From NCBI RefSeq assembly GCF_003061515.1, contig NZ_CP028924.1:3844001-3908000 (forward strand): a stretch of DNA of 64,000 nucleotides, given 5' to 3'. A program made the position numbers and the translations under genes. The stretch is from Colwellia sp. Arc7-D (lineage in GTDB: Bacteria; Pseudomonadota; Gammaproteobacteria; Enterobacterales; Alteromonadaceae). How positions within the stretch are numbered: the stretch's first letter is position 1; each line of letters begins with the position of its first letter. Positions 1 to 64,000 of this stretch are shown here, in pieces. Under the pieces are notes generated by a model that saw nothing but the letters and a program-made list of their open reading frames with translations, did not search any database and was not told the DNA's origin.

Positions 1-328
1 AAGAACCACAACCACAGGTGGTCGTTGCATTTGGGTTTTTCACTAAAAAGCGACTACCTTCTAGGCCTTCAATATAATCGACTTCACCGTCAACTAAATA
101 CTGCAAGCTCATTGGGTCGATTACCATAGTAACGCCTTTTTTTTCTATCGTCATATCACCGTCGTTGACTTTTTCATCAAAAGTGAAACCATACGAAAAA
201 CCAGAGCAGCCACCACCCGTAACATAAACACGTAATTTCAAGTCTGGGTTTTCTTCTTCAGTGATCAACGTCAATACTTTAGTCGCCGCAGCGTCGGAAA
301 ATTTAATAGGTAATTCAGGATTTGACAT
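1..328 (-). CDS. erpA: Iron-sulfur cluster insertion protein ErpA, 3' end cut by window edge
   Basis: A-type carrier that delivers Fe-S clusters to apoproteins in the cytoplasm. The reading frame starts [18 protein letters not shown] and runs off the left edge. The three cluster-ligand cysteines of the family are visible: one in [11 protein letters not shown] (about residue 42) and two in TTTCGCGS near the C-terminus. Only the last few residues appear to be missing. The gene is read leftward from a promoter at 361-389 that is overlapped by an IscR-type operator. Assignment is by family recognition; ErpA is preferred over IscA or SufA because of the N-terminal sequence and the stand-alone context. 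Confidence 0.93.
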
Positions 329-360
329 AAAACTCAACTTAAAACAGGTTAACTAGGGTA

Positions 361-389
361 ATTATCTTAAACTTGACTGTTTTAGTCAA
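361..389 (-). promoter_or_regulatory. Sigma-70 promoter of erpA
   Basis: On the minus strand TTGACT (384-389) and GATAAT (361-366) are separated by exactly 17 bases, about 33 bases upstream of the erpA ATG. This is a near-consensus promoter. The -35 element lies inside the inverted repeat of the IscR-like site, so repressor binding would block polymerase. Confidence 0.8.
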
Positions 390-393
390 GTAT
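369..393 (-). promoter_or_regulatory. IscR type 1 binding site over the erpA promoter
   Basis: The sequence contains an 8-base perfect inverted repeat, ACTTGACT (371-378) and AGTCAAGT (384-391), around a 5-base AT-rich spacer. Against the published IscR type 1 consensus (ATASYYGACT, RWWWY, AGTCRRSTAT) the minus strand matches all positions but one at the distal edge. Type 1 sites bind [2Fe-2S]-IscR. In E. coli erpA is an IscR target, so repression of erpA when clusters are plentiful is the natural inference. Confidence 0.82.
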
Positions 394-1135
394 TATGGCT
401 GACTCTGTGTAATATTATCTATACTTTTTAGCCATGGATAACTGTGGTCGACACGATTGTATTTCTGCCACTTACTTTTTGGCAGTATCGCAGCGACATT
501 AATAGTTTCAGGAATAAAATTTTCAGGCAGAGTTAATTCACCCGCAATAATTTGGAAGTACTGAAAACTAAATGATAAATCTTTCTGCTCTAAGGTAGAC
601 AGCTGAGATAAAGCAATATTAGTTGGCTTGTTATCTAAACTACCCGTAATCGAGATCTCGATATAACCTTTTGCATATCGTTTGCGTAATAACTGCTGAA
701 CGAGGACAACTTGAAAGCGATAATGCCCGGACTTTCTGATTTAGTTAGGCTTACACCATCGATAACTAAACCATTGGCTTGTTTTTCTGGCGCCATAACT
801 TTTTCATAAAAAGCGAGTTCTTTTTTAACTTGATAGTGTGCTTGTTCAATAGACTTTAACGTTTGCTGGCTTTGGATATTCGCCATACGCTCAACTTCTA
901 ATTCAACTTCTAAGGTATTTATTCGCTGAGTTTTCTCAACCAGTTGCTGATAAGTAAAGTCTAATCGGTTTTGTTGTTGTGCTAAGGTTTGCGTTTGATA
1001 GCCATGATAGAAATTACCTATTCTATAACCACAGAATAGTAATATAGCGACAATGATCAAGAGTAAAATCGCCGAACTAAATGTTCCTAAGCGCTTTACT
1101 ACGGTGCTGAAATTTATTTTTGCTAACCAATTCAT
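393..1135 (-). pseudogene. DUF6776-family membrane protein gene with a single-base frameshift
   Basis: Starting MNWLAKINFSTVV, the frame has one N-terminal membrane segment (about residues 20-38), then a coiled-coil-like stretch (about 50-105), then a globular part. The frame breaks near 724-731, where KSESPG is followed by out-of-frame residues and a stop at 635. Moving by one base restores a coherent continuation (HYRFQVVLVQQLL onward, ending SIDNITQSQP) to a TAA at 393-395. The span is 743 bases, one short of 248 codons, as a 1-base deletion predicts. It is either a recent pseudogene or a sequence error. Function of the family is unknown to me; it sits next to erpA. Confidence 0.8.
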
Positions 1136-1194
1136 TTGAAAAGTATTATGATATCCGCAATGTCTGTAAATATGTCCAATAAAAACAACTCAAT

Positions 1195-2886
1195 ATGAAG
1201 ACAATAAACCAACTTAAAAAACGCCTTGCTCTACCTCAAACATCTTGGCAGCTATGTTTATTAGCGGCTATTGGAGGTTTTGCATCAGCAATGCTGGTTG
1301 TGCTTTTCATATTCACCATAGAAGGTGTTCAATCATTTTTTATGAGCGAAAAAGACGACTATAACAGCTTAACCCCTTTAAGTCGTTTCCAATTACCAAT
1401 AATCGGTGCGGTTGTCATTCTATTCTTTGCTTGGCTAACGGGATATAAATACATTCGTAGTGGCATTCCTTTTGTTTTGCATCGTTTGAAGATTGCCAAT
1501 GGTGTAATACCTTTTCGTAACACGGTTAATCAGTTCATTGGGAGTGCAGTAGCACTGATTGCTGGTTTCTCTGTTGGTAGGGAAGGCCCTGCGGTACATC
1601 TAGGTGCCGCTTGTAGTAGTTATATTGGCAATAAATTAAACTTACCCTATAACGCAATTCGAAGTTTAAGTGCTTGCGGTATTGCTGCTGGCATTGCTGC
1701 TTGTTTTAATACCCCTATTGCCGCGGTTTTATTTGTGATGGAAGTAATATTACGCGAATATAAAGTCCATATTTTCATACCGGTAATGATTGCCGCTATT
1801 GTTGGCTCTATGACGACAAGTAGTATTTTTGGGCCAACACACGAGTTCGGATATTTCACCGATATCACTTTAAATATTGATCATTATTTCATCTTAGCTA
1901 TTTTAGGTATGATATTGGGTCTTATTGCCTTTGTGTTTAATCGCTACTTAATTTTAGTGATAAAACACAGTGCTCGCTTTCATATTGTTCCGCGAATACT
2001 TACAGCTGCATTTATAACCGGGGCGTTAGGCTATGCAGTACCTTATGCCATGGGAACTGACCTCAGTGCTATTAATTTTTCTTTACAAAACAATTTAGAA
2101 TTACAGTTATTACTTGGCTTATTAGTCGCAAAAGTACTGATGACCATATTCGCCCTAGGCTTAGGTATACCTGGTGGGATTATTGGTCCAATTCTTGGCA
2201 TTGGCGCTATTGCAGGAATTTGTGGCTCCGTTATAGCTACCTACTTTATGACCGGAAATTTTTCCGCCAGTGACTTTGCTTTAATGGGCATGGCAGGTTT
2301 TATGGCTGCTACACTCAACGCGCCTTTAGCTGCCTTGCTTTGTGTAGTTGAAATGTCTAATCAAATTGAAATTATTGTTCCTGCCATGATTGTTATTACG
2401 AGTGCTTGTGTTTTCTCTGGTCAATTTTTTGGCAACCGCTCAATATTTATAATGCAGCTAGAAGTACAAGGTTTACCTTACCGAAGACCCCCTATTGAAA
2501 AATCCCTCCAACGTATAGGAGTAATTGGGGTAATGGAGGAAGCCTTCACACTACTGGATAACCCCAGTGAAGATGCAATTAGCGCCGCACTATCGGAACA
2601 AACCCCACAAGATAACCTTATTTGTAAAGTGAGTCGCAATAACGAACAGGCAACATTTATTTTTTATCAGCAAAACACCACCAATATTGAAGATACCCCT
2701 TCAATAGAGAAACATACGCTATTGCCACTTTCTAGTCAGGCTACATTGGCTGAAGCTTATTTATTATTAGTCAAAACAAGGGAGGGTGGAGTTTATATAT
2801 ACCAAGATAATCCCGATCAAATTATGGGTATAATAACTTTTGACTATATTCGCTCTTACCTATTAAAAGGAAAAACCGACAAATGA
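1195..2886 (+). CDS. ClC-family chloride channel/antiporter
   Basis: A 563-residue ClC protein of the inner membrane that moves chloride, either as a channel or by H+/Cl- exchange. Signatures are RSGIP (Ser about 89, selectivity filter), GREGPAVH (gating Glu about 130) and GLGIPGGIIGP. About ten hydrophobic segments fill residues 18-425. The C-terminal 130 residues are cytosolic and resemble a degenerate regulatory domain; clear CBS repeats are not evident. Where E. coli ClcA has its internal proton glutamate (E203, in IIEEM), this protein has Val184 (VMEVI), as in true chloride channels. Its stop overlaps the hemJ start by 4 bases, so the two are probably cotranscribed. Confidence 0.88.
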   Translation: MKTINQLKKRLALPQTSWQLCLLAAIGGFASAMLVVLFIFTIEGVQSFFMSEKDDYNSLTPLSRFQLPIIGAVVILFFAWLTGYKYIRSGIPFVLHRLKIANGVIPFRNTVNQFIGSAVALIAGFSVGREGPAVHLGAACSSYIGNKLNLPYNAIRSLSACGIAAGIAACFNTPIAAVLFVMEVILREYKVHIFIPVMIAAIVGSMTTSSIFGPTHEFGYFTDITLNIDHYFILAILGMILGLIAFVFNRYLILVIKHSARFHIVPRILTAAFITGALGYAVPYAMGTDLSAINFSLQNNLELQLLLGLLVAKVLMTIFALGLGIPGGIIGPILGIGAIAGICGSVIATYFMTGNFSASDFALMGMAGFMAATLNAPLAALLCVVEMSNQIEIIVPAMIVITSACVFSGQFFGNRSIFIMQLEVQGLPYRRPPIEKSLQRIGVIGVMEEAFTLLDNPSEDAISAALSEQTPQDNLICKVSRNNEQATFIFYQQNTTNIEDTPSIEKHTLLPLSSQATLAEAYLLLVKTREGGVYIYQDNPDQIMGIITFDYIRSYLLKGKTDK

Positions 2887-3314
2887 CAACCATTCTTTGG
2901 CTCAAAGCATTTCATGTTTTTTTTATGGTAGCCTGGTTTTCAGGCATTTTTTATTTACCCCGTATTTTTGTAAATCATGCTGAATCTAAAGAACCCTTGG
3001 TACACCAACATTTTAAAGGTATGGAACGCCGATTACTTTATTTTGTTACACCTTTTGCCCTTTTGACTGTGCTACTGGGTATTGCGATTATTGTTCAATA
3101 TGGCTATGCATGGTTTGCTGCTGCTAAATGGTTACACTTAAAGATTGGCTTAGTCATTTTATTGCTGCTCTACCATGGATACTGCTTTAAACTTGTCAAA
3201 ACATTTGCTGAGGATAAGAACACACGTTCTGGGAAGTTCTATAGATTTTTCAACGAAATACCCATCATAATATTACTAATTATTGTGATTTTAGCTTACA
3301 TTAAACCTTTTTAA
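2883..3314 (+). CDS. hemJ: Protoporphyrinogen IX oxidase HemJ
   Basis: A 143-residue inner-membrane protein of the HemJ (UPF0093/CopD-like) family. HemJ oxidises protoporphyrinogen IX to protoporphyrin IX in haem synthesis when HemG or HemY is absent. Four hydrophobic segments are visible. The N-terminal signature WLKAFHVFFMVAWFSGIFYL carries the conserved His near residue 10, and a conserved Lys lies in WLHLKIGLV. The ATG overlaps the ClC stop (ATGA). hemL follows about 1.2 kb downstream on the same strand, so two haem-pathway genes lie close together with pyrB between them. Confidence 0.9.
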   Translation: MTTILWLKAFHVFFMVAWFSGIFYLPRIFVNHAESKEPLVHQHFKGMERRLLYFVTPFALLTVLLGIAIIVQYGYAWFAAAKWLHLKIGLVILLLLYHGYCFKLVKTFAEDKNTRSGKFYRFFNEIPIIILLIIVILAYIKPF

Positions 3315-3512
3315 ATCTTGGCTAGAAATCAAACAAAATTCTTAATAGAAATTAGATAATACATATTCTGCACGTAACTTTTGTGCTATATTTCGCTGCA
3401 AATTTTTGCTGTTATTTTTATGTATCAGCCCGCTATTTATTATAAATAAAAGAGATTAACAATATAGCGAATTGTCTCATTGCTAATCTACTTTATAATT
3501 TAGGTATTATTC

Positions 3513-4523
3513 ATGATGAAATTTGAAGGGAACCATATCCTATCTGTATCGCAATTCGATAGAGAAAGTATTTCCCGTATTCTAGAGATTTCAACGCTAA
3601 TGGCCCCTTACGCCATGCGAAAAAAACGCTGTCATGTCCTCGATGGTGCAATCTTAAGCAATTTATTTTTTGAGCCCAGCACCCGAACGCGCGTTAGTTT
3701 TGGTACAGCTTTTAACTTATTAGGCGGTTTTGTTAGAGAAACAGTTGGGCAGGAAAACTCTTCTCTTTCAAAAGGCGAATCGTTATTTGATACCGCACGC
3801 GTTATTAGCGGATATTCTGATGTAATAGCAATGCGCCATCCTGCCATGCACTCTGTAGCTGATTTCGCTAAAGGTAGCAGTGTTCCAGTAATCAACGGAG
3901 GAGATGGCGCTAATGAACATCCGACTCAAGCCTTATTGGACTTATTTACTATTCAGTCAGAAATGGCGCGTTACGATATGGGGCTTGATGGTTTAAACAT
4001 CGTTTTAATGGGCGATCTTAAACACGGCAGAACAGTACACTCGCTTTCTAAATTAATCAGCTTATACAACAATATAAAAGTCACTATGATTGCGCCTAAA
4101 GCATTACAAATGCCTGATAGCATAGTAGATACACTGACTAATGCTGGACATGAAGTGGTGATGACCGACAAAATTGAAGGCAACTTGGCTTGTGACGTAA
4201 TTTATCAAACTAGAATTCAACAAGAGCGTTTTGCAAGCAAAGATGAAGCTGATTTATACCGTGGTCACTTTAGTTTAAACCGAAAAATATATCAGCAATA
4301 CTGCCATCAACACACCGTAATCATGCACCCACTACCGCGCGATTCTCGTGTTGAAGCTAACGAGTTAGATATCGATTTAAACGACCTAGATAATTTGGCG
4401 ATATTTCGTCAGGCACAAAATGGTGTTTTGGTTCGCATGGCATTATTTGCATTGAGTTTAGGCGTTGAAAGCCGACTTAGCCATTATGAGAAACCCGTTA
4501 CCTGGCATACCAATAAATACTAA
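3513..4523 (+). CDS. pyrB: Aspartate carbamoyltransferase catalytic chain
   Basis: Catalyses carbamoyl phosphate + aspartate to N-carbamoylaspartate, the first committed step of pyrimidine synthesis. The carbamoyl-phosphate loop FFEPSTRTR is at residues 52-60, HPTQALLDL in the middle, and HPLPRDSRVE near the C-terminus. Length (336) is slightly above the E. coli chain. No pyrI regulatory-chain gene follows; hemL is next after 34 bases. The start could be either Met of the MM pair. About 200 bases upstream are gene-free; I see no convincing pyrimidine attenuator there. Confidence 0.93.
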   Translation: MMKFEGNHILSVSQFDRESISRILEISTLMAPYAMRKKRCHVLDGAILSNLFFEPSTRTRVSFGTAFNLLGGFVRETVGQENSSLSKGESLFDTARVISGYSDVIAMRHPAMHSVADFAKGSSVPVINGGDGANEHPTQALLDLFTIQSEMARYDMGLDGLNIVLMGDLKHGRTVHSLSKLISLYNNIKVTMIAPKALQMPDSIVDTLTNAGHEVVMTDKIEGNLACDVIYQTRIQQERFASKDEADLYRGHFSLNRKIYQQYCHQHTVIMHPLPRDSRVEANELDIDLNDLDNLAIFRQAQNGVLVRMALFALSLGVESRLSHYEKPVTWHTNKY

Positions 4524-4563
4524 TTTCAATCTCAAATGTAACGTTAACAACGAGTAGATGACT

Positions 4564-5847
4564 ATGACAAAAAATTCTCAGCAATTATTTAATGAAGCCC
4601 AAGAAGTTATTCCCGGTGGCGTAAACTCCCCCGTTCGTGCTTTTAATAGCGTTGGTGGCACACCATTATTTATCAAAAAAGCACAAGGTGCTTATATTTT
4701 CGATGCCGACGGTAAAAAATATGTCGATTATGTCGGTTCATGGGGACCTATGATTTTAGGTCATAACCATCCCGCTATTCTTGAGGCTGTTATTGAAACG
4801 GCTCAAAATGGTCTTAGCTTTGGTGCCCCTACCGAACTAGAAATAACCATGGCTGAAAAAGTACGTGAGATTGTTCCATCGATGGAAAGATTACGTATGG
4901 TCAGTTCTGGTACCGAAGCCACCATGAGTGCTATTAGACTAGCGCGAGGGTTCACAGGTCGTGACAAGATATTAAAATTTGAAGGCTGTTATCATGGTCA
5001 TGCAGATTCTTTATTAGTTAAAGCTGGCTCTGGCATGCTCACTATGGGCGTTCCAAGTTCGCCGGGTATACCCGAAGATGTTGCCAAACATACTTTAACG
5101 GTAAGCTTTAACGATATTGATCAAGTAAAAGAGATATTTGAAAAATTTGGTAATGAAATTGCTTGTATTATTGTTGAGCCTGTCGCTGGCAACATGAATT
5201 GTATACCGCCTGTAGCAGGTTTCTTGGAAGGCTTACGCGCAATTTGTGATCAATATAAAAGCGTTTTAATTTTTGACGAAGTTATGACTGGCTTTCGTGT
5301 CGCATTAGGTGGTGCACAAGCCCACTATAATATTTTGCCAGATTTAACTACTCTCGGTAAAGTTATTGGTGGAGGCATGCCTGTTGGTGCTTTCGGTGGT
5401 AAAAAAGAAATCATGGACTACATTGCACCTGTTGGCCCAGTATATCAAGCAGGCACGTTATCAGGAAACCCAATAGCGATGGCTGCAGGTTTAGCGTCGT
5501 TAAATGAGCTTTGTAAAGGCAATAAACATCAACAGCTAAGTGATGCGACAGAAAAGCTAGCTATGGGCTTAAAAGCAGCAGCTGAACGCAATGGTGTGTC
5601 ACTCGCAATTAATTACGTTGGGGCAATGTTCGGTTTCTTCTTTACTGAAGAAGAAAATATAACCAGCTTTGCTCAGGCAACTGCATGTGATGCCGAGAAG
5701 TTCAATCGATTCTTTCATTTGATGCTAGAAGAAGGGGTTTATCTGGCGCCTTCATCTTTTGAAGCGGGTTTTGTTTCTACGGCACATGGCGAAGATGAAA
5801 TTGCATTTACCTTAGCTGCAGCGGATCGTTGTTTCGCTCAATTGTAA
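4564..5847 (+). CDS. hemL: Glutamate-1-semialdehyde 2,1-aminomutase
   Basis: PLP enzyme converting glutamate-1-semialdehyde to 5-aminolevulinate in C5-pathway haem synthesis. Signatures include [12 protein letters not shown] at the N-terminus, FDEVMTGFR (PLP-binding Asp about 238) and [18 protein letters not shown] with the Schiff-base Lys about 266. Full length (427). An in-frame ATG at 4558 would add Met-Thr, but the GAG of the weak Shine-Dalgarno (ACGAG) sits only 3 bases from it against 9 from 4564, so 4564 is chosen. A terminator follows at once. Confidence 0.95.
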
Positions 5848-5865
5848 TTTAGAATACCAGAAAAC

Positions 5866-5896
5866 AAAAAAGGTAAGCATTACGCTTACCTTTTTT
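5866..5896. terminator. Bidirectional terminator between hemL and sspB
   Basis: GGTAAGC (5872-5878), a 5-base loop, and GCTTACC (5884-5890) form a perfect stem flanked by six A on the left and six T on the right. It can end hemL on the plus strand and sspB on the minus strand. Confidence 0.88.
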
Positions 5897-5980
5897 AATA
5901 TTTATACAACCTGATTCAATTTAGTGCTGTTTCTTTCATGATGAAAACTAGGTAACTTAGAATGTCTGAACTCAAAAAGC

Positions 5981-6472
5981 TTAATCTTTTTTGGTTTTAA
6001 CAACCGAAAGGCTTGGCCTTTTTGCTTTTGATATATCAGCGTTTTCTTGTTTTCCTGACACTTTTCCATCCACTTTATTATCTACTGCTTTCACCGAAGA
6101 TACTTTAGCCGGTGGTTGCGCAGGTTTTTCAACAATATCATCTTGATCAGGATGCTCAATTTCTAAGGAAGTACCTGCACCATTTTCTTTGGCATAAATG
6201 GCACCAATAGCGCCATAGGGCACGCTCATATTTTCAAGCTTGCCCCCAAAGCGAGCACTAACTTCGATCGTCTCTGCACCCATTGAAATACTACCAACAG
6301 CGGATAGAGAAACATTCAACACGATTTGACCGTCATTTACATATGACATTGGCACCATAACACCATAAACATTTACATCGACTACAATGTAAGGTGTTAA
6401 GCCATTGTCTGAAATCCAGTCATAGAAAGCCTTAACAATATAAGGCTTAGTTGATGTCATCGCGTTTGTCAT
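5981..6472 (-). CDS. sspB: ClpXP protease specificity-enhancing factor SspB
   Basis: Adaptor that binds ssrA-tagged substrates and hands them to ClpXP. The N-terminal substrate-binding domain (about residues 8-110) carries YIVKAFYDWISDNGLTPYIV, DGQIVLNVS and IGAIYAKENGAG. An acidic and polar linker follows, then the ClpX-docking tail RPSLSVVK, matching the E. coli tail RPALRVVK. A second in-frame ATG lies at 6460 (MTSTKPY); neither has a strong ribosome binding site, so translation is probably coupled to sspA 10 bases upstream. Confidence 0.92.
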   Translation of the reverse strand: MTNAMTSTKPYIVKAFYDWISDNGLTPYIVVDVNVYGVMVPMSYVNDGQIVLNVSLSAVGSISMGAETIEVSARFGGKLENMSVPYGAIGAIYAKENGAGTSLEIEHPDQDDIVEKPAQPPAKVSSVKAVDNKVDGKVSGKQENADISKAKRPSLSVVKTKKD

Positions 6473-6482
6473 AACTTAGTGC

Positions 6483-7124
6483 TTAAACTGGTGCGCCAAA
6501 GCGTAGTTCACGCTCAGACTCAGTTAATGACGCTTGAAAAGACTCACGTTCAAATACTTTTAACATATAAGATTTCAGCTCTTTTGAGCCTTGACCTTCA
6601 AGTTCAATACCCATAACAGGTAAACGCCAAAGCAATGGAGCCAAGTAACAGTCAACTAAGCTAAACTCTTCACTCATAAAGTAGGGTGCTTCATTTAAAA
6701 TAGGAGCAACACTTAACAAGCTTTCTTTTAATTCCTGACGAGCTTTTGCTGCGGCATCTGCTGGTCCGTTATAAATAGTTTTTGCTAAGCTGTACCAGTC
6801 TTGCTCGATACGATGCATCATTAAACGACTACGACCACGAGACACTGGGTATACCGGCATTAGTGGTGGATGAGGAAAACGCTCATCCAAGTACTCAATA
6901 ATAATTGACGCTTCATAAAGTGCTAATTCACGATCAATTAACGTTGGCACAGTACCGTAAGGATTTAAATCAAGTAAATCCTCAGGTAAATTGGCTAGGT
7001 CAACCAAATGGATGTCTACACCGACACCCTTCTCTGCCAACACAATGCGGGTTTGATGACTGTACATATCATCTGCATGCGAATATAAAGTCATAACAGA
7101 GCGTTTGTTTGCGGCTATGGCCAT
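6483..7124 (-). CDS. sspA: Stringent starvation protein A
   Basis: GST-fold protein that binds RNA polymerase and supports stationary-phase and acid survival in enterics. It begins MAIAANKRSVMTLYS and keeps LDERFPHPPLMPVYPV, including the surface PHP motif, plus EFSLVDCYLAPLLWRLP of the helical domain. At 213 residues it matches the family. It forms an operon with sspB. In E. coli sspAB follows rplM-rpsI; here that pair lies 25 kb away and the petABC genes are directly upstream. Confidence 0.95.
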   Translation of the reverse strand: MAIAANKRSVMTLYSHADDMYSHQTRIVLAEKGVGVDIHLVDLANLPEDLLDLNPYGTVPTLIDRELALYEASIIIEYLDERFPHPPLMPVYPVSRGRSRLMMHRIEQDWYSLAKTIYNGPADAAAKARQELKESLLSVAPILNEAPYFMSEEFSLVDCYLAPLLWRLPVMGIELEGQGSKELKSYMLKVFERESFQASLTESERELRFGAPV

Positions 7125-7153
7125 AATGCCTCCAAAAATTTTTAATTAAAAAA

Positions 7154-7178
7154 ACTAACAAAGGGGGCCAAAGCCCCC
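7154..7178 (-). terminator. Terminator after petABC
   Basis: On the minus strand GGGGGC, a 4-base loop and GCCCCC (plus coordinates 7163-7178) form a GC-only stem, followed by TTTGTTAG and a run of T. It lies between petC and sspA and should separate the two operons. Confidence 0.72.
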
Positions 7179-7219
7179 AGTAATATCTAAAGTTTACACT
7201 GTATTAAAATCATTAATAA

Positions 7220-7918
7220 CTAGTGTACATCTCTCCAGTATTCTTTTTTCAGTAAGTATGCAAAGAATAGTAGGATAAATAGGAAACCAATAACCCAATA
7301 ACCTAAGCTTTCACGCTCAAGTTTATTTGGTTCACCGGTATATTCTAAGAAGTTGGCTAAATCACGAGCGAACTCATCATATTCTTCGGTGGTCATAGAC
7401 CCGCCAGTAGCCTCAGAAAGGTTACCATGCTCATCTATTGTACGAACACCTTGAAGATTTTGTAGTACATGTGGCATACCAACATCTTTAAATACTTTAT
7501 TGTTTACACCAAACGGACGACTTTCATCAACATAGAAAGAGCGCAAATAAGTGTATATCCAATCAGGACTTCTAAAACGAGCTTCAAGTGTTAAATCTGG
7601 TGGTGTGCTACCAAACCACTTCGCCGCTTCTTTGCCTGGCATAGTATTAGTAATATGATCACCGACTTTTTCACCGGTATACATATAATTAGCCGCGCCA
7701 TCTTCATCAGAAATCCCAAGATCAGCGAACGTACGATTATAGCGCTGATACTTTAATTCATGACAAGCTAAACAATTATTAATGTAAGCTTCAAAACCAC
7801 GTTTTAGAGACTCTTTGTCACGTAAATCATTATTAGCTTCATCTAACTTTAGACTAGGGCCAGATGCTATTGCTAACATAGGTAGCACAGCTAAAACTGC
7901 TAAAATTAATTTTTTCAT
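7220..7918 (-). CDS. petC: Cytochrome c1 of the bc1 complex
   Basis: Membrane-anchored c-type cytochrome that passes electrons from the Rieske centre to soluble cytochrome c. An N-terminal signal peptide (about residues 1-19) leads into a periplasmic domain with the haem-binding CLACH (residues 49-53) and a Met-containing NTMPGK stretch. A C-terminal membrane anchor spans about 206-224 before KKEYWRDVH. Length is 232. The start overlaps the petB stop by 4 bases. Confidence 0.93.
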   Translation of the reverse strand: MKKLILAVLAVLPMLAIASGPSLKLDEANNDLRDKESLKRGFEAYINNCLACHELKYQRYNRTFADLGISDEDGAANYMYTGEKVGDHITNTMPGKEAAKWFGSTPPDLTLEARFRSPDWIYTYLRSFYVDESRPFGVNNKVFKDVGMPHVLQNLQGVRTIDEHGNLSEATGGSMTTEEYDEFARDLANFLEYTGEPNKLERESLGYWVIGFLFILLFFAYLLKKEYWRDVH

Positions 7919-9183
7919 TTTCCTGTCACCCTCTCTGGAACTGGCTGAGTTTTTTCGTTTTTACTGTAAATCCATATCGCAACGAAAAAGCCAAAGTAAC
8001 CGAAACTCGCAATCGTACCAATCATGTTATTTAGTGGGTTTGAAGGTAAAGTACCTAAAACACCTAAAATGATAAAACAAATAGCGAACTGAATAAGGTT
8101 TACCGTATGGGCAGTACAACGGTAACGCAATGATTTAACCGTACCACGGTCGAACCAAGGCAACATGAATAATGCGATAATCGCACCAAACATACCTACG
8201 GCACCTAACAGCTTATCTGGAATAATACGTAAAATAGTATAGAAAGGACCAAAGTACCATACTGGAGCAATATGCTCAGGCGTTTTCAAGCCGTTAGCAG
8301 GTTCAAAGTTTGGCGCCTCAATAAAGTAACCACCACCTTCTGGTGCAAAGAACATAACGCCACAAAATATAATCAAAAAGATGACTACTGCAACTAAATC
8401 TTTAACGGTGTAATAAGGATGAAAAGGTATCGCATCAACAATATCGTATTTCTTAGTGTACTGCTCATGGAAAGTAAATTTACTTTGCTCTTCAGGAGGA
8501 ACACTACCTTTAGGCTTTTTAATATTCGTGCCGTCTGGGTTATTTGAACCCACTTCATGTAGCGCTAAAATGTGTAAGAAAACCAACACAACTAACACTA
8601 ATGGTAAGGCAATAACATGTAAGGCAAAGAAGCGGTTTAGTGTCGCCCCAGATATAACATAATCACCACGGATCCATAGTGTTAAGTCATCACCAATAAC
8701 GGGAATAGCACCAAATATAGAGATGATTACTTGCGCACCCCAATATGACATATTACCCCAAGGTAACAAGTAGCCCATGAAGGCTTCGGCCATTAATACT
8801 AAGAAGATTAACATACCAAATAACCAAAGTAATTCACGCGGTTTTTGGTAAGAGCCGTACATCATGCCACGGAACATATGCATATAAACAACAACAAAGA
8901 ATGCTGAAGCACCCGTTGAGTGCATATAACGCAATAACCAACCGTAGTCGACGTCACGCATGATGTATTCTACAGAAGCAAATGCGCCATCGCCTGAAGG
9001 CTCATAGTTCATTGTTAACCATACACCAGTTAATAATTGGTTTACTAAAACAACACTCGCCAAAATACCAAAAACATACCAAAAGTTGAAATTCTTTGGT
9101 GCAGGGTATTGTGCTGCATGTTTGTTCATTGCGTCCATCAAAGGTAGACGCTGTTCGATCCAAGCCATTAAGTTAGAAAACAT
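7915..9183 (-). CDS. petB: Cytochrome b of the bc1 complex
   Basis: Core di-haem membrane subunit that oxidises ubiquinol at Qo and reduces quinone at Qi. About eight hydrophobic helices are visible. Haem-ligand histidines lie in LLRYMHSTGA/VVYMHMFRG and in FFALHVIALP/VFLHILALH. The Qo-site motif that is PEWY in mitochondria and alphaproteobacteria reads PVWY here (APVWYFGPFYTILR), a variant known from beta- and gammaproteobacteria. Its start overlaps the petA stop by one base. Confidence 0.95.
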   Translation of the reverse strand: MFSNLMAWIEQRLPLMDAMNKHAAQYPAPKNFNFWYVFGILASVVLVNQLLTGVWLTMNYEPSGDGAFASVEYIMRDVDYGWLLRYMHSTGASAFFVVVYMHMFRGMMYGSYQKPRELLWLFGMLIFLVLMAEAFMGYLLPWGNMSYWGAQVIISIFGAIPVIGDDLTLWIRGDYVISGATLNRFFALHVIALPLVLVVLVFLHILALHEVGSNNPDGTNIKKPKGSVPPEEQSKFTFHEQYTKKYDIVDAIPFHPYYTVKDLVAVVIFLIIFCGVMFFAPEGGGYFIEAPNFEPANGLKTPEHIAPVWYFGPFYTILRIIPDKLLGAVGMFGAIIALFMLPWFDRGTVKSLRYRCTAHTVNLIQFAICFIILGVLGTLPSNPLNNMIGTIASFGYFGFFVAIWIYSKNEKTQPVPERVTGK

Positions 9184-9773
9184 TATGCTGCTCCTCCGGC
9201 CACACCAATTAATAATGTGTCATCAGTAGGAAATGAATGTTCAGGAACCATCAAGTTAGTTGGTGCCGGTACACTTTGGAAAACACGACCAGCCATGTCA
9301 AATTTTGAACCATGACAAGGACAAAAGAAACCGTCTTTAACGCCTTCTACTTCTTGATCAAAGTCGCCTTTGCGATAAGTAGGAGCACAACCTAAATGAG
9401 TACATACGCCTAATGCCACTAAAAATTCAGGCTTAATAGAACGGTATGCATTAGTTGCATAAACTGGTTGTTGTGGTACTTCTGACTGAGGGTCTTTCAA
9501 TTGACCATCATGAGCACTCAAAGTAGATAGAATTTCTTCTGTTCTACGTACAACATATACAGGTTTACCGCGCCATTCAGCACGAATTAATTGACCTGGC
9601 TCTATCTTACTTACATTGACTTCAACCGGCGCACCTGCAGCTTTCGCACGAGCGCTAGGGTTCCAAGATCCAATGAAAGGCACAGCCACACCGACAACAC
9701 CAACACCACCAACTACCGAAGTAGCTGCAGTTAAAAAGCGTCGACGGCTGTTGTTAACAGGCGCATTGCTCAT
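9183..9773 (-). CDS. petA: Rieske iron-sulfur subunit of the bc1 complex
   Basis: Electron carrier from ubiquinol to cytochrome c1. The N-terminus SRRRFLTAATSVVGG is a twin-arginine export signal merged with the membrane anchor. The two Rieske boxes CTHLGC and CPCHGS supply the Cys and His ligands of the [2Fe-2S] cluster. Length is 196. A good ribosome binding site (GGAGAG, 5 bases before the ATG) supports the start. It is the first gene of petABC, ahead of an 800-base gene-free region. Confidence 0.95.
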   Translation of the reverse strand: MSNAPVNNSRRRFLTAATSVVGGVGVVGVAVPFIGSWNPSARAKAAGAPVEVNVSKIEPGQLIRAEWRGKPVYVVRRTEEILSTLSAHDGQLKDPQSEVPQQPVYATNAYRSIKPEFLVALGVCTHLGCAPTYRKGDFDQEVEGVKDGFFCPCHGSKFDMAGRVFQSVPAPTNLMVPEHSFPTDDTLLIGVAGGAA

Positions 9774-10591
9774 TCAAACTCTCCAATTATTATCTAGCTA
9801 AAACAATAACAGCTGACTAAGAAATCTCCTCAGTGCAAGTGTATATTGCTGATCGACTAAATCAACGAAAAAAAAATTGTTCTGATAATAAAGAAAACCC
9901 TTGTTTTTTACAAGGTAATTAACCTTTTCACTGCAGGTTTATATGAATATAAGTTAAATATAAATTGTCTATTGCAGTAAATAACAACCATTCTCATTAA
10001 TCGGCTTTTTATCTAGCCTAATACAAATATATATCGCTAAAAACTTTAAAGCGAGAAACAACTTAGAAATATTAAATACAATCTCCCCCTTTGACTAAAA
10101 AATACAGTTTAAATGAAGTTGGACTAACATTTTCCACAGCTGCGTAATATGTATCTTTCTCTAAAATATAAATGTGATATACAAAATTAACCTCCAGTCA
10201 GGAGATATTTAGCCTGACTTCTTAAAATGAAGTCGTAAATCATATTAAAGACTTTTATGTTGAAATATTTTCATCTGCAACTTCACTCGTAAAGTTCGAA
10301 AAAAATAAAATGTCGTTCGCTTCCCAAACTAAAAACAAGATCATTAAAATAATATAATGGCTGCTAAAGTTCAAAATAATGATGTTGTTGTTTTTTGGTT
10401 AGTATTTTAAATTTCTAATATACCTAACACGTATTTAAATTAGCTTTCGTCTTTTTTTTCTTACACAATAATTTAATGAGAATGTTTTTTTTAAAGGTTT
10501 TAAAGAGCCCTAATATACTTAATGTGATCACTAGCTTAAATTACAATATATCGCTAATATTCAGCACTAATATTACTCAGGAATAATCACA
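9774..10591. other. Gene-free AT-rich region between petA and the OsmC-like gene
   Basis: Very AT-rich, with no reading frame I would defend. It must hold the petABC promoter on the minus strand and the promoter of the OsmC-like gene on the plus strand, but no convincing -35/-10 pair was found. Small structures seen are a hairpin CCTTGT/ACAAGG at 9899-9915, an inverted repeat GACTTC/GAAGTC at 10216-10234, and the 12-mer TTAATGAGAATG once on each strand (minus 9989-10000, plus 10473-10484). Confidence 0.6.
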
Positions 10592-10995
10592 ATGAAAGCA
10601 CAAGTAAAATGGATTGGTGAAGAAATGTTTGTAGGCACCTCAGAGAGCGGCCATACAATTGTATTAGATGCGAATGCTGGTGCTTTGGCCCAAGTCCATT
10701 AGAGAGTGTTTTGATTTCATTAGGGGGCTGTTCTTCTGTGGATGTCGTTAGCATTTTACAAAAGGCACGACAAAATATCAAAAGTTGTAATGTCCTAATT
10801 TCAGCTACTCGAGTGGATACAGTACCAAAGTTATTTTCTGATATACATTTACGCTTTGTAATTGAAGGGAACGATGTGAGTGAGAAACATGTGGAACGGG
10901 CAGTAAGCTTATCGGCTGATAAATATTGTTCTGTCGCTTTAATGCTGAATAAATCAGTGAATATAACGCATGATTTTGAGATAAATAATATTTAG
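10592..10995 (+). pseudogene. OsmC-family protein (YhfA-like) gene with a single-base frameshift
   Basis: The ATG at 10592 opens MKAQVKWIGEEMFVGTSESG, a typical OsmC/YhfA N-terminus, then stops at 10700-10702. One base appears lost near 10684-10690. Shifting frame gives GPSPLESVLISLGGCSSVDV and then SADKYCSVALMLNKSVNITH, the conserved YhfA core with both reactive cysteines, up to TAG at 10993-10995. The span is 404 bases, one short of 135 codons. Intact members are 134-residue putative peroxide-reducing proteins. Because all the rest is well conserved, the lesion is recent or a sequencing error. Confidence 0.85.
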
Positions 10996-11013
10996 CAAGC
11001 TAAAAATATACTG

Positions 11014-11047
11014 CTGTTAGTGCTAAGAATGTCATCTGCACTAACAG
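11014..11047. terminator. Hairpin between the OsmC-like gene and prkB
   Basis: CTGTTAGTGC (11014-11023) and GCACTAACAG (11038-11047) form a perfect 10-base stem with a 14-base loop between two convergent genes. Only short T-runs flank it, so termination is likely but not certain. Confidence 0.55.
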
Positions 11048-11068
11048 TTTATATATTCATAATAAATT

Positions 11069-11968
11069 TTATAGATCACTCATCCAGTCAAGTTGCTTAT
11101 TTGCTTCATTCTTTTTAAGCATTAAGTCTTTAATTAAGGGCGTCAGTAAAAGCTCCATAGCTAAACCCATCTTCCCACCTGGCACAACCAAGGTATTGAT
11201 CCTCGACATGAAAGATCCATCTATCATACTCAGGTAATATGGAAAATCTAGCTGACTGGCTTCTCTGCAACGAATAACAACAAAGCTTTCGTCTAATGTT
11301 GGTATTGCTTTAGCACTAAAGGGGTTTGATGTATCCACAGTTGGTACGCGCTGAAAGTTTATGTGTGTACGTGAAAACTGAGGTGTTATAAAAGAAATGT
11401 AATCTTCCATACTCCTAACAATGCTTTGTGTTACAGCTTCGCGACTATGTCCACGCTTGTTTGTATCCCTAATAATTTTCTGAATCCACTCTAAGTTTAC
11501 AATAGGCACCATGCCTATGAGTAAATCAACATGTTTAGCAACGTCATTCTTTTCAGTAACAACTCCGCCATGTAAGCCTTCATAAAATAAGAGATCAGTC
11601 CCATCACCTAGATCTTCCCAAGGTGTGAATGTTCCTGGCATTTGATTATATGGAACAGCTTCATCAAAGGTATGCAAATAACGACGCATTTTCCCTTTGC
11701 CTGTTTCTGAGTAGTCTTTAAATAGCTTTTCAAGTGCATCAAAGTCATTAGCTGCATCACCAAAATAACTAATTTTAAGTTGCTGCTCTTTGGCTTTACG
11801 TTTTTCCATATCCATCTCTTGACGAGAATAACGATGAAAGCTATCTCCTTCAACAGTGGCTGATGTAATGCCGAGCGATCGAAATATATGCTCGAACGAT
11901 TCTGTTGTCGTCGAAGTGCCTGCTCCCGATGAACCGGTAACAGCAATAATTGGATTACGTGACGACAT
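11069..11968 (-). CDS. prkB: Phosphoribulokinase-like protein PrkB
   Basis: P-loop kinase of the phosphoribulokinase/uridine kinase superfamily. The Walker A region is GSSGAGTSTTT near residues 12-22, and EGDSFHRYSR follows, typical of PRK proteins. It is 299 residues and complete. No RuBisCO or other Calvin-cycle gene is nearby, and many heterotrophic gammaproteobacteria carry this protein with no settled role, so ribulose-5-phosphate kinase activity should not be assumed. In enterics prkB lies near yhfA and crp; the adjacent OsmC/YhfA-like gene keeps part of that neighbourhood. Confidence 0.88.
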   Translation of the reverse strand: MSSRNPIIAVTGSSGAGTSTTTESFEHIFRSLGITSATVEGDSFHRYSRQEMDMEKRKAKEQQLKISYFGDAANDFDALEKLFKDYSETGKGKMRRYLHTFDEAVPYNQMPGTFTPWEDLGDGTDLLFYEGLHGGVVTEKNDVAKHVDLLIGMVPIVNLEWIQKIIRDTNKRGHSREAVTQSIVRSMEDYISFITPQFSRTHINFQRVPTVDTSNPFSAKAIPTLDESFVVIRCREASQLDFPYYLSMIDGSFMSRINTLVVPGGKMGLAMELLLTPLIKDLMLKKNEANKQLDWMSDL

Positions 11969-12073
11969 AGTACTTCAACCTTATAATAGATGGACAATTG
12001 TTATACGAGGTATTTATAGACGGGTCAAGCTTTAACCTGATGTTCTAATTTCAAAAACTATATTTTGCACAAC

Positions 12074-12101
12074 AAAAAAGCGGAGCCTAAGCTCCGCTTT
12101 T
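12074..12101 (-). terminator. Terminator of the alpha ribosomal operon
   Basis: GCGGAGC and GCTCCGC around a CTAA loop (stem 12080-12096) are bordered by A on one side and T on the other. On the minus strand the stem is followed by a T-run. It lies just after rplQ. Confidence 0.9.
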
Positions 12102-12136
12102 AATTCTTTCAGAATAAATTTAGTACAAGTACTAAA

Positions 12137-12544
12137 TTATGCTTCTGCGTTAACTTCTTCAACTACTTCAGCGGCTTCTTCAGCTGCTGGGCGGTCAACA
12201 AGTTCAACGTAAGCCATAGGAGCTTTATCACCAGTACGGAAACCACATTTTAAAATGCGAGTGTAACCACCTGGACGTTCTTGGTAACGTGCACCAAGTT
12301 CGTTGAATAAAATACCTACTACTTCTTTATCTTGTGTACGAGCAAACGCTAAACGGCGATTTGCAACACTGTCGGTTTTAGCCAATGTAATCAATGGCTC
12401 TACTACCATACGTAGTTCTTTAGCTTTAGCAACGGTAGTTTTGATCAAACCGTGCTTTACTAAAGAGCTTGCCATATTGCGGAACATCGCTTTACGATGA
12501 CTGCTATTACGGTTTAACTGGCGACCGCTTTTACGATGGCGCAT
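12137..12544 (-). CDS. rplQ: 50S ribosomal protein L17
   Basis: Large-subunit protein near the exit tunnel. It starts [20 protein letters not shown], as in E. coli, and is 135 residues with an Ala/Glu-rich tail ([16 protein letters not shown]) beyond the conserved core. It is the last gene of the alpha operon (rpsM-rpsK-rpsD-rpoA-rplQ), 42 bases after rpoA, and is followed by the operon terminator. Confidence 0.97.
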
Positions 12545-12586
12545 AAGTTAATCCTTCTCTCAACTATTAAAAAAACGATGATCGAC

Positions 12587-13576
12587 TTAGTCGTTATCAG
12601 CTATGCTTTCAGGTGGCCAGTTTTCTAGGCGCATACCTAGAGACAAACCACGAGACGCCAAAACGTCTTTGATTTCAGTTAAAGACTTCTTACCTAAATT
12701 AGGTGTTTTAAGAAGCTCAACTTCAGCACGCTGTACTAAATCGCCAATATATTGAATTGCTTCTGCTTTTAGGCAGTTTGCTGAACGAACAGTAAGTTCA
12801 AGGTCATCAACAGGACGAAGCAAAATAGGATCAAACAGTGGTTTTTCCTCTTTTGGTTCAACTTCAGTTACATCACGAAGCTCTACAAACGCATCTAGCT
12901 GTTCAGCTAAAATTGTTGAAGCGCGACGAATTGCTTCTTCAGGATCTAACGTACCGTTAGTTTCCATGTCTAAGACCAGTTTGTCCAAATCTGTACGCTG
13001 TTCAACACGTGCAGAATCAACATCATAGGCAATTCTTACAACTGGACTGAATGAAGCATCAACTAACAAACGTCCAATTGCACGATCTTCTTCCTCGGCG
13101 TCGCGTCGAGCTGAAGCAGGAACATAACCACGTCCCATTTCAACCTTTATACGCATACTGATAGAACCATCACCTGTCAAATGACAGATTACATGAGTTG
13201 GGTTTGCAATTTCTACATCACCATCATGTTGGATATCGGCAGCCGTTACAGGGCCTTCACCGGACTTAGTTAAGGTAAGAACAGCTTCATTTTTGCCTTC
13301 TAAACTTATCGCTAGTCCCTTAAGGTTTAACAGTATTTCGATGATGTCTTCTTGCACACCTTCTTTACTGCTGTACTCATGAAGTACACCGTCAATTTCA
13401 ACTTCAGTTACAGCACAACCCGGCATTGAAGATAAAAGAATGCGGCGTAACGCATTACCTAAAGTGTGACCAAAACCACGCTCTAATGGCTCTAAAGTTA
13501 CTTTAGCACGAGTAGCACTAATAGTTTCAATATCTACCAATCGTGGTCTAAGGAATTCGGTTACAGAACCCTGCAT
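12587..13576 (-). CDS. rpoA: RNA polymerase alpha subunit
   Basis: Assembly platform of RNA polymerase and target of many activators. The N-terminal dimerisation domain starts [17 protein letters not shown] and has [21 protein letters not shown] linker (about 235-250) leads to the C-terminal domain with RSANCLKAE and [19 protein letters not shown], which contact UP elements and activators. The 329-residue length equals the E. coli subunit. Its place between rpsD and rplQ is the standard arrangement. Confidence 0.98.
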
Positions 13577-13600
13577 TATGTCCTCTCTTAAAGTGCAACT

Positions 13601-14221
13601 TTACTTAGAGTAAAGTTCAACAATCAACTGTTCATTAATTTCGGCAGACAAGTCAGAACGATCAGGAACGCGTTTGAAAACACCTTCAAGTTTCTTGTTA
13701 TCTACTTCAACCCAAACTGGCTTCTCACGTTGCTCAGCTAATTCTAAAGCTGCGATGATACGCGCTTGAGTTTTAGACTTTTCACGTACAGAAACTACAT
13801 CTTCGGCTTTAACAGTGAAAGATGGAATATTAACAACAACACCGTTAACTACGATAGCTTTGTGGCTAACTAGTTGACGAGCTTCAGCACGAGTGCTTGC
13901 ATAGCCCATACGGTATACTACGTTATCAAGACGTTTCTCTAAAAGTTGCAACAAGTTTTCACCTGTATTGCCTTTTAGACGAGCCGCTTCTTTATAGTAG
14001 TTGCGGAATTGTTTTTCTAGTACGCCATATATACGACGAACTTTTTGTTTTTCACGAAGTTGAATACCGTAGTCAGATAAACGACCGCGACGGGCGCCAT
14101 GTTGACCTGGTATTGTTTCGATTTTACATTTAGTGTCAATTGCTCTAACACCGCTTTTAAGGAACAAATCTGTACCTTCGCGGCGACTAAGCTTTAACTT
14201 AGGACCTAAATATCTAGCCAT
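13601..14221 (-). CDS. rpsD: 30S ribosomal protein S4
   Basis: Primary 16S rRNA-binding protein that nucleates small-subunit assembly. It is 206 residues, starting [20 protein letters not shown], with the S4 RNA-binding domain around residues 95-155 ([20 protein letters not shown]). S4 is the translational repressor of this operon in E. coli; the leader ahead of rpsM (15012-15105) retains the target sequence, so the same feedback is likely here. Confidence 0.98.
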
Positions 14222-14254
14222 TTTCTTTCTCCAACTATCCTAAAAAAAGTACGA

Positions 14255-14644
14255 TTAAACGCGACGTTTCTTAGGAGGACGACAACCATTATGAGGAATA
14301 GGTGTAACGTCAGTAATGTTGGTGATTTTAAAACCAGCAGCATTTAAAGCACGGATAGCAGATTCACGACCTGGACCCGGACCTTTAACGAACACTTCAA
14401 TATTCTTCAAGCCAAACTCTTGTGCTGCTTTACCAGCACGATCTGCAGCTACTTGCGCAGCAAATGGAGTAGATTTACGTGAACCACGGAAACCTGAACC
14501 ACCAGCAGTCGCCCATGATAAGGCGTTACCTTGACGATCAGTAAGAGTTACGATTGTGTTGTTGAAAGATGCATGGATATGAGCCATGCCGTCAGCAACT
14601 TGTTTTTTTACGCGTTTACGCGTACGTACAGGTGTTTTAGCCAT
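14255..14644 (-). CDS. rpsK: 30S ribosomal protein S11
   Basis: Platform protein of the small subunit that contacts 16S rRNA near the E site. It is 129 residues, beginning [19 protein letters not shown] and ending [13 protein letters not shown], essentially as in E. coli. It sits 13 bases after rpsM in the alpha operon. Confidence 0.98.
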
Positions 14645-14657
14645 TGTCTAGTTCCTC

Positions 14658-15014
14658 TTACTTCTTAATTGGCTTACGAGGACCTTTACGGGTGCGCGCA
14701 TTAGTTTTAGTGCGTTGACCACGTAGAGGAAGACTGCGACGGTGGCGAATACCACGGTAACAACCTAAATCCATAAGACGTTTAATGTTCATTGAAACTT
14801 CACGGCGTAAATCACCTTCTACGGTGTATTTATCCACTTCTGCACGAAGCAAATCAATTTGAGCTTCGTCCAATTCACTGATCTTAGTTGACTCTGCAAT
14901 ACCAGTTGCAACACAAATTGCTTTCGCACGTGTTGCTCCGATACCGAAGATCGCAGTAATGGCGATTACTGCATGCTTACGATCAGGGATGTTAATGCCA
15001 GCGATACGGGCCAC
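14658..15014 (-). CDS. rpsM: 30S ribosomal protein S13, GTG start
   Basis: Head protein of the small subunit that bridges to the large subunit. The protein is 118 residues, beginning [16 protein letters not shown] when read from GTG at 15012-15014. An ATG nine bases upstream is in frame, but the Shine-Dalgarno AGGAG directly abuts it, while the GTG lies 9 bases from it. E. coli rpsM also starts with GTG and the same leader. First gene of the alpha operon; translation is expected to be repressed by S4 through the leader. Confidence 0.97.
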
Positions 15015-15105
15015 TAAACACATCTCCTATTTTTAATTTAAAATTTGCCAGTTGAAAAGCCCGTTAGGATACTCAACCAGCCGCATTTCTTTGCAAATCG
15101 AAGCG
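15012..15105 (-). promoter_or_regulatory. Alpha-operon leader, S4-binding ribosome-binding-site element
   Basis: The rpsM leader contains TTGAGTATCCT, then AACGGGCTTTTCA, then a purine-rich TAGGAG before GTG-GCC. From memory of the E. coli alpha-operon leader this is the same core and order as the S4-binding pseudoknot (Rfam alpha_RBS). Complementary TTGA and TCAA segments flank the ATCC-AACGGG part. The expected role is translational repression of rpsM and following genes when free S4 accumulates. Confidence 0.85.
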
Positions 15106-15107
15106 GC

Positions 15108-15113
15108 ATTATA
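15108..15113 (-). promoter_or_regulatory. -10 element of the alpha-operon promoter
   Basis: TATAAT on the minus strand preceded by TCTG and followed by GCCGC. Its position puts the transcript start just ahead of the S4 leader. The -35 region is weak. The TCTG-TATAAT string recurs at the S10 and rplM promoters. Confidence 0.6.
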
Positions 15114-15147
15114 CAGACTTATCTGCATAATGCTACTGCTTAAAGAT

Positions 15148-15261
15148 TTAGCCTTGACGTTGCTTGTGCTTTGGCTCTTCGCAGATTACACGAATTACAC
15201 CAGCACGTTTAACAACTTTACAATTACGACAAATCTTTTTTACGGATGCACGTACTTTCAT
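15148..15261 (-). CDS. rpmJ: 50S ribosomal protein L36
   Basis: A 37-residue zinc-ribbon protein too short for ordinary gene calling. The frame begins [20 protein letters not shown] and ends PKHKQRQG. Zinc ligands are Cys11, Cys14, Cys27 and His32, so this is the zinc-containing form. It lies 30 bases after secY, the usual end of the spc operon, ahead of the alpha-operon promoter. Confidence 0.97.
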
Positions 15262-15291
15262 TTTATATACTCCGTTGCCTAAAGGCCCAGT

Positions 15292-16617
15292 CTAACGACC
15301 GTAGCCCTTAAGGTTTGCTTTCTTAAGTACATTGTCATATTGATGAGACATCAAATGCGTTTGTACTTGTGCCATAAAGTCCATTATTACAACTACAATA
15401 ATAAGTAGTGATGTGCCGCCAAAGTAAAAATTAACGTCCCATGCCATAATAATAAACTGAGGTACCAAACAGATAAAGGTTATATACATCGCACCAGCTA
15501 AGGTTAAACGAGTCATTACTTTATCTATATATTTTGACGTTTGCTCACCAGGACGGATCCCAGGAATAAACGCACCGGATTTTTTCAGGTTATCTGCTGT
15601 TTCACGCGGATTGAATACAAGAGCCGTGTAAAAGAAACAGAAGAATATTATCGCTGCTGCAAGTAACATTACATATAGCGGCTGTCCTGGAGAAATAGCA
15701 ATTGATACTTCTTGTAGGAAATCAGCAACCATACCTTCACCTTGACCAAACCAGCTCGCAAGCGTGCCTGGAAACAAGATAATACTTGAGGCGAAAATTG
15801 GTGGAATAACACCTGCCATATTGACTTTAAGTGGTAAATGCGTGCTTTGGGCAGCGAAAACCTTACGGCCTTGCTGACGTTTAGCGTAGTTAACAACGAT
15901 ACGTCGTTGACCACGTTCCACAAATACTACAAAGAAAGTCGTAGCAAATATAATTACGCCAATTAGCAATAATACCAATAAGTGCAATTCACCTTGACGC
16001 GCCGCCTCTGCTGTTTGACCAACAGCTGACGGCATACCAGCAACTATACCTGCGAATATCAAGATAGATATACCGTTACCAATACCGCGTTCCGTAATTT
16101 GCTCACCTAACCACATTAAAAACATGGTACCAGTAACCAAACTTACTACCGCAGCAAAGTAGAATCCGAAACCTGCGTCCATTACTAGACCTGGCATCAT
16201 CCCCGGTAAACTTCTTGCTATTGCAATTGATTGTACAGTCGCTAGAACTAAAGTGCCGTAGCGGGTGTATTGACTGATCTTACGTCGTCCAGCTTCACCT
16301 TCTTTTTTCAATTCTGCCATTGCCGGGTGCATAACCGTAAGCAATTGCATAATGATAGAAGCTGAGATGTACGGCATAATACCTAGTGCCAATACAGAGG
16401 CTCGCTCAAGTGCACCACCGGAGAACATGTTAAACATTTCTACAATGGTGCCCTTTTGTTGTTCGAACAACTGAGCTAATACAGCGGCGTCAATACCAGG
16501 GATTGGCACAAATGTTCCCAAACGAAGCACGATAAGTGCACCGAATACAAACCACAATCTTTGTTTAAGCTCAGACAATCCGCCTTTTGCTTTATTATCA
16601 ATTCCTGGTGTAGCCAT
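15292..16617 (-). CDS. secY: Preprotein translocase subunit SecY
   Basis: Channel subunit of the SecYEG translocon in the inner membrane. It is 441 residues with ten hydrophobic helices. Recognisable segments include [12 protein letters not shown] (first helix), [23 protein letters not shown] (plug region), [15 protein letters not shown] and the C-terminal cytosolic tail. Located between rplO and rpmJ as in E. coli. Confidence 0.98.
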
Positions 16618-16625
16618 AACCTGTA

Positions 16626-17060
16626 CTATTCCTCGATTTTTCCGCCTGCAGCTTCAATAGCTGCACGAGCGCCTTTAGTAACACCTAAACCACGTACAGT
16701 AATTGGACGAGTGATTTCACCAGAAAGCATGATTTTCACTGCAACAATATTACGTGTGATTAAGTTAGCATCTTTAAGGGCAAAGATATCGACAACATCA
16801 CCTGTGATGTTGTTTAGTTCATGTAAACGTACTTCAGCGCGAACCAAAGATTTACGTGACGTGAAACCAAACTTAGGTAAACGTTGTTTCAATGGCATTT
16901 GACCACCTTCGAAACCAGGACGTACACTACCGCCAGAACGAGATTTCTGACCTTTGTGACCACGACCGCCTGTTTTACCTATGCCAGAACCAATACCACG
17001 CCCACAGCGTTTCTTGGCTTTCTTAGCACCTGGTGCAGGAGATAAAGTATTTAAATGCAT
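16626..17060 (-). CDS. rplO: 50S ribosomal protein L15
   Basis: Large-subunit assembly protein. It is 144 residues, starting [20 protein letters not shown] with the Gly/Arg-rich [20 protein letters not shown] extension and the conserved [11 protein letters not shown]. Member of the spc operon between rpmD and secY. Confidence 0.97.
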
Positions 17061-17062
17061 TA

Positions 17063-17242
17063 TTAATCCTCCACCTTAATCATATAAGATACTTGATTAA
17101 TCATACCGCGTACAGATGGAGTATCTTCTAACTCTACTGTATGACGGATACGACGTAAACCAAGACCCTTTAATGTAGCTCTATGCTTCGGTAAACGACC
17201 GATAGAACTTTTTAACTGAGTTATTCTAACTGTTTTAGCCAT
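17063..17242 (-). CDS. rpmD: 50S ribosomal protein L30
   Basis: Small large-subunit protein of 59 residues beginning [16 protein letters not shown], with [16 protein letters not shown] and the closing [12 protein letters not shown]. An in-frame TTG six bases upstream sits directly on the rpsE stop codon; the ATG at 17242 gives the family length and is chosen. It lies between rpsE and rplO. Confidence 0.96.
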
Positions 17243-17248
17243 GCTCAA

Positions 17249-17758
17249 TTACCCCAGAATATCTGAAACGCTTTTGCCACGTTTTGCTGCAACAGCTTCA
17301 GGCGAATGCATATTCGCAAGAGCAGAAACAGTAGCGCGAACTACGTTTATTGGGTTAGTAGAACCGTATGCCTTAGACAATACGTTCTGTACGCCTGCAA
17401 CTTCAAGTACTGCACGCATAGCGCCACCGGCGATTATACCTGTACCTTCAGAAGCTGGTTGCATGTAAACTTTTGAACCAGAGTGCTTGCCGATAACGAC
17501 ATGCTGAAGAGTAGTACCCTTCAAATCAACGGTTACTAAGTTACGACGTGCTTTTTCCATTGCTTTTTGGATTGCAGCAGGCACTTCACGTGCTTTACCG
17601 TAACCAAAACCAACGCGACCAGCGCCATCACCAACTACGGTTAGTGCTGTGAAACTGAAAATACGACCACCTTTAACCACTTTTGAAACGCGGTTAACTG
17701 CGATTAGCTTTTCAGCCATATCACTTTGTTGTGAGTTTTCTTGATTATGATTAGCCAT
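17249..17758 (-). CDS. rpsE: 30S ribosomal protein S5
   Basis: Small-subunit protein involved in decoding fidelity and mRNA unwinding at the entry site. The dsRNA-binding domain carries [20 protein letters not shown] and [19 protein letters not shown]. The ATG at 17758 is preceded by AGGGG with a 6-base spacer; a TTG six bases upstream is too close to that ribosome binding site. A short polar N-terminal stretch ([13 protein letters not shown]) precedes the conserved part. Confidence 0.97.
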
Positions 17759-17767
17759 TATCAACCC

Positions 17768-18121
17768 CTAAAACTGAAGACCAGCTTCGCGAGCTGCATC
17801 TGCTAACGCTTTCACGCGACCATGGTAACGGAAACCTGAACGGTCAAAAGCAACACTAGTGATGCCTTTAGCTACTGCACGTTCTGCAATTGCCTTACCT
17901 ACAGCCGTAGCTGCTTCAACGTTACCTGTTTTTTCTAACTGAGCACTAACTTCTTTGTCTAAAGTAGACGCTGACGCGATTACTTCAGAACCTGTTGGTG
18001 CAATCAATTGCGCGTAAATATGACGAGGAGTACGGAATACAACTAAACGATTCGCACCCAACTCGCTAATTTTTGCACGAGAGCGTTTAGCTCTGCGCAA
18101 ACGAGATGTTTTCTTATCCAT
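17768..18121 (-). CDS. rplR: 50S ribosomal protein L18
   Basis: 5S rRNA-binding protein of 117 residues. It starts [20 protein letters not shown] and ends with the conserved [20 protein letters not shown]. Standard position between rplF and rpsE. Confidence 0.97.
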
Positions 18122-18130
18122 AGTATTACC

Positions 18131-18664
18131 CTACTTCTTCTTAGCTTCTTTACGACGTACATTCTCATCGCTATAACGAATCCCTTTACCTTTATAAGGC
18201 TCAGGTTTACGGTATGCGCGAATGTTCGCTGCAGTTTGACCGACCAACTGTTTATCAGCACCTTTCAGTATGATTTCAGTTTGGCTAGGAGTTTCAACAG
18301 TAATTCCATCAGGAATTGCGTGGTCAACCGGATGTGAAAAGCCTAAAGATAAGTTTAAGTTCTTACCCGCAGCTTTAGCACGGTAACCAACACCGTTTAA
18401 CAATAATTTCTTTTCAAAACCTTTACTTACACCTTCAACCATATTATTGATTAAAGAGCGTACTGTACCGGCTTGAGCCCAAGCGCCTTTAACATCAGCA
18501 ACGATATTAGTGATAATGTTGTTTTCTTCTTGAGAAACAACAACAGCACCATGGATCGTGTGAGATAATTCACCCATTGGACCTTTAACTTTAATGTCTT
18601 GACCTGATAACGTAATAGTAACGCCTGCAGGGATTGCGACATGTGCTTTTGCGACACGAGACAT
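18131..18664 (-). CDS. rplF: 50S ribosomal protein L6
   Basis: Large-subunit protein near the factor-binding region, 177 residues. It begins [20 protein letters not shown], with two related domains and the C-terminal signature [20 protein letters not shown]. Eleven bases separate it from rpsH. Confidence 0.97.
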
Positions 18665-18675
18665 ATTCTGCTCCT

Positions 18676-19065
18676 TTACTCTACGAAACCAAGAACTTCA
18701 CCGCCAAGACCCGCATTGCGAGCGGCGCGATCAGTCATTAGACCTTTAGAAGTAGAAATAATAGCGATACCCATGCCTGCTAATACTTTAGGAAGCTCTT
18801 GAGCACCTTTGTATACGCGAAGACCTGGACGTGAAACACGTTTGATCACTTCAATTACTTCTTTACCTTCAAAATATTTCAATTCTACAGTTAACTCAGG
18901 CTTTGCTTCGCCAGTAACTGAAAAATCTGAAATGTAACCTTCTTCTTTAAGCAAGTTGGCAAGTGCAACTTTTACCTTAGAAGATGGCATTGTAACTGCA
19001 GTCTTTGCTGCAGATTGACCGTTGCGGATGCGTGTAAACATGTCCGCGATAGGATCAGTCATCAT
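18676..19065 (-). CDS. rpsH: 30S ribosomal protein S8
   Basis: 16S rRNA-binding protein that in E. coli also represses the spc operon by binding its mRNA. The core is [15 protein letters not shown] at the start and [20 protein letters not shown] at the end. Three in-frame ATGs occur at 19071, 19065 and 19062. GGGAG is 3, 9 and 12 bases from them, so 19065 (MMTDPIADM, 129 residues) is preferred, and this resembles E. coli MSMQDPIADM. The exact start remains uncertain by two codons. Confidence 0.95.
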
Positions 19066-19084
19066 AACCATTTACTCCCGTGAA

Positions 19085-19390
19085 TTACCAACTAGCTTTC
19101 TTAAGACCTGGAACTTCACCGCGCATCATAGTTTCACGTAATTTAATACGGCTTAAACCGAATTTACGTAAGAAACCATGTGGACGGCCAGTAATGTTAC
19201 AACGGTTACGTTGACGACTACTGCTCGAATCACGAGGTAAACTTTGAAGTTTCAATACTGCATCCCAGCGTTCTTCTTCAGAAGAATCAACACCAGAGAT
19301 GATAGCTTTTAGTGCACTACGCTTTTCAGCATATTGTGCAACTAACTTGGTTCTTTTAGCTTCACGAGCTTTCATTGACGTTTTAGCCAT
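19085..19390 (-). CDS. rpsN: 30S ribosomal protein S14
   Basis: Head protein of the small subunit, 101 residues, starting [20 protein letters not shown]. The C-terminal [21 protein letters not shown] lacks the CxxC pairs of the zinc-containing type, so this is the zinc-free form as in E. coli. It lies 4 bases after rplE. Confidence 0.97.
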
Positions 19391-19394
19391 AACT

Positions 19395-19940
19395 CTACAC
19401 CTTCTTCTTAAATGGGAAGTTGAAGGCAGTCAATAATGCATGACCTTCTTCGTTATTCTTCGCACTTGTAGTGATAGTGATATCCATTCCGCGAATCTTA
19501 TCGATTTTATCGTATTCGATTTCAGGGAAAATGATTTGCTCACGTACGCCCATGCTGTAGTTACCACGACCATCGAATGACTTAGGATTCAAGCCACGGA
19601 AATCACGGATACGAGGAATAGAAATAGAGATTAAACGCTCTAAAAATTCCCACATACGTTCGCCACGTAGAGTTACTTTTGTGCCAATAGGGTAGCCTTC
19701 ACGAATTTTAAAGCCCGCAACTGATTTGCGTGCTACTGTCGTGACAGGTTTTTGACCTGAGATTGCAGTAAGATCATTTGTGGCGTGCTCTAATACTTTT
19801 TTATCAGCAATCGCTTCGCCAACACCCATGTTAAGGGTGATCTTTTCAATCCGAGGGACTTGCATGACACTTTTGTACTCAAACTTCTTCTGAAGTTCGC
19901 TTACAATTGTATCTTTGTAAAAATCATGCAGTTTCGCCAT
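19395..19940 (-). CDS. rplE: 50S ribosomal protein L5
   Basis: Central-protuberance protein that binds 5S rRNA. It is 181 residues (E. coli 179), with [20 protein letters not shown] and [20 protein letters not shown]. In E. coli the S8 operator of the spc mRNA lies around the rplX-rplE junction; the 12-base junction here (19941-19952) was not resolved as a structure by eye. Confidence 0.97.
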
Positions 19941-19952
19941 CGTTTACTCCAA

Positions 19953-20267
19953 TTAAATTAATTCGTTATTAGATTTGAAAAAACGAGCTTTTTTGCCGTC
20001 TTCATCTCTAAAACCAACACGATCTGCTTTGCCAGTAGCTGGGTTAACAATCGCAACGTTGGATACATTTAAAGGTGCTTCTTTTTCAACAATCCCACCA
20101 GGCTGCTGTAACTGAGGTACAGGCTTGGTGTGTTTCTTGATTAAGTTGATACCTTCAACAAATACTTTGCTTTCTTCAACAAGAACTTTGGTCACTTTAC
20201 CAGTTTTGCCCTTGTCTTTTCCTGCAAGTACGATTACTTCATCATCACGACGAATCTTAGATGCCAT
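19953..20267 (-). CDS. rplX: 50S ribosomal protein L24
   Basis: Assembly-initiator protein of the large subunit, 104 residues. The KOW motif is in [18 protein letters not shown] near the N-terminus, followed by [20 protein letters not shown]. Second gene of the spc operon. Confidence 0.97.
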
Positions 20268-20279
20268 TATCGTGACTCC

Positions 20280-20648
20280 TTATAGTACTTCTGGTGCAAG
20301 TGAAACAATTTTCATGAATTTTTCATTACGAAGTTCACGAGTCACAGGACCGAAAATACGAGTACCAATTGGTTGTAAGTTAGCATTTAACATTACAGCC
20401 GCATTTTCGTCAAAACGGATGGTTGAACCATCTGAACGACGAACACCTTTCTTAGTGCGCACCACTACTGCAGTAAGAACATCACCTTTTTTAACTTTGC
20501 CGCGAGGATTTGATTCCTTCACTGCAATTTTAATGATGTCACCAATGCGTGCGTAGCGACGGTGCGAACCACCAAGAACCTTTATACATTGTACACGTCG
20601 AGCGCCGCTGTTATCAGCTACGTTCAATTGTGATTGCATTTGGATCAT
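20280..20648 (-). CDS. rplN: 50S ribosomal protein L14
   Basis: Conserved large-subunit protein forming an intersubunit bridge, 122 residues. It starts [20 protein letters not shown] and ends IVSLAPEVL, as in E. coli. First gene of the spc operon. A 361-base gap separates it from rpsQ, with a terminator and a promoter in between, so spc is a separate transcription unit here. Confidence 0.97.
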
Positions 20649-21009
20649 TTAATATGTCTCCGCTAAATTATCTTATAAAAGATTAAATTCAAGGCCAGAA
20701 ATTTGACCCGTCACTGCCTTCTAAATCCCACTCACAACGAGCGGGCGCGAGATTATAACACCAGTTATTTAAAAGTGATACATTATTTAGCTAAAAAATA
20801 ACCACTTTGCTATCCAACCGCGATACAAACAAGGCTAATACTGTTGTTGTTGGAATAAACTTTATTCTCATCAACGTTACCTCGTTAAATATTTACAGGC
20901 AGAACTGCCTTATTTCTAATCAAATAATATTTTAGTTTTGTACAAATAAAAAAGGCCCTGCCGAAGCAGAGCCTTTTTATAAGTTCTAATTGTGAATTAG
21001 ATCAAGCGA
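20649..21009 (-). promoter_or_regulatory. Inter-operon region with the spc promoter
   Basis: This 361-base stretch holds the S10 terminator at its right end and the start of the spc operon. On the minus strand TATAAT (20752-20757) is preceded by TG plus one base, an extended -10, and followed by a GC-rich stretch CTCGCGCCCGC. The implied transcript begins about 95 bases before rplN. The -35 is poor, as is common for extended -10 promoters. Confidence 0.68.
20947..20978 (-). terminator. Terminator of the S10 operon
   Basis: GGCCCTGC (20954-20961), loop CGAA, and GCAGAGCC (20966-20973) pair with one G-U, bordered by an A-run and a T-run. On the minus strand the loop reads TTCG, a stable tetraloop. 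It lies about 30 bases after rpsQ. Confidence 0.88.
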
Positions 21010-21261
21010 TTAAGCTTTTTCTAATACGCTTACCAATGTCCAAGCTTTTGACTTAGAAATTGGAGCACATTCACGAATAGATACTAAATCACCAGCTGCA
21101 CATTGGTTAGTTTCATCATGCGCTTTCAACTTAGTTGAACGCGTCATGTACTTACCGTACATTGGGTGTTTAACACGTCGTTCGATCAGGACAGTGATAG
21201 ACTTATCCATTTTGTCACTGACGACACGACCTTGTAGTGTACGAATTTTTGCTTCGCTCAT
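21010..21261 (-). CDS. rpsQ: 30S ribosomal protein S17
   Basis: Primary 16S rRNA-binding protein, 83 residues, with [20 protein letters not shown] and [20 protein letters not shown]. Last gene of the S10 operon; its start overlaps the rpmC stop by one base. Confidence 0.97.
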
Positions 21262-21452
21262 TACTTACCAGCCTTCTCAGTTATGATAGTCTTAACACGC
21301 GCGATATTACGGCGTACAGTTCTTAGCAAATGAGTTTGTGCTAATTGGCCTGTGCTTGCTTGCATGCGATAGTTAAACTGTTCGCGTAGCAATTCAAGCA
21401 ATTCAGCGTTTAGCTCTTCAATGCTTTTTTCTTTCAATTCGCTTGCTTTCAT
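21261..21452 (-). CDS. rpmC: 50S ribosomal protein L29
   Basis: Small helical protein at the tunnel exit, 63 residues, starting [20 protein letters not shown] and ending [16 protein letters not shown]. It overlaps its neighbours rplP and rpsQ by one base each, suggesting coupled translation. Confidence 0.97.
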
Positions 21453-21865
21453 TACATCACCGTTCTAGTTACGAAAGTTGTTTTGAAAGGAAGTTTAGCT
21501 GCGGCTAAAGCAAATGCTTCACGCGCTAACTCTTCCGAAACACCTTCCATTTCATAAAGAACACGACCAGGTAGAATTTGGCATACCCAATATTCCACTG
21601 AACCTTTACCTTTACCCATACGAACCTCAAGAGGTTTTTTGGTAATTGGCTTATCAGGGAACACACGGATCCAGATTTTACCTTGACGCTTCACGTGACG
21701 AGTCATTGCTCGACGAGCCGCTTCAATTTGACGCGCAGTCATACGACCACGTTCCATTGATTTTAACCCGAAAGTACCGAAGCTAACTGAGCTACCAGTG
21801 TGTGCAAGACCACGGTTACGCAGTTTAAATTGCTTACGGAATTTAGTACGTTTTGGTTGTAACAT
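21452..21865 (-). CDS. rplP: 50S ribosomal protein L16
   Basis: Large-subunit protein near the A-site tRNA elbow, 137 residues, starting [20 protein letters not shown] with [20 protein letters not shown]. Standard position between rpsC and rpmC. Confidence 0.97.
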
Positions 21866-21876
21866 TACTTATTCCT

Positions 21877-22575
21877 CTACTTACTGGTCTTACGGTTAGG
21901 TTTTCTTTTAGGCTTAGCTGCTGGTTGCTCAGCTTGTAATGGCATGTTGCCAATTACTTCACCTTTAAAGATCCAAACTTTGATACCGATAACACCATAA
22001 GTGGTATCAGCGCGGGCAATTGAGTAATCAATGTCAGCACGTAAAGTGTGTAATGGAACACGACCTTCACGATACCATTCAGCACGTGCAATATCTGCAC
22101 CGCCTAAACGACCACTTACTTGTACTTTAATGCCTTTTGCGCCTAGACGCATAGCATTTTGTACAGCACGTTTCATCGCACGACGGAACATTACGCGACG
22201 TTCTAATTGACTAGCAATACTGTCTGCAACAAGCTGCGAATCCATTTCTGGCTTACGTACTTCAGCTATGTTGATTTGAGCAGGAACACCAGCAATTTTA
22301 GAAACTGCTAAACGTAATTTCTCAACATCTTCGCCTTTCTTACCGATTACAACACCCGGACGAGCCGTGTGAATAGTAACGCGGATAGATTTAGCTGGAC
22401 GTTCAATTACAATTTTTGATAATGAAGCACGCTTAAGCTTTTCAGTTAAATATTCACGAACCAAATGGTCACCGTGTAAATTAGCTGCGAAATCTTTGTT
22501 ACTTGCAAACCAAGTAGACGCGAAAGGTTTCGTGATACCTAAGCGAATACCATTTGGATGGACTTTTTGACCCAT
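21877..22575 (-). CDS. rpsC: 30S ribosomal protein S3
   Basis: mRNA-entry-site protein with helicase activity in complex with S4 and S5. It starts [20 protein letters not shown]; the KH domain has [18 protein letters not shown] and the C-terminal part [20 protein letters not shown]. It is 232 residues with a basic Lys/Arg/Pro tail. Confidence 0.98.
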
Positions 22576-22586
22576 TCTAATATCTC

Positions 22587-22919
22587 CTAGTTATCAGATA
22601 CAATCACAGTGATGTGACTTGTACGCTTAAGGATTCTATCCGCGCGACCTTTCGCACGAGGCTTAATACGTTTCATTGTTGGGCCATCGTCAACCATAAT
22701 AGTTTTAACGATAAGCTCATCAATGTCTGCACCTTCATTGTGTTCTGCATTAGCAATAGCTGAATCAAGTACTTTTTTAACCAAAACAGCAGCAGATTTA
22801 TTGCTAAATGTTAAGATTTCAAGTGCTTTTTCAACATGCAAGCCGCGGATTTGATCCACAACTAAACGTGCTTTTTGTGCAGAGCCACGGGCAAATTTAT
22901 GTGTAGCAATAGCTTCCAT
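22587..22919 (-). CDS. rplV: 50S ribosomal protein L22
   Basis: Tunnel-lining protein of 110 residues, starting [20 protein letters not shown] and ending [12 protein letters not shown]. Upstream in-frame codons are open to 22991 but overlap rpsS; the ATG at 22919, preceded by GGGG, gives the E. coli length and is chosen. Confidence 0.97.
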
Positions 22920-22929
22920 CTTATTTCCC

Positions 22930-23205
22930 CTATCTCTTCGCTTTCTTATCCGCGACATGGCCACGGTAAGTACGAGTTGGTGCAAATTCACCTAATTTAT
23001 GACCGATCATTTCATCAGTTACAAATACAGGTACGTGTTGACGGCCATTATGGACGGCAATGGTCAATCCGATCATCGTAGGGATGATCATTGAACGACG
23101 GGACCAAGTCTTAATTGGCTTTTTATTCCCGCTTTCCACCGCTGTCTCTACCTTCGTCAACAAGTGTAGGTCTATAAATGGACCTTTCTTGAGAGAACGT
23201 GGCAT
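22930..23205 (-). CDS. rpsS: 30S ribosomal protein S19
   Basis: Head protein that contacts S13 and tRNA, 91 residues. It starts [20 protein letters not shown] and has VYVTD-like [20 protein letters not shown]. Located between rplB and rplV as in E. coli. Confidence 0.98.
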
Positions 23206-23233
23206 GGTGATTCCTCTTTATTTATAAGTACTA

Positions 23234-24058
23234 TTATTTAGTACGACGACGTACGATAAATTTATCGGTACGCTTGTTAGAACGAGTCTTGTAACCCTTA
23301 GTTGGTACACCCCAAGGTGATACCGGATGACGACCGCCTGATGTTTTACCTTCACCACCACCGTGTGGGTGATCAACTGGGTTCATGGCAACACCACGAA
23401 CAGTTGGGCGAACACCACGCCAGCGTGAAGCACCAGCTTTACCCAGAGAGCGAAGCATGTGTTCAGCGTTGCCGATTTCACCTAAAGTAGCACGACAATC
23501 TGACTCAATTTTACGCATTTCGCCAGAACGAAGACGTAAAGTGACATAAGCACCGTCTTTCGCTACTAACTGAGCATAAGTACCAGCAGCACGTGCAATT
23601 TGTGCACCTTTACCTGGTTTAAGTTCGATTGCGTGAACAACACTACCTAATGGTGTGTTGCGTAGTGGTAAAGTGTTACCCGCTTTAATAGGAGCATCTA
23701 CACCAGACTGGATTGAATCTCCAGCTTTTAAGCCTTTAGGGGCTAAGATGTAACGACGTTCACCATCTGCGTAAAGTACTAGTGCAATGTTAGCACTACG
23801 GTTTGGATCATATTCCAAACGTTCTACTTTTGCAGGGATACCATCTTTATTACGCTTAAAGTCGACAATACGGTAATGTTGCTTATGTCCACCACCAATG
23901 TGACGAACAGTAATACGACCATTATTGTTACGACCACCAGACTTAGACTTAGTGTCTAATAATGGTGCGTAAGGCTTACCTTTATGCAACTCCGTGTTTA
24001 CCACTTTAACAACGTGGCGACGACCCGGAGAAGTAGGTTTACATTTAACTATAGCCAT
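23234..24058 (-). CDS. rplB: 50S ribosomal protein L2
   Basis: Most conserved large-subunit protein, close to the peptidyl-transferase centre. It is 274 residues, starting [20 protein letters not shown], with the C-terminal [20 protein letters not shown] that includes the essential His of the family. Confidence 0.98.
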
Positions 24059-24070
24059 TTTCGTAAACTC

Positions 24071-24373
24071 CTATGATTCCGCGCCGACGAAGTCGATGTC
24101 GCTGCCTTCAGCAAGTGTAACGTATGCTTTTTTCCAATCGCTTCTGCGACCAGTACGAGCACCAGTACGTTTAACTTTACCTTTAACATTTAATGTGCGA
24201 ACACCATCAACTGAAACTTCGAAAAGTTTCTCAACAGCAGCTTTGATTTCAGCTTTAGTAGCAGTAGTAACAACTTTGAAAACAACAGTGTTGTTTGCTT
24301 CAGCGGCCATTGTGCTTTTCTCAGAAATGTTTGGTGCTAAAAGCACTTTCAGTAAACGTTCTTCGTTTATCAT
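24071..24373 (-). CDS. rplW: 50S ribosomal protein L23
   Basis: Tunnel-exit protein and docking point for trigger factor and SRP. It is 100 residues, with [20 protein letters not shown] and [17 protein letters not shown]. Its ATG overlaps the rplD stop by 4 bases. Confidence 0.97.
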
Positions 24374-24975
24374 CCTAACATCTCCTCAAGTTGCTTAACT
24401 GCAGATGCAGTCATCAAAACTTTTTCGAAACCAACTAAACTAACTGGGTCAATACCGTCTACATCACGAACGTCAACTTTATATAAGTTGCGTGCAGATA
24501 AGAACAAGTTCTCATCAACTTCTGGAGTAACGATTAATACGTCTTTTAACTCCAAAGCGTTTAGTTTAGCTACTAATTCTTTAGTTTTTGGTGTTTCAAC
24601 TGCAAAATTTTCTACCACAACTAAGCGTTCTTGACGAACTAACTCAGAAAGGATGCTTTTAATCGCACCACGGTACATTTTACGGTTAACTTTTTGGCTG
24701 TGATCCTGTGGCTTAGCAGCGAATGTTACGCCACCTGTACGCCAGATTGGACCACGACTAGTACCAGCACGTGCACGGCCAGTACCTTTTTGACGCCATG
24801 GTTTTGCGCCACCGCCACTAACTTCTGAACGAGTCTTTTGAGCACGAGTACCAGCACGAGCACCAGCTGCGTAAGCAACTACTACTTGGTGTACAAGAGC
24901 TTCATTAAACTCAAGTCCAAAAGTTGTTTCAGAAACTTCAAGAGCGCCTGAAGCGTCTTTTAATGCTAATTCCAT
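24370..24975 (-). CDS. rplD: 50S ribosomal protein L4
   Basis: Tunnel protein that in E. coli also represses its own S10 operon by transcription attenuation and translation inhibition at the leader. It is 201 residues, starting [20 protein letters not shown]; the internal loop is [20 protein letters not shown]. The ATG at 24975 sits 7 bases from AGGAG; a GTG one codon upstream is less likely. Confidence 0.97.
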
Positions 24976-24990
24976 CACAAATCTCCTGGA

Positions 24991-25629
24991 CTAGGCTTTA
25001 ACAGCTGGTTTGATGATTACGCTACCGTTGATTGCACCCGGAACCGCACCTTTAATAAGGAGCAAGTTACGTTCTGCATCAACACGAACCAATTCAAGGT
25101 TTTGCGTAGTTACTTTCGCAGCACCCATGTGACCAGACATTTTTTTGCCTTTGAAAACACGACCTGGTGTTTGACACATACCTATCGAACCGTTTGAACG
25201 GTGAGATAGTGAGTTACCATGAGTTGCATCTTGCATTGAAAAATTCCAACGCTTAATACCACCTTGGAAACCTTTACCTTTTGAGGTGCCAGTTACATCT
25301 ACTAATTTCGTGTCGTTAAATAACTCAACAGTGATTTCACTGCCAGTTACAAGACCTTCGCCTTCATTTGCATTTAAGCGGAATTCCCACAGGCCACGAC
25401 CTGCTTCGATACCAGCTTTTGCAAAATGACCAGCTGTTGGTTTGTTAACACGGTTAGCTTTTTTGCTTCCCGTAGTAACTTGAAGCGCTGAATAACCATC
25501 GTTGTCAACAGTTTTAACCTGAGCAACACGGTTCGCTTCAACTTCTAGGACGGTTACAGGAGTAGATACGCCATCTTCAGAGAAGATGCGAGTCATACCC
25601 ACTTTACGTCCAACTAGACCTATAGTCAT
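24991..25629 (-). CDS. rplC: 50S ribosomal protein L3
   Basis: Large-subunit assembly initiator, 212 residues, starting [20 protein letters not shown]. The central Gln-containing [14 protein letters not shown] region is where E. coli L3 is methylated. The frame is open further upstream, but ATG at 25629 follows AGGAG and gives the family length. Confidence 0.97.
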
Positions 25630-25642
25630 GTTAAAACTCCTA

Positions 25643-26136
<494 letters not shown>

Positions 26137-26164
26137 ATTATACAGAGCCTGATGATAAATTCAA
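26137..26164 (-). promoter_or_regulatory. S10 operon promoter
   Basis: Minus-strand TTGAAT (26159-26164), a 16-base spacer, and a perfect TATAAT (26137-26142), followed by the GC-rich discriminator TCGCCTCC. The GC-rich discriminator is typical of promoters shut down by ppGpp. Confidence 0.8.
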
Positions 26165-26606
26165 CTGTTTATTTAATACATTTGTTATTGTTTAATAAAT
26201 GTATTAAATACAGTATTAAATACAGTATTAAAAAGTTATGGTTCTTAAATACTCCTAATGGAATTTTGTGCTCATTCTTTTAAATTTGACCTGCGTTATT
26301 CCTTAATAGATCTTGTATATTTATAGTGCAATGCTTAACTTGCGTTAACCCAACTTTTATCTACTAACTTTACCTACCAAATAACTTTGCTATTTAAATA
26401 AAGGGGGTGAGTGCCTGTATTAATTGTTAATATCAATTAATTATTAAATTACTTATTTAATTGCCTATATATAAGCAGAACAAATAGCTTTTACCTTTTG
26501 TTCCCTTTTTTAATAGCAATATAATAGTGGCTTTATATAGTAACTTTACCTTCTGTTTTCAAAAATTAGTAAACTTCAATAATTTTTTATGTCGATTTTA
26601 GTTAAG
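26165..26606. other. Gene-free AT-rich spacer between the S10 promoter and fusA
   Basis: No credible reading frame. Near 26193-26231 short AT-rich words repeat (AATACAGTATTAAA occurs twice in tandem, ATGTATTAAATACAG next to it). The stretch may contain UP-element-like A/T tracts for the flanking strong promoters. I see nothing else in it. Confidence 0.5.
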
Positions 26607-26609
26607 TAA

Positions 26610-26618
26610 TGTTATACT
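26610..26618 (+). promoter_or_regulatory. Extended -10 promoter of the EF-G2 gene
   Basis: TG, one base, then TATACT (26613-26618), followed by the GC-rich discriminator CGCGCGC. The ATG is 47 bases downstream. No good -35 is present, as is common with the TGn extension. Confidence 0.62.
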
Positions 26619-26664
26619 CGCGCGCAAATTTTCAACAATTCATTTTCATAAATAGAGTAACGTA

Positions 26665-28764
26665 ATGGCAGATTTATCTAAATACAGAAACATTGGTATC
26701 TTCGCTCACGTTGATGCTGGTAAAACCACAACAACTGAACGTATCCTTAAATTAACCGGTCAGATCCATAAAACAGGTGAAGTTCATGACGGCGAGTCAA
26801 CAACTGACTTCATGGAACAAGAAGCTGAGCGCGGTATTACCATACAGTCTGCTGCAGTAAGCTGTTTCTGGAAAGATCACCGTTTCAACGTTATCGATAC
26901 TCCTGGTCACGTTGATTTCACAGTTGAAGTATATCGTTCACTTAAAGTACTTGATGGCGGTGTTGGTGTATTCTGTGGTTCTGGTGGTGTTGAGCCACAA
27001 TCAGAAACTAACTGGCGTTATGCGAATGACTCGAAAGTATCTCGTTTAATCTTCGTAAATAAATTAGACCGTTTAGGTGCTAACTTTTACCGTGTAACAG
27101 ATCAAGTTAAAAAAGTACTAGGTGCTCACCCACTTATTATGACGTTACCTATCGGTGAAGAAGATGATTTCGTTGGTGTTGTTGACGTACTTACACAAAA
27201 AGCATACATCTGGGACGAAACTGGTCTTCCTGAAAACTACACAATCGAAGATATCCCTGCGGACATGGTTGATGACGCAGCAATGTATCGTGAGCAAATG
27301 ATCGAAACTGCTTTAGAAGCAGATGAAGATTTACTAATGGATTACTTAGAAGGTGAATTAACACCGACTGATGAGCAAATTAAAGCTTGTATCCGTAAAG
27401 GTACTCGTGAAATCATGTTCTTCCCAACGTACTGTGGTTCTGCATTCAAAAACAAAGGTATGCAATTATTGCTTGATGCCGTTGTTGATTACTTACCGTC
27501 TCCTACAGATGTTAATCCACAACCTCTTACTGATGAAGAAGGTAATCCAAATGGTGAGTACGCAATCGTTTCTGCAGATGAAACATTCAAAGCGTTAGCA
27601 TTCAAAATCACTGATGACCGTTTTGGTACCTTAACTTTCGTACGTATCTATTCAGGTACATTGAAGAAAGGCGATACCATACTTAACGCTGCAACAGGTA
27701 AAACTGAACGTGTTGGCCGTATGTGTGAAATGCAAGCCGATGACCGTAACGAACTTACTTCAGCACAAGCTGGTGATATCATCGCTATTGTTGGTATGAA
27801 AAGTAACGTTCAGACAGGTCACACATTATGTGATCCTAAGCACCCAATCATCCTAGAAGCTATGGTGTTCCCTAAGCCAGTAATCTCTATCTCTGTAACA
27901 CCTAAAGATAAAGGTTCAACTGAGAAAATGGGTATTGCTATCGGTAAAATGGTTGCTGAAGATCCAACATTCCAAGTTGAAACAGATATAGATTCAGGTG
28001 AAACAATTTTATCTGGTATGGGTGAACTTCACCTAGATATCAAAGTAGATATTCTAAAACGTACCTACGGTGTTGAATTAGCTGTTGGTAAACCACAAGT
28101 TGCTTACCGTGAAACTATTACTCAAGAAATTGATGATAGCTATACACATAAGAAACAGTCTGGTGGTTCTGGTCAATTTGGTAAAATTGATTATATCATC
28201 CGTCCAGGTGAACCAAATTCTGGTTTTACATTCTCATCAAAAGTTGTTGGTGGTAATGTACCAAAAGAATTCTTCCCAGCGATTGAGAAAGGCTTCAAAG
28301 GAATGATGGATACTGGTGTTCTTGCTGGTTTCCCTGTACTTGACGTTGAAGTTGAATTATACGATGGTGGTTTCCATGCTGTCGATTCATCTGCTGTAGC
28401 ATTTGAACTTGCTGCTCGTGGTGCTTTCCGTCAGTCAATTCCAAAAGCTGGTGCTCAGTTAATCGAACCTATCATGAAAGTAGATGTGTTTACGCCTGAT
28501 GATCACGTTGGTGATGTTATTGGTGATTTAAACCGTCGTCGTGGCATGATTGGTGGTCAAGACGCTGGTGTTTCTGGTGTTCGTATTAAGGCTGACGTTC
28601 CACTTTCAGAAATGTTTGGTTATATCGGATCTTTACGTACAATGACATCAGGTCGTGGTCAATTCTCTATGGAATTCTCTCACTACTCACCTTGTCCGAA
28701 TAACGTATCTGAAGCAGTAATTGCTGAAGTTAAAGAACGTGAAGCGGCTGCTAAAAAGAAATAG
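26665..28764 (+). CDS. fusA2: Elongation factor G 2
   Basis: Ribosome-dependent GTPase of the EF-G family, acting in translocation or ribosome recycling. The P-loop is AHVDAGKTT (residues 14-22), with DTPGH, NKLD and the ERGITI switch region; all five EF-G domains fit in 699 residues. The N-terminus ([19 protein letters not shown]) and the segment [16 protein letters not shown] differ from classical FusA and match the second EF-G of marine gammaproteobacteria. It stands alone, divergent from the S10 operon, with its own promoter and terminator; no rpsL, rpsG or tuf gene is adjacent. The gene name distinguishes it from a presumed main fusA elsewhere. Confidence 0.9.
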
Positions 28765-28790
28765 TAATATTTTTTCTTAACCGCTTACAT

Positions 28791-28817
28791 AAAAAGGATG
28801 CTTCGGCATCCTTTTTT
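28791..28817 (+). terminator. Terminator after the EF-G2 gene
   Basis: GGATGC (28796-28801), TTCG loop, GCATCC (28806-28811), preceded by five A and followed by six T: a textbook intrinsic terminator with a stable tetraloop. Confidence 0.93.
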
Positions 28818-29006
28818 ATTGTCTAATAATTAATAAACTAGCAATTATCATGGTATAGCCATTATGTAAAACACATGATATTGTTTTCTGCCAGTGCTTA
28901 TGTTTTTCTGAACTTTACCGATACTATTAATAATCAGTTTAGTGTTACAACAATATCGCACTTTACACCCTTAATAATAAGAATAAATCATTAGGTATTA
29001 ATTAGT

Positions 29007-31010
29007 ATGTTCAATTTTTTAAGCCGCTCTATTATGCGCCAATTAGTGATTACTATATCTAGCGCAGTTACTGTTTTATTGGTCATTACATCCTTTTTTT
29101 TATTATCGAATATCAGCGATAACACAAGAAATCAACTTATCGCTGATATTGAAAATATCGTTACTTTACAATCTACAAAAGTAAAAGACTTCTTCGTTGC
29201 TAAAGGGCAAATAAACCATAGCATTTTTGCCAACCCACTAGTCGTAGACTGGTTTACAACATACGATGATCGACTTTCCGATATTACCGATAATCAACAG
29301 TACCAAGATGTTACACGGTACTTTAAGTACTTCTCAGAACAAGACAGCGCAATTAAGAGTGTTTTTTTTGGTAATGAAAATACTCATGAATATTTTGATT
29401 TAAATGGAAGATACAATGATGAAAAGTACTTCACAGACCGCAGGCCATGGTGGTCAGACGGATTAAAAGTTGGAAAAATGCACGTAACGGATCCTGCTGT
29501 AGACAATAACGATGGCTCAGTCTCCGCTACGATTACTTCCCCTTATTACTTACCTAATGGCAAGTTATTAGGTATTGGTGGTATGGATATTCTCATTACC
29601 ACCATAGGCCAAGACTTACTCGCTCCAATAAAATATAAAAACGAAGGTGAAGCCTTCTTAATTACCGATACTGGCAAGTTAGTTTTCTTCCCTGGCTTTA
29701 ATGAAGATTTTAAACCTGGCGCCTCAATGTCGACTGTTGATAGTCAGTTCAAAGATACCTTAGGTTTCTCAAAACTAGAATCGACCCTCGCTAATAACCC
29801 AAATGGTATTGCACAAGTAACTTGGCGAGGTACTAGCTACAAAGTTATCTTTAAACAAGTGAAAAGTGATTACCCTTCAATGAACTGGAAGCTCGGATTT
29901 TTAGTCCCTGAGCAATTGATATCGCAGCCAGTTGAAGCCGCTTTTTGGTCTTCTGTCATGATAGTTATCGCCATTATTATTATGATTGCTATCGTAGTGT
30001 GGTTAACCGTTTTACCCTTTGTAAAGCGTATAACCAGGCTTAAAAGTGCCATGAAAGACATTGCCGATGGCGATGGTGACTTAACACAAAGAATATCACC
30101 TTTGAAAGGTGATGAAATAGGTCAACTAGTCGATGAGTTCAACCTCTTCGTTGATTCAATCCAACAGCTCGTAAGGCAAACTATTTCTATAACTAAAGAT
30201 GTTTCTTCATCAAGTGAGGCAGCTGAAATAATCGGCAGAGAAACCACCACGATTGTCGAGGCACAAAAGCGCGAAATCGATTTGGTAGCTACAGCGGCAA
30301 CTGAACTCGCTCAAACCAGTATCGATATTGCAAACAACACAAATTATTCGAAAAAGTTAGTTATAAACGCTGAAGAAAAAGTTGCCTTAGGATCCGATGT
30401 TGTTAATCAGGCAACCTTTGGTATGCAAAAACTTTCTAATAATGTCGATAACGCATCGCAAGTAGTGCAACAATTAAAATCAGGCACCCAGACTATCGGG
30501 GATTTTGTCACCGTTATAAGAAGTATTGCTGAACAAACAAACTTACTCGCCTTGAATGCAGCAATTGAAGCCGCAAGAGCCGGAGAACAAGGAAGAGGCT
30601 TTGCTGTAGTTGCCGACGAAGTTCGAACCCTTGCCTCTAGAACACAAGACTCTACAACCAATATAGAACGCATTATTGAAGAACTACAAGCCACTGCGGT
30701 CAATGCGGTAAGTGTTATGGAGTCTAGTTGTTTAGAAGCAGAAAACAGCGTACAACTAACACATCAAGTACAGCAGGTACTTGCAGATATTGCAGAGGTC
30801 ATTGGCAAGTTCCAAAGTCAAACTTTTGAAATAGCTCAGGCTGTAGAACAACAAGCAAACGTAGCCGAAGAGGTGTCCAAAAATATTGAAAATGTTAGGG
30901 CCTTAACTGACGATACGGTCGATGTATCTGCAACCATGCAAACGAGTTTAGCTAATCTATCAGATCAATCAAATTCACTGTCAAAAGTAGTTAATCAATT
31001 TAACGTTTAG
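29007..31010 (+). CDS. Methyl-accepting chemotaxis protein
   Basis: Transmembrane chemoreceptor that signals through CheA/CheW. Membrane helix 1 lies at about residues 14-33, followed by a large periplasmic sensor domain (about 35-310) with Cache-like features ([22 protein letters not shown]), helix 2 at about 312-338, then a HAMP domain. The cytoplasmic signalling domain has the hairpin tip [20 protein letters not shown] followed by [15 protein letters not shown]. No C-terminal CheR-docking pentapeptide is present (it ends VVNQFNV). Ligand unknown; Cache receptors of this type often sense amino acids or organic acids. Confidence 0.92.
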
Positions 31011-31493
31011 CCTAACTATCCTGCTCAATTAGTTATTGAATATAGCTAGTTGAGCAAACCTTCCTTTATTTACCAAAATGACAAACTGCTCTTCTATGAA
31101 GGTTAAACTGTTTGTATTATATTTTAGCTCATTGAATTACATTCGTTAATCATACTTAATGAACGTAACTATTTAATAATACTACTCAGCAGTACTACTC
31201 AATAGTACTTTCTAAACTAGACCTAAGTATATTCATCCAAGATGAACCGCTTAATTCATGCTAGTTCCCTGCCTGCTAATCTGATTTATTTTGCACAGTT
31301 CTATTTCTATTTACGTACACCATTCGTTATTTAAAATAAAGTATTGTTAGTACCTGTGACTAGCTACATAAAATTATTAGTCTAATTTAAAATACAAAAA
31401 CTGCAGTTATTAGCACTTAAATTGTAATGGATGATAAACATGAATAAAGTCGATGATGTAGCTGAAGTGGTTCGCTCACTAAATTTTAAACAT
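31011..31493. other. Gene-free region after the chemoreceptor gene
   Basis: An imperfect hairpin TGCTCAA/TTGAGCA (31022-31056) could terminate the chemoreceptor transcript, although the T-tract is weak. Around 31180-31208 the words TACTACTCA and AGTAC repeat. A short plus-strand frame opening at 31431 runs through the rpsI terminator and is not credible. Nothing else recognised. Confidence 0.5.
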
Positions 31494-31520
31494 AAAAAAA
31501 CCGGCAGAAGCCGGTTTTTT
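31494..31520 (-). terminator. Terminator of rplM-rpsI
   Basis: CCGGC (31501-31505), AGAA loop, GCCGG (31510-31514), with seven A on the left and six T on the right. It lies 20 bases beyond the rpsI stop on the minus strand. Confidence 0.9.
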
Positions 31521-31539
31521 GAAATACATAACGTAAATA

Positions 31540-31932
31540 TTAACGTTTTGAAAATTGTGGCTTTTTACGAGCCTTGTGTAAACCAACTTTCTTACGTTCA
31601 ACTTTACGAGCATCACGAGTAACGAAACCAGCATTACGTAGAGCACTACGTAAAGTTTCGTCAAACTCCATTAATGCACGAGTAATACCGTGACGAATTG
31701 CGCCAGCTTGACCAGAAATACCACCACCAGTTACAGTGATGTTAAAGTCAAACTTTTCTAACATTTCAACTAAGTCTAATGGTTGACGAACAACCATACG
31801 AGCCGTTTCACGACCAAAGTATACAGAAATGTCACGTTTGTTAATTGTGATTGCACCGCTACCAGCTTTCATGAACACACGAGCCGTTGAGCTCTTGCGA
31901 CGACCAGTACCGTAATATTGATTATCAGCCAT
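31540..31932 (-). CDS. rpsI: 30S ribosomal protein S9
   Basis: Small-subunit head protein whose C-terminal tail reaches the P-site tRNA. It is 130 residues, with [19 protein letters not shown] at the start and the tail KKPQFSKR ending in the conserved Lys-Arg. It lies 3 bases after rplM. Confidence 0.98.
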
Positions 31933-31935
31933 TGC

Positions 31936-32364
31936 TTAAAGCTCCAAAAGTTGTGGTTGTTGTGCTGTATGTTTATGTTCAGTACCCGCGTAAACTTTAA
32001 GTTTACGGAACATTTCACGACCTAAAGGACCTTTAGGTAACATACCCTTAACTGCGAATTCAATCACGCGCTCTGGAGCTTTTTCGATTAGCTTTTCAAA
32101 GCTAATTTGCTTAAGACCACCAACAAATTCTGTATGCGAGTAGTAAATTTTACCCTTCGCTTTATTACCAGTTACTCTTACTTTCTCAGCATTGATAACA
32201 ACGATGTAATCGCCAGTATCTACATGAGGAGTATATTCTGCTTTATGCTTACCGCGTAAACGGCTTGCAATTTCAGTAGCGATACGACCTAAAGTTTTAT
32301 CTTCGGCGTCCACTAAGAACCATTCGCGTTGTACGCTTTCTGGTTTAGCTACAAAAGTTTTCAT
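31936..32364 (-). CDS. rplM: 50S ribosomal protein L13
   Basis: Early-assembly protein of the large subunit, 142 residues from ATG at 32364 ([20 protein letters not shown]), matching the E. coli start and length. An open frame upstream adds four codons without support. Forms an operon with rpsI. The roughly 145-base leader may mediate L13 autoregulation, which is known in E. coli. Confidence 0.97.
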
Positions 32365-32521
32365 TAAAAAACCCAATTATATAAATGTTACTTAAATAAT
32401 AACTTAAGAAAACCTCAAGTTATCCGTTAAAAGACTACGCTATTGCCCCTTCGAGCATCGAGTCCGTTGCCGGTCCTCTGGAAAAAGAACAAGCTTTGTA
32501 ACGTAGGGAGGCAGGATTATA
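32365..32521 (-). promoter_or_regulatory. rplM promoter -10 and long 5' leader
   Basis: Minus-strand TATAAT at 32516-32521, preceded by TTCTG and followed by CCTGCCTCCC. No good -35 is seen. The implied leader of about 145 bases contains CCGGCAACGG, an inverted TCGA-TGC-TCGA element and a hairpin AACTTGAG/CTTAAGTT (32401-32421). A structured leader fits L13 feedback control, but the mapping is inferred. Confidence 0.55.
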
Positions 32522-32596
32522 CAGAACAACGTTGAAAAGATCACGCCTATTTTTTAATCTTTTTCCATTCCACGCTAAATAAGAGTTAATATTACG

Positions 32597-33568
32597 CTAA
32601 GGTGCATTATACGCGGTACTCAAACGCATTTTATTCTCATCTAACGTGCTCAACTGTAGCTTAATATAACTAGACATATGAGTTTCAATTCGTGAAGTCA
32701 GCTCAGGATAAAGCGCTTTAATTTGCATCAAAGCTGATGTGGTTGCTAATTTATAAGCTTGGCTAGCCAACATGCTTGCATCTTGAGCATAAATGAGTCG
32801 CCAATATTTGTCAGTCAAAGGTTTATTGGTTGCCTTTTTATACGCCTTATTTATGTTTTTCATCAGTAAAGTGCCATATTGATAGCCCTCACTAATTTCT
32901 GTTAAAGCTATTATTTCTTGTTCATCTTGTGCAATTCTGGCATATATTTCTGCGTCAATTATATTAGCAAATGGTGCTTGTCTCTCAATAAAAGCACTGG
33001 TGAAATACTTATTGACCACACGCATAGAAAATAAATCTGCTCGCCAAACATTTTGTTGAGTTAAATGGTTAGTTTTCCAAGGTAACATTGGCTGTTCATC
33101 AGCAGGGTATTGTTTTGATGTTGTGGCAGCGTGTTGGCATAATTTGCTGGTGATATCTGGGTGGTAATGTTGAATTACTTCTAAACGTCTTTTGTATGCA
33201 AAGGCATAAATTTTACTAAAAGTGAGATAATGCAGCTTATTAGTGTTTTGTAATAATAGCTTGTCATTGTCGTCTGAAAGCTCTTCATTCATTATCGCTT
33301 GATCAATAATATATTGATTAAATAATGGAAAGCTTGAGTTAATCGCGTTTGAAACCCCTAATTGCTTTTGACTACAAGCTGAGTTGAATAGCTGAGCTCG
33401 CCAAACTAAATACTCACTCTGCCACATAGCTTTAAAAGCTTGAGGTAAATATTTTTTTGTTATAACAGAAGCTTTTCTGAATGGATTATCTGTAGCCTCA
33501 TTTGGCAAACTTATCGATACAAACACAATAAATACGGTGGATAAAAGTATTGTTTTATTATTAATCAT
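32597..33568 (-). CDS. Hypothetical exported protein
   Basis: I do not recognise this 323-residue protein. The N-terminus (MINNKTILLSTVFIVFVSIS) is a signal peptide or single anchor, so the rest is probably periplasmic or outer-membrane associated. The mature part is mostly helical in character, rich in Gln, Tyr and Ala, with Cys45 and Cys144-like isolated cysteines and no obvious catalytic motif. It lies between rplM-rpsI and zapE on the same strand, where other gammaproteobacteria have no extra gene. Composition resembles its neighbours, so there is no sign of recent transfer. Confidence 0.7.
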   Translation of the reverse strand: MINNKTILLSTVFIVFVSISLPNEATDNPFRKASVITKKYLPQAFKAMWQSEYLVWRAQLFNSACSQKQLGVSNAINSSFPLFNQYIIDQAIMNEELSDDNDKLLLQNTNKLHYLTFSKIYAFAYKRRLEVIQHYHPDITSKLCQHAATTSKQYPADEQPMLPWKTNHLTQQNVWRADLFSMRVVNKYFTSAFIERQAPFANIIDAEIYARIAQDEQEIIALTEISEGYQYGTLLMKNINKAYKKATNKPLTDKYWRLIYAQDASMLASQAYKLATTSALMQIKALYPELTSRIETHMSSYIKLQLSTLDENKMRLSTAYNAP

Positions 33569-33633
33569 TTTTAAATTTCATTTTATTGTTGTTTGTTGTT
33601 TACTCATACGGAGATTTACCATCATAAAAAATA

Positions 33634-34749
33634 TTAAGGTAAATGCTCGCTAGCTAAATAACTATGTGACTGCATCTCTTGTAGTCGGCTTAAGCAGCGC
33701 TTGAACTCGAAGGTTAAACGACCCTCTAGATATAAGCACTCTAGTGCAACCTCTGCGGAAATAATTAATTTAACATGGCGCTCATAAAACTCATCAACTA
33801 AAGCAATAAATCGGCGCGTACTATCATCATTATCAACCCCCATCTGAGTAACATTGGCTAATAAAACCGTATGATACAAGCGACTTAGTTCCATGTAATC
33901 ACGTTGGCTTCGAGCAGACTCACATAATGTAGAAAATTCAAAATGCACAACGCCATCTGATTCCTGTACTGTGGTCAGTGGACGGTTGTTAATCGTAATG
34001 ATTTTATTTTTTTGACCCGCATCAAGCGATAGCTGCTGAAAATAATGTATTAAATTATCATCCGCTTTTTGGTCTAAAGGAAAATGAAATAATTCAGCTT
34101 GCTCTAAAGTACGAAGTCGATAATCAACACCACTATCGACGTTGATCACATCACAGCATTTATTGATTAGTTTTATTGCCGGCAAGAAACGTTCGCGCTG
34201 CAAGCCATTGCGATACAATTCATCGGGAATAATATTTGACGTGGCAACTAAGGTAACATTGTGGGCAAATAATTCTTCAAACAGAGTGCCTAAAATCATC
34301 GCATCGGTAATATCTGAAACAAAGAATTCATCAAAACAAATAATGCATGTTTCATCAGCAAAACGTTTAGCTATAAGTTTTAATGGATCAGACTGCCCTT
34401 GTAATGATTTTAACTCTTCATGAACACGATGCATAAAGCGATGAAAGTGAACTCTCATTTTATTTTTAAAAGGTAAGCAGTCGTAGAATGTATCAACTAG
34501 ATAGGTTTTTCCACGACCAACACCACCCCAAAAATAAATACCTTTTACGATTTTTACTTCTGGTTTAGCAACAACACGCTTCCAACTATTTAAGACTTTT
34601 TTAAAGCCAGTTACCGGTAATGGCTGACTAATTAAATCGTCATACAAGCGTTGTAAATTTTTGACCGCATTTTCCTGAGCTGCATCAAAATGAAAATCAT
34701 CGCGAGTTAGATCTTGAGTATACTTTCCTATTGGAGATAATTTAATCAT
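33634..34749 (-). CDS. zapE: Cell division ATPase ZapE (AFG1-like)
   Basis: AAA-like ATPase reported to act on the FtsZ ring. Walker A is GGVGRGKTYLVD (about residues 90-101) and Walker B with sensor region is IICFDEFFVSDITDAMILG. Length 371 matches the E. coli YhcM/ZapE family. Divergent from zapG across a 178-base gap; the rplM-rpsI-zapE-zapG-degQ-degS neighbourhood is the enteric one, with insertions. Confidence 0.93.
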   Translation of the reverse strand: MIKLSPIGKYTQDLTRDDFHFDAAQENAVKNLQRLYDDLISQPLPVTGFKKVLNSWKRVVAKPEVKIVKGIYFWGGVGRGKTYLVDTFYDCLPFKNKMRVHFHRFMHRVHEELKSLQGQSDPLKLIAKRFADETCIICFDEFFVSDITDAMILGTLFEELFAHNVTLVATSNIIPDELYRNGLQRERFLPAIKLINKCCDVINVDSGVDYRLRTLEQAELFHFPLDQKADDNLIHYFQQLSLDAGQKNKIITINNRPLTTVQESDGVVHFEFSTLCESARSQRDYMELSRLYHTVLLANVTQMGVDNDDSTRRFIALVDEFYERHVKLIISAEVALECLYLEGRLTFEFKRCLSRLQEMQSHSYLASEHLP

Positions 34750-34927
34750 TTAACAGCCACTTTATAAGTACTAACTTTATTTTTATAACCTTTACACATA
34801 CTAGACTTGAAAAATATTTGTTTGTAAATATATTCATTAGGAAAGTAGCGTGAAGCACGTTATATTACATTGGATTGAAGGTTATTTTCTCTAATTTTTT
34901 CCATGAATACAATGAAGGTAAAGAAAT

Positions 34928-35380
34928 ATGAATGTTGTTTTAGGTCTTGGACTATTTATCGTTGGCGCAATTGTCGGTTTTTTTGTTAACAGAACGCTTT
35001 TCTCATCGGCACAGGAAACACAAAAACTCGCTGCCAAAGCTAGTCAAAGTGAATCAGAATTAGCACAATATAAATTAGATGTCGCAGAGCATCTTGAAAA
35101 TTCAACAAATTTACTTGAGCAAATGAATAGCACTTGCCAAGTCGCAATGGCTCAAATGTCGCAAAGCACGCAATTGTTGCAACAGGTTACTCCTGAGAAT
35201 ATTGAAAATATGCCTTTTTTCTCTAAAGAAACTCAAGAGCAATTAGCGCAAACTGTAAACTTACGACATAACAAAAACTTGCGTAAAAATGATGAAACCG
35301 CATCGGAGGCTCCGTTAGATTATTCAGGTGCACCAAGCGGATTGTTTGATGACAAGAAACAAAGTGTTACAAATAGCTAG
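34928..35380 (+). CDS. zapG: ZapG/YhcB (DUF1043) membrane protein
   Basis: Single-span inner-membrane protein linked to cell shape and division. The N-terminal helix is VLGLGLFIVGAIVGFFVNR (about residues 4-22), followed by a coiled coil (about 30-80), a conserved short motif (VTPENIENMPFFSKETQEQL) and a disordered polar tail. 150 residues. It precedes degQ on the same strand, separated by a long perfect hairpin. Confidence 0.85.
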   Translation: MNVVLGLGLFIVGAIVGFFVNRTLFSSAQETQKLAAKASQSESELAQYKLDVAEHLENSTNLLEQMNSTCQVAMAQMSQSTQLLQQVTPENIENMPFFSKETQEQLAQTVNLRHNKNLRKNDETASEAPLDYSGAPSGLFDDKKQSVTNS

Positions 35381-35417
35381 GAACCAATGTTTTAATTTCA
35401 TGTCTTCTATTGAGTGA

Positions 35418-35468
35418 AAGCAACAGGATTAATACTACGAATAAAGCCAAGTATTAATCCTGTTGCTT
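35418..35468. repeat. 19-base perfect inverted repeat between zapG and degQ
   Basis: 35418-35436 and 35450-35468 are exact reverse complements (core CAACAGGATTAATACT) around a 13-base loop. It lies 38 bases after the zapG stop. A strong stem without a following T-run argues for mRNA processing or protection, or a dispersed repeat element, as much as for termination. Confidence 0.85.
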
Positions 35469-35499
35469 ATAAATAATTTAATTAGGAGTTTTCTGTTAT

Positions 35500-36861
35500 A
35501 TGAAAAATTTATCAGTTTTAATTAATACTGTTTTACTTTCCACTACCCTTGCCATGGCAAGCTTGCCCTTACAAGCAGCAATGCCTCAATCTGTAAATGG
35601 TCAAACAATGCCAAGCCTCGCTCCAATGTTGGAACAGGTAACACCTGGCGTTGTACTTATTTCTGTACGTGGCACTCATGAAGTTGAGCAACGTGTACCA
35701 GAAGCCTTTAAATTTTTCTTCGGCAACCCTCGCCAAAATCAAGGCCAACAAAAAGAACGTCAATTTCGTGGTTTAGGATCGGGAGTTATTCTCGATGCTG
35801 ATAAAGGTTACATAGTGACTAACAGCCATGTAATAAATGATGCCGACGAAATTCAAATAACCTTAAAAGATGGCCGTCAACTTGAAGCCAAAAAAATAGG
35901 TGGAGACGAAGCAAGCGATATTGCTTTACTTCAAATAGTAGCAGATGACTTAGTTGCGGTTAAAATAGCTGACTCAGATCGGATACGTGTTGGTGACTTC
36001 GCTGTCGCTATTGGTAGCCCTTTTGGCTTAGGTCAAACGGTAACTTCAGGAATAGTCAGTGCACTAGGTCGTAGTGGTCTAAATATTGAGAATTACGAAG
36101 ATTTCATTCAAACCGATGCGGCTATTAATAGCGGTAATTCCGGTGGTGCCTTAATCAACTTACGCGGCGAACTTATTGGCATTAATACTGCTATCTTAGG
36201 TCCTAATGGCGGAAACGTAGGTATTGGGTTTGCCATTCCAAGTAACATGGTACAAAACCTAGTTAATCAAATTATTGAATTTGGCGAAGTTAGACGTGGT
36301 GTTTTAGGTGTTGCTGGTCGCAGCGTTACGAGTGAAATTGCAAAAGCAATGGAACTTGATGTTAGTCAAGGTGCATTTGTTGAGCAAGTAACAAAAGACT
36401 CAGCGGCTGATGATGCTGGTATACGTGCCGGTGATGTTATTACTAAAATTAATGGAAAAATGATTAAAACCTTTAATGAGCTTAGAGGTAAAATTGGTTC
36501 AATTGGTGCTGGAAAAACCATAAAAATTACCGTGATAAGAAAAGATGGCAAAGAGAAAACCTATAACGTCACACTAAAAAAATCTGAAATGGCTAAAATA
36601 GAAGCGGTAAGTTTACATCGCATGCTTGATGGCGCTGAACTAGAAAATGATGATAAGAGTAATGGCATACTCGTTTCTGAAATAGCTGATAATAGCCCCG
36701 CTGCCTCATTGGGTCTTCGAAAAGGCGACATTATCAATGGTATTAACCGTCAACGTATTAACAATATAGGCGAGTTACGCAGCTACTTAAATGATCACAA
36801 AGGTGTTTTTGCACTTAATATTCAACGGAACAATTCATCTTTATTTTTAATGATACGTTAA
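35500..36861 (+). CDS. degQ: Periplasmic serine protease DegQ
   Basis: HtrA-family protease/chaperone for misfolded periplasmic proteins. A signal peptide occupies about residues 1-27 (cleavage near LQAA). The catalytic triad is His110 (TNSHV), Asp140 and Ser214 (GNSGGAL). Two PDZ domains follow (about 255-345 and 360-450). The long LA loop of DegP is short here (FFFGNPRQNQGQQKERQFRG), and 453 residues fit DegQ. In E. coli degQ and degS are adjacent; here a Bax-like gene lies between them. Confidence 0.93.
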   Translation: MKNLSVLINTVLLSTTLAMASLPLQAAMPQSVNGQTMPSLAPMLEQVTPGVVLISVRGTHEVEQRVPEAFKFFFGNPRQNQGQQKERQFRGLGSGVILDADKGYIVTNSHVINDADEIQITLKDGRQLEAKKIGGDEASDIALLQIVADDLVAVKIADSDRIRVGDFAVAIGSPFGLGQTVTSGIVSALGRSGLNIENYEDFIQTDAAINSGNSGGALINLRGELIGINTAILGPNGGNVGIGFAIPSNMVQNLVNQIIEFGEVRRGVLGVAGRSVTSEIAKAMELDVSQGAFVEQVTKDSAADDAGIRAGDVITKINGKMIKTFNELRGKIGSIGAGKTIKITVIRKDGKEKTYNVTLKKSEMAKIEAVSLHRMLDGAELENDDKSNGILVSEIADNSPAASLGLRKGDIINGINRQRINNIGELRSYLNDHKGVFALNIQRNNSSLFLMIR

Positions 36862-36910
36862 TATTACCTGAGTTCACTTGATGACTATTCATCACTGTTA
36901 AGTTCAAGAT

Positions 36911-36937
36911 AAAGCCTGTCAATCGACAGGCTTTTTT
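36911..36937 (+). terminator. Terminator after degQ
   Basis: GCCTGTC (36914-36920), AATC loop, GACAGGC (36925-36931), then six T. It lies about 50 bases beyond the degQ stop. Confidence 0.92.
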
Positions 36938-37221
36938 ATGTTAGTTGTTTGACTCGTCCTAAATAAGGTTTGCACTTTGCCAATTGGACTAGTTTATTGA
37001 TACGAGTCTGTTCAAAAAATCATGCAGGATATCGGCTAACTAAATCTAATATTTTAAGATCAGTAAGCTCATTTAAAAACCTTATTTAATGAAGCTTATT
37101 TTACCTTTAAAGTCTTTAGCGATATGTATGCATATAAGCATAAACTGTCAATAATCGAGCAGATTAACTTATGTGTTATCATAGGCTATCTTGTTACCTA
37201 CAATTTAATGAAAGGCTATAT

Positions 37222-37902
37222 ATGAAATTAACCTCTTTTCAATCAAAAATTTTAGTTGTACTTATTTCTATATTTTTAGTATCAGCAGTCATTTACTTTT
37301 ACACTGCAAAAGACACCACACTGCCAAAAATGACAGTACAAGAAAAAAAGGCCCGTTTTAAAGCGCTTATTATACCCGCGGTAGACGAAGTCTACGATGA
37401 ACTTATGGTGCAGTATAAAGACGTTGCAGCTTCACTAAAATCAGGTGATAACGCCGATGATATAGCTGACCTAAAAGTGGAATATAAAGCAACTAGTGAT
37501 GCAGAACTTTTAAGAGCGCTTAAGCCTCACCCTAAAAGTATTGCCATTGCACAAGCTGCCATGGAAAGTTCTTGGGCGACATCTCGCTTTTTTAGAGAAG
37601 CTTATAATATTTTCGGTGTATGGTCGTTTGATGAAGACGAACCGAGAATCGCTGCCTTACAAAAACGTGGGGATAAAACCATTTGGGTTAAAGAATATTC
37701 TTCAGTAAAAGCATCAGTTAGCGATTACTATCGCACTATAGCCCGAGGAGATGCGTTCAAAGAGTTTAGAATATTAAAAATGAAAACAGATGACCCATTT
37801 GCTTTAGTTAAAAAATTAGATCGTTACTCTGAAAAGGGTGCTGAATATGGCCATGAATTAACGTCAATAATTAAGTTTAATAAATTCAATCAGCTTAATT
37901 AA
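37222..37902 (+). CDS. Bax-like glucosaminidase-family protein
   Basis: 226-residue protein with an N-terminal membrane anchor or signal (SKILVVLISIFLVSAVIYFY) and a C-terminal Bax/FlgJ-type glucosaminidase domain. Recognisable parts are IAQAAMESSWATSRF, with the likely catalytic Glu, then AYNIFGVWSF and VSDYYRTIARGDAFKEFR. Such enzymes cut the glycan strands of peptidoglycan in the periplasm. The ATG at 37222 follows AAAGG and is preferred over the longer frame from 37171. It sits between degQ and degS, an uncommon place. Confidence 0.85.
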   Translation: MKLTSFQSKILVVLISIFLVSAVIYFYTAKDTTLPKMTVQEKKARFKALIIPAVDEVYDELMVQYKDVAASLKSGDNADDIADLKVEYKATSDAELLRALKPHPKSIAIAQAAMESSWATSRFFREAYNIFGVWSFDEDEPRIAALQKRGDKTIWVKEYSSVKASVSDYYRTIARGDAFKEFRILKMKTDDPFALVKKLDRYSEKGAEYGHELTSIIKFNKFNQLN

Positions 37903-38226
37903 TATAAATAACCATCGCGTAGCTTAACCTAAGCACATAACATTTTAGTTTAAGCTACGCTTACCTTTCACATTCACCCCCTACTCCCAGCCGTGAATAT
38001 ATTGCTATTGGCATTTAAATAATAATTAATTGCACTTGTTTGCCCTGTATTTGTTGATGATACATTAACGATTCCTCGTTCATTTACCCATTCACCATGA
38101 TTTAAAAAAACAGACTAGGACAAAGAAAACCTACAAATACATCACCCTATATTCTTAATAGAAAACTGTATTACGACAAAGAGTTTATGTTAATCTACAA
38201 AAAATAGACCAATAAAAATTATTCCG
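37903..38226. other. Intergenic region between the Bax-like gene and degS
   Basis: It begins with a hairpin, GCGTAGCTTAA (37917-37927) and TTAAGCTACGC (37950-37960), extended by CTAA/TTAG after one mismatch, a plausible terminator for the Bax-like gene. The rest is AT-rich and should contain the degS promoter; none is clear. A 47-codon minus-strand frame (38118 to 37978) has no start codon. Confidence 0.55.
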
Positions 38227-39288
38227 TTGAAAATAATCAATAGCCTTAAATTTGTCCTTCGTTCTGCCAGTTATGGTGTAATGTTTGCTGTAGTTCTTTT
38301 GTTACTAGTCCCTGAGCTACGTGAACAAAACATAGTTCCTTGGAAGGTGTTCTCTACTTCAGAGACGAGCCAACAACCGCTATCTTATGCCAAGGCGGTT
38401 CGCTTAGCCGGTCCAGCAGTGGTTAATATATATACCGAAGATATTCAAGTTAACCCTACTTATGGTCGTCAATCACGTAAAGTCACACGTTTAGGCAGTG
38501 GCGTTATCATGCATGAGCAGGGCTATATTTTAACTAATTATCATGTTGTGCAAAGTGCAGATCTAATTGTAGTGGTATTACAGCGTGGTCAAGAGCTTCA
38601 TGCCGAGCTTATTGGCTACGATGTGCTAACTGACCTTGCTGTATTGAAAGTGCACGACAATAACTTACCCGTAATACCACAAATTAGCACTTTAACTTCA
38701 CAAGTCGGTGATGTGGTATTAGCCATAGGCAACCCATTAAATCTTGGCCAGACGGTTACACAAGGTATTGTAAGTGCAACAGGACAAAGCGGTCTAAGCA
38801 CTAGCTATTTGCAGTTTCTTCAAATGGATGCTGCCATAAATGAAGGTAATTCTGGTGGTGCGCTTATCAACTCTAACGGTGAGTTAGTGGGTATTAATTC
38901 AAGAAAGTTTACTCAAGCCAATCCTAACTTAAATATTCAAGGGATCTTTTTTGCTGTGCCTTATCAATTAGCTCGCACTGTTATGCTGAAAATTATTGAG
39001 CATGGACGAGTTGTACGTGGGTGGCTAGGTGTAGATGCAAATGACTCTGTTACTAACCTTAAAGGCTTTATTATCGGCGCGATAACACCAAACAGCCCAG
39101 CGTTCGAAGCTGGATTGCAGTCAGGTGATGTGGTTTATCAAATTGACGACATTCGGTTATTGAACGCCAAGCAAGGTTTAGATGTTGTCGCAGAGGCCGC
39201 TCCAGGAAGCATTTTAAGCTTTATGATCTCTCGCAATAATCAACTATTAACTTTACCTGTCACCATAGCTGAAGTTCCAAAACAGTAA
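38227..39288 (+). CDS. degS: Envelope-stress serine protease DegS
   Basis: Membrane-anchored HtrA protease that starts the sigma-E response by cutting the anti-sigma factor RseA. One N-terminal membrane helix (about residues 14-30), triad His106, Asp136 and Ser209 (GNSGGAL), and a single C-terminal PDZ domain; 353 residues. The chosen start is TTG at 38227, which places the helix as in E. coli DegS; the first in-frame ATG (38281) would cut into the helix. No strong ribosome binding site precedes either, so the start is moderately certain. Confidence 0.92.
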   Translation: MKIINSLKFVLRSASYGVMFAVVLLLLVPELREQNIVPWKVFSTSETSQQPLSYAKAVRLAGPAVVNIYTEDIQVNPTYGRQSRKVTRLGSGVIMHEQGYILTNYHVVQSADLIVVVLQRGQELHAELIGYDVLTDLAVLKVHDNNLPVIPQISTLTSQVGDVVLAIGNPLNLGQTVTQGIVSATGQSGLSTSYLQFLQMDAAINEGNSGGALINSNGELVGINSRKFTQANPNLNIQGIFFAVPYQLARTVMLKIIEHGRVVRGWLGVDANDSVTNLKGFIIGAITPNSPAFEAGLQSGDVVYQIDDIRLLNAKQGLDVVAEAAPGSILSFMISRNNQLLTLPVTIAEVPKQ

Positions 39289-39310
39289 CTTTATTGTGCT
39301 TGATAAATAA

Positions 39311-39338
39311 AAATCCCAGCAAGTAGCTGGGATTTTTT
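39311..39338. terminator. Bidirectional terminator between degS and murA
   Basis: AATCCCAGC (39312-39320), a 5-base loop, GCTGGGATT (39326-39334), with A and T runs on either side. It serves the convergent degS and murA transcripts. Confidence 0.92.
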
Positions 39339-39367
39339 ATGGTCTATTTCGAATGTTTTTTTGAAGT

Positions 39368-40657
<1,290 letters not shown>

Positions 40658-40927
40658 TTAAAGAGGTAAGTTAAACATTTTTTCACGTTGCCAAACAGAC
40701 GTTGTGAAAGTTTTAATAGAAACCGCGTGGATGAGGCCGTCATTAATAACTTGTGTTAAAGGGGCGTAAATAGTTTGCTGTTTTTTCACACGACTTAAGT
40801 CACCTAAAAAATCTGCCACAGCAATAATTTTACATTGTGAGCCATCAAATGCCACATGAATTTCGTCTAATTCAATCGCATCGGTTATGAGTTTTTCTAT
40901 GTCTTTTACTTCCACTTTCTGCTCCAA
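40658..40927 (-). CDS. ibaG: BolA-family protein IbaG
   Basis: Small BolA-like protein linked to acid stress and Fe-S handling with monothiol glutaredoxin. The signature FLGDLSRVKKQQTIYAPL followed by LIHAVSIKTFT, with the conserved His, identifies the IbaG (YrbA) branch. 89 residues. It lies between mlaB and murA exactly as in E. coli. Confidence 0.9.
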   Translation of the reverse strand: MEQKVEVKDIEKLITDAIELDEIHVAFDGSQCKIIAVADFLGDLSRVKKQQTIYAPLTQVINDGLIHAVSIKTFTTSVWQREKMFNLPL

Positions 40928-40939
40928 ATAGCGTCTAGA

Positions 40940-41236
40940 TTAGTTATTTTCTATCGGTAATAATGTATCAACTGCACTTAATTTTGCTAACTTTAATAAG
41001 TCATCAGGCAAATTAACCAAGCTAATTTTACAAGATTTACTTGTTGCTAATTCTATCAATAATAGAATCCAGGCTAAGCCTGCTGTATCAATCTGGCTTA
41101 CCTTAGCCAAGTCAATAACAATACATTCTTGGTTGACCAATTGACGGTATTTTTTATCAAATGCACGGGTTATTGTAGCACGCGTTAATGCACCACTAAA
41201 AATTGCTTTTTTATCTACTTGTTCGACATCTATCAT
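40940..41236 (-). CDS. mlaB: STAS-domain protein MlaB
   Basis: Cytoplasmic regulatory subunit of the MlaFEDB phospholipid ABC transporter. The STAS fold is shown by CIVIDLAKVSQIDTAGLAWI, with the conserved Thr, and ISLVNLPDDLLKLAKLS. ATG at 41236 gives 98 residues; a TTG three codons upstream has no advantage. Twelve bases separate it from ibaG. Confidence 0.9.
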   Translation of the reverse strand: MIDVEQVDKKAIFSGALTRATITRAFDKKYRQLVNQECIVIDLAKVSQIDTAGLAWILLLIELATSKSCKISLVNLPDDLLKLAKLSAVDTLLPIENN

Positions 41237-41299
41237 TTTAATCAATTAACAACCCTTAATACGTTATTTCATTTGTTCGCATAAAATAACTCATTCAAT

Positions 41300-41938
41300 T
41301 TATTGTTTGAACTCAATATTTTTTTGACTTTTTTCTTTCAACATTTCGGTCACATGCGATAAACCTTTTTGTCGAATTAAGCTACTTAACTCAGCCTGCT
41401 TGCTGTCTAGTAAGCTAATACCTTCTGCAACCATGTCGTATGCTTTCCAATCGCCTGTTTTTTTATGCTTACGCACACGAAAAGAGATATCAATAGGTGG
41501 ACGTCCCGGCTCTATAACGCTAGTTGCTACAGAAACTACGCGCTCATCAGTAAAATCTTTTGGCGGTGCAAACTCTACTTTTTGGTTATTGTATAAAGTA
41601 AAAACCTGTGCATAAGAAGTAATAAGGTATTCACGAAATGCTGGCACAAACTCAGCACGCTCGGTTTTATTTGTTTTCTTAAAGTTACTGCCAATAACTT
41701 TATAAGCCGCATATTGATAATTTATGTAAGGCATAAGTTCTTCACGAACAATAGTCTTCAATAAATTAGGTTCTACTTGTATCGCCGCTTGTTCATTAGC
41801 AAAACGTTTGAAGGTAATATCCGCAACCGTTTTAATCATTTGGTAGGGATCTTTTTTATTAACTTCCTCAGCACTAACTCCAGTTGAGACGGCTAAAAAA
41901 GTAATACATAAAATTAAATGCTTAATCAAACTATTCAT
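41300..41938 (-). CDS. mlaC: Periplasmic phospholipid-binding protein MlaC
   Basis: Shuttles phospholipids between the outer-membrane MlaA complex and the inner-membrane MlaFEDB transporter. Signal peptide at about 1-23 (MNSLIKHLILCITFLAVSTG), then the Tol-Tol-Ttg2-type domain with VEPNLLKTIVREELMPYINY and the closing KAYDMVAEGISLL. 212 residues. One base separates it from mlaD. Confidence 0.92.
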   Translation of the reverse strand: MNSLIKHLILCITFLAVSTGVSAEEVNKKDPYQMIKTVADITFKRFANEQAAIQVEPNLLKTIVREELMPYINYQYAAYKVIGSNFKKTNKTERAEFVPAFREYLITSYAQVFTLYNNQKVEFAPPKDFTDERVVSVATSVIEPGRPPIDISFRVRKHKKTGDWKAYDMVAEGISLLDSKQAELSSLIRQKGLSHVTEMLKEKSQKNIEFKQ

Positions 41939-41940
41939 TA

Positions 41941-42411
41941 TTAATTACCACTACCTTGACCAAATAAAAATTGCCCAATCAGTTCTTCTAACACTAACGC
42001 CGGTTTTGTATCTTCGATATAGTCACCGGGTTGCAAGATCTCAACTGACGAATGAATAAATCCCGGCAACAAGCCAACATATTGTTCACCCAACAAACCA
42101 GCCGTTAAAATTGACACTGAAGTTGCTTCTGAAAAATTGTCATATTCTGCAAAAATGTCTAAAGTGACCACTGGCGTATAGTCTTCTCGATCTAATGCAA
42201 TATTACTTACACGACCAACGACAACCCCACCAACTTTTATCGGTGAACGGACTTTTAAACCACCAATATTATCAAATTTAGCATACAGCTGATAAGTGCT
42301 ACCACTGCCTGATATACCGCTATCAGCAACTTTTAACGCAAGCATTAACAATGCAGCAATACCAATTGCAGCAAATAAACCAACCAATAACTCTATTTTT
42401 TTCGACGCCAT
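41941..42411 (-). CDS. mlaD: MCE-domain protein MlaD
   Basis: Periplasm-facing hexameric ring subunit of the Mla transporter. One N-terminal membrane helix (LLVGLFAAIGIAALLMLALK), then the MCE domain with LYAKFDNIGGLKVRSPIKVG. Start MASKKIELLVG at 42411 is preceded by a GGAAG-type site; 156 residues. Member of mlaFEDCB. Confidence 0.93.
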   Translation of the reverse strand: MASKKIELLVGLFAAIGIAALLMLALKVADSGISGSGSTYQLYAKFDNIGGLKVRSPIKVGGVVVGRVSNIALDREDYTPVVTLDIFAEYDNFSEATSVSILTAGLLGEQYVGLLPGFIHSSVEILQPGDYIEDTKPALVLEELIGQFLFGQGSGN

Positions 42412-42462
42412 GTCTTCCACCAAGTTCAAATATTATTTAACTAAATAACCGCTTTGCTAATT

Positions 42463-43239
42463 TTAATTTGCAAACATTAATGCGGTTAATACAAAATCTA
42501 AGCCTAAAACTAGTAGTGATGATTGCACTACCGTAGAGGTTGTTGCTCTACTGATACCTTCAGATGTTGGCTCACAAGAATAACCTTTGTAAACCGCGAT
42601 CCAAGTAACCACAAAAGCAAACACCACACTTTTAATAATGCCATTTAAAATGTCTTTCTCGAACGACACTTGTGACTGCATAACAGACCAGAATGTGCCA
42701 CTATCAACACCTAACCAATCTACACCAACAATGTGTGCGCCTAGAATACCAACGGCTGAAAATATTGCCGCTAATAACGGTAAGCTGATAAAGCCCGCCC
42801 AAAACCGAGGGGCTACTACACGACGCAAAGGATCTACCGCCATCATTTCAAGACTAGACAATTGTTCGGTTGCTTTCATCAAACCTATTTCGGCCGTCAA
42901 TGCTGAACCCGCTCTACCTGCAAACAATAATGCGGCAACAACAGGCCCCAGCTCACGTAATAAAGACAATGCCACCATTGGCCCTAAGCTAGCTTCAGCG
43001 CCATAGCCTACTAAAATAGTATAACCCTGTAAGGCGAGTACCATGCCAATAAATAAGCCTGACACTAAAACAATGATTAACGATAAAACACCAACAGAAT
43101 ACAGTTGTTTCATCAATAACGGAAAACCCTTACGTGGGTTAGGAATATGCATCAATGCAGATGCCAGCATTAATAAAGCTCTACCTAAACCAGAAATTTG
43201 GTCAATTATAGTACGACCGAAAAGTTGTAGTTGGTTCAC
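42463..43239 (-). CDS. mlaE: ABC permease MlaE
   Basis: Membrane subunit of the Mla phospholipid transporter, 258 residues with about five hydrophobic segments. Conserved parts are [20 protein letters not shown] and [20 protein letters not shown], with the EIG-M segment ([20 protein letters not shown]). It overlaps mlaF by 4 bases. Confidence 0.94.
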
Positions 43240-44045
43240 TTATCAACCCCTTGGCCAATTAATTCTTCGCTATATGAAGCTGCAGGGTAGTGAAATGGTA
43301 CAGGACCATCAGCTTCACCTTTAACAAACTGCTGCACTAAAGGTGACGTTTGAGCGTAAATCTCTTCCGGCGTACCTTGACCAATAATTTTTTGTTCCGC
43401 AATAATATAGATATAATCGGCAATGCTCATCACTTCGGGGACATCATGAGAAACCACAACTGAAGTTAAGCCTAATGCTTGACCTAATTCACGTATTAAA
43501 CGCACAATTACACCCATAGAAATAGGGTCTTGACCAGCAAATGGCTCATCATACAGAATCAATTCTGGATCAAGCGCAATTGAGCGAGCAAGTGCTGCAC
43601 GCCTAGCCATACCACCGGAAAGCTCACTTGGGCGTAAATTTCTTGCACCACGTAAACCAACGGCCTCTAGTTTCATTAGCACCATTTTTTCAATAACATC
43701 TTCGGATAATTCAGTGTGCTCACGAATAGGAAAAGCGATATTGTCATAAACACTCATATCTGAAAACAATGCACCACTTTGAAAAAGCATACTCATGCGC
43801 TTACGTATTTCATATAATGCATTACGCGAAAGCTTAGGAATATCGTGACCGTCAAATAATATTTGTCCGGATTCTGGTTTGATTTGCCCACCAATAAGTC
43901 GCAGCAGGGTTGTTTTCCCAATACCACTAGGACCCATTATTGCTGTAACCTTCCCTTTAGGAATAGACAAACTAATGCCATCATAAATGACACGTTCGTT
44001 ACGCTTAAAAGTCATGTTTTTGATATTAACTAAAATTTCAGACAT
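43236..44045 (-). CDS. mlaF: ABC ATPase MlaF
   Basis: ATP-hydrolysing subunit that powers phospholipid transport to keep outer-membrane asymmetry. Walker [14 protein letters not shown] (about 38-50), ABC signature [14 protein letters not shown], Walker [14 protein letters not shown] and the switch His in [11 protein letters not shown]. 269 residues. First gene of the minus-strand mla group. Confidence 0.95.
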
Positions 44046-44573
44046 ATTAGTTGAGATAACACCAGGTTAATGATTGCTTATATAATGGAATTCTAACGCA
44101 GCGCAACACGTCAGTCATTACAAATTAGTAAATATTTAGTAGGAAAAGAGTAAGTAAAAGTATGTAAATGTAACCAAGCCGAGTAAATGTGCTTGTGTGC
44201 ATTACTTTATATGACAAACTACCGTGAGTAATTTGAGCTAAATCTGCAATTCAAAATCAACCAATGTATTTTCACAAATTTATGTTCAATCAGCGTGCCA
44301 ATAATATCAGAAAACGTTTATAATGCCCGCTGCGCAATATAATGACGCCAAATCAGTATTAATTGGCTGTCATCAGTTATCATCAATGGTTTATTATTCA
44401 AGCGTAAAGCATACATGCAAAAAATGAGTTAGCTGGTTTTTTACAGCATATTAGACATTAAGCAATACCGACGCGAAGTGATAATAGCTAAGCCGCCGTA
44501 GAGATTTGATTCATTATTTTAATTGATATTATTTCATCATCAAAAATTATTTTTACCCAAACAGGAGTTTTGA
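44046..44573. promoter_or_regulatory. Divergent control region of mlaF and yrbG
   Basis: 528 bases with no gene. Minus strand: TTGCGC (44101-44106), 16-base spacer, TATATA (44079-44084), placing a start about 27 bases before mlaF. Plus strand: GTGCCA (44295-44300), 18-base spacer, TATAAT (44319-44324) with a GC-rich discriminator GCCCGCTGCGC, and a second TATAAT at 44338-44343, giving a leader of over 200 bases for yrbG. All are predictions by eye. Confidence 0.45.
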
Positions 44574-45554
44574 ATGTTAATTCAAATTTTGATCTTATTA
44601 CTTTCACTAATCATTTTAGTGTGGAGTGCAGACAAATTTGTATTTGGTGCTTCGGCATTAGCACGCAACCTTGGTATTTCTCCAATGATTATTGGTTTAA
44701 CTATCGTTGCTATGGGCTCTTCAGCTCCTGAAATGATGATCGCTGCAACGGCCTCTTTGCAAGGAAATCCTGATACCGCCATTGGTAACGCGATAGGTTC
44801 AAATATTACCAATATTGCTTTAGTTCTTGGCTTAACTGCACTGTTTAACCCATTGACTGTCTCATCGTCCACGATCAAACGTGAAATACCTCTCATTTTA
44901 ATTATTACGGCTATAGCAACATACATGCTAGCTAATAGTAACTTTAGTTTTAATGAAGGTTTAATTCTAATTATTGGCTTTGTACTCTACATTGCGACCT
45001 TACTCTTCGTGACATTAAAGCGCTCAAAAGAAAACCCTATTGACGACAAAATGGTAATAGAAGCAGAGCAAGAAGTACCTGATGGTGTGAGTACCAAGCA
45101 CTCGGTTATATGGCTTATTGTGGGTATGATTTTACTGCCGTTAAGTGCCAGCTTCTTAGTAGACTCTTCTATTTTTATAGCGAAAGCCTTTGGTATTAGC
45201 GACCTTGTTATTGGCTTAACAGTAATAGCCATTGGTACCAGCCTACCTGAACTAGCAGCCAGTATTATGAGTATTATTAAAAAAGAAGATGATCTAGCCC
45301 TTGGTAATATTATTGGCTCAAATATATTTAATATATTAGCTGTGTTGTCGCTTGCGGGATTAATTTCTCCAGGCAATATTGATAACGCCGCTGCCGTGCG
45401 CGACGCTCCATTTATGCTAGCAACCACCTTCTTATTATTTATACTTTGTTTTAGTCGTGGTGGAAAGTTTCGCATCACGCGCGCGAAAGGGTTACTATTA
45501 TTAGCCGTCTTTATTGGTTATCAAGTGTTACTTTTTAGTCAAATCAACGCTTAA
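44574..45554 (+). CDS. yrbG: Calcium/sodium antiporter family protein YrbG
   Basis: Inner-membrane cation exchanger of the CaCA family, 326 residues with about ten helices arranged as two inverted repeats. The alpha-repeats are visible as GSSAPEMMIAATASLQGNPD with AIGNAIGSNITNI, and GTSLPELAASIMSIIKKEDD with ALGNIIGSNIFNI. Acidic residues in these repeats bind the cation. It is the first gene of the plus-strand yrbG-kdsD-kdsC-lptCAB group, as in E. coli. Confidence 0.92.
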   Translation: MLIQILILLLSLIILVWSADKFVFGASALARNLGISPMIIGLTIVAMGSSAPEMMIAATASLQGNPDTAIGNAIGSNITNIALVLGLTALFNPLTVSSSTIKREIPLILIITAIATYMLANSNFSFNEGLILIIGFVLYIATLLFVTLKRSKENPIDDKMVIEAEQEVPDGVSTKHSVIWLIVGMILLPLSASFLVDSSIFIAKAFGISDLVIGLTVIAIGTSLPELAASIMSIIKKEDDLALGNIIGSNIFNILAVLSLAGLISPGNIDNAAAVRDAPFMLATTFLLFILCFSRGGKFRITRAKGLLLLAVFIGYQVLLFSQINA

Positions 45555-45570
45555 AAATTGGTCTTTAGTC

Positions 45571-46536
45571 ATGAAAAACTTTAAACAATTAGCACTGAAT
45601 GTAATTCATATTGAGCAACAAGCTATTGCTGAGTTAACGCAATTTATCGACGACGACTTTGCACAGGCTTGTGAGCTAATGTTTAATTGTCGAGGTCGTG
45701 TTATCGTCATTGGCATGGGAAAATCTGGTCACATTGGTGGTAAAATTGCGGCTACTTTAGCCAGTACAGGTACACCTTCATTTTTTGTTCATCCCGGTGA
45801 AGCAAGTCATGGTGATCTTGGCATGGTCACCATTGATGATGTCGTATTAACCATTTCTAACTCAGGTGAAACGGGTGAAGTATTGGCCATTATTCCTGTT
45901 CTTAAGCGTATTGGCGCCAAAATAATTGCCATGACCGGCAAGCCCGACTCTACACTTGCTAAACTTGCCGATACCCATGTCTGTGTAAAAGTATCACAAG
46001 AAGCTTGTCCGTTAGGGCTAGCACCAACATCAAGCACAACAGCCACTTTAGTTATGGGTGACGCTTTAGCCGTTGCTTTACTTAACGCGCGTGGTTTTAC
46101 CGCCGACGACTTTGCTTTATCGCATCCCGGTGGTAGCCTTGGTAAAAGATTATTATTACGCTTAGCCGACATAATGCACAAAGATGAACGACTCCCAACG
46201 GTGACACAAAGTGCTAAAATAAAAGATGCCTTAGTTGAGATGTCGTTAAAAGGCTTAGGCATGACGGCTGTGGTTGACAGTGACAACATACTTGTCGGTC
46301 TTTTTACTGATGGTGATTTACGTCGTATTTTAGATGCTGAAATTAATATTCATCAAGATAGCATCACCAGTGTAATGACAAAAAATCCACTGGTAGCTAA
46401 ACAAGACATGTTAGCGGCAGAAGCATTAAAAATTATGGAAGACAAAAAAATTAATGGCTTAATTATCGTCAACGATGATAATCAGCCTATTGGCGCGATG
46501 AATATGCATGACTTATTGAAATCAGGAGTGCTATAA
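45571..46536 (+). CDS. kdsD: D-arabinose 5-phosphate isomerase
   Basis: Interconverts ribulose-5-phosphate and arabinose-5-phosphate, first step toward Kdo of lipopolysaccharide. SIS domain at about residues 40-175 (GRVIVIGMGKSGHIGGKIAA, SNSGETGEVL), then two CBS domains (about 205-320). The ATG at 45571 is chosen; an upstream in-frame extension overlaps the yrbG end and lacks conservation. 321 residues. Confidence 0.94.
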   Translation: MKNFKQLALNVIHIEQQAIAELTQFIDDDFAQACELMFNCRGRVIVIGMGKSGHIGGKIAATLASTGTPSFFVHPGEASHGDLGMVTIDDVVLTISNSGETGEVLAIIPVLKRIGAKIIAMTGKPDSTLAKLADTHVCVKVSQEACPLGLAPTSSTTATLVMGDALAVALLNARGFTADDFALSHPGGSLGKRLLLRLADIMHKDERLPTVTQSAKIKDALVEMSLKGLGMTAVVDSDNILVGLFTDGDLRRILDAEINIHQDSITSVMTKNPLVAKQDMLAAEALKIMEDKKINGLIIVNDDNQPIGAMNMHDLLKSGVL

Positions 46537-46537
46537 A

Positions 46538-47083
46538 TTGGACAGTTTATACGGAAAAGTTTCGCCAAGTGTTTGGCAAAAAGCACAAAAGATCAAACTC
46601 TTTGTTTGTGATATTGACGGCGTTTTTTCTGATGGCCGTATTTATTTAGGTAACAATGGTGAAGAATTAAAAGCCTTTCATACCAAAGATGGATATGGCA
46701 TCAAAGCGCTAGGAGCTAGTGGTGTTGATGTTGGTGTAATTACAGGCAGAAAATCCAATATCGTACAAACTCGTATGACCGCATTAAACGTAAAACATAT
46801 AGTGCAAGGCGAAGAAAACAAACTGCCAGCGTTGAAAGCAATGCTCGCTTCATTAAAGTTAAAGCCAGAACAAGTGGCTTACATCGGCGATGATATGCCT
46901 GACTTCGATTGTCTAAACTATGTTGGTTTTAGCATTGCAGTAAATGATGCACATCCCGCCATTTTAAACTTGTGTGACTACATAACTTATACCCGCGGTG
47001 GTTTTGGTGCGGTACGAGAAACCTGCGATCTTATTATGCAAAGTCAACAGACTTTAGCTAATGCGTCAGGTGCAAGTATATGA
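46538..47083 (+). CDS. kdsC: Kdo-8-phosphate phosphatase, TTG start
   Basis: HAD-family phosphatase that releases Kdo from Kdo-8-phosphate. Motif I is VCDIDGVFSDGRIY and motif III IGDDMPDFDCL; 181 residues. The start is TTG at 46538: AGGAG lies 9 bases upstream, inside the end of kdsD, and the N-terminus fits the family. The stop overlaps lptC by 4 bases. Confidence 0.93.
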   Translation: MDSLYGKVSPSVWQKAQKIKLFVCDIDGVFSDGRIYLGNNGEELKAFHTKDGYGIKALGASGVDVGVITGRKSNIVQTRMTALNVKHIVQGEENKLPALKAMLASLKLKPEQVAYIGDDMPDFDCLNYVGFSIAVNDAHPAILNLCDYITYTRGGFGAVRETCDLIMQSQQTLANASGASI

Positions 47084-47646
47084 ATCGCATAACTATTGCG
47101 ACAATAGCACTTTTTTTACTCGCCTTAACAACCTATGGCATACTCGAATGGTTTGGTGCAGAAAAACAAACCAGCAATATTCTCGAAAGTGCCAATCAGC
47201 CAGAATTTATTGCTGAAAACCTCAACAGTGATGTTTACAAATCAACAGGCCCATTATCCTATAATGTTGAAGCCCAACGAATGGAACATTATGCTCAATT
47301 AGAGGTCACACACTTTGAATACCCACGTTACACCTTGTACCCAAAAAACAATAAACCGACTTGGCAAATAACCGCCAATGAAGGCACGCTATATAATAAT
47401 AATCGTGTAAAATTAAAAAATCGCGTACGTTTAATCGCCACTGATGAAGAAAGTTTAATACAGGAAGTACACGGAAAAAATCTAGAAATGGACTTAAAAA
47501 CAAATATTATCAGCTCAGAGCAAACAATCTTAATATTAGGTAAAGGATTTACTATGTATGGCTCAGGATTAATTGTAGACTTAAACACAACACAGATGAC
47601 ATTGACTGAACATGTACAAACCATTTATAAAAAAATTAAAAAATAA
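47080..47646 (+). CDS. lptC: LPS export protein LptC
   Basis: Bitopic inner-membrane protein that passes LPS from LptBFG to LptA. N-terminal helix (ITIATIALFLLALTTYGIL, about residues 4-22), then a periplasmic beta-jellyroll. 188 residues. It overlaps kdsC by 4 bases and lptA by 35 bases. Confidence 0.88.
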   Translation: MNRITIATIALFLLALTTYGILEWFGAEKQTSNILESANQPEFIAENLNSDVYKSTGPLSYNVEAQRMEHYAQLEVTHFEYPRYTLYPKNNKPTWQITANEGTLYNNNRVKLKNRVRLIATDEESLIQEVHGKNLEMDLKTNIISSEQTILILGKGFTMYGSGLIVDLNTTQMTLTEHVQTIYKKIKK

Positions 47647-48157
47647 CCTTATTTATTTTTCTGCATTTGCATTATTAATGCCGACAGTAAATGCTGAAAA
47701 ATTCGATGTTGACCAAGAAATTAAAATTTCTTCTTCACGCCAAGCAGCTGATCTGAAAAATAAAATATTCAGTTATATTGATAATGTCATTATCTCTCAA
47801 GGTTCACTGACAATTAATGCAGAACTCGTACAGGTGATAACTCAAGATAAAAGCAATAATAAAATTTATATTGCAAAAGGTTCTCCTGCGACATTTGAGC
47901 AAACGCTGCAAGATGGTAGCCCTATCAATTTACAAGCCAATGAAATTCGTTATGAACCTGATTTGAATACGGTTGTTATTTCAGGTAATGCTTTGCTACG
48001 CCAAGAAGGTAGTGAAGTAAGTGGCAGTAAAATTACCTATAACTTCGAGACTGAATATGTCAATGCCGAAAGCTTAGAAAATGCTAAGGTTGAAACAGTA
48101 TTGCAGCCAAAAAATAAAACTGAATTGCCAAAAAAATCTAAGGACAAGCAAGAGTAA
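47612..48157 (+). CDS. lptA: LPS export protein LptA
   Basis: Periplasmic bridge protein that carries LPS to the outer membrane. Signal peptide about residues 1-28 (LIYFSAFALLMPTVNA), then the OstA-like beta-jellyroll with LQANEIRYEPDLNTVVISGN and a Lys-rich tail. 181 residues. The start lies inside lptC, an overlap of 35 bases, which suggests translational coupling; the signal peptide is complete only from this start. Confidence 0.9.
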   Translation: MYKPFIKKLKNNLIYFSAFALLMPTVNAEKFDVDQEIKISSSRQAADLKNKIFSYIDNVIISQGSLTINAELVQVITQDKSNNKIYIAKGSPATFEQTLQDGSPINLQANEIRYEPDLNTVVISGNALLRQEGSEVSGSKITYNFETEYVNAESLENAKVETVLQPKNKTELPKKSKDKQE

Positions 48158-48889
48158 ATGTCTACTTCAACATTATCAGCCATTGGCCTTGCAAAAGCCT
48201 ACAAAGGCAGAAAAGTCGTTAAAAACGTTAGCATGAAGGTTTCTGCTGGACAAATTGTTGGCTTATTAGGACCAAATGGCGCAGGTAAAACCACTTCGTT
48301 TTACATGATCGTTGGCTTAGTTAATAACGACAGTGGCTCAATTATTTTAAATGACGAAGATTTAACCTTATTGCCTATGCATGAACGTGCCCGCAAAGGT
48401 ATTGGTTATCTACCTCAAGAAGCTTCAATTTTTCGTAAACTAACGGTTTATGACAACATAATGGCTATTTTACAAACCCGTAAAACGCTAACCGACGTTG
48501 AAAGAGAAGAAAAACTTGAGCATTTATTAGAAGAATTTAACATTGGTCATATCAAAGACAACCTCGGCATGAGCCTTTCTGGTGGTGAACGTCGACGAGT
48601 TGAAATAGCGCGAGCTTTAGCTGCAGATCCTAAATTTATTCTCCTTGATGAACCTTTTGCTGGTGTTGATCCAATTTCGGTAGGTGATATAAAAAAAATT
48701 ATCCTACACTTAAAAGAACGTGGCATAGGTATCTTAATTACCGACCATAATGTACGTGAAACCCTCGATGTCTGTGAGCATGCCTATATTGTTAGTCACG
48801 GCGAGCTTATTGCCGAAGGTAACTCTACTGAAATACTTGCAAATCAACACGTAAGAGATGTATACCTTGGTGAACAATTCACGCTATAG
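48158..48889 (+). CDS. lptB: LPS export ABC ATPase LptB
   Basis: Cytoplasmic ATPase that powers LPS extraction with LptFG. Walker [14 protein letters not shown] (about 38-50), signature [13 protein letters not shown], Walker [14 protein letters not shown], switch His in [10 protein letters not shown]. 243 residues. It begins directly after the lptA stop. Confidence 0.96.
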
Positions 48890-48949
48890 TGAATAACAGA
48901 CTTACTCGGTAACATACTAATGTACTTGAACAGGGAAAAGAAAACGTAA

Positions 48950-50455
48950 ATGCGTCCTACTCTGCAACTCCGTATCGGACAACAATTAACGATGACCCCG
49001 CAATTGCAGCAGGCTATCAAGCTGTTGCAATTATCGACCTTGGATTTACAACAAGAAATTCAAGAAGCTCTTGAAAGTAACCCTTTACTTGAAGTTGATG
49101 AATCTCCCGACAACAATTCAGAAAACACCCCTGACAATTTAGAAGAAGCATACTCCGCTGGTATTGGCGATAGCGTAGAAATATCCTCAGATGGCAGCGA
49201 AGATTCTGTACCGACTATTGATGAAATAAGCTCATCAGAAGGCCTAGCAAAAACTGACATACCCGAAGAATTAAATAGTGATACAACCTGGGATGACAAC
49301 TTTAGTGCCAGTGCGAGCAGTGGCGGTGTTGGTCATGCATCAGAAGATTATACCTATCAGGGTGAAACAAAAGACTCCTTACAAGACCATCTTATTTGGC
49401 AAATGGAACTAACACCATTTAGCGATACCGATAGAACAATTGCTATCGCTATTATTGAAGCTATAGATGATGCCGGCTACCTAACAGTTTCTGCAGACGA
49501 GATATTAGAAAGCGTAGGCATTGATGGTGTTGAACTTGATGAAATTGAAGTAGTGCTTAAACGGATTAACGTTTTTGATCCGGTGGGCGTAGCGGCTCGT
49601 TCAATTCCAGAGTGTTTACTTATTCAGCTCAACCAATTTTCAAAAGATACGCCTTGGCTCGCTGAAAGTAAGTTAGCGGTAACCGAGCATATCGAATTAT
49701 TGGGTAATCGCGATTATCGCCAATTGATGCGAAAGTTACGCATTAAAGAAGACCAATTACGTGAAGTTATTCGCTTAATACAATCATTAGACCCTCGCCC
49801 GGGCGATAGTGTTATCAAGAGTGAAGAACAGTATGTTATTCCTGACGTGTCGGTTGAAAAGAAAAATGGTCGCTGGACTGTAGAGCTAAACCCAGACACA
49901 GCACCTAAGTTATCGGTAAATCAACAATATGCTGCCATGTCTCGCTCGATGAAATCATCAGCAGACAGTCAATTTATTCGCTCGAACTTGCAAGAAGCTA
50001 AATGGTTTATCAAAAGCCTTGAAAGCAGGAACGATACCTTGTTAAAAGTGTCCAATTGTATTGTACAGCGCCAGCAGGGTTTCTTTGAACATGGCCCTGA
50101 AGCTATGCGACCTATGGTTTTAAATGATATTGCCGAAGCGGTAGATATGCACGAATCGACTATTTCTCGTGTTACTACACAAAAGTATATGCATACACCC
50201 AGAGGCATTTTTGAGCTTAAATACTTCTTCTCTAGCCATGTAAGTACTGAAAATGGTGGTGAATGCTCATCAACCGCTATTCGTGAGTTAATTAAAAAAC
50301 TTGTTGCCGCCGAAATACCCGCAAAGCCATTAAGCGACAGTAAAATCGCCGATATCTTGGCCGAACAAGGCATTAAAGTAGCAAGACGCACTATTGCCAA
50401 GTATCGAGAGTCACTCTCTATACCGCCGTCAAATCAACGTAAAAGCCTATTGTAG
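48950..50455 (+). CDS. rpoN: RNA polymerase sigma-54 factor
   Basis: Sigma factor for -24/-12 promoters that need ATP-driven activators. Region I is Gln/Leu-rich ([20 protein letters not shown]), region II acidic (about 50-140), then the core-binding region and the C-terminal RpoN box [10 protein letters not shown] (about 483-492). 501 residues. It leads the rpoN-hpf-ptsN-rapZ-ptsO group, as in E. coli. Confidence 0.96.
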
Positions 50456-50490
50456 GCAACCTTAATCACCAAAAAAGAGGAATGAAGCTT

Positions 50491-50778
50491 ATGCAAATTA
50501 ATCTTACTGGACACCATGTCGATGTTACCGACTCATTACGTGATTATGTTAATGCTAAATTTGAAAAAATAGAGCGCCACTTTGAACACATTAATAATGT
50601 ACATGTGGTACTAACGGTTGAAAAATTGAACCAGATCGCTGAATCTACTGTGCATTTAACGGGCTCGGAGGTTCACGCTAAGGCTGAACATAACGATATG
50701 TATGCATCAATTGATGCATTAATTGATAAATTAGATCGCCAAATTTTGAAATACAAAGGCAAAATCAACAAGCATTAG
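50491..50778 (+). CDS. hpf: Ribosome hibernation promoting factor
   Basis: Binds the 30S subunit and promotes 100S ribosome dimers in stationary phase. Starts MQINLTGHHVDVTDSLRDYV; 95 residues, the E. coli HPF (short form) length. An ATG three codons upstream touches the GAGG ribosome binding site, so the second ATG at 50491 is preferred. Confidence 0.93.
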   Translation: MQINLTGHHVDVTDSLRDYVNAKFEKIERHFEHINNVHVVLTVEKLNQIAESTVHLTGSEVHAKAEHNDMYASIDALIDKLDRQILKYKGKINKH

Positions 50779-50807
50779 CGCCAAGTCGCTTTAGGTTTTA
50801 TAAGTTT

Positions 50808-51260
50808 ATGAAGTTGCAAGATATCCTAACCCCGGAATGCACTATTTGTGCAGCACCGGGTTCCAGTAAAAAACGTATTCTAGAATACTTAAGTAGTCTG
50901 GCCGCTGAAAAATTGGTTGAACACGATACTTTTCAGCTACTAGAAAGCCTAGTTAAGCGCGAAAGAATGGGTTCTACCGGCATAGGAAATGGCATAGCGA
51001 TACCGCATGGACGTTTAGATAATTCTACCCAACCCATTGCGGTGGTTATTACCACAGAAGAGCCGATAGATTTTGATGCGATAGATAATCGTCCTGTGGA
51101 CATTTTTATTGCTTTATTTGTGCCCGAAAATGAATGCCAAAATCACCTGTGTACATTACAAAGTATCGCAAAAATTTTTCGTGAAAAACAATTTTGCAAA
51201 CAAGTGCGTAAATGCCAAAGTAACCAAGAGCTGTTTCAGCTAATCCAACAGGCGAGTTAA
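50808..51260 (+). CDS. ptsN: Nitrogen-PTS EIIA component PtsN
   Basis: Phosphoryl acceptor of the PTS-Ntr regulatory chain (EI-Ntr, NPr, EIIA-Ntr), tied to potassium and nitrogen balance. The phospho-His is in GIGNGIAIPHGRLD; 150 residues. Located between hpf and rapZ. Confidence 0.94.
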   Translation: MKLQDILTPECTICAAPGSSKKRILEYLSSLAAEKLVEHDTFQLLESLVKRERMGSTGIGNGIAIPHGRLDNSTQPIAVVITTEEPIDFDAIDNRPVDIFIALFVPENECQNHLCTLQSIAKIFREKQFCKQVRKCQSNQELFQLIQQAS

Positions 51261-51266
51261 GTCCCC

Positions 51267-52121
51267 ATGAAGTTAATTATAGTCAGTGGTCGTTCAGGAT
51301 CAGGTAAAAGTGTTGCATTACGCGTATTAGAAGATCTGGGCTACTATTGTGTAGATAATATACCGGTTAATTTGTTACCCGCTTTAATTCATACCGTCAT
51401 TAATGATTATGAAAATGTTGCCGTCAGCCTAGATGTTCGAAACCTACCTGCTGACCCTAACGATGTACCCGAAATTATAGAATACTTACCTAATGCCGTA
51501 GAGCTAAGTTTACTTTATTTAGATGCCGACGATAGTGACCTAATCCGTCGTTTCAGCGAGACACGACGCTTACATCCGCTAATTAGACAAAATATAGCCT
51601 TAGACCAAGCCATAGCCTTAGAAAAAAAGCTTCTTGAACCTATCGCAAGTCGTGCACATTTATATATTAACACTAGCCAGCTATCACCACATCAGCTAGC
51701 CGACTTAGTTAGAGAGCGTATACTAGGTAAAAAATCGGGTTCTATGGTGGTTGTTTTTGAATCTTTTGGCTTTAAACATGGCGTACCACAAGATGCAGAC
51801 TATGTATTTGATGCGCGATTTTTACCTAACCCATTTTGGGATAAAGAACTTAAGGGCTTCACCGGATTAGATAAACCTGTGCAAGATTTCCTTGCTAGCC
51901 AACCTATTGTGACAAAGTTTATTTGGCAAATAAATAGCTTCATGATGACCTGGTTACCGCATCTAGAACGAAATAATCGCAGTTATATTACTATAGCGGT
52001 TGGTTGTACCGGCGGTATGCATCGCTCTGTATATATCACCGAATTACTCGCAAATAATATGCGTAAAGAACGTAAAGACGTGCAGTCTCGTCATCGCGAT
52101 TTACCTGTTGCCACAACGTAA
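51267..52121 (+). CDS. rapZ: RNase adapter protein RapZ
   Basis: P-loop protein that in E. coli binds the sRNA GlmZ and hands it to RNase E, controlling glucosamine-6-phosphate synthase. Walker A is SGRSGSGKSVALR (about 7-19); the C-terminal domain has AVGCTGGMHRSVYITELLA. 284 residues. Six bases after ptsN. Confidence 0.95.
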   Translation: MKLIIVSGRSGSGKSVALRVLEDLGYYCVDNIPVNLLPALIHTVINDYENVAVSLDVRNLPADPNDVPEIIEYLPNAVELSLLYLDADDSDLIRRFSETRRLHPLIRQNIALDQAIALEKKLLEPIASRAHLYINTSQLSPHQLADLVRERILGKKSGSMVVVFESFGFKHGVPQDADYVFDARFLPNPFWDKELKGFTGLDKPVQDFLASQPIVTKFIWQINSFMMTWLPHLERNNRSYITIAVGCTGGMHRSVYITELLANNMRKERKDVQSRHRDLPVATT

Positions 52122-52127
52122 CTTGCT

Positions 52128-52406
52128 ATGAGCACACAAGCCAGCCGTTATGTTCTCATCATCAACAAGCTTGGGCTTCATGCCCGAGCGGCTTCTAAAC
52201 TCGCACAATTAAGTCAAAAGTTTACCGCAAAAGTCACCATTGAATTAGACGAAAATCATGCCGACGCCAACAGTATTATGGGCATAATGCTGCTTGCAGG
52301 TGCACAAGGTAAAACCGTTAAGGTAATTGCTACGGGTGAAGACGCTGAATTAGCACTCGAAGAAATTTGCCAACTTTTCAGCAACAAATTTGATGAAGCC
52401 GAGTAG
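52128..52406 (+). CDS. ptsO: Phosphocarrier NPr (PtsO)
   Basis: HPr-like carrier of the nitrogen PTS. The phosphorylated His is in NKLGLHARAASKLAQLS and the second conserved region is DANSIMGIMLLAGAQGK. 92 residues. Last gene of the rpoN group. Confidence 0.94.
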   Translation: MSTQASRYVLIINKLGLHARAASKLAQLSQKFTAKVTIELDENHADANSIMGIMLLAGAQGKTVKVIATGEDAELALEEICQLFSNKFDEAE

Positions 52407-52913
52407 CAAAACTCATATTTATTGTCGGCACCGTTAAGTCAATAAAAAAGCTGCGAAATATCGAAAATTACGGTAAACTCAACGCGTTAAATATTAACAT
52501 TCGATACCATATAAAATAATGAATTAGCTAACTTATCGTTAAAGTTGGGAATTTAGCACAATCGAATTACCTCAAGCATATTCATTCTCGGCTTTGCCTG
52601 TAAAGTCGAAATGCATTACATATTCATTTAGTCGAATTTTCACTCATTTGGTATAATTTAATAGAAAGTTAATAATTGTCATTTATCATCGGGCTGTTTA
52701 ACTTTTTTGGTTAATTTTTTTGGTTCAAGTTTACGAGACTAAAGTAACCTTAATTAACCTCAAAATAATGTAGTTTTCAATTATATATGGCGTACTCACA
52801 CGTTAATTTGATTGTAATGCATAATATTCAGGTGCTAAATACCATATTAAACACCTGACAGTAAGTTCAACATCCTTAACAGTTTTCGTTTTGTAGCGGC
52901 AAAAGGTAAAAGT
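52407..52913. other. Gene-free region ahead of mgtE
   Basis: 507 bases. An extended -10, TG plus one base then TATAAT (52652-52657), would give mgtE a 5' leader near 250 bases. In it are two copies of a TTTTTTGGTTMA-like word (52695-52725) and a hairpin TCAGGTG/CACCTGA (52828-52858) with a 17-base loop. It does not show the conserved elements of an M-box magnesium riboswitch as I know them. Confidence 0.45.
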
Positions 52914-54272
52914 ATGCCGGAAGTTTCCGAACAAGAATATAGTCACCAACGCCTCCAGCAGGTTAACGATGCCCTCGATAGCGGTATGTTTGTCTATGTC
53001 CGCAAGTTATTGCAAGACATGCCAGCTTACGACCTTGCCTTACTTTTAGAGTCATCTCCGACCAAAAGCCGTATGGCTCTTTGGCAGTTAATTGATGCCG
53101 ATCATCATGGTGATGTTCTTGAAGAGCTAAACGAAGAAGTTCGAAAAGGTATTCTAAAAAACATAAATCCAGAAAAACTAGCTGCTGTTGCAGAAGGGAT
53201 GGATGTTGATGATTTAGCCGAAGTTTTTCGAACATTACCTGACAGTGTTTACCAAGAAGTGCTTAACGCGATGGACTGGCAAGATCGCAGTCGTGTAGAA
53301 GCAGCACTTTCATTCGAGGAAGACACAGCCGGCGGTATTATGAATACCGATACTATATCCATTCGTCCTGATGTGACAGTGGATGTGGTGTTACGTTACT
53401 TACGCTTACGGGGTGAGTTACCCGAAGCGACTGACTCTTTCTATGTTGTTGACCGTGAAGATCATTTCATCGGCGCTGTTTCATTATCATCCATAGTAAC
53501 AGCGAAAGCAGAAACCATTATTTCTAGCCTCATAGATAAAGATATTCAGGCAATTACTGCTGATATGAATGAAAAAGATGTCGCGAAACTCTTTGAGCGT
53601 TACGATTGGTTTTCTGCTCCAGTTATCGACCAAGAAGGTCGACTACTCGGTCGTATTACCGTTGATGATGTTGTTGATATTATTCGTGAAGAAGCCGAAC
53701 ATTCCATGATGAGTATGGCGGGTCTAGATGACGAAGCTGATACTTTCGCCCCGGTACTAAAAAGTACGCAACGTCGCTCTATTTGGTTAGGCGTAAATTT
53801 AATTACTGCGCTTATGGCTGTTGCCGTTTCGAGTATGTTTGAAGGTATTTTAAACCAATTAGCCATTTTAGCTGTGCTTAACTCGCTTGTGCCTAGTATG
53901 GGGGGTGTTGCGGGTAATCAAACGTTAACACTTGTTATTCGTGGTATGGCGTTAGGGCATGTTGGTGAAAGTAACTCACGCATTTTATTATACAAAGAAC
54001 TAGCCATCGGTTTTTTTAATGGTTTAATTTGGGCGGTGTTAATTGCCTCTGTGGTCGCTATATGGCAACAAAACCTCATGTTAGGTGCCATTATCGCTTT
54101 TGCGATGTTAATGAATATGACCGCAGCCGGTATTGCTGGTGTTACTGTGCCATTAATGCTGAAAAAGATGAATATTGATCCCGCATTAGCCGGTAGTGTT
54201 ATTTTAACTACAGTTACCGACGTTGTTGGTATCTTTGCCTTTTTAGGCACAGCAACATTAATGTTAGGGTAA
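52914..54272 (+). CDS. mgtE: Magnesium transporter MgtE
   Basis: Mg2+ channel of the MgtE/SLC41 family. The N-terminal helical domain (about 20-130, with EDTAGGIMNTD leading into CBS), two CBS domains (about 140-255) that sense Mg2+, and five C-terminal membrane helices with the pore segment LVPSMGGVAGNQTLTLVIRG. 452 residues. The long leader upstream may add control at the RNA level. Confidence 0.95.
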   Translation: MPEVSEQEYSHQRLQQVNDALDSGMFVYVRKLLQDMPAYDLALLLESSPTKSRMALWQLIDADHHGDVLEELNEEVRKGILKNINPEKLAAVAEGMDVDDLAEVFRTLPDSVYQEVLNAMDWQDRSRVEAALSFEEDTAGGIMNTDTISIRPDVTVDVVLRYLRLRGELPEATDSFYVVDREDHFIGAVSLSSIVTAKAETIISSLIDKDIQAITADMNEKDVAKLFERYDWFSAPVIDQEGRLLGRITVDDVVDIIREEAEHSMMSMAGLDDEADTFAPVLKSTQRRSIWLGVNLITALMAVAVSSMFEGILNQLAILAVLNSLVPSMGGVAGNQTLTLVIRGMALGHVGESNSRILLYKELAIGFFNGLIWAVLIASVVAIWQQNLMLGAIIAFAMLMNMTAAGIAGVTVPLMLKKMNIDPALAGSVILTTVTDVVGIFAFLGTATLMLG

Positions 54273-54275
54273 CAA

Positions 54276-54305
54276 AAAAGCTGACAGTTTTAAGCTGTCA
54301 GCTTT
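54276..54305. terminator. Terminator between mgtE and pmbA
   Basis: AAGCTGACAG (54278-54287), a 7-base loop, CTGTCAGCTT (54295-54304), preceded by an A-run. It lies 5 bases past the mgtE stop and may serve both convergent genes. It is part of a stretch of related words up to 54400. Confidence 0.75.
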
Positions 54306-54402
54306 CAGTAAATACAAAAGATAGTTGTAAGTTTAAAGCTGTAAGCGATAGGCGAGATAAACTCTCTTTTTACTGACAGCTAATAACTTGAAACTCGTCC
54401 GT

Positions 54403-55776
54403 TTAACTTCCTGCCACTTGCATTTCATTAATAATAATAGAACCTGTGCGAATACTACCACGCATATCGGTATCGTTACCTATAGCGACAATACCAGAGA
54501 ACATATCCTGTAATTTTCCGGCAATGGTAATTTCATCAACTGGATAAGCGATTTCACCATTTTCAACCCAAAAGCCTGCTGCACCTCGCGAATAATCGCC
54601 AGTAACCACATTAACACCTTGCCCCATCAGTTCAGTTACTAACAAGCCTGTGCCTAGCGTTTTTAACATCGCATCAAAATCACCGCCTTTACCTTCACCT
54701 TGCATGCCGAGATTCCAGTTATGAATACCACCTGCATGCCCAGTCGTTGTCAGCCCCATTTTACGTGCCGAATAACTGGTTAAAAGGTAGGTAGCTAAGT
54801 TGCCATCAGTAATTATTTCACGATCAACAGTAGCTACGCCTTCGGCATCAAACGCTCCACTTGCTAAGGCTTTTTTCAAATGCGGACGTTCACTAATACT
54901 TAAAAATTCAGGAAATACTTGCTTACCAATGGAATCCATCAAAAATGAAGATTTTCGATACAAGTTACCACCACTAATAGCAGCAATAAAATGTCCAAAC
55001 AGCGTATTGGCGATATCAGCACGAAACATAACAGGGACTTTAGCCGTGGCTAATTTACGTGCACCTAATCTTGATAACGCTTCAATAGAAGCTTGTTGAC
55101 CGATTTTAGCGGCACTTTCCATCGCATTAAATTCACGACTCACGGTATAAGCGTAATCGCGCTGCATGTCATCACCTTCATTGGCGATCATCACACAACT
55201 TAAACTGTGACGGGTACTTGGATAACCTACGATCTGCCCATGGCTATTACCGTAAACTTTAAAACCTTCAAAACTTGCTAATGTCGCGCCATCTGAATTA
55301 GTAATGCGTTTATCATAAGCCAGCGCTGTATCTTCACACTCTTTCGCTAAGCTAATCGCCTGCTCTGTGGTTAATTTATGAGGATGATATAAGTCTAAAT
55401 CTTGCGGATCCATTGCAAGTAGCTCTTTATCAGCCATACCTGAGCATTCATCAACAGAGGTATACTTAGCAATATTCACAGCAGCTTCAATCGCTTGTTT
55501 TAAAGCTTGTTCAGACAAATCGGCTGTTGATGCACTACCTTTACGCCCTGCTTTGTAAACTGTAATACCCAGTCCACCATCATTAGTGAACTCAACGTTT
55601 TCAACTTCTCCTAAACGAGTACTAACACTTAGCCCTTGCTGGCGGCTCATTGCGACTTCAGCACCATCGGCTCCAAGTGATTTAGCCATAGACATGGCAT
55701 CATTTACACGTTTTTTAACATGCTCTATTTGCATTTGGATACTATCAGAATCGCTCATAGTTAAATTATTTCTCAT
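54403..55776 (-). CDS. pmbA: PmbA/TldE metalloprotease-family protein
   Basis: Partner of TldD; the complex processes the microcin B17 precursor and the CcdA antitoxin in E. coli. The family C-terminal half shows GHAGGIHNWNLGMQGEG, MGTGLLVTELMGQGVNVVTG and DYSRGAAGFWVENGEI. 457 residues. PmbA itself lacks the metal site. An alternative ATG lies at 55758; neither has a clear ribosome binding site. Divergent from darP, as in E. coli and relatives. Confidence 0.95.
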   Translation of the reverse strand: MRNNLTMSDSDSIQMQIEHVKKRVNDAMSMAKSLGADGAEVAMSRQQGLSVSTRLGEVENVEFTNDGGLGITVYKAGRKGSASTADLSEQALKQAIEAAVNIAKYTSVDECSGMADKELLAMDPQDLDLYHPHKLTTEQAISLAKECEDTALAYDKRITNSDGATLASFEGFKVYGNSHGQIVGYPSTRHSLSCVMIANEGDDMQRDYAYTVSREFNAMESAAKIGQQASIEALSRLGARKLATAKVPVMFRADIANTLFGHFIAAISGGNLYRKSSFLMDSIGKQVFPEFLSISERPHLKKALASGAFDAEGVATVDREIITDGNLATYLLTSYSARKMGLTTTGHAGGIHNWNLGMQGEGKGGDFDAMLKTLGTGLLVTELMGQGVNVVTGDYSRGAAGFWVENGEIAYPVDEITIAGKLQDMFSGIVAIGNDTDMRGSIRTGSIIINEMQVAGS

Positions 55777-55863
55777 ATTTTTTGATACAATTTACAGGAA
55801 TGTTTTTTGCTGCTACTGCTTTGTTGTATACTATAGGTAATTATCACTTTAATACTTAACATT

Positions 55864-56382
55864 ATGCCCCACTCTGCCAACGATATCGATGAATTAGAAG
55901 AAGAATTACTGAGTAAATCGGAAATAAAACGCGAAATGCATCGACTGCAAGATTTTGGCCTTGTCATCGTCAAAATGTCGAAACATCAACGCAGTAAATT
56001 ACCGTTAACGGATGATTTAAAAGCCGCAATGTTATTGGCCGATAAAATAACCAATAAACATGAAGCCTTACGTCGTCATGTGCGTCATATAGCTAAAATA
56101 TTAGCTGAGACGGATCTTGAGCCCATTAAGCAGGCGATGGATGTTATGGCTAATAAACATCAGCAAGAGTCTGTGAAGTTTGAAAAACTCGAAAAAATGC
56201 GTGATGATCTAATAGCCGAAGGCAATGAGCCCATTGAGGCTTTATTAGCAGAATATGACAATATGGAAAGACAAAAGCTTAGACAACTCGTACGTCAGGC
56301 GAAAAAAGAGCACAGCGCAGAAAAAGTAGGTAAACATAATCGTGATTTATTTGCTTACCTGAAAGCGCATGTAGTTTTTTAA
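55864..56382 (+). CDS. darP: Ribosome-associated protein DarP (YjgA, DUF615)
   Basis: Late 50S-assembly factor in E. coli. The family signature is EELLSKSEIKREMHRLQDFG near the start, with LRRHVRHIAKILAE and LRQLVRQAKKEHSAEK later. 172 residues, strongly charged and helical. Divergent from pmbA across 87 bases. Confidence 0.92.
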   Translation: MPHSANDIDELEEELLSKSEIKREMHRLQDFGLVIVKMSKHQRSKLPLTDDLKAAMLLADKITNKHEALRRHVRHIAKILAETDLEPIKQAMDVMANKHQQESVKFEKLEKMRDDLIAEGNEPIEALLAEYDNMERQKLRQLVRQAKKEHSAEKVGKHNRDLFAYLKAHVVF

Positions 56383-56403
56383 ATAAATATTGAAAATCTG
56401 CTA

Positions 56404-56449
56404 AAAAAAGACGCCTTAATTTATCATGAATTAAGGCGTTTTTGTTTTT
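56404..56449. terminator. Bidirectional terminator after darP
   Basis: ACGCCTTAATT (56411-56421), a 7-base loop, AATTAAGGCGT (56429-56439), with A-rich sequence on the left and TTTTTGTTTTT on the right. It should stop darP and, from the other side, the DapA-like operon. Confidence 0.9.
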
Positions 56450-56461
56450 CAGATCCTGACA

Positions 56462-57610
56462 TTATAAAATCGTATACTTACTAAATACTTTATAAAGTTC
56501 AGTACCTTGATTCACACTCGCTGATGCAAAATGCAGAATAGGAATAACACTGTGATCAAAATTGATATAATGCAATGGATCGCCGTCACCATAATTGTCC
56601 ATTCGAAGAATACGCGCTAAAGGTTCGCCTGCAGGAAGCGGTTGCCCGAACTCAGCAAGGTAATCCACCATGCCACCCATGGGCGAATAAAGTGCTTTGT
56701 AATCTTTTAATAAGCAACTATATCTTGTCATCGTTTTTGGCTGATACTGCTGACTATTAATCGCCCCTTGGTATTGTAAATAACTTAAAATACCTAAAGC
56801 GTCTTCATGGGCAACATCTAAATCAATTTGCTCTTGTGAACCCAACTCTACAGTAAAGCTTTCTTTGATAACCGCATTCTCACCTTGATTTTCATCGGTT
56901 TTGGTTATTGGAAAGTCTCGGCCTAATTCTGCAAATTTTAGCTGTAAATACCACCAAGGACAAAAAGTCGCTTCATCAAGTGCGCCATCAAAGCCATTAG
57001 GAATAAATAACACGTGTGGAATATCAAAATATTCAGCACTTGGTCGAGCATAGTCTGGACAATACAAATGTTTACTCGAAATTGGCCCCGTATGCAGATC
57101 TAACACAAGGTCGGCCTCCAGTGCGAGCAATTGCAACTGATAGGCAATTCGTTGACCTGTAGTAATACCATAAACATTGTGATTGAGTTTTTGCGATAAT
57201 TGCTTAACCATTAATGCTTGAAATGCCTGTGCTATTTCGGCATTAGACTGGTTTAAATGTGCCTTAGCAAACGGTTCGATAATACTTTCATCGAAATGAT
57301 ACATACGATTCCAGTTCTCACCGGTAATAGGATCAAATCGACCTAAGGTATATTCACCATTTTTATGATTACAGCCTACAGGATTCGCATAAGGTACTAA
57401 GGTGATACTGCCATTTAATTCAATATGTTTTAATTGTTCCAACAATTGAAAAATAACCGCGTTACCCTGCACTTCTGCGCCATGCATATTTGCTTGAATA
57501 TACACATTAGGCCCCTGACCATTACCTTTAATACGATAAACTGGCACAGTAAGTGTTGCTCCACTGGCCATTTCACCAACATGCATAACTTCTTTACTAA
57601 TTAAATTCAT
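56462..57610 (-). CDS. Succinylglutamate desuccinylase/aspartoacylase-family deacylase
   Basis: Zn-dependent M14-like amidase family that removes acyl groups (succinyl, acetyl) from amino acids. Zinc ligands fit His43 and Glu46 (NMHGAEVQGN) and His173 (LDLHTGP); Glu255 in SFTVELGSQE is the likely catalytic base. 382 residues from ATG at 57610, which follows AAGG; the frame is open upstream into the preceding gene. It ends an operon with a decarboxylase, a DapD-like acyltransferase and a DapA-like aldolase, so it may remove the acyl group that DapD adds, the job DapE does in lysine synthesis. The true substrate is not known. Confidence 0.82.
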   Translation of the reverse strand: MNLISKEVMHVGEMASGATLTVPVYRIKGNGQGPNVYIQANMHGAEVQGNAVIFQLLEQLKHIELNGSITLVPYANPVGCNHKNGEYTLGRFDPITGENWNRMYHFDESIIEPFAKAHLNQSNAEIAQAFQALMVKQLSQKLNHNVYGITTGQRIAYQLQLLALEADLVLDLHTGPISSKHLYCPDYARPSAEYFDIPHVLFIPNGFDGALDEATFCPWWYLQLKFAELGRDFPITKTDENQGENAVIKESFTVELGSQEQIDLDVAHEDALGILSYLQYQGAINSQQYQPKTMTRYSCLLKDYKALYSPMGGMVDYLAEFGQPLPAGEPLARILRMDNYGDGDPLHYINFDHSVIPILHFASASVNQGTELYKVFSKYTIL

Positions 57611-57639
57611 AGTTAACCTTAAGTTAGGCCTTGACCATA

Positions 57640-58902
57640 CTAACGTAAATACCAAGTAGCAGGTTGAGCTGCACGCACTTGCTCTATTTTACCTTGCTGA
57701 AGAACATATTCAGCAGCTATTGGGTGACAAAGAAAAAATGGCATACTTTCAGTAAAACCATAAGCCCCTGCCAAACCAAAAATTAATTGGTCATCAATGC
57801 CAACATCATTGGCTATTGCCAAGGTACCGAGTTTATCTAAACTAGTACAAAGTGGGCCATGTAAATCGAAATAACTCTCGCTTGCTTGAGACTCTCTAAG
57901 CATAGCTACAGGAAAAGGCTGTTCGGTAATCGCAGGGCGAATTAAATGATTAATACCACCCGAAAGTACCAATTGCTGTTGGTCGAAGTTTTCTTTCCGA
58001 TCAACAACAGAGGTAACATAATAGCCCATTTCGGCAACCGCAAAGCGACCTAGCTCCAACCAAAGTTCACTAACGCCAGCTCGGGCTTTTATTTTGGCTA
58101 AATCAGCAACAATATTATCCCAATGCAAGCTTTGGCCTGTTTGCAGATAATCTACACCTAAACCACCACCTAAATCTAAAACCTCTAGCGTCATTTCTAA
58201 TTGTTCTGCTAATGATAACAACGGCGTAACCATTTGTGACCAAAGCTCGAACATGCGTTCATTACTTAGCATATTCCCCCATTGGAATATATGTAAGCCG
58301 TTAATGTTTAAGGCTAAAAAATCACTTACTTTGATGGTTTGCCATTCTTGGCACGATAAACCAAAGGCGGTTACTTCATTACCGCCTAATGGATTTTTCT
58401 CACCTTCATCCCACTGGAGCTGAACTCTTAATAATACTTGCGGTCGACAAGACAACTCAGTCGCAGCTTCATTTAGCCATTGCAATTGGTTCAAGCTCTC
58501 AACAACAAAGGTACGAACCCCTTGTGTTAAAAACGCTTTCATTTGCTGTTTCGACTTTGCTGGTCCGGTATTAAGAATACGCTCAGCCTGCACATTTTGC
58601 GCAAGCACTTGTGTGAGTTCTCCTTGACTGGCAACGTCAAAATTAAAACCTTGCTGAGCTAACGTCGTGATCACACGTGACAATGGGTTTGCTTTCACTG
58701 CAAACCACAGTTTAATCACATCTTGTTGCATCAACGTTGACAAATGCTGTGCTAGATAATCTAAATCGTAAAGAAAAAATCCCACTTCATCTTGATCAAC
58801 CTCAGCGCCATTTTTCAGTGCGTTACGATGTTCGTTCAGGGGTTGAATTACAGACGGTCTTAGCCAATTTGGCCGAGTTGCTGTGTTTAACATTGCAGTC
58901 AT
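57640..58902 (-). CDS. Fold-type III PLP decarboxylase (LysA-like)
   Basis: Alanine-racemase-fold PLP decarboxylase related to diaminopimelate decarboxylase. The PLP Lys is about residue 70 (WFAVKANPL), the phosphate loop is LDLGGGLGVDY, and the dimer-site Cys-Asp motif is GPLCTSLDKLG. The usual HIGS/HVGS motif reads HIFQWGN and EPGR reads ELGR, so it is closer to the specialised branch (siderophore or exosortase-associated decarboxylases) than to housekeeping LysA. AGGA lies 7 bases before the ATG and overlaps the DapD-like stop region; gap 8 bases. Substrate uncertain. Confidence 0.82.
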   Translation of the reverse strand: MTAMLNTATRPNWLRPSVIQPLNEHRNALKNGAEVDQDEVGFFLYDLDYLAQHLSTLMQQDVIKLWFAVKANPLSRVITTLAQQGFNFDVASQGELTQVLAQNVQAERILNTGPAKSKQQMKAFLTQGVRTFVVESLNQLQWLNEAATELSCRPQVLLRVQLQWDEGEKNPLGGNEVTAFGLSCQEWQTIKVSDFLALNINGLHIFQWGNMLSNERMFELWSQMVTPLLSLAEQLEMTLEVLDLGGGLGVDYLQTGQSLHWDNIVADLAKIKARAGVSELWLELGRFAVAEMGYYVTSVVDRKENFDQQQLVLSGGINHLIRPAITEQPFPVAMLRESQASESYFDLHGPLCTSLDKLGTLAIANDVGIDDQLIFGLAGAYGFTESMPFFLCHPIAAEYVLQQGKIEQVRAAQPATWYLR

Positions 58903-58910
58903 TTTTTTTC

Positions 58911-59660
58911 CTAGCGCAGCACAGATTCAAGTTCTAAAGCGGCATTACTTTTTTCATCACGATATTTAATAATTATCGCACAGGCCATATTCAATCCTTG
59001 CTCTTCCGCCCAAGCACCTTTAACAGGTCGCGTACCCGGAACCACAACCGCATTTTCAGGAATGTCAGCGCCTTTCTCTAGCATGATGTTATTAACACAG
59101 TCATAAACTGGCACCGATGCAGACAAAGAAACACCTGGCGCTAATACCGCACCTTTTTTCACAACAATACCTTCAACAATAATCACGCCAGCACTTAAAA
59201 AGGCATTATCTTCAATAATCACTGGGCTAGCACCAATAGGCTCAAGTACACCACCAATTTGCACAGCGGCAGACACATGCACATTTTTACCTATTTGTGC
59301 ACATGAACCAATTAATGCGTGGCTATCAACCATAGTACCAGTATCAACAAAGGCACCAACATTAATATAGGCAGGCGGCATAATAATAACGCCCGGCGCT
59401 ACATAAGCACCTCGACGAACCGATGATCCACCCGGTACCATTCTCACTTTATCAGCAACAACAAATTCACGTGCGGGTAGGTTATGCTTATCAACAAAAC
59501 CGCGATAAGCACCGTCAAATTCAATATTTTCTCCGGCTTTAAATGCCGCTAGTATTGCTTCTTTGACGTTGGTATTAACTTGCCAAGTACCATCGCTATT
59601 TTGTTGTGCTGCACGTGTTTTGCCTGTTTCTAAATCTGTTAATGTTTGTTGCCAAGTCAT
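58911..59660 (-). CDS. DapD-like tetrahydrodipicolinate N-acyltransferase
   Basis: Left-handed beta-helix acyltransferase. DapD succinylates tetrahydrodipicolinate using succinyl-CoA. Shared motifs are VRRGAYVAPGVIIMPPAYIN, VDTGTMVDSHALIGSCAQIG and GGVLEPIGASPVIIEDNAFL. At 249 residues it is shorter than E. coli DapD (274), with a reduced N-terminal domain, and differs in the C-terminal hexapeptide turns (ISMGVYIG is LAPGVSLSAS here). The start overlaps the DapA-like stop (ATGA). It is likely a specialised paralogue, since housekeeping dapD normally lies near glnD and map. Acyl donor and acceptor are not certain. Confidence 0.85.
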   Translation of the reverse strand: MTWQQTLTDLETGKTRAAQQNSDGTWQVNTNVKEAILAAFKAGENIEFDGAYRGFVDKHNLPAREFVVADKVRMVPGGSSVRRGAYVAPGVIIMPPAYINVGAFVDTGTMVDSHALIGSCAQIGKNVHVSAAVQIGGVLEPIGASPVIIEDNAFLSAGVIIVEGIVVKKGAVLAPGVSLSASVPVYDCVNNIMLEKGADIPENAVVVPGTRPVKGAWAEEQGLNMACAIIIKYRDEKSNAALELESVLR

Positions 59661-60667
59661 GAATTTACTTCTCGAAGGTTAGTTGATGTTAAATAATGAT
59701 GTTGATCAGCACTTTCAGTGCTTTTAATCGTGTGAGCATGCGCTAAAGGGTTACTACTGTTAGCCTCTAACCATTGCTGAATTTTTTGATGAATATCTTG
59801 TAGGCCATGTTGCTCAGAAATTTCTTCATGGCATAAGGGTAAGCGCAGTTTTGCAGTACTGATTATGTTCAAATCAGCCATTAAAACTTTTACCGGTATT
59901 GGACTTGCGACCTGAAATAATGCTGCAATCGCTTTATGCCAAAGCGGAAACAGCCCTTCATTTTGATAAGCTAACGCCATTGCTACGTACTGTCGAGTAG
60001 CCACTGGCCATACGTTTGCACAAACTGATATCAAGCCTTTAACATTAACGCCGGCAAGATAAGGCATCATGGCATCTTCGCCACTATATATTTCAATGTG
60101 TGGACAATGTTCTTTGTAGGCAAGTAACTTATTAAGATCGCCACTGGCTTCTTTTAACGCCCAGCAATTTTTATGGTTTTGAAGTTGTTGTATGGTAGAT
60201 ATCGCGACTTCAACACTGCTGCGCGAAGGCACGTTATAAAGCATACAAGGGAAATTAGCGGCATCCAGTAGGCTTTTAAACCATAACGTTTGCCCGACAG
60301 GACCTGGTTTTGCATATATTGGACTACCGAGTAAATATGCATCTATCGGTAAGGTATTGCATTGTTCTATCCAGGCAAGTTGCTCGTTAAGGTTATAACC
60401 TCCAACAGCAACCATAATTGGCACTTGCAAGGGCATAGCACAAACGTATTCAACAATACTTAAATGTTCTTTAGCCGTTAGGGCAAGGCCTTCACCTGTA
60501 CTGCCTAGAAGTAAAATGCCATTTTTAGCAGCGTTTTGCTGTAAAACAAGTTTACGCAAACTGTCAAAGTCAATGTCATCATTGTCAAAAAGAGGGGTTA
60601 CTAGGGCTGTCCAAACCAAAGGCCGGTCAGTTAATAACTGATTTTCTATAGAATTATTTTGATTCAT
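59657..60667 (-). CDS. DapA-like dihydrodipicolinate synthase-family aldolase
   Basis: Class I aldolase that condenses pyruvate with an aldehyde. Motifs: GSTGEGLAL (pyruvate carboxylate site), Tyr144 in YNVPSRSS, and the Schiff-base Lys172 in ALKEASGD (numbering from ATG at 60667, 336 residues). The frame is open to a TTG at 60718, but GAGAG lies just ahead of this ATG. It has a C-terminal extension of about 30 polar residues absent from E. coli DapA. First gene of the four-gene operon and preceded by a structured leader. Typical DapA substrates (aspartate semialdehyde) are assumed, not shown. Confidence 0.85.
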   Translation of the reverse strand: MNQNNSIENQLLTDRPLVWTALVTPLFDNDDIDFDSLRKLVLQQNAAKNGILLLGSTGEGLALTAKEHLSIVEYVCAMPLQVPIMVAVGGYNLNEQLAWIEQCNTLPIDAYLLGSPIYAKPGPVGQTLWFKSLLDAANFPCMLYNVPSRSSVEVAISTIQQLQNHKNCWALKEASGDLNKLLAYKEHCPHIEIYSGEDAMMPYLAGVNVKGLISVCANVWPVATRQYVAMALAYQNEGLFPLWHKAIAALFQVASPIPVKVLMADLNIISTAKLRLPLCHEEISEQHGLQDIHQKIQQWLEANSSNPLAHAHTIKSTESADQHHYLTSTNLREVNS

Positions 60668-60805
60668 TTCTCTCGAACTCTTGTCGTTCGGAGAACTTTT
60701 AGGCGCTTGTATAGACAAAATTTCAAGGATGAAACTTGGCCTTTACAAAGGCCAGAAGCTCTCCACCTATAAGGTGACAGTTGCAAGGATTCAACCTCAT
60801 ATTAA
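60668..60805 (-). promoter_or_regulatory. Structured leader ahead of the DapA-like operon
   Basis: Five stems lie in line: GTTG/CAAC (60780-60795), CACCT/AGGTG (60764-60776), TGGCCTT/AAGGCCA (60737-60754), TTTCA/TGAAA (60721-60734) and, at the ribosome binding site, two that exclude each other: GTTC-TCC-GAAC (60686-60696) or TCTC-CGAAC with GTTCG-AGAGA (60671-60694), the latter burying the GAGAG before ATG 60667. The loops of three stems carry TCC on the minus strand, hence GGA on the plus strand. This could be a cis-acting switch or, read on the plus strand, a CsrA-binding RNA. No match to a known riboswitch was recognised. Confidence 0.5.
60723..60800 (-). CDS. Possible 25-residue leader peptide
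   Basis: An ATG at 60800 opens 25 codons (start MRLNPCNCHLIGG, end AKFHP) to TGA at 60723-60725, wholly inside the structured leader and just before the DapA-like gene. Features are a CNC motif at residues 6-8 and a hydrophobic middle (LLAFV). No strong ribosome binding site precedes it. It could be a control peptide, a product precursor, or chance. Confidence 0.25.
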   Translation of the reverse strand: MRLNPCNCHLIGGELLAFVKAKFHP

Positions 60806-61106
60806 ACGAACTAATTTATAGCCCGTAAAATAAAAAATTTAATTGCTATCTAAAAACAATTAAGCTTTTACAACCGACAATTACATCATCAAAAATATAA
60901 TTATCTCGGCGTTATACCCCCTCATTATTACTCAATAGAGTTTGATCTCTTCACAATAACTACCTGATTAACGCGCCTCTTCTGGCCCTTTCATCGTTGC
61001 TATTAATACTTACATATCAATAGCACAGGAATAAGGGACTGCAATATTAAAACATTTAAATATAAGGGCAGTCAATAGACGTCTAAACGTATATTGACAA
61101 TTACTA
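60806..61106. other. AT-rich spacer with a 28-base near-palindrome
   Basis: Mostly featureless. A TTAATTG/CAATTAA inverted repeat lies at about 60839-60865, and a 28-base near-palindrome (61071-61098, GTCAATA...TATTGAC with inner ACGT/ACGT and two mismatched pairs) sits 9 bases beyond the stop of the next gene. The latter may be a terminator stem or an operator. No promoter for the DapA-like operon is clear; TATAAA about 25 bases before 60800 is possible. Confidence 0.5.
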
Positions 61107-62405
61107 CTAACTATTTATTTTTACTAAGTTTATTTCTTTTTCTAATACTAAAATTCTATCTTGGCCCCAATAACTACTCTTGCCATAACTAAAACTGGGT
61201 ACGCCCCAAAGGTTTAAGTTAGTCAATTCAACTTGGTTTAAGTCTGCCCATTGCTGCCAATCGTGTTGCTCTTGGTATCCATACCCATCCTCAACATTTA
61301 AAGATAAGTCTTTATAAATAGTCTCAATATGCTCAGGATTAGCTAAATCAATACCATTAACATAAATAGCCTTGAAACACGCGAGCATATACTCAAGCGC
61401 TTTGCCTTGCTGCTGAGCCCATGCAAATAAACGATATGCATTCATAACTCCAACCCCGAGAGGATCGGTAAAGCCATTAAATTCAATACCTAATTTTTTA
61501 GCTTCGCGCAAAGCATCAAGATAAATATATTTCTGCTTAACGAGCGGCATAGCCGCCCCTCGCATTAAAAGCGGTAAAACAGGTTTTATTACTAATTCTA
61601 TTTTATATTGTCCTGCTAAATTAATGGCTTGCACAAAACCCAAATAAGAATAAGGACTACGTAAAGACAAATATATCACCAAAGGCTCAGACACTGCATT
61701 GGCTGGTTGAGCAGCATTAATATCAACTATTTTATGTGGAAAATTTTGTTGATTAACAGTTTGGTTCAATTGGTTTTTTCTCATTAACGCTTCAGTTAAA
61801 TCATCTACTAAGGCAAGTTTTTTTAGCATGTTTTCAAAATGATATAACCTTTCAACGCCAACATACCAACTGCCAGCAAACAAAATACTTGCTGGCGCAT
61901 AATGCCCTTTGGCTTTTAAACGCGTTTGGTTTTTAACTTGGTGATTTATCGTGGGTGTTGAGGTTTGAAAATGCTCGCTAAATTGATTTCCCCAGGTATT
62001 TATAAAAATTTGTTCAGCATTGGCAATATTATTTACTTTGAACTGCCAAATCTGTTGACCTGTTGTTAAAGAAGCAGAAGTAGGCTCATCTTTGATGTCA
62101 ACAAGTTGATATTTTTCGGCTATTAAATTAGCGTCTTTAATCGCCCATTGTCGATAAAGTTTTGGGCAAATGGTAATACCGGGTAACGTTCCCCAGATAA
62201 AAAGTACTTTAAAAGTAAGGTGATAATTTACCGCTAATCGAGATAGCATTTGCACTAACATAAAGCTATGCGGGTCATTTAGTGAAAGGTAAACTTCAGC
62301 TTGTGCTTTTTGGCCTAAAAATCGCCCAATTAAAAAATAACGAAAAACCAGTGCTTTTGCTCGACAATGACTTTGAAGCCATTTTATTTTTAGTCGCAAT
62401 AACAT
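61107..62405 (-). CDS. Duplicated DsbA/HCCA-isomerase-fold protein
   Basis: 432 residues with two thioredoxin-like DsbA-family halves, similar to 2-hydroxychromene-2-carboxylate isomerase or kappa-class GST. The C-terminal half (about 230-425) is better kept: YLSLRSPYSYLGFVQAINLA opens the fold and LWGVPSFSYGKSSYWGQDRI closes it, with the cis-Pro. The N-terminal half starts from EVYLSLNDPHSFMLVQMLSR. No CxxC pair is present, so it is not a disulfide oxidoreductase. The substrate is unknown. It is upstream of the DapA-like operon on the same strand, 390 bases away. Confidence 0.8.
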   Translation of the reverse strand: MLLRLKIKWLQSHCRAKALVFRYFLIGRFLGQKAQAEVYLSLNDPHSFMLVQMLSRLAVNYHLTFKVLFIWGTLPGITICPKLYRQWAIKDANLIAEKYQLVDIKDEPTSASLTTGQQIWQFKVNNIANAEQIFINTWGNQFSEHFQTSTPTINHQVKNQTRLKAKGHYAPASILFAGSWYVGVERLYHFENMLKKLALVDDLTEALMRKNQLNQTVNQQNFPHKIVDINAAQPANAVSEPLVIYLSLRSPYSYLGFVQAINLAGQYKIELVIKPVLPLLMRGAAMPLVKQKYIYLDALREAKKLGIEFNGFTDPLGVGVMNAYRLFAWAQQQGKALEYMLACFKAIYVNGIDLANPEHIETIYKDLSLNVEDGYGYQEQHDWQQWADLNQVELTNLNLWGVPSFSYGKSSYWGQDRILVLEKEINLVKINS

Positions 62406-62637
62406 TTTATTAAAAATAGTTAATTCCCTTAGGACTAATGATGGCGAGATAAATAAATTCGCGTAGAATGCGCCGCATTATGACATATTAATTTTAACGG
62501 GATAAATGAAATATACTCAAATAGGGTAATTCCTTTAGACTAATTTCATTTAAAATCATTACAAGGCTTGTTGCAATCAGATTTCAAACAATAGGCTTTT
62601 GTAAATTAACAATATATTTATGCACACGGGCAATTAA

Positions 62638-63687
62638 ATGGCTACAAGTAACATTAACCAATTATTGATACGCAATATAGACGCTTTATCAGCAACAAAA
62701 CCTCTCTTGGTCAATATTGCAGACGATGGTTTTATTACCCAATACCTCAGCCAGCATAGTCATGCCAGCATAGATAGTTACCATACAAATTATGCCCAGT
62801 ATAAAACCTGTCAGCAACTTAACAATGCGAAAGTAAACGCTCATTTTTGTGTTGAATATGTCGCTAAAAATAAGCATGACATGGCGATTATTCATTTCCC
62901 AAAAAGTAAGGCCGAATTCGGATTTACTCTAGCGATGCTCGCTGAATCTATGACTGAAGATGCCACTATCGTTATTGTTGGCGAAAATAAAAGTGGTGTA
63001 AAATCTGCTGAGAAACTTGGAACAGATTACCTTGAGTATTGCAATAAAGTTGATACCGCTCGTCATTGCTTAATGCTTATCGCTAAATTTAAACCGCTAC
63101 TTCCTAGTTTTGATCTACAAAGCTTTTATAAGTATTATCCAATTGAAGTACAAGATAAAACGTTAAAAATTGCCGCATTACCCGGTGTATTTAGTCAAAA
63201 TGCTTTAGATACCGGTACAGAAGTTCTATTAGCACATTTACCAGAGAAGATGACAGGAAAGGTGTTAGATTTTGGCTGTGGTGCCGGTGTTATTGCAGCT
63301 TATATAGGTACTGTTTACCCAACAACTCAATTAACCTTGGTTGATGTTAGCGCTTTGGCATTACACTCAGCGCAAACAACATTAGCTTTAAACCAATTAA
63401 GTGGAAAATATATTGCATCAAACAGCTTGTCTGATGTTCAAGATAGCTATGACTTTGTGATATCGAATCCGCCATTTCATCAAGGGGTAAAAACGCATTA
63501 TGCTGCAACAGAGCAGTTTTTATCCGAGATAAAACAAAATTTATCCAGTAAAGGCAGCATTACTATTGTCGCGAATAGTTTTTTAAAATACTTACCGATC
63601 ATGGAGAAGGCCATTGGTAACACAAAAACTATCGTCATTAAAAAAGGTTTTGCTATTTATCAATGCTACTTAAACACCCGAAAATAA
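62638..63687 (+). CDS. rsmC: 16S rRNA G1207 methyltransferase RsmC
   Basis: SAM-dependent methyltransferase that makes m2G1207 in 16S rRNA. The N-terminal half is a degenerate duplicate domain; the catalytic half has the SAM loop LDFGCGAGVIAAYIG (about 208-222) and the catalytic NPPFHQG. 349 residues, close to E. coli RsmC (343). Confidence 0.93.
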   Translation: MATSNINQLLIRNIDALSATKPLLVNIADDGFITQYLSQHSHASIDSYHTNYAQYKTCQQLNNAKVNAHFCVEYVAKNKHDMAIIHFPKSKAEFGFTLAMLAESMTEDATIVIVGENKSGVKSAEKLGTDYLEYCNKVDTARHCLMLIAKFKPLLPSFDLQSFYKYYPIEVQDKTLKIAALPGVFSQNALDTGTEVLLAHLPEKMTGKVLDFGCGAGVIAAYIGTVYPTTQLTLVDVSALALHSAQTTLALNQLSGKYIASNSLSDVQDSYDFVISNPPFHQGVKTHYAATEQFLSEIKQNLSSKGSITIVANSFLKYLPIMEKAIGNTKTIVIKKGFAIYQCYLNTRK

Positions 63688-63703
63688 AAATAACTAAGAC
63701 AAA

Positions 63704-63739
63704 ATGATTGTTGAAAGCAATAAGGTTTTCTACAATCAT
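63704..63739 (+). terminator. Possible terminator after rsmC
   Basis: ATGATTGT (63704-63711) and ACAATCAT (63732-63739) form an 8-base stem with a partly paired interior. The following sequence is not T-rich, so it is a weak candidate. Confidence 0.35.
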
Positions 63740-63771
63740 CTTATAGTCATAATTAATGAGTACAGTATTGC

Positions 63772-64000
63772 ATGCCAATAACCCAACCTGTTTGGTCTAT
63801 TCGTCGGATTTGCCTAATATCAATGATCGGCGCTATCTCATTGTTATCTATTTTGAGTATTTCAGTAATAACGTTGCAATTTAATAAAAGTTACAACGCC
63901 AATTCCGTTTCGCAAATTAAACATTGGGCTGATGTTTTAGCCGAAGAAAGTTTAATTTATGTTATTAACGTTGAACGACAAGCTTTACTCGATAATTTTT
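63772..64000 (+). CDS. N-terminus of a membrane signalling protein, cut by window edge
   Basis: The frame starts MPITQPVWSIRRICLISMIG and has one membrane helix (about residues 12-34), followed by a polar periplasmic-looking stretch (KHWADVLAEESLIYVINVER). The helix-then-sensor layout is common in diguanylate cyclases, histidine kinases and chemoreceptors. With 76 residues visible no family can be named. Confidence 0.6.
   Translation, partial: MPITQPVWSIRRICLISMIGAISLLSILSISVITLQFNKSYNANSVSQIKHWADVLAEESLIYVINVERQALLDNF

Follow-up and report, generated by a model that had tools for sequence, protein, structure and literature searches.

A lysine-riboswitch operon in Colwellia sp. Arc7-D predicted to run a rearranged acyl-diaminopimelate route to lysine

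We describe in Colwellia sp. Arc7-D a four-gene operon preceded by a lysine riboswitch, which we propose to be a lysine-repressed lysine supply unit running a rearranged acyl-diaminopimelate (acyl-DAP) route; on the sequence comparisons below we give this reading a probability of roughly 0.55. In the proposed route, a second DapA (DapA2) would feed the pathway, housekeeping DapB would provide tetrahydrodipicolinate, and a DapD-like protein (DapD2) would acylate its amino group with a succinyl or acetyl cap, after which a housekeeping aminotransferase would give N-acyl-LL-DAP. A LysA-like protein (LysAx) would then decarboxylate the free L-centre, with two arginines gripping the far carboxylate, and the resulting N2-acyl-L-lysine would lose its cap to an AstE/AspA-type deacylase, leaving L-lysine. 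DapE, DapF and meso-DAP would be bypassed, so that lysine could rise without drawing on the cell-wall precursor, and high lysine would stop translation through the riboswitch.

Where bacteria rely on the DAP pathway, a single meso-DAP pool serves both lysine and the cell wall. If the proposal is right, an operon that caps, decarboxylates and uncaps would separate the two demands and add an enzyme step. It would also explain the second lysine-controlled gene set of many Colwelliaceae and Pseudoalteromonas, and the 'lysA' and 'dapD' annotations of the operon copies would name the wrong substrate. Our searches of open-licence PubMed Central papers turned up no description of this step. We put at about even odds that LysAx is the first N-acyl-LL-diaminopimelate decarboxylase, its N2-acyl-lysine being uncapped last by an AstE/AspA-type enzyme and lysine being made without DapE, DapF or meso-DAP, under riboswitch tuning independent of peptidoglycan.

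The operon, its riboswitch and the housekeeping genes

The window, that is the whole stretch of 64,000 nucleotides analysed, contains four closely spaced minus-strand ORFs (dapA-like, dapD-like, lysA-like and deacylase). The dapA-like and dapD-like ORFs overlap by 4 nucleotides, and gaps of 8 and 29 nucleotides precede the lysA-like and deacylase ORFs, respectively. The features are:

60748..60989, minus strand: lysine riboswitch aptamer RF00168 (cmscan 82.7 bits, gathering threshold 30, E 4.1e-20)
60669..60764, minus strand: expression platform (RNA folds of three stretch lengths)
59657..60667, minus strand: dapA2, 4-hydroxy-tetrahydrodipicolinate synthase, second copy (TIGR00674, 246.2 bits, cut-off 206.15)
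58911..59660, minus strand: dapD2, DapD-like acyltransferase with a short N-terminus (NF008808, 297.9 bits, cut-off 204)
57640..58902, minus strand: lysAx, PLP decarboxylase with N-acyl-LL-diaminopimelate as predicted substrate (residue counts; SbnH/BtrK kinship)
56462..57610, minus strand: AstE/AspA-type zinc deacylase, predicted to convert N2-acyl-lysine to lysine (catalytic domain PF24827, 97.1 bits, cut-off 25)

ORF spacing and profile matches bear out what a sequence-only reading of this DNA had described, four close-packed genes of these families with dapB, an aminotransferase and dapF all absent from the operon within the window. Its four ORFs stand, but two starts are revised: for dapA2, ATG 60667 is preferred over the TTG 60718 that opens the ORF, and for the deacylase, whose ORF opens at TTG 57655, ATG 57610 is likely.

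That reading had overlooked the aptamer, which lies directly upstream of the operon. Our covariance model R1 scores it at 136 bits, this copy being itself among the 20 used to build the model. Most core columns are invariant across the 20 aligned copies, and the aptamer of this operon aligns to the Rfam consensus. Between aptamer and dapA2, RNA folding predicts two pairings: in the first, 60694-60686 pairs with 60678-60669 and masks the ribosome-binding stretch before ATG 60667, while in the second 60698-60690 binds instead to 60764-60756, at the aptamer's 3' end. The first pairing appears in the fold of a 106-nt stretch (z -5.46) and the second in that of 136 nt (z -4.31), and the shortest stretch, of 81 nt, folds differently from both (z -2.29). 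Since the two pairings are mutually exclusive, lysine is predicted to turn translation off, the switching itself being an inference from these modelled folds.

A scan of genome contigs found 285 relatives, of which a subset of 80 named loci was examined. The order dapD2-lysAx-deacylase is kept in 80/80, which excludes chance packing. The covariance model, used instead of a regular-expression search that gave only 49/80, finds the riboswitch ahead of the operon in 78 of the 80 (Colwellia, Thalassotalea, Pseudoalteromonas and their kin; the misses are L162 and L165). Because of these two regularities, the operon has the look of a unit for lysine supply under lysine repression, and not of a tabtoxin-like cluster.

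The complete genome carries separate dapA, dapD, dapE, lysA-dapF and lysC beside the operon, which is therefore distinct from the housekeeping lysine pathway. These second copies of dapA, dapD and lysA rule out a housekeeping-only reading, and the earlier suggestion of a specialised set survives. Another earlier idea, that the deacylase replaces a missing DapE, fails: dapE is present here, and of the 78 genomes tested 76 carry one of the proteobacterial type above cut-off, ruling out a stand-in for a lost enzyme. The lysA gene is retained in 77/78; natural loss was looked for and none was seen except in the incomplete genome G096. This retention counts against the proposed route, as does the survival of the deacylase in some lineages that lack LysAx.

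An atypical decarboxylase and its two partners

LysAx scores 192.6 bits against the DAP decarboxylase model TIGR01048, under the cut-off of 297.9, while LysA1 of the same genome reaches 554.9. Its conservation was followed in 100 rows (the window, 19 genomes and the 80 loci; at least 5 genomes are in both sets, and the rows are not all independent). The motifs HIFQWGN and ELGR, already singled out as deviations in the sequence-only reading, are confirmed in these rows: the former varies only at I (98/100) and the latter never. Arg286 and Arg322, at the positions of the distal-carboxylate arginines, occur in 100/100 rows, and the Cys352-Thr353 loop has Thr in every one where DAP decarboxylases have Glu; LysA1 has Arg, Arg and Glu at the same positions. 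In the DAP decarboxylase of Thermotoga maritima, according to the parts of the study cited here, the distal carboxylate is gripped by Arg249 and Arg285, the distal amine is held by Glu315, and an E315T change removed most DAP activity (PMC8277567). The mapping between the two proteins uses motifs and an equal Arg-Arg spacing of 36 residues, and not an alignment to that structure. LysAx lacks the THPYISTG lid present in LysA1.

Against solved structures, the LysAx profile ranks SbnH (188.4 bits) and BtrK (164.7) above the best DAP decarboxylase (151.6), and LysA1 ranks them the opposite way; SbnH and BtrK also have Cys-Thr at the loop. The FslC model matches LysAx at 52.7 bits, far below its cut-off of 500. 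Fold comparison of the predicted LysAx structure (mean pLDDT 84.6) ties DAP decarboxylases with SbnH. A study of a cyanobacterial DAP decarboxylase added little (PMC12599289). By its residues, LysAx is atypical as a DAP decarboxylase, the sub-cut-off TIGR01048 score and the invariant Thr353 leading us to reject an ordinary LysA, and it looks built for an amine-capped intermediate.

DapD2 scores 190.1 bits against TIGR00965, short of the cut-off of 375.4, and has 249 residues versus 276 in the housekeeping copy, as expected from the short N-terminus pointed out earlier. In 99 rows that include the window, Asp141 is kept in 99/99, whereas the housekeeping Arg187 is replaced by Gly (99/99) and Glu189 by Val or Ile (99/99). 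We take Asp141 and the GAR-S-E189 stretch to have functional roles in DapD. DapD2 is of a different type from the Pseudomonas aeruginosa DapD, whose described residues (PMC3281039) do not map onto it.

The deacylase has no match to the AstE model TIGR03242 at E 0.001. His43, Glu46, His173 and Glu255, presumably the zinc-binding and catalytic residues of the family, are kept in at least 97% of 117 rows. Its closest solved relatives, matched over nearly the full length, are the putative AstE/AspA proteins 3fmc and 3lwu (414.6 and 392.1 bits); their molecule names give no substrate, and we know of no function for either. In 26/26 f6/g24 genomes bearing the deacylase, coordinates place a same-strand riboswitch 1.46-1.61 kb upstream of it; lysC is present in the 6/6 examined, and the deacylase stands there without LysAx.

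A lysine riboswitch would suit any lysine gene, and the genes might be ordinary isozymes of the succinylase pathway under regulation. The deacylase would then duplicate the N-succinyl-DAP desuccinylase under lysine repression, LysAx would be an additional meso-DAP decarboxylase, and housekeeping DapF would give the meso-DAP. The f6/g24 arrangement fits such a view, in which an extra desuccinylase would boost flux. However, all LysAx rows have Thr in place of the distal-amine Glu, a substitution that left the T. maritima enzyme with little of its DAP activity. Also against it are the lost lid, the presence of dapE anyway and the 80 loci themselves, whose ORFs include no dapF match. We consider it unlikely.

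Gene content across relatives

When all ORFs of the 80 loci were clustered, the only families present in every locus were dapD2, lysAx and the deacylase; dapA2 is present in 58. The row reads lysC-dapA2-dapD2-lysAx-deacylase, with lysC first, in 7/7 f16 loci examined. In L071 a dapB-like gene precedes dapD2-lysAx-deacylase, its dapB match of 106.7 bits being below the cut-off of 122. In G380 and G399, dapD2 adjoins lysAx and a deacylase of this kind is absent. Neither DapD type is matched at E 1e-12 in the other genomes of that genus (17 of 19), and G380 also lacks a dapE match at E 1e-30; dapD2 and lysAx thus appear linked to each other.

Such pairs without the deacylase would suit a specialised product, either an N-acyl-lysine or, along tabtoxin lines, a metabolite derived from lysine or DAP; the deacylase would then act in its maturation. 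That cluster holds the LysA-like TabA and the DapD-like TabB, and tabA failed to complement an E. coli lysA mutant, according to the sections of the tabtoxin work drawn on here (PMC3927611). Against this stand the riboswitch in 78/80 loci, lysC at the head of the f16 row and the restriction of the universal families to three, and we regard a specialised product as decidedly unlikely. Of the two outcomes offered by the sequence-only reading, the shortened lysine route fares better, and the tabtoxin-like metabolite is disfavoured because the lysine riboswitch precedes the operon and lysC heads the f16 row.

The deacylase tree covers 59 of the 117 rows (with a quarter of the named loci included), has a midpoint root for drawing only and lacks the lysC-linked G078, which was displaced by an overlapping ORF. 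Very unlikely, in our view, is that the deacylase serves mainly in salvage of lysine from acylated lysine, with dapA2-dapD2-lysAx feeding it incidentally or serving another acyl-amino acid: solitary deacylases without dapD2-lysAx do occur in at least 3 parts of the tree, but the operon is scattered over f4, f16, Colwelliaceae and Pseudoalteromonas, and gene loss accounts for the solitary copies at least equally well. In Pseudoalteromonas, an ORF after the deacylase resembles, by eye only, an outer-membrane phospholipase.

Comparison with known systems

With the acyl-DAP (succinylase or acetylase) pathway, the operon shares the DapA and DapD families, an N-acyl intermediate, a PLP decarboxylase, a deacylase and lysine riboswitch control. 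It differs in that decarboxylation is predicted to come before deacylation, and in having an AstE/AspA-type deacylase in place of DapE and no dapF. The tabtoxin cluster, compared by description only and from part of its report (PMC3927611), likewise has a LysA-like and DapD-like pair branching from the lysine pathway; here, instead, there is a lysine riboswitch, and no tailoring gene beyond dapD2-lysAx-deacylase is found in all 80 loci.

The pairing of riboswitch and operon is already known. In the passages cited here, a Pseudoalteromonas haloplanktis riboswitch operon, 'dapA-dapD-lysA-hypothetical1-hypothetical2', was listed in 2017 as lysine genes (PMC5584792). Our locus L193 (P. haloplanktis ATCC 14393) reads riboswitch-dapA2-dapD2-lysAx-deacylase-another ORF, and the operon listed in 2017, whose strain may differ from L193, is very likely the same. 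The word 'desuccinylase' is absent from the main text of that paper, and those passages do not discuss the altered decarboxylase.

SbnH, BtrK, FigC/FslC, AcsE and MccE are described, in the portion of the literature cited, as alanine-racemase-fold decarboxylases of amino acids conjugated at the far end (PMC7857480). SbnH and BtrK are the nearest to LysAx by sequence and share its Cys-Thr loop. The group serves siderophores, butirosin or microcin, whereas LysAx belongs to an operon headed by a lysine riboswitch and, unlike that group, keeps the arginine at the DAP-carboxylate position, in an Arg-Pro motif.

A second lysine gene set behind a lysine riboswitch

We found that the four tightly packed genes which the sequence-only reading had taken for a DapA-DapD-LysA-deacylase operon are confirmed by their open reading frames and spacing (-4, +8 and +29 bases from dapA2 to the deacylase gene), and a lysine riboswitch is now added to them.

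Features in and around the operon
60748-60989: lysine riboswitch aptamer, immediately 5' of dapA2 (82.7 bits, Rfam cut-off 30)
59657-60667, minus strand: dapA2
58911-59660, minus strand: dapD2
57640-58902, minus strand: lysAx, LysA-like
56462-57610, minus strand: AstE/AspA-type deacylase
61107-62405, minus strand: 432-aa protein whose C-terminal half carries a DSBA-like domain, encoded immediately upstream of the riboswitch; a relative lies near the operon in 23 of the 80 named loci kept from our search
14982-15091, minus strand: Alpha operon ribosome-binding site (RF00140, scoring 85.3 bits), a routine regulator of ribosomal-protein genes

The chromosome is complete (4.3 Mb) and carries elsewhere a second dapA, a housekeeping dapD adjoining glnD-like and map-like genes, a housekeeping lysA followed by dapF, and lysC with its own lysine riboswitch in front (the names glnD, map, dapF and lysC being assigned by eye from translations); dapE also scores above cut-off in this genome. 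Since these genes lie apart, the operon is an addition and not the housekeeping set, and in this sense the earlier proposal of a specialised set stands.

Between the aptamer and the likely dapA2 start codon lie 80 bases for which two mutually exclusive folds are possible: a hairpin masking the ribosome-binding stretch (folded as a 106-nt RNA), and a pairing of the 3' end of the aptamer with the 5' arm of that hairpin (136-nt RNA), while an 81-nt stretch folds in neither way. These folds predict that lysine turns translation off. A covariance model built from 20 riboswitch copies, some of them from genomes also within the 80 loci, places the riboswitch upstream of the operon in 78 loci (misses L162 and L165); the window copy was recovered independently by Rfam's own model. 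By coordinates, it lies beside the gene row in 17 of the 21 LysAx-bearing sampled genomes, the exceptions being G194 (same contig as L165), G357 (same contig as L162), G029 and G380. In two genomes of family f6 (L106, L108) a second lysine riboswitch precedes an NhaC-like transporter, named by eye.

A possible route through acylated diaminopimelate

From the genes, their order, the riboswitch and the residues we infer the catalytic steps of a lysine-repressed, rearranged acyl-diaminopimelate (acyl-DAP) route to lysine, to which, as the best explanation, we give a little over an even chance (about 0.55). DapA2 would join aspartate semialdehyde and pyruvate, housekeeping DapB would reduce the product, DapD2 would cap the amine, and a housekeeping aminotransferase would form N-acyl-LL-DAP, which LysAx would decarboxylate to N2-acyl-lysine and the deacylase convert to lysine. 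If true, the benefit would be a lysine supply without draining meso-DAP.

LysAx scores 192.6 bits with the LysA model TIGR01048, below its cut-off of 297.9. Among solved structures its profile places both SbnH (188.4) and BtrK (164.7) ahead of the best DAP decarboxylase (151.6); LysA1, the housekeeping enzyme of the same genome, puts DAP decarboxylases on top. According to extracts of one paper, SbnH (6knk) decarboxylates N-citryl-2,3-diaminopropionate, and the substrate of BtrK is carrier-bound glutamate (PMC7857480). The predicted LysAx structure has the same fold as SbnH, BtrK and DAP decarboxylases and does not discriminate. For the Thermotoga maritima DAP decarboxylase, a published description assigns binding of the distal carboxylate to Arg249 and Arg285 and that of the distal amine to Glu315; its E315T mutant loses most DAP activity and prefers 2-aminopimelate (PMC8277567). 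By motif and the same 36-residue spacing, the LysAx counterparts are Arg286, Arg322 and Thr353, both Arg and the Thr being present in 100/100 rows; LysA1 has Arg, Arg and Glu. A pocket still holding the carboxylate but no longer the amine suits a substrate with a capped distal amine, and such capping is what DapD would provide for. With less weight, kinship with L-specific enzymes and replacement of the LysA1 lid stretch THPYISTG suggest that LysAx may act on an L-centre, although the T. maritima E315T mutant itself remains D-specific.

DapD2 keeps Asp141 in 99/99 rows, and in all of them Arg187 of housekeeping DapD is Gly and Glu189 is Val or Ile. These two losses suggest a different acyl donor; the cap may not be succinyl, acetyl being a possibility. 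The deacylase falls in the AstE/AspA superfamily (PF24827) and is not AstE, as TIGR03242 gave no match; its closest solved relatives, 3fmc and 3lwu, are named only as putative.

Conservation among relatives and evidence against the route

Among the named matches listed, the nearest LysAx is that of Colwellia polaris (90% identity). LysAx has a match in 21 of 394 sampled genomes of the order (E 1e-60) and the deacylase in 67 (E 1e-20). Both occur in 19 of the 21; in G165 the contig ends within lysAx, and in G380 the deacylase has no match at E 1e-20. The order dapD2-lysAx-deacylase is kept in 80/80 named loci, from Colwellia, Cognaticolwellia, Thalassotalea, Thalassomonas, Litorilituus, Pseudoalteromonas and unassigned or uncultured relatives, and clustering of all ORFs left these three as the sole families common to all; dapA2 occurs in 58, and no ORF of the 80 loci matched dapF. 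The row is lysC-dapA2-dapD2-lysAx-deacylase in 7/7 fetched genomes of family f16, and dapB-like-dapD2-lysAx-deacylase in G029 (L071:1002-4857; dapB-like 106.7 bits, below the cut-off of 122), a 92% complete genome where neither dapE nor housekeeping dapD matched. Together, f16 and G029 bring further aspartate-to-lysine steps into the row. The G029 row is set among mgtE-, pmbA- and yjgA-like neighbours, which also adjoin the window's operon.

Three observations cut against the rearranged route. Firstly, housekeeping lysA is retained (above cut-off in 77/78 genomes tested), so there is no lysA loss to show that the operon suffices. Secondly, in the tree a lysC-linked clade, a stand-alone clade and G072 retain the deacylase but have no dapD2-lysAx. 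In 26/26 deacylase-bearing f6/g24 genomes the strand of the deacylase gene carries, by coordinates, a lysine riboswitch 1.46-1.61 kb ahead of it, with lysC in between in 6/6 fetched; in loci L068, L074, L083, L097, L098 and L099 the deacylase directly follows lysC behind a lysine riboswitch, and dapD2 and lysAx are absent. There the deacylase therefore probably functions in lysine supply independently of LysAx. By coordinates, no riboswitch lies beside the deacylase in 3/3 deacylase-bearing f6/g46 genomes. One f6 deacylase (L068) is near-identical to 3fmc, which suggests Shewanella. Stand-alone deacylases (L069, L080-L082, L100-L104) occur in genomes without a lysine riboswitch match.

Thirdly, G380 and G399 (L066, L214) carry dapD2-lysAx without the deacylase; identity to the window's copies is 84-86%, the value for LysAx being that of G380. 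The other 17 of the 19 genomes of their genus gave no match to dapD2 or the housekeeping dapD type, and a recent transfer of the pair is probable. A split PF24827 match is confined to these two among the 19; in G380 this match is a canonical AstE at 336.8 bits and could take a succinyl cap off the product. As the two genomes look like close relatives, we count this as a single event.

Known systems

The pairing of riboswitch and operon is not new, since a 2017 survey names, for Pseudoalteromonas haloplanktis, an operon 'dapA-dapD-lysA-hypothetical1-hypothetical2' under a lysine riboswitch and, for Colwellia psychrerythraea, a riboswitch preceding dapD (PMC5584792). An N-acyl-DAP decarboxylase or a deacylation-last lysine route was not found in print in open-licence PubMed Central. 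The tabtoxin genes likewise encode one protein like LysA and one like DapD, and their tabA is reported not to complement E. coli lysA (PMC3927611). The operon here has a lysine riboswitch, and the 80 loci share no gene beyond dapD2, lysAx and the deacylase, which makes a tabtoxin-like product unlikely. As for the capped-substrate trick of the acyl-DAP route, the failure of tabA to replace lysA suggests by analogy that it may also operate in the tabtoxin genes.
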